From Candidatus Zixiibacteriota bacterium (GTDB lineage Bacteria > Zixibacteria > MSB-5A5 > GN15 > FEB-12), in contig QNAD01000059.1 in NCBI GenBank assembly GCA_003641345.1, positions 1 to 9,000 on the forward strand: a stretch of DNA of 9,000 nt, given 5' to 3'. Below are positions 1 through 9,000 of the stretch, in pieces. A program made the position numbers and the translations under genes. How positions within the stretch are numbered: the stretch's first letter is position 1; every line of letters begins with the position of its first letter. The notes beneath the pieces were generated by a model. That model made no database searches and was not told where the DNA came from. It saw only the letters and a list, made by a program, of their open reading frames with translations.

Positions 1-267
1 CCGGATCAAGCAGATTCTAACGGTGATGGTATTGGTAATGCCTGTGGTTGTTGCCAGCAACGTGGCGATTTCAATGATGTTGATAATGCCATTAATATTT
101 CTGATGTTACTGCTTTTGTTGATTATCTATTTAATGGTGGTTATATGGCACCTTGCGAGGAAGAAGCTGATGTTGATGGCGATGGGAGTGTTGGAATCAG
201 TGATTTGACCTGTTTGGTCGATTATATGTTTGGTGGTGCTCCGGAATGTGTGGCTGATTGTTATTAA
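1..267 (+). CDS. C-terminal fragment of a secreted protein with a dockerin-like module (5' end outside window)
   Basis: Frame 1 is open from the first base to a TAA at 265-267 and gives the last 88 residues of a protein. The fragment opens with the end of a thrombospondin type 3-like calcium repeat (DSNGDGIGNAC). It continues with a Cys-Cys pair and RGDFN, then two calcium-loop/helix units: one around DNAINISDVTAFVDYLF and one DVDGDGSVGISDLTCLVDYMF. It ends PECVADCY. The second loop is a canonical 12-residue dockerin loop; the first looks one residue off register. Dockerin modules bind calcium and, in cellulosomes, cohesins. No cohesin is visible here, so the partner is unknown. The tail closely matches that of the next gene (DLTC-x-VDY-x-FG-x-APECV in both), so the two are probably tandem paralogues. 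The start and upstream domains cannot be seen. Confidence 0.88.
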   Translation, partial: PDQADSNGDGIGNACGCCQQRGDFNDVDNAINISDVTAFVDYLFNGGYMAPCEEEADVDGDGSVGISDLTCLVDYMFGGAPECVADCY

Positions 268-307
268 AATATAATTTGTAAAAAACGAAAGAATTATCTA
301 TATTATT

Positions 308-343
308 CGGGTAGGGTTGATTAAACTCTACCCGTTCTTTTTT
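308..343 (+). terminator. Rho-independent terminator
   Basis: An 11-bp stem with one G-U pair (CGGGTAGGGTT at 308-318 with AACTCTACCCG at 324-334) closes a 5-nt loop GATTA. It is followed by the T-rich run TTCTTTTTT (335-343). It lies 41 bp after the stop of the upstream dockerin-like gene and should end that transcript before the next gene. Confidence 0.9.
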
Positions 344-362
344 GAATTTTTACAAAAATAGT

Positions 363-367
363 GGAGG
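363..367 (+). promoter_or_regulatory. Ribosome binding site that fixes the start at 373
   Basis: GGAGG lies 5 nt before the ATG at 373. An in-frame GTG at 361 would add four residues (MEEK), but it overlaps this Shine-Dalgarno sequence. The ATG also begins a normal signal peptide (MKKLILTC), so 373 is preferred. Confidence 0.85.
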
Positions 368-372
368 AAAAA

Positions 373-2997
373 ATGAAGAAGTTAATCCTCACTTGTGTAA
401 TTCTTTTAGGTTTAATAAATATTTCTTCAATATATTCAAATAACTTGCCTTTAAGGAATAATAATACAATAAAAATAGACCACTCAGTTTTAAATCTTCC
501 GGTGAGTAAAGCAAATGATCCTTTCTGTGATGAATATAAAAATTACTATGGTACCAGTGATATATATTGGGCATGGAAATTTCCAAATTCTTATGGAGAC
601 GATCAATATAGTATGCGTTTTACTGTTGATAGCGAAGATTTTTATTATCCCGCTTCGGCTGCCATTTTATTGTATTCTACTTTTATGAGTGGTACTCCGA
701 ATTTAAAAGTATATCTATGGGACGACAATGAATCAGGGTTGCCATGCAATAAACTTGATTCTGCAATAATATATTTTGCTGATTTACCGACAGAACCTCT
801 TGCTTATGTTTTTCCTGAATTTCAAAATTCAAGAAGGGTATTTTTTCAGGGTGAAAGTTTTCATATAAGTGTTGCTGTTGACGGAATAGATGGGGATACT
901 TTGTCAATTGTTTCTGATAATGCAGATGGAATTCATACCGGTGAACGAAGGTCAAGTTTTTATGTTGATGATACCTGGTGGAACTTTGAAGATTCATGGG
1001 GTGCTGATTATATCTTCTTTATGGATGTTAATCAATGCAATTCAATCGAAAATCCAAACCCTCATACAATTCATGTTCCCTCGGAATATGAAACTTTGCA
1101 GGAAGCTATATTTGCCAGTTTTGAAAATGATACTGTTGAAGTTTCCGATGGCATATTTACCGGAGATGGCTTTAGAGATTTGACGATTTTATGGCCTATT
1201 GTGATAAAGTCTGCCAATGGAGCGGAATACACAACGATTAATATTGATTCCGAAGTTGGTCTGGAAAACTATGAAAATTGGCACAATGCTATCAATTATA
1301 TTGCTGCTTTTAATTCAGGGATTGAAATTGATGGATTTACATTTATCAATGGACATACTGAGCGTGGCGGAGCTTTAAGAATAATAGGCGGGGCACCTGT
1401 TATTAAAAATTGCATATTTAAAAATAACTCCGTAGGCACACTGTATATGCCGACGATGGTCAGATTTGGTGGTGGAATTTACAGTTCGCATAGTTCTATG
1501 ATAGTAGAGAATTGTCTGTTTGTAAATAATACTGCAGCTCTTGGAGCAGGGATATTTATTGAAGGTGATGGATATCCGATAATTAATAAGTGTACTTTCT
1601 TCGGCAATGACGGTACAGCAATTAATGTTAGCGGTACCAGTTACGGGAATAAAGCAAGACTTGATCCCACTATGGTAACGATAAGCAATTGTATTATTTC
1701 TTATAGTACACACAAAGCGATATTTGTTAATGAACTTGCCGGTTACTATTCAGCCGATGTTGATCTTCAATGTACTAATATTTATGGTAATCAAAATGGT
1801 GATTATGTCGGTTATATTGAATCGTTATTAAATGATATGGGGAATATCAATTTAAATCCGTTATTTTGCGATACAGCGAATTTTGATTTCAGTATAGACT
1901 CATTATCACCATGTGCTCCTAACTCGGTTCAGAATAGCTGTGGTGTGCTGATAGGGTTATATTCACCGAGTTGTCAGCAATGTATTGATGCTGATAATGA
2001 TTTAATTTGCAATGAGAACGATAATTGTCCCAATGTAGCAAATGTTGATCAGATTGATTCTGATAATGACGGTATTGGTGATGTTTGTGATAATTGTCCT
2101 AATGACCCTGAAAATGATATTGACGGCGATGGTTTCTGTGCGGACATAGATAATTGTATAACGACATATAATCCTTCCCAATCTGACATAGATAGTGATA
2201 ATGTTGGTGATGTGTGTGATAACTGTGTTGATACATACAATCCAAACCAAACCGATCAGGATGATGACGGAATAGGGGACGAATGTGATAGTTGTACTGA
2301 TACCGATAACGATGGCTGGGGTGACCCCGGTTTCACAAATAATACCTGTCCTGATGATAATTGTCCTTTATTAGCCAATCCATCTCAGACCGATACCGAT
2401 AACGATGGAATCGGGGATGAGTGTGATCCTTGTACTGACAGTGATGGCGATGGTTTTTATGATGCTGATTTTCCTTCTCCGTTTTGTGAAAGGGATAACT
2501 GTCCCGAGTTATATAATCCTGATCAACTTGATGCTGACTTAGATGGTATCGGAGATATTTGTGATAATTGTATCAATACTCCCAATGTCAGCCAAGACGA
2601 TACTGATGGCGATAGTTTTGGAGATGCTTGTGATAATTGCCCGATTGTGGTAAATGTATTGCAGGAAGATATAGATTTTGATTTGGTTGGTGATTCCTGC
2701 GATAATTGTGTCGATACCTATAATCCAAGTCAATCAGATTTCGACAACGATGGAGTGGGGGATGCTTGCTCATCTTCCGACTGCTGTGAGATTAGAGGTG
2801 ATTTTAACGGTAGCGGTGATTTTACGATTTCTGATTTAACTAATTTAGTAAATTATATGTTTAATAGCGGTGATGGACCTGTTTGTTTTGCGGAAGGAGA
2901 TGTTACTGCCGATGAACAGATTACTATTCAGGATTTAACCTGTATGGTTGATTATCTGTTTGGCGATGCTCCTGAATGTGTGATTCCTTGTCCGTAA
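373..2997 (+). CDS. Exported multidomain protein: beta-helix, thrombospondin type 3 repeats, dockerin-like C-terminus
   Basis: An 874-residue protein with a typical Sec signal peptide: Lys-Lys, a hydrophobic stretch to about residue 20, and likely cleavage near residue 22. No lipobox is seen. Residues 25-222 form a beta-rich region with paired cysteines and no recognised catalytic motif. Residues 231-535 look like a right-handed parallel beta-helix: the opening HTIHVPSEYETLQEAI is typical of pectate-lyase-like folds, and turns such as GGALRIIGG, GGGIYSSHSSMIVENC and GAGIFIEGDGYPIINKC recur. Residues 537-799 are aspartate- and cysteine-rich thrombospondin type 3 repeats that bind calcium. Residues 804-874 are a dockerin-like module with two 12-residue calcium loops (Asp810-Asp821 and Asp843-Asp854) and a Cys-rich end. 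The protein probably acts at or outside the cell surface. Whether the beta-helix is an enzyme or an adhesin cannot be told. No terminator is obvious after the gene. Confidence 0.93.
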   Translation: MKKLILTCVILLGLINISSIYSNNLPLRNNNTIKIDHSVLNLPVSKANDPFCDEYKNYYGTSDIYWAWKFPNSYGDDQYSMRFTVDSEDFYYPASAAILLYSTFMSGTPNLKVYLWDDNESGLPCNKLDSAIIYFADLPTEPLAYVFPEFQNSRRVFFQGESFHISVAVDGIDGDTLSIVSDNADGIHTGERRSSFYVDDTWWNFEDSWGADYIFFMDVNQCNSIENPNPHTIHVPSEYETLQEAIFASFENDTVEVSDGIFTGDGFRDLTILWPIVIKSANGAEYTTINIDSEVGLENYENWHNAINYIAAFNSGIEIDGFTFINGHTERGGALRIIGGAPVIKNCIFKNNSVGTLYMPTMVRFGGGIYSSHSSMIVENCLFVNNTAALGAGIFIEGDGYPIINKCTFFGNDGTAINVSGTSYGNKARLDPTMVTISNCIISYSTHKAIFVNELAGYYSADVDLQCTNIYGNQNGDYVGYIESLLNDMGNINLNPLFCDTANFDFSIDSLSPCAPNSVQNSCGVLIGLYSPSCQQCIDADNDLICNENDNCPNVANVDQIDSDNDGIGDVCDNCPNDPENDIDGDGFCADIDNCITTYNPSQSDIDSDNVGDVCDNCVDTYNPNQTDQDDDGIGDECDSCTDTDNDGWGDPGFTNNTCPDDNCPLLANPSQTDTDNDGIGDECDPCTDSDGDGFYDADFPSPFCERDNCPELYNPDQLDADLDGIGDICDNCINTPNVSQDDTDGDSFGDACDNCPIVVNVLQEDIDFDLVGDSCDNCVDTYNPSQSDFDNDGVGDACSSSDCCEIRGDFNGSGDFTISDLTNLVNYMFNSGDGPVCFAEGDVTADEQITIQDLTCMVDYLFGDAPECVIPCP
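1981..2769 (+). repeat. Tandem thrombospondin type 3 calcium-binding repeats (coding)
   Basis: The stretch encodes residues 537-799. Eight copies of a short motif of the form D-x-D-x-D-x-x-GD-x-C are visible (for example DSDNDGIGDVC, DQDDDGIGDEC, DFDNDGVGDAC). They alternate with longer units ending in DNC (for example DIDGDGFCADIDNC, DSDGDGFYDADF then CERDNC). Two distant units are nearly the same at protein level: CDNCVDTYNPNQTD near 2220 and CDNCVDTYNPSQSD near 2700. This suggests internal duplication. The DNA copies have diverged at third positions, so the expansion is not recent. Confidence 0.9.
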
Positions 2998-3057
2998 GAA
3001 TATTTAAATTGTTCCAATGGAGTTATTGTATAATTAAAAAATTATGTGATTAATAAA

Positions 3058-3130
<73 letters not shown>

Positions 3131-3139
3131 TTAGAGCGT

Positions 3140-3169
3140 CAAATATAAATATTTATATTTAAGTATCAA
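3140..3169 (-). promoter_or_regulatory. Candidate promoter of tRNA-Thr, Bacteroidetes-like
   Basis: On the minus strand TTGATA (3169-3164) is followed after 16 nt by TATATT (3147-3142). Read the other way, TTG and the octamer TATATTTG (3147-3140), 19 nt apart, fit the Bacteroidetes promoter form TTG...TAnnTTTG. Transcription would begin about 4 nt before the tRNA 5' end at 3130, which suits a short-leader tRNA. The region is very AT-rich, so chance matches are possible. The exact position is the best support. Confidence 0.5.
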
Positions 3170-3176
3170 GTTAAGA

Positions 3177-3953
3177 TTATAAAATTTTGTGAGCTACCCA
3201 TACATTAGGCTCGATATATTTACCTGTGTTGTTAGATAAGTCTATCTCAATCGGTTTTAAAGCACCTGGGATAACATACTCACCTGACTCATAAAATTTT
3301 AGCTGTGCCCATTCTTCCCATTCTTTGACCGAGCCGGATATAGTCATTGCTTTATGGCATGGTTTAATAATTTTTCCGCCCAGTTTGGTGTGTACTCTCA
3401 GCCATGGATCAAAGGGGAGACCTTGGTCGTTTTCCCATTTTATATAATTATCAATATGAGTTAACGGATATTTTGGTTTGAAATTTGGTCGAACCGGAGC
3501 TACCAGATAAAGCAGTCTGTTTTTTTTAGTAATACCTATCATATACTCAACAATCTTTGAGCTTAAGCCCTGTCCCAAATATTTAGGATCAATCATGATT
3601 TGCAAAGCGGAGCAGAAATTAGGTGTTAGCTTATTTTCAATATCCCGAAACCCTTTTTCCAACACCCAGTCCCAGCCTTTATCAGGAAGGTCTTCGAGAG
3701 GTTTGTCCCAATGAAATGGAATACAGTTTCCTACAGCAATTAATTTATCACAAGTTATATCGATGGCACCGAATTGGAAATCTGTTAATCCTGAATACAA
3801 TTTCCCGAAATATTTGCCGGCAATTGGATCATGAAGCATAAATTCCGGCCATACTTTTCTTGCAAGTGCCATTTCTTCTTTAATTATCAATTCATTTTCA
3901 GAAGCTGTGAAAATTTTAAAATCTTTTGAAATTATCATTGTTTGTTTATCCAT
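3177..3953 (-). CDS. GNAT-like N-acetyltransferase family protein
   Basis: A 258-residue soluble protein without signal peptide or membrane segments. Residues 115-140 carry a GNAT motif A: the beta strand SALQIMID, then YLGQGLSSKIVEYM, where LGQGLSS (126-132) matches the R/Q-x-x-G-x-G/A pyrophosphate loop that holds acetyl-CoA. Several blocks look like those of a conserved, uncharacterised acetyltransferase-like family known to me from annotated bacterial genomes: FMLHDPIAGKYFGKLY (38-53), LPDKGWDWVLEKGF (89-102), LVAPVRPNFKPKYPL (150-164), LPFDPWLRVH (179-188) and YVIPGALKPI (226-235). The substrate is not known. The start at 3953 has no clear Shine-Dalgarno sequence; Met6 is the only nearby alternative. 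The gene diverges from the nitroreductase gene and runs towards tRNA-Thr. Confidence 0.85.
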   Translation of the reverse strand: MDKQTMIISKDFKIFTASENELIIKEEMALARKVWPEFMLHDPIAGKYFGKLYSGLTDFQFGAIDITCDKLIAVGNCIPFHWDKPLEDLPDKGWDWVLEKGFRDIENKLTPNFCSALQIMIDPKYLGQGLSSKIVEYMIGITKKNRLLYLVAPVRPNFKPKYPLTHIDNYIKWENDQGLPFDPWLRVHTKLGGKIIKPCHKAMTISGSVKEWEEWAQLKFYESGEYVIPGALKPIEIDLSNNTGKYIEPNVWVAHKIL

Positions 3954-3968
3954 CTGTTTTTAAGTTAA

Positions 3969-3997
3969 TTAATATAAAAATATTTTTAATATTTCAA
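3969..3997 (-). promoter_or_regulatory. Possible promoter of the acetyltransferase gene
   Basis: On the minus strand TTGAAA (3997-3992), a 17-nt spacer and TATTAA (3974-3969) would start transcription near 3962, about 9 nt before the ATG. The -35-like hexamer overlaps the ribosome binding site of the divergent nitroreductase gene (AAAGGAG, 3996-4002). The 54-bp gap is almost all A and T, so this is a weak call. Confidence 0.3.
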
Positions 3998-4007
3998 AGG
4001 AGATTTT

Positions 4008-4913
4008 ATGAGTAACGAAATGCCCTCTCATCATGGTATTAATGGTGAATCTGAAAAGAAATTTCCCAATAAAACAATTGAATTACTTTTAACTCGTTCC
4101 AGTTGCCGAAGTTTTGAGGATAAACCAATTCCTGATGATGTTTTAGAATATGTATTAGACGCAGGGGTTCATGCACCTACAGGTGGGAATTTACAACCAT
4201 ATTCGATAATTAAAATCAAAGATAATAAAGTAAATACAAAATTAGCAGAAATGTGTTTTCAGGATTTTATCGGTCAGGCGCCTGTTAATTTATTATTCTG
4301 TATAGATTGGTATCGTCTTAAACGATGGGCAGAAATTGAGATTGCTCCTTTTTCTGCCAATGAATCGTTTCGACATTTTTGGATTTCATTTCAAGATGTA
4401 ATTATAACTGCACAAAATATTTGTACCGCTGCTGATGCGATGGATTTGGGGTCGGTCTATGTAGGTACTGTCGTGGAATGTCTTGAAGATTTATCCGAAA
4501 TGTTTGAACTCCCTGAAGGTGTGATACCGGTAGTGCTTTTATGTCTGGGCTATCCGAAACATCGTCCGCCGGTAAAAAGAAAACTTGGTGTTGAAACAGT
4601 AGTACATAATGAAAAATATAATATCCAGTCAGATGAAATTATAAAAGATGCGTATGATAAAAAATATCAACAGATGAAAGTTGATATAAACGATGAAAGA
4701 ATGACGCAGATGAAAATTGTCTGTAATAAAGTTCATAATCGAGAGTTTGCGGAGAAGTGTAAAAATAAAATATTGGAGAATGGTTATATTAGTCCGGCTC
4801 AGAGATATTTTGGGCTACACTATCGTGCCGATGAACTACCTGGGAATAACGAACAATTTGTAAAAACAACTGAAAAACTTGGTTTTAATTGGTTTAAAAA
4901 AGCCGAATTTTAA
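4008..4913 (+). CDS. Nitroreductase-family flavoprotein with C-terminal extension
   Basis: A 301-residue cytoplasmic protein. Residues about 21-195 form a nitroreductase (FMN-binding, NAD(P)H-dependent oxidoreductase) domain. Visible motifs are LLLTRSSCRSFEDKPI (26-41), with the RSxRxF phosphate-binding signature; APTGGNLQPYSII (56-68), the FMN-contact segment; NICTAADAMDLGSVYVG (137-153), the core helix; and VVLLCLGYP (175-183). Family members reduce nitro compounds or quinones, or carry out flavin-dependent dehydrogenation or fragmentation; the substrate here is unknown. Residues about 205-301 extend beyond the usual domain of about 200 residues. They are charged and end in SPAQRYFGLHYRADELP...LGFNWF, with no metal-site cysteine pattern. 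The start is supported by AAAGGAG at 3996-4002, 5 nt upstream. Confidence 0.9.
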   Translation: MSNEMPSHHGINGESEKKFPNKTIELLLTRSSCRSFEDKPIPDDVLEYVLDAGVHAPTGGNLQPYSIIKIKDNKVNTKLAEMCFQDFIGQAPVNLLFCIDWYRLKRWAEIEIAPFSANESFRHFWISFQDVIITAQNICTAADAMDLGSVYVGTVVECLEDLSEMFELPEGVIPVVLLCLGYPKHRPPVKRKLGVETVVHNEKYNIQSDEIIKDAYDKKYQQMKVDINDERMTQMKIVCNKVHNREFAEKCKNKILENGYISPAQRYFGLHYRADELPGNNEQFVKTTEKLGFNWFKKAEF

Positions 4914-4927
4914 TAAGCAAATAAGTC

Positions 4928-4951
4928 ATTGTTATAAAAACAGATAACAAT
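4928..4951. repeat. Inverted repeat after the nitroreductase gene
   Basis: ATTGTTAT (4928-4935) and ATAACAAT (4944-4951) are perfect 8-bp inverted arms around 8 nt. The repeat begins 15 bp after the nitroreductase stop. It has no GC in the stem beyond one G-C pair and no T-run, so it is a poor terminator. It could be a protein-binding palindrome or an mRNA 3'-end hairpin. Confidence 0.5.
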
Positions 4952-4970
4952 CACATTCTAAATATCTAAA

Positions 4971-5000
4971 AAGAATAATCGAATTCAGTTGATTATTCTT
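4971..5000. repeat. 10-bp inverted repeat, possible operator or weak terminator
   Basis: AAGAATAATC (4971-4980) and GATTATTCTT (4991-5000) are perfect inverted arms around GAATTCAGTT. A G-U and an A-T pair can extend the stem to 12 bp with a 6-nt loop. On the plus strand it is followed by GCCTTAACTT, not a T-run. On the minus strand it is followed by TTTTAG, but no minus-strand gene leads into it. It lies 67 bp before the aminotransferase start, so a regulatory site for that gene is possible. Confidence 0.5.
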
Positions 5001-5054
5001 GCCTTAACTTATATCATACTGTTGTTAATAAGTAAATGCTTTTCTATGAATATT

Positions 5055-5060
5055 GAAAGG
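5055..5060 (+). promoter_or_regulatory. Ribosome binding site of the aminotransferase gene
   Basis: GAAAGG lies 7 nt before the ATG at 5068. It supports this start over the in-frame Met11 codon at 5098, which has no such site. Confidence 0.6.
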
Positions 5061-5067
5061 TTAAAGT

Positions 5068-6276
5068 ATGTTAGTTGATAAAGATATAAAAAATGATATG
5101 ACCAAATGGGAAGTAACTGACCATGTATTAGGTCTGAAATCTTCGATTATTAGAGAGATTTTGAAATTTTCTTCGCAACCTGGAGTTATATCTTTTGCAG
5201 GCGGATTGCCTGCGGCAGAATTATTTCCAATTGAAACCATGAAAAAAATTGCAGACGATGTCTTGACCAAATATGGTAAAGAAGCGTTGCAATATACAAT
5301 TACCAAAGGAATAATTCCTTTAAGAGAATTACTTGCCAAAAGAGCTACGAGTCAGGGAATTACTTCTACTCAGGATAATATCTTAATAACTTCCGGTTCT
5401 CAACAGGGAATTGAATTAGTCGCAAGGGCGTTTATTGAACCGAATGATTATATTTTAACTGAAGACCCTACTTATGTGGGAGCGCTTCAGGCATTTAATT
5501 ATTATCAAACCAAATATGCGACGATTGAGATGGATAGCGATGGTATGATTATTGAAGATGTGGAAAAGAAAATAAATGAATATCATCCAAAATTCATTTA
5601 TACTATTTCCAATTTCCAAAATCCGACCGGAATTACTATGTCATTGTCACGAAGAAATAAATTAATTGAAATTGCGGCTAAATATAATCTTCCGGTTATA
5701 GATGATAATCCGTATGGCGACATTCGTTTTTCCGGTGAAGCATTGCCTTCTTTAAAATCTATTGGCGGTGATTCAGTTATTGATTTAAGAACATTTTCAA
5801 AAACATTAGCACCCGGATTTAGAATTGGATGGATTAATGGTCCGGCTGATATGATCAATATTTTTGAAAAAGTTAAGCAGTGCACTGACCTTCATACAAG
5901 CACTTTTGGACAGTATATGGTTTGTGAGTTTCTTTCTCAGGGATTGCTTGAACCGCATATTGAGATTATAAAAAAAGATTATCTTGTTAAGCGAAATACG
6001 ATGATTAATGCTCTTAAAGAGTATTTTCCCGAAGGTATAAAATGGACTGAGCCGGATGGTGGTTTGTTTCTTTGGGTTGAGCTTCCGGAACATATGTCTT
6101 CGAAAGATCTTCTTCAGAAAGCAGTGGAAATGAAAGTAGCCTATGTTTATGGTTCTCCATTTTTCCCTAATGGAAAAGGCGAAAATACGCTGAGGATGAA
6201 TTTTTCAACTGCTTCCAAAGAAGATATTGTTGAAGGTGTAAAACGCTTGGCGAAACTCTTTAAAGAAAACATGTAA
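5068..6276 (+). CDS. PLP-dependent class I/II aminotransferase (2-aminoadipate/LysN-like)
   Basis: A 402-residue cytoplasmic fold-type I aminotransferase, full length for the family. Lys245 in RTFSKTLAPGFRIGW (241-255) should form the Schiff base with pyridoxal phosphate, and Arg252 should bind its phosphate. Other landmarks are FAGGLPAAELFP (43-54); TSGSQQGIEL (108-117), the phosphate loop; Tyr136 in DPTY; NFQNPTG (182-188) with the cofactor-contacting Asn185; DDNPYGDIRF (212-221), where Asp212 or Asp213 would pair with the pyridine nitrogen; and Arg376 in NTLRMNFS, the usual substrate-carboxylate arginine. The opening and the GGLPAAELFP block resemble the multi-substrate 2-aminoadipate/LysN and MocR-related branch. 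No DNA-binding domain is present. The donor is unknown; 2-oxoglutarate as acceptor is typical. A terminator separates the gene from the following dapF-like unit, so it is probably transcribed alone. Confidence 0.93.
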   Translation: MLVDKDIKNDMTKWEVTDHVLGLKSSIIREILKFSSQPGVISFAGGLPAAELFPIETMKKIADDVLTKYGKEALQYTITKGIIPLRELLAKRATSQGITSTQDNILITSGSQQGIELVARAFIEPNDYILTEDPTYVGALQAFNYYQTKYATIEMDSDGMIIEDVEKKINEYHPKFIYTISNFQNPTGITMSLSRRNKLIEIAAKYNLPVIDDNPYGDIRFSGEALPSLKSIGGDSVIDLRTFSKTLAPGFRIGWINGPADMINIFEKVKQCTDLHTSTFGQYMVCEFLSQGLLEPHIEIIKKDYLVKRNTMINALKEYFPEGIKWTEPDGGLFLWVELPEHMSSKDLLQKAVEMKVAYVYGSPFFPNGKGENTLRMNFSTASKEDIVEGVKRLAKLFKENM

Positions 6277-6297
6277 AGCTTGAAAGAATAATATTTC

Positions 6298-6328
6298 AAA
6301 AACCTGCTTATTTAAGCAGGTTTTTTTT
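6298..6328 (+). terminator. Strong Rho-independent terminator
   Basis: AAAAACCTGCTT (6298-6309) pairs with AAGCAGGTTTTT (from 6314) around the 4-nt loop ATTT. The T-run extends to 6328. It begins 21 bp after the aminotransferase stop. The A-run before the stem would give a T-run on the other strand, so it could work in both directions. Confidence 0.93.
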
Positions 6329-6329
6329 A

Positions 6330-6358
6330 TTGATTGAAAAAAATTAGATTGATATAAT
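6330..6358 (+). promoter_or_regulatory. Sigma-70-like promoter of the dapF-trpE-trpG unit
   Basis: TTGATT (6330-6335), a 17-nt spacer and a perfect TATAAT (6353-6358). Transcription would start at about 6364-6366, that is at or next to the ATG at 6364. This leaves almost no leader, in line with the lack of a Shine-Dalgarno sequence before the gene. It follows directly after the upstream terminator, where a new promoter is expected. Confidence 0.6.
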
Positions 6359-6363
6359 TAAAT

Positions 6364-7197
6364 ATGTTGAAGTTTGCTAAATATCACGCATTAGGCAATA
6401 GCTTTATTGTTCTTGATGAATTACCGCCCAAAAAACCAAAGAAAGATTTAGAAAATTTAGCTATCGAGCTTTGTGATAGTTCGTTTGGCGTTGGAGCTGA
6501 TGGAATTATAATATTATCGGATTCCAAAAAAGCGGATTATAATTTTGATATTTATAATGCTGATGGAAGTTGGGCGGAAAAATCCGGAAATGGTTTGCGT
6601 TGTGTGGGGTTGCATTTATATCTAAATAGAAAACGAAAAAAATGTACAATAGAGACAACCAATTCTATTGATGAGGTAATATTTGACAATCAAATTAAGC
6701 CAGAATACTTTTTTAAGACAACCTTAGGAACTCCTGAATTTGATACTGGATTAATTCCGGTTAAAACAAAGCAAAAATATTTAATAAATTCTCCGATGAA
6801 AGTCAGCGGTTATAATTTTCCAATGACGTGTTTATCTATCGGCAATCCACATGCGGTTCTTTTTGTAAATAAATTTGATTTTGACTGGCAGGTTCTTGGT
6901 GAGGAGATTGAAAACCTTTCTCAGTTTCCAAACCGAACTAATGTGGAATTTGTTAAGATTGTTACTAAAAAGAAAATAAAAGTCAAAGATTGGGAGCGGG
7001 GTGCAGGTCCAACTGGTTCATCGGGAACCGGAGCTGCGGCTTCTGTTGTTGCAGGAGTTATGAATGGACAGTTAGATAGAGAATGTCAGGTCGATTTTGA
7101 AAAAGGTTCTTTATATATTAATTGGCACTCCGATAATGATATTGTAGAGTTGTCCGGTCCGGTTGAATTTATTTGCAAAGGAACTTATAATATCTGA
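6364..7197 (+). CDS. dapF: DapF-family protein (diaminopimelate epimerase-like) with both catalytic Cys replaced by Ser
   Basis: A 277-residue protein, the normal length for diaminopimelate epimerase, which interconverts LL- and meso-DAP for lysine and peptidoglycan synthesis using two cysteines (Cys73 and Cys217 in E. coli and H. influenzae). The family signature is clear: KYHALGNSFIVLD (6-18), FGVGADGIII (41-50), NADGS (65-69), GNGLRC (75-80), SIGNPHAV (158-165), NRTNVEFV (190-197) and WERGAGPT (210-217). Asn12, Asn65, Asn161, His163, Asn193, Glu211 and Arg212 match conserved binding residues. However, the catalytic positions read KSGNG and SSGTG, giving Ser74 (TCC, 6583-6585) and Ser220 (TCG, 7021-7023). 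Classical DAP racemisation by two thiols is therefore not possible. The start matches the family N-terminus. The stop overlaps the trpE start by one base (TGATG). It may be a divergent epimerase, an isomerase for another substrate, or a non-catalytic relative. Confidence 0.9.
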   Translation: MLKFAKYHALGNSFIVLDELPPKKPKKDLENLAIELCDSSFGVGADGIIILSDSKKADYNFDIYNADGSWAEKSGNGLRCVGLHLYLNRKRKKCTIETTNSIDEVIFDNQIKPEYFFKTTLGTPEFDTGLIPVKTKQKYLINSPMKVSGYNFPMTCLSIGNPHAVLFVNKFDFDWQVLGEEIENLSQFPNRTNVEFVKIVTKKKIKVKDWERGAGPTGSSGTGAAASVVAGVMNGQLDRECQVDFEKGSLYINWHSDNDIVELSGPVEFICKGTYNI

Positions 7198-8654
7198 TGT
7201 TTTCCTTTAATGACATAAAAAAACTGAATCTAAAAGGAAATGTCCTTCCTTTATTTAAGAGAATCCCTGCTGATTTGGATACGCCGGTTTCAGCTTATAT
7301 GAAACTCACCCAAGGCAAGAGAGATTCTTTTCTTTTAGAATCTGTCGAAGGTGGTGAGAAGCTGGCTCGTTATTCTTTTTTAGGATTTGATCCTTTTTTG
7401 ATAATTGAAGGAAATCAGGATACTGTAACTTTAAAAAATGGAAAACAATCCAGAGAGTTGGATGGTAGGCCAGATCAATTTATAAAAGAACTTTTCAAAT
7501 TTTATAAACCAGTAAGAATTGAATCTTTACCTCGCTTTACAGGAGGCGGAGTAGGTTTTTTTGCTTATGATACTATTCGTTGGATGGAAAAAATACCGGA
7601 CAATAACCCCGATCATATTCAATTTCCTGAGATTCGTTTTGGTTTGTTTAAGAACATTGTTGTTTTCGACCATCTTAAACAGGAGATTATTGTTGTTGCC
7701 AATATTCTTCATGATAAAGAAGATTCCGGTTTAAGGGATAAATATAAACAAGCGACAGCCGATATTGATGACATTGTTAAAAAATTAAATTCTCATGTCT
7801 CTAATAAGCGTGAAATCAAAAAATCAAAAACAATAATTAAACCGAGTTATACCAAGGAAGAATTTTGTTCTTTAGTTAAAAAAGCCAAAAAATATATCAA
7901 AGAAGGTGATATTTTTCAGGTGGTTTTGTCACAGAGATGGCAGCTAAATTCATCCAAAGACAGCCTTTCTGTTTATAGGCGTTTGCGAAGAATTAATCCT
8001 TCTCCTTATATGTATCTTTTAAATTATGGTGATGATGCTATTATTGGGGCATCGCCTGAAATGTTGGTTAGAGTCGAGAAAAATGTTATTGAAACCAGAC
8101 CTATTGCAGGAACCCGTCCTCGAGGGAAAAACGAACAGGAAGATAATGTTCGGATAAAAGATTTATTGTCTGATGAAAAAGAACTTGCGGAACATACTAT
8201 GCTGGTTGATTTGGGCAGGAATGATCTCGGTCGGGTTAGCGAACCGGGGACAGTTGTATTAAAAGATAAAATGATAATCGAAAAGTATTCTCATGTTATT
8301 CATATTGTCAGTTCAGTTGTTGGAAAATTGAAAAAGAAAATTTCCCCAATCGACGGACACTTTGCGTGTTTTCCTGCTGGAACTGTAACCGGAGCACCTA
8401 AGATAAGAGCGATGGAAATTATTGATGAATTGGAGAAAGAGCGAAGAGGGGTGTATGCCGGGACTATTGCTTATTTGGATTTTTGGGGGAACCTTGATTC
8501 GTGTATAGCAATAAGAACTATTATTAAAAGAAAGAATAAATATTTTGTTCAGGCAGGAGCGGGAATAGTAGCTGATTCTAAACCGACAAAAGAATTTAAA
8601 GAAACCGAATCAAAAGCAAATGCCTTGATTGAGTCTATTGTAGGGGAAGACTGA
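7197..8654 (+). CDS. trpE: Anthranilate synthase component I
   Basis: A 485-residue protein, typical for TrpE, which converts chorismate and ammonia (delivered by TrpG from glutamine) to anthranilate and pyruvate, the first step of tryptophan synthesis. The N-terminal domain holds LLES (46-49), and NPSPYMYL lies at 267-274. Together these form the tryptophan feedback site and favour TrpE over PabB. The C-terminal chorismate-binding domain shows GDIFQVVLSQR (237-247), ETRPIAGTRPRG (299-310), AEHTMLVDLGRNDLGRV (331-347), CFPAGTVTGAPK (391-402), RGVYAGTIAYLDFWGNLD (417-434) and QAGAGIVADS (452-461), covering the Mg/chorismate site. The ATG shares a base with the stop of the DapF-family gene (7195-7199, TGATG), so translation is probably coupled; an AAAGGA at 7177-7182 is somewhat distant. 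No tryptophan-rich leader peptide is seen upstream, so control may rest on feedback or distal elements. Confidence 0.97.
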   Translation: MFSFNDIKKLNLKGNVLPLFKRIPADLDTPVSAYMKLTQGKRDSFLLESVEGGEKLARYSFLGFDPFLIIEGNQDTVTLKNGKQSRELDGRPDQFIKELFKFYKPVRIESLPRFTGGGVGFFAYDTIRWMEKIPDNNPDHIQFPEIRFGLFKNIVVFDHLKQEIIVVANILHDKEDSGLRDKYKQATADIDDIVKKLNSHVSNKREIKKSKTIIKPSYTKEEFCSLVKKAKKYIKEGDIFQVVLSQRWQLNSSKDSLSVYRRLRRINPSPYMYLLNYGDDAIIGASPEMLVRVEKNVIETRPIAGTRPRGKNEQEDNVRIKDLLSDEKELAEHTMLVDLGRNDLGRVSEPGTVVLKDKMIIEKYSHVIHIVSSVVGKLKKKISPIDGHFACFPAGTVTGAPKIRAMEIIDELEKERRGVYAGTIAYLDFWGNLDSCIAIRTIIKRKNKYFVQAGAGIVADSKPTKEFKETESKANALIESIVGED

Positions 8655-9000
8655 TGCTTTTAGTTCTGGATAATTACGATTCATTTACATACAATCTCGT
8701 GCAGTATTTTGGTGAGTTAGGAGCTGACCTTGAAATATTTCGCAATGATATGATAACTGTTGAAGAAATAATTGATAAAAAACCACAAGGTATTGTGCTC
8801 TCACCCGGACCGGGGCGGCCTGAAAAAGCAGGTATTATGAATAAACTTATTAAAACTGCACAAGGCAAAATTCCTATTTTAGGTGTATGTCTTGGACATC
8901 AGGCGATAGCTCAGGTGCATGGGGCAAAAATAGGTTATGCACCTAAATTAATGCATGGGAAAACCTCGGATATTACTCATGATAATTCTTCGCTATTTAA
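8654..9000 (+). CDS. trpG: Anthranilate synthase component II, glutamine amidotransferase (3' end outside window)
   Basis: The frame is open from ATG 8654 to the window end, giving 115 residues of a class I glutamine amidotransferase usually about 190 residues long. It supplies ammonia to TrpE. Visible are the opening MLLVLDNYDSFTYNLVQYF, the oxyanion/structural motif VLSPGPGRPEKAG (48-60) and the nucleophile elbow GVCLGHQAI (77-85) with catalytic Cys79. The catalytic His and Glu lie beyond the window. The start overlaps the trpE stop by one base (TGATG, 8652-8656), and AGGGGA at 8642-8647 can serve as its ribosome binding site. PabA is closely related and often shared; the position after trpE favours TrpG, possibly serving both. 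Confidence 0.95.
   Translation, partial: MLLVLDNYDSFTYNLVQYFGELGADLEIFRNDMITVEEIIDKKPQGIVLSPGPGRPEKAGIMNKLIKTAQGKIPILGVCLGHQAIAQVHGAKIGYAPKLMHGKTSDITHDNSSLF

Follow-up and report, generated by a model that had tools for sequence, protein, structure and literature searches.

The window, by which we mean the whole analysed stretch of 9,000 nucleotides from a Zixibacteriota bacterium, encodes a DapF homolog with serine at both positions of the catalytic cysteines. Judged from its relatives, this Ser/Ser form is no damaged gene; it is a coherent natural variant with more than one origin on the trees that were built. DapF is a drug-target enzyme and the textbook example of two-thiol proton transfer. 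Among the matches listed in the open-licence literature (Zixibacteria with lysine or DAP, natural-serine DapF, and Acidobacteria with DAP or lysine), nothing on a Ser/Ser variant was found.

The window protein and its relatives

The coding sequence and the two replaced positions are as follows.

6364..7197, + strand: dapF-like coding sequence of the Ser/Ser type, 277 aa (TIGR00652, PF01678, solved relative 9mro)
6583..6585, + strand: codon TCC of Ser74, replacing the N-domain catalytic cysteine (E. coli Cys73), by codon reading and alignment
7021..7023, + strand: codon TCG of Ser220, replacing the C-domain catalytic cysteine (E. coli Cys217), by codon reading and alignment

The protein scored 226.7 bits with the DapF equivalog model TIGR00652 (cut-off 114.65) and 157.1 bits with PF01678 (DAP_epimerase), its sole Pfam match at E 0.001. 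Solved DapF structures (PDB 9mro, 3ejx, 2otn) were aligned with it by sequence over almost the full length, the top one being 9mro with 188.6 bits. In the alignment with E. coli DapF, Ser74 stands at Cys73 and Ser220 at Cys217, and the DAP-contact residues and the GNG and GTG carboxylate turns are present. The sequence-only reading had claimed that cysteine is replaced by serine in both motifs, that Asn12, Asn65, Asn161, His163, Asn193, Glu211 and Arg212 are retained, and that the second codon, TCG, lies two changes away from a cysteine codon; codon reading and the alignment confirmed all of this. The window protein differs from DapF in having Ser/Ser and not the two catalytic cysteines. PhzF is a DapF-fold isomerase that acts on a chorismate-derived compound and carries an acidic residue instead of the thiols; unlike PhzF, the window protein has no acidic residue at either catalytic position. 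It matched neither the PhzF family nor PF05544, which we take to be the proline racemase family, at E 0.001.

Three protein searches were carried out with Ser/Ser queries, taking the best 120 of 7865 matches for the window protein, the best 120 of 2460 for a distant Ser/Ser member, and the best 120 of 2869 in the third search. The first two together gave 198 distinct proteins among the matches listed: 194 Ser/Ser, 2 Ser/Cys and 2 Cys/Ser, with no residue other than serine or cysteine at site 74 or 220. Because the searches began from Ser/Ser queries, these counts are silent on the overall frequency of the Ser types. Asn65, Asn161, His163, Asn193, Glu211 and Arg212 were found in all 198 listed relatives, the DAP-contact residues were constant across them (missing sequence ends aside), and the motifs were fixed down to 31% identity with the window protein. 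The closest relative among the matches listed shares 96% identity and bears the label candidate division Zixibacteria. It carries the same serine pair as the relatives at 85% and 63% identity, which, together with the 194 of 198, excludes chance or a sequencing error. In the genome loci, serine at site 74 was encoded by TCC, TCG, TCA, TCT and once by AGC, and TGC was seen in the Cys rows, indicating that serine was maintained through synonymous change. The sequence-only reading had proposed a coherent subfamily rather than a damaged gene, and had named close relatives with cysteine at both sites as evidence to the contrary. The Ser/Ser state of those three relatives and the conserved contact residues support the proposal.

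Site types across the phylum and their origins

Scanning genome contigs yielded 65 loci. Zixibacteria or Zixiibacteriota appears in the titles of 40, and four are located on MAG chromosomes assembled as one contig (2.6-3.6 Mb). From these loci 18 related genomes were selected, 17 with a Ser/Ser DapF and one with Cys/Ser (G007). A second, Cys/Cys DapF had been suggested as something to look for; the search, run in the related genomes at E 0.001, returned one DapF each in 18 of 18. The analysis was extended to a phylum set of 110 Zixibacteriota genomes, requested at 80% completeness with no completeness value printed. DapF was detected in 101 of them (99 over the cut-off), leaving 9 genomes without a DapF. 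Two matches occurred in 7 of the 101; six of these cases were split genes or contig-end fragments, and G035 had two full copies. Reading of 103 phylum loci, the window excluded, gave 61 Ser/Ser, 16 Cys/Ser, 11 Cys/Cys, 4 Ser/Cys and 11 partial loci, the last being dropped from the type counts. Per genome with both sites readable, the types were 61 Ser/Ser, 16 Cys/Ser, 11 Cys/Cys and 3 Ser/Cys, two of the four Ser/Cys loci coming from G035. The 61 Ser/Ser genome copies all exceed the DapF equivalog cut-off. Elsewhere in the phylum a contact residue is changed in rare cases, for example His163 to Gln. In a Ser/Cys lineage represented by G025 (L140) and G024 (L142), Gly-Gln-Phe/Thr precedes the first serine.

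A tree of 98 DapFs was built with the two catalytic columns left out. This tree came from a quick search with SH-aLRT support only; a single branch did not set its outgroup apart, and 32 of its 95 inner branches are open. The minimum number of changes on it was 4 for site 74 and 5 for site 220, and the Ser/Ser label by itself needed at least 4, gains and losses together. Single cysteines were found within the main Ser/Ser clade, at site 74 in G007 and at site 220 in G035. Another tree, of 76 rows that included references from outside, likewise quick and with SH-aLRT support only, required 4 and 7 changes at sites 74 and 220, respectively.

Ser types were also found beyond the phylum. Among the matches listed in the third search, 52 proteins lay beyond the second Ser/Ser clade proper (48 Ser/Ser, 3 Cys/Ser and one partial); six of them were labelled Terriglobales or Acidobacteria, and most were without such names. 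The impression that Ser-type DapFs exist in other phyla was thus borne out by protein and record labels (Acidobacteria, a mobile contig and an Agrobacterium plasmid). An IMG/VR contig (L232, 2923-3768) encodes a Ser/Ser homolog whose neighbours look, by eye, like a serine recombinase and phage or mobile-element genes. Another Ser/Ser homolog lies on the Agrobacterium vitis plasmid pRvVAT039a (L237, 5953-6849), with neighbours annotated as an IrrA regulator, a 2OG-Fe dioxygenase, an iron-containing redox enzyme and a fatty acid desaturase; it is possibly a separate biosynthetic use of the DapF fold. The DapFs that adjoin dapL or lysA in annotated records (L233, L234, L239 and L247) are Cys/Cys.

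To look for a base that might compensate for the lost thiols, three Ser/Ser groups of 12, 8 and 15 rows were set against 23 rows of Cys/Cys type. Enrichment was seen, apart from the serines themselves, at 195 (Asp/Glu), 202 (Lys/Arg), 219 (Ser) and 230 (Ala); none of the four is invariant in all three groups, and no replacement base common to the groups was seen. The acidic residue 195 was considered as a candidate and rejected, being enriched yet not invariant. Residue 73 was rejected as well: although Lys or Arg stands there in 198 of 199 rows (the listed relatives and the window protein), the second Ser/Ser clade has Trp and the third group mostly Ile, Leu or Met.

Genomic setting and the DAP pathway

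The genes and sites around dapF in the window are as follows.

5068..6276, + strand: AT1, a LysN/multiple-substrate-type PLP aminotransferase (PDB relatives; conserved upstream neighbour)
6298..6325, + strand: intrinsic-terminator-like hairpin and T run between AT1 and dapF (sequence scan)
6330..6358, + strand: sigma-70-like promoter site directly upstream of dapF (10/12 matches, TG before the second hexamer)
7197..8654, + strand: trpE, anthranilate synthase component I, whose ATG overlaps the dapF stop by 1 base (TIGR00564)
8654..8998, + strand: 5' part of trpG, running off the window (open ORF; trpG cluster member)

The window gene stands behind a LysN-like aminotransferase and not beside dap or lys genes. 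The solved relatives of AT1 are 1x0m (368 bits), 3aov (368 bits) and LysN 2egy (288 bits), and it is nearest to multiple-substrate and 2-aminoadipate aminotransferases. As a DapL it scored 116.9 bits against the 593.25-bit cut-off of TIGR03540. The hairpin and the promoter-like site between AT1 and dapF make separate transcription possible in the window, and the two genes may be transcribed apart there; two terminator-like sites were found in the 1161 bases scanned (0.8 expected), and promoter-like sites numbered 8 in the region against 4.5 expected, so that a single site is weak on its own. The trpE product scored 554.7 bits with TIGR00564 (cut-off 517.7). Elsewhere in the window, positions 361-2997 encode a large protein that looks secreted, has thrombospondin type 3 repeats (PF02412, 61.6 bits) and ends in a C-terminus that is dockerin-like by eye only; a tRNA-Thr with anticodon cgt lies at 3057-3131 (- strand), and a 258-aa ORF at 3177-3953 (- strand), acetyltransferase-like by eye only, had no Pfam or NCBIfam match at E 0.001.

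Neighbours were counted in 57 loci (the 65 scanned minus nine Cys/Cys outsiders, plus the window), of which 4 had no DapF ORF and 5 too little upstream sequence, leaving 48 usable. AT1 lay immediately upstream of dapF in 42 of these 48 loci with more than 900 upstream bases, mostly Ser/Ser. By type, it was directly upstream in 8/11 Cys/Cys, 3/4 Cys/Ser, 0/1 Ser/Cys and 4/4 further Ser/Ser genomes. This shared locus indicates that, for every main type, most copies are orthologs occupying one and the same place. In the 20 neighbourhoods of mixed type (L211-L230), a LysN-like aminotransferase immediately preceded dapF in 15, and ArgRS and AroA often came after it. In one of them (L225, genome G025) dapF is followed by trpE to trpA and the aminotransferase is absent. 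Among 52 loci with a downstream gene, dapF overlapped trpE in all 28 trpE-linked loci (the window and 27 others), by 1 or 4 bases in 19 of the 28 with script-called starts, and aro and trp genes continue downstream. Lineages without trp genes at the locus still carry dapF with the serine pair. An unassigned MFS transporter gene (PF07690; L039, 6535-7857) separates trpD from trpC in at least 12 loci, and an MFS transporter directly follows dapF in 16 of the 52.

DapA was detected in 4 of the 110 phylum genomes, 2 over the cut-off and all four Ser/Ser, with no match at E 0.001 in the other 106. DapB gave weak matches in 3 of 110, 0 over the cut-off, and none at E 0.001 in 107. The controls for the DapA and DapB searches were detected in 14/14 and 11/14, and MurI was found in 100 of the same 110 genomes (94 over the cut-off), indicating that the absence of DapA and DapB is not a general detection failure. 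In the 18 related genomes, neither LysA nor TIGR03542 DapL was found over the cut-off (0/18 each). LysA-like matches of about 200 bits fell below the cut-off; one of them (L090) looks by eye like an ornithine-decarboxylase relative, with no model over the cut-off. A lysine route through alpha-aminoadipate, hinted at by the LysN-like neighbour, was rejected, LysX being over the cut-off in 0/18 genomes.

MurE was over the cut-off in 17 of the 18 related genomes, the exception being the Cys/Ser genome G007. One MurE was scanned against the DAP-ligase equivalog model and passed it with 532.7 bits against 373. The motif DNPR, which presumably marks DAP ligases, was found in MurE at 16 of 17 loci; the solved LD-lysine ligase 4bub has DDPR at this position. 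The related genomes thus apparently combine a predicted DAP-type MurE and a DapF without the usual DAP source. DapA and DapB appear to be missing irrespective of DapF type, Cys/Cys members included, a point that the sequence-only reading did not anticipate; DapA loss therefore does not by itself explain the serines. With DapA over the cut-off in 2/110, DapB in 0/110 and LysA in 0/18, no source of LL-DAP was recognised in the related genomes, and in this the setting is unlike that of classical DapF. Two bacterial cases show that a wall can exist without DAP or lysine synthesis: Fusobacterium nucleatum is said, in the excerpted text of PMC11602996, to use lanthionine in its wall, and Chloracidobacterium (Acidobacteriota), according to the excerpts of PMC4376005 and PMC12816986, requires L-lysine and has a peptidoglycan layer by microscopy.

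A proposed serine-pair proton transfer and its rivals

We assign a probability of about 0.4 to the reading that the window protein would be the Zixibacteriota ortholog of DapF, using its serine pair as acid/base on DAP, or on an amino dicarboxylate resembling it, that does not come from DapA/DapB. In the proposed mechanism, Asn12, Asn65, Asn161, Asn193, Glu211 and Arg212 would hold the distal L-amino-acid end, as in DapF, the proximal carboxylate would be clamped between two helix N-termini (SGNG and SGTG), and Ser74 and Ser220 would serve as the acid/base pair. The reaction would most likely be epimerisation of a DAP-like compound, supplying the wall diamino acid to the DAP-type MurE, and the compound would derive from an unknown route or from salvage rather than from DapA/DapB. 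The nearest alternative would be a less demanding proton transfer at the same site, namely elimination or isomerisation. We infer that the protein would still be an active, cofactor-independent proton-transfer enzyme. A hydroxyl or thiol seems to be needed, because only serine or cysteine occurred at either site in the 198 listed relatives, with unchanged contacts.

The serine-pair reading is supported by the coexistence of all four Cys/Ser combinations in one phylum, by the position behind AT1 that most of these copies share, by the few changes on the tree with single cysteines inside the main Ser/Ser clade, by DapF in 101 of 110 genomes, by the single DapF in each of the 18 related genomes, and by the DAP-type MurE. 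The proline racemase superfamily offers a precedent, since a catalytic serine supports epimerisation or dehydration in that related fold: in the part of PMC4113996 available, 4HypE, with Ser93 and one cysteine (residue 236 according to the legend, 255 according to the text), works as an epimerase, and t3HypD, with Ser90/Thr256, as a dehydratase. Family and substrates differ, and no Ser/Ser pair is among the enzymes described in that part. HisR (histidine racemase) and PddB (DAB racemase) are DapF-related, cofactor-independent and act on other substrates, and the HisR host is said to have no DAP pathway and a wall with lanthionine (excerpt of PMC11602996). Unlike the window protein, both are Cys/Cys, and Cys-to-Ser exchange slows or abolishes them: the PddB mutants retain less than 0.1% activity (excerpt of PMC8225329) and the HisR mutants are described as hindered (excerpt of PMC11602996). 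This loss in PddB counts against the serine-pair reading, as do the lack of a known LL-DAP source and of a shared replacement base. Moreover, the trpE overlap in Trp-making lineages points away from the wall and towards amino-acid or aromatic metabolism, and AT1 is not in front of dapF in 3 of 11 Cys/Cys genomes.

The chief rival, supported by the overlap with trpE in all 28 trpE-linked loci, is a new reaction on a new substrate, which we regard as doubtful but by no means negligible. The DapF fold and the LysN-like aminotransferase would have been recruited to a step of amino-acid or aromatic metabolism (an isomerisation, a dehydration or an elimination), either with a C-H acidic enough for serine or with one base sufficing, as in the Ser/Thr dehydratase of PMC4113996, as far as its excerpt describes that enzyme. 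The aro and trp genes downstream, the kinship of AT1 with multiple-substrate and 2-aminoadipate aminotransferases, and the apparent absence of DapA/DapB from the phylum all fit such a step. However, the residues that grip the distal end of DAP are unchanged, the Cys/Cys copy sits in a locus of this kind too in 8 of 11 genomes, the serine pair is kept in lineages without trp genes at the locus, and in the window AT1 and dapF have a terminator-like hairpin between them. Of the 18 genomes with a Ser-type DapF, 7 encode prephenate dehydratase, so the protein is not simply a filler for a missing Phe enzyme. The sequence-only hint at the chorismate or tryptophan pathway finds some support from context in the overlap with trpE, but there are lineages that keep dapF without trp genes at the locus. 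Its proposal of a new chemistry or substrate was not borne out, given that cysteine and serine replace one another at a single locus and that the Ser/Ser groups have no replacement base in common. The occurrence of all types in one phylum, mostly at one locus, and of single cysteines inside the main Ser/Ser clade suggests that every type has the same role and that no new reaction came in with the serines.

A slow but sufficient classical DAP epimerase, its upstream enzymes replaced by unrecognised non-homologous ones, would account for the equivalog score, the DAP-type MurE and the single DapF per genome (18/18), but we consider it rather unlikely in view of the residual activity below 0.1% in the PddB mutants (excerpt of PMC8225329), the genomes without a match at E 0.001 to DapA (106/110) or DapB (107/110), and the 0/18 for both TIGR03542 DapL and LysA over the cut-off. 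A non-catalytic relic, decaying or binding only after loss of the DAP pathway, would agree with the loss of both catalytic thiols and the apparent loss of DapA and DapB; it is made improbable by the retention of DapF in 101 of 110 genomes, by the restriction of both sites to serine or cysteine among the listed relatives, and by motifs that stay fixed down to 31% identity. The DapF of Chlamydia is bifunctional and also acts as a glutamate racemase. A similar substitute for glutamate racemase would find some support in the 80.7 bits that the window protein obtains with the NCBIfam bifunctional family NF038284, but this is far under the cut-off of 350, and MurI over the cut-off in 94 of 110 related genomes largely refutes the idea, which we hold to be very improbable; supply of D-glutamate was rejected as a role for the same reason.

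The Ser/Ser DapF is spread more widely than the sequence-only reading could know. It exposes a phylum-wide gap, in which a DAP-type MurE is accompanied by very few DapA matches and by no clear DapB, and a limit of annotation, since 61 Ser/Ser copies pass the DapF equivalog cut-off without both defining residues. A natural lineage with serine at either or both thiol sites, all combinations living, makes the chemistry of a weaker base directly testable. There is some chance, on which we place only tentative weight, that this phylum, and probably others, handles a wall diamino acid or an analogue without DapA/DapB, by a thiol-free DapF, a cofactor-independent amino-acid epimerase with a two-hydroxyl proton shuttle, that was reached more than once and has Cys/Ser and Ser/Cys forms alongside it.
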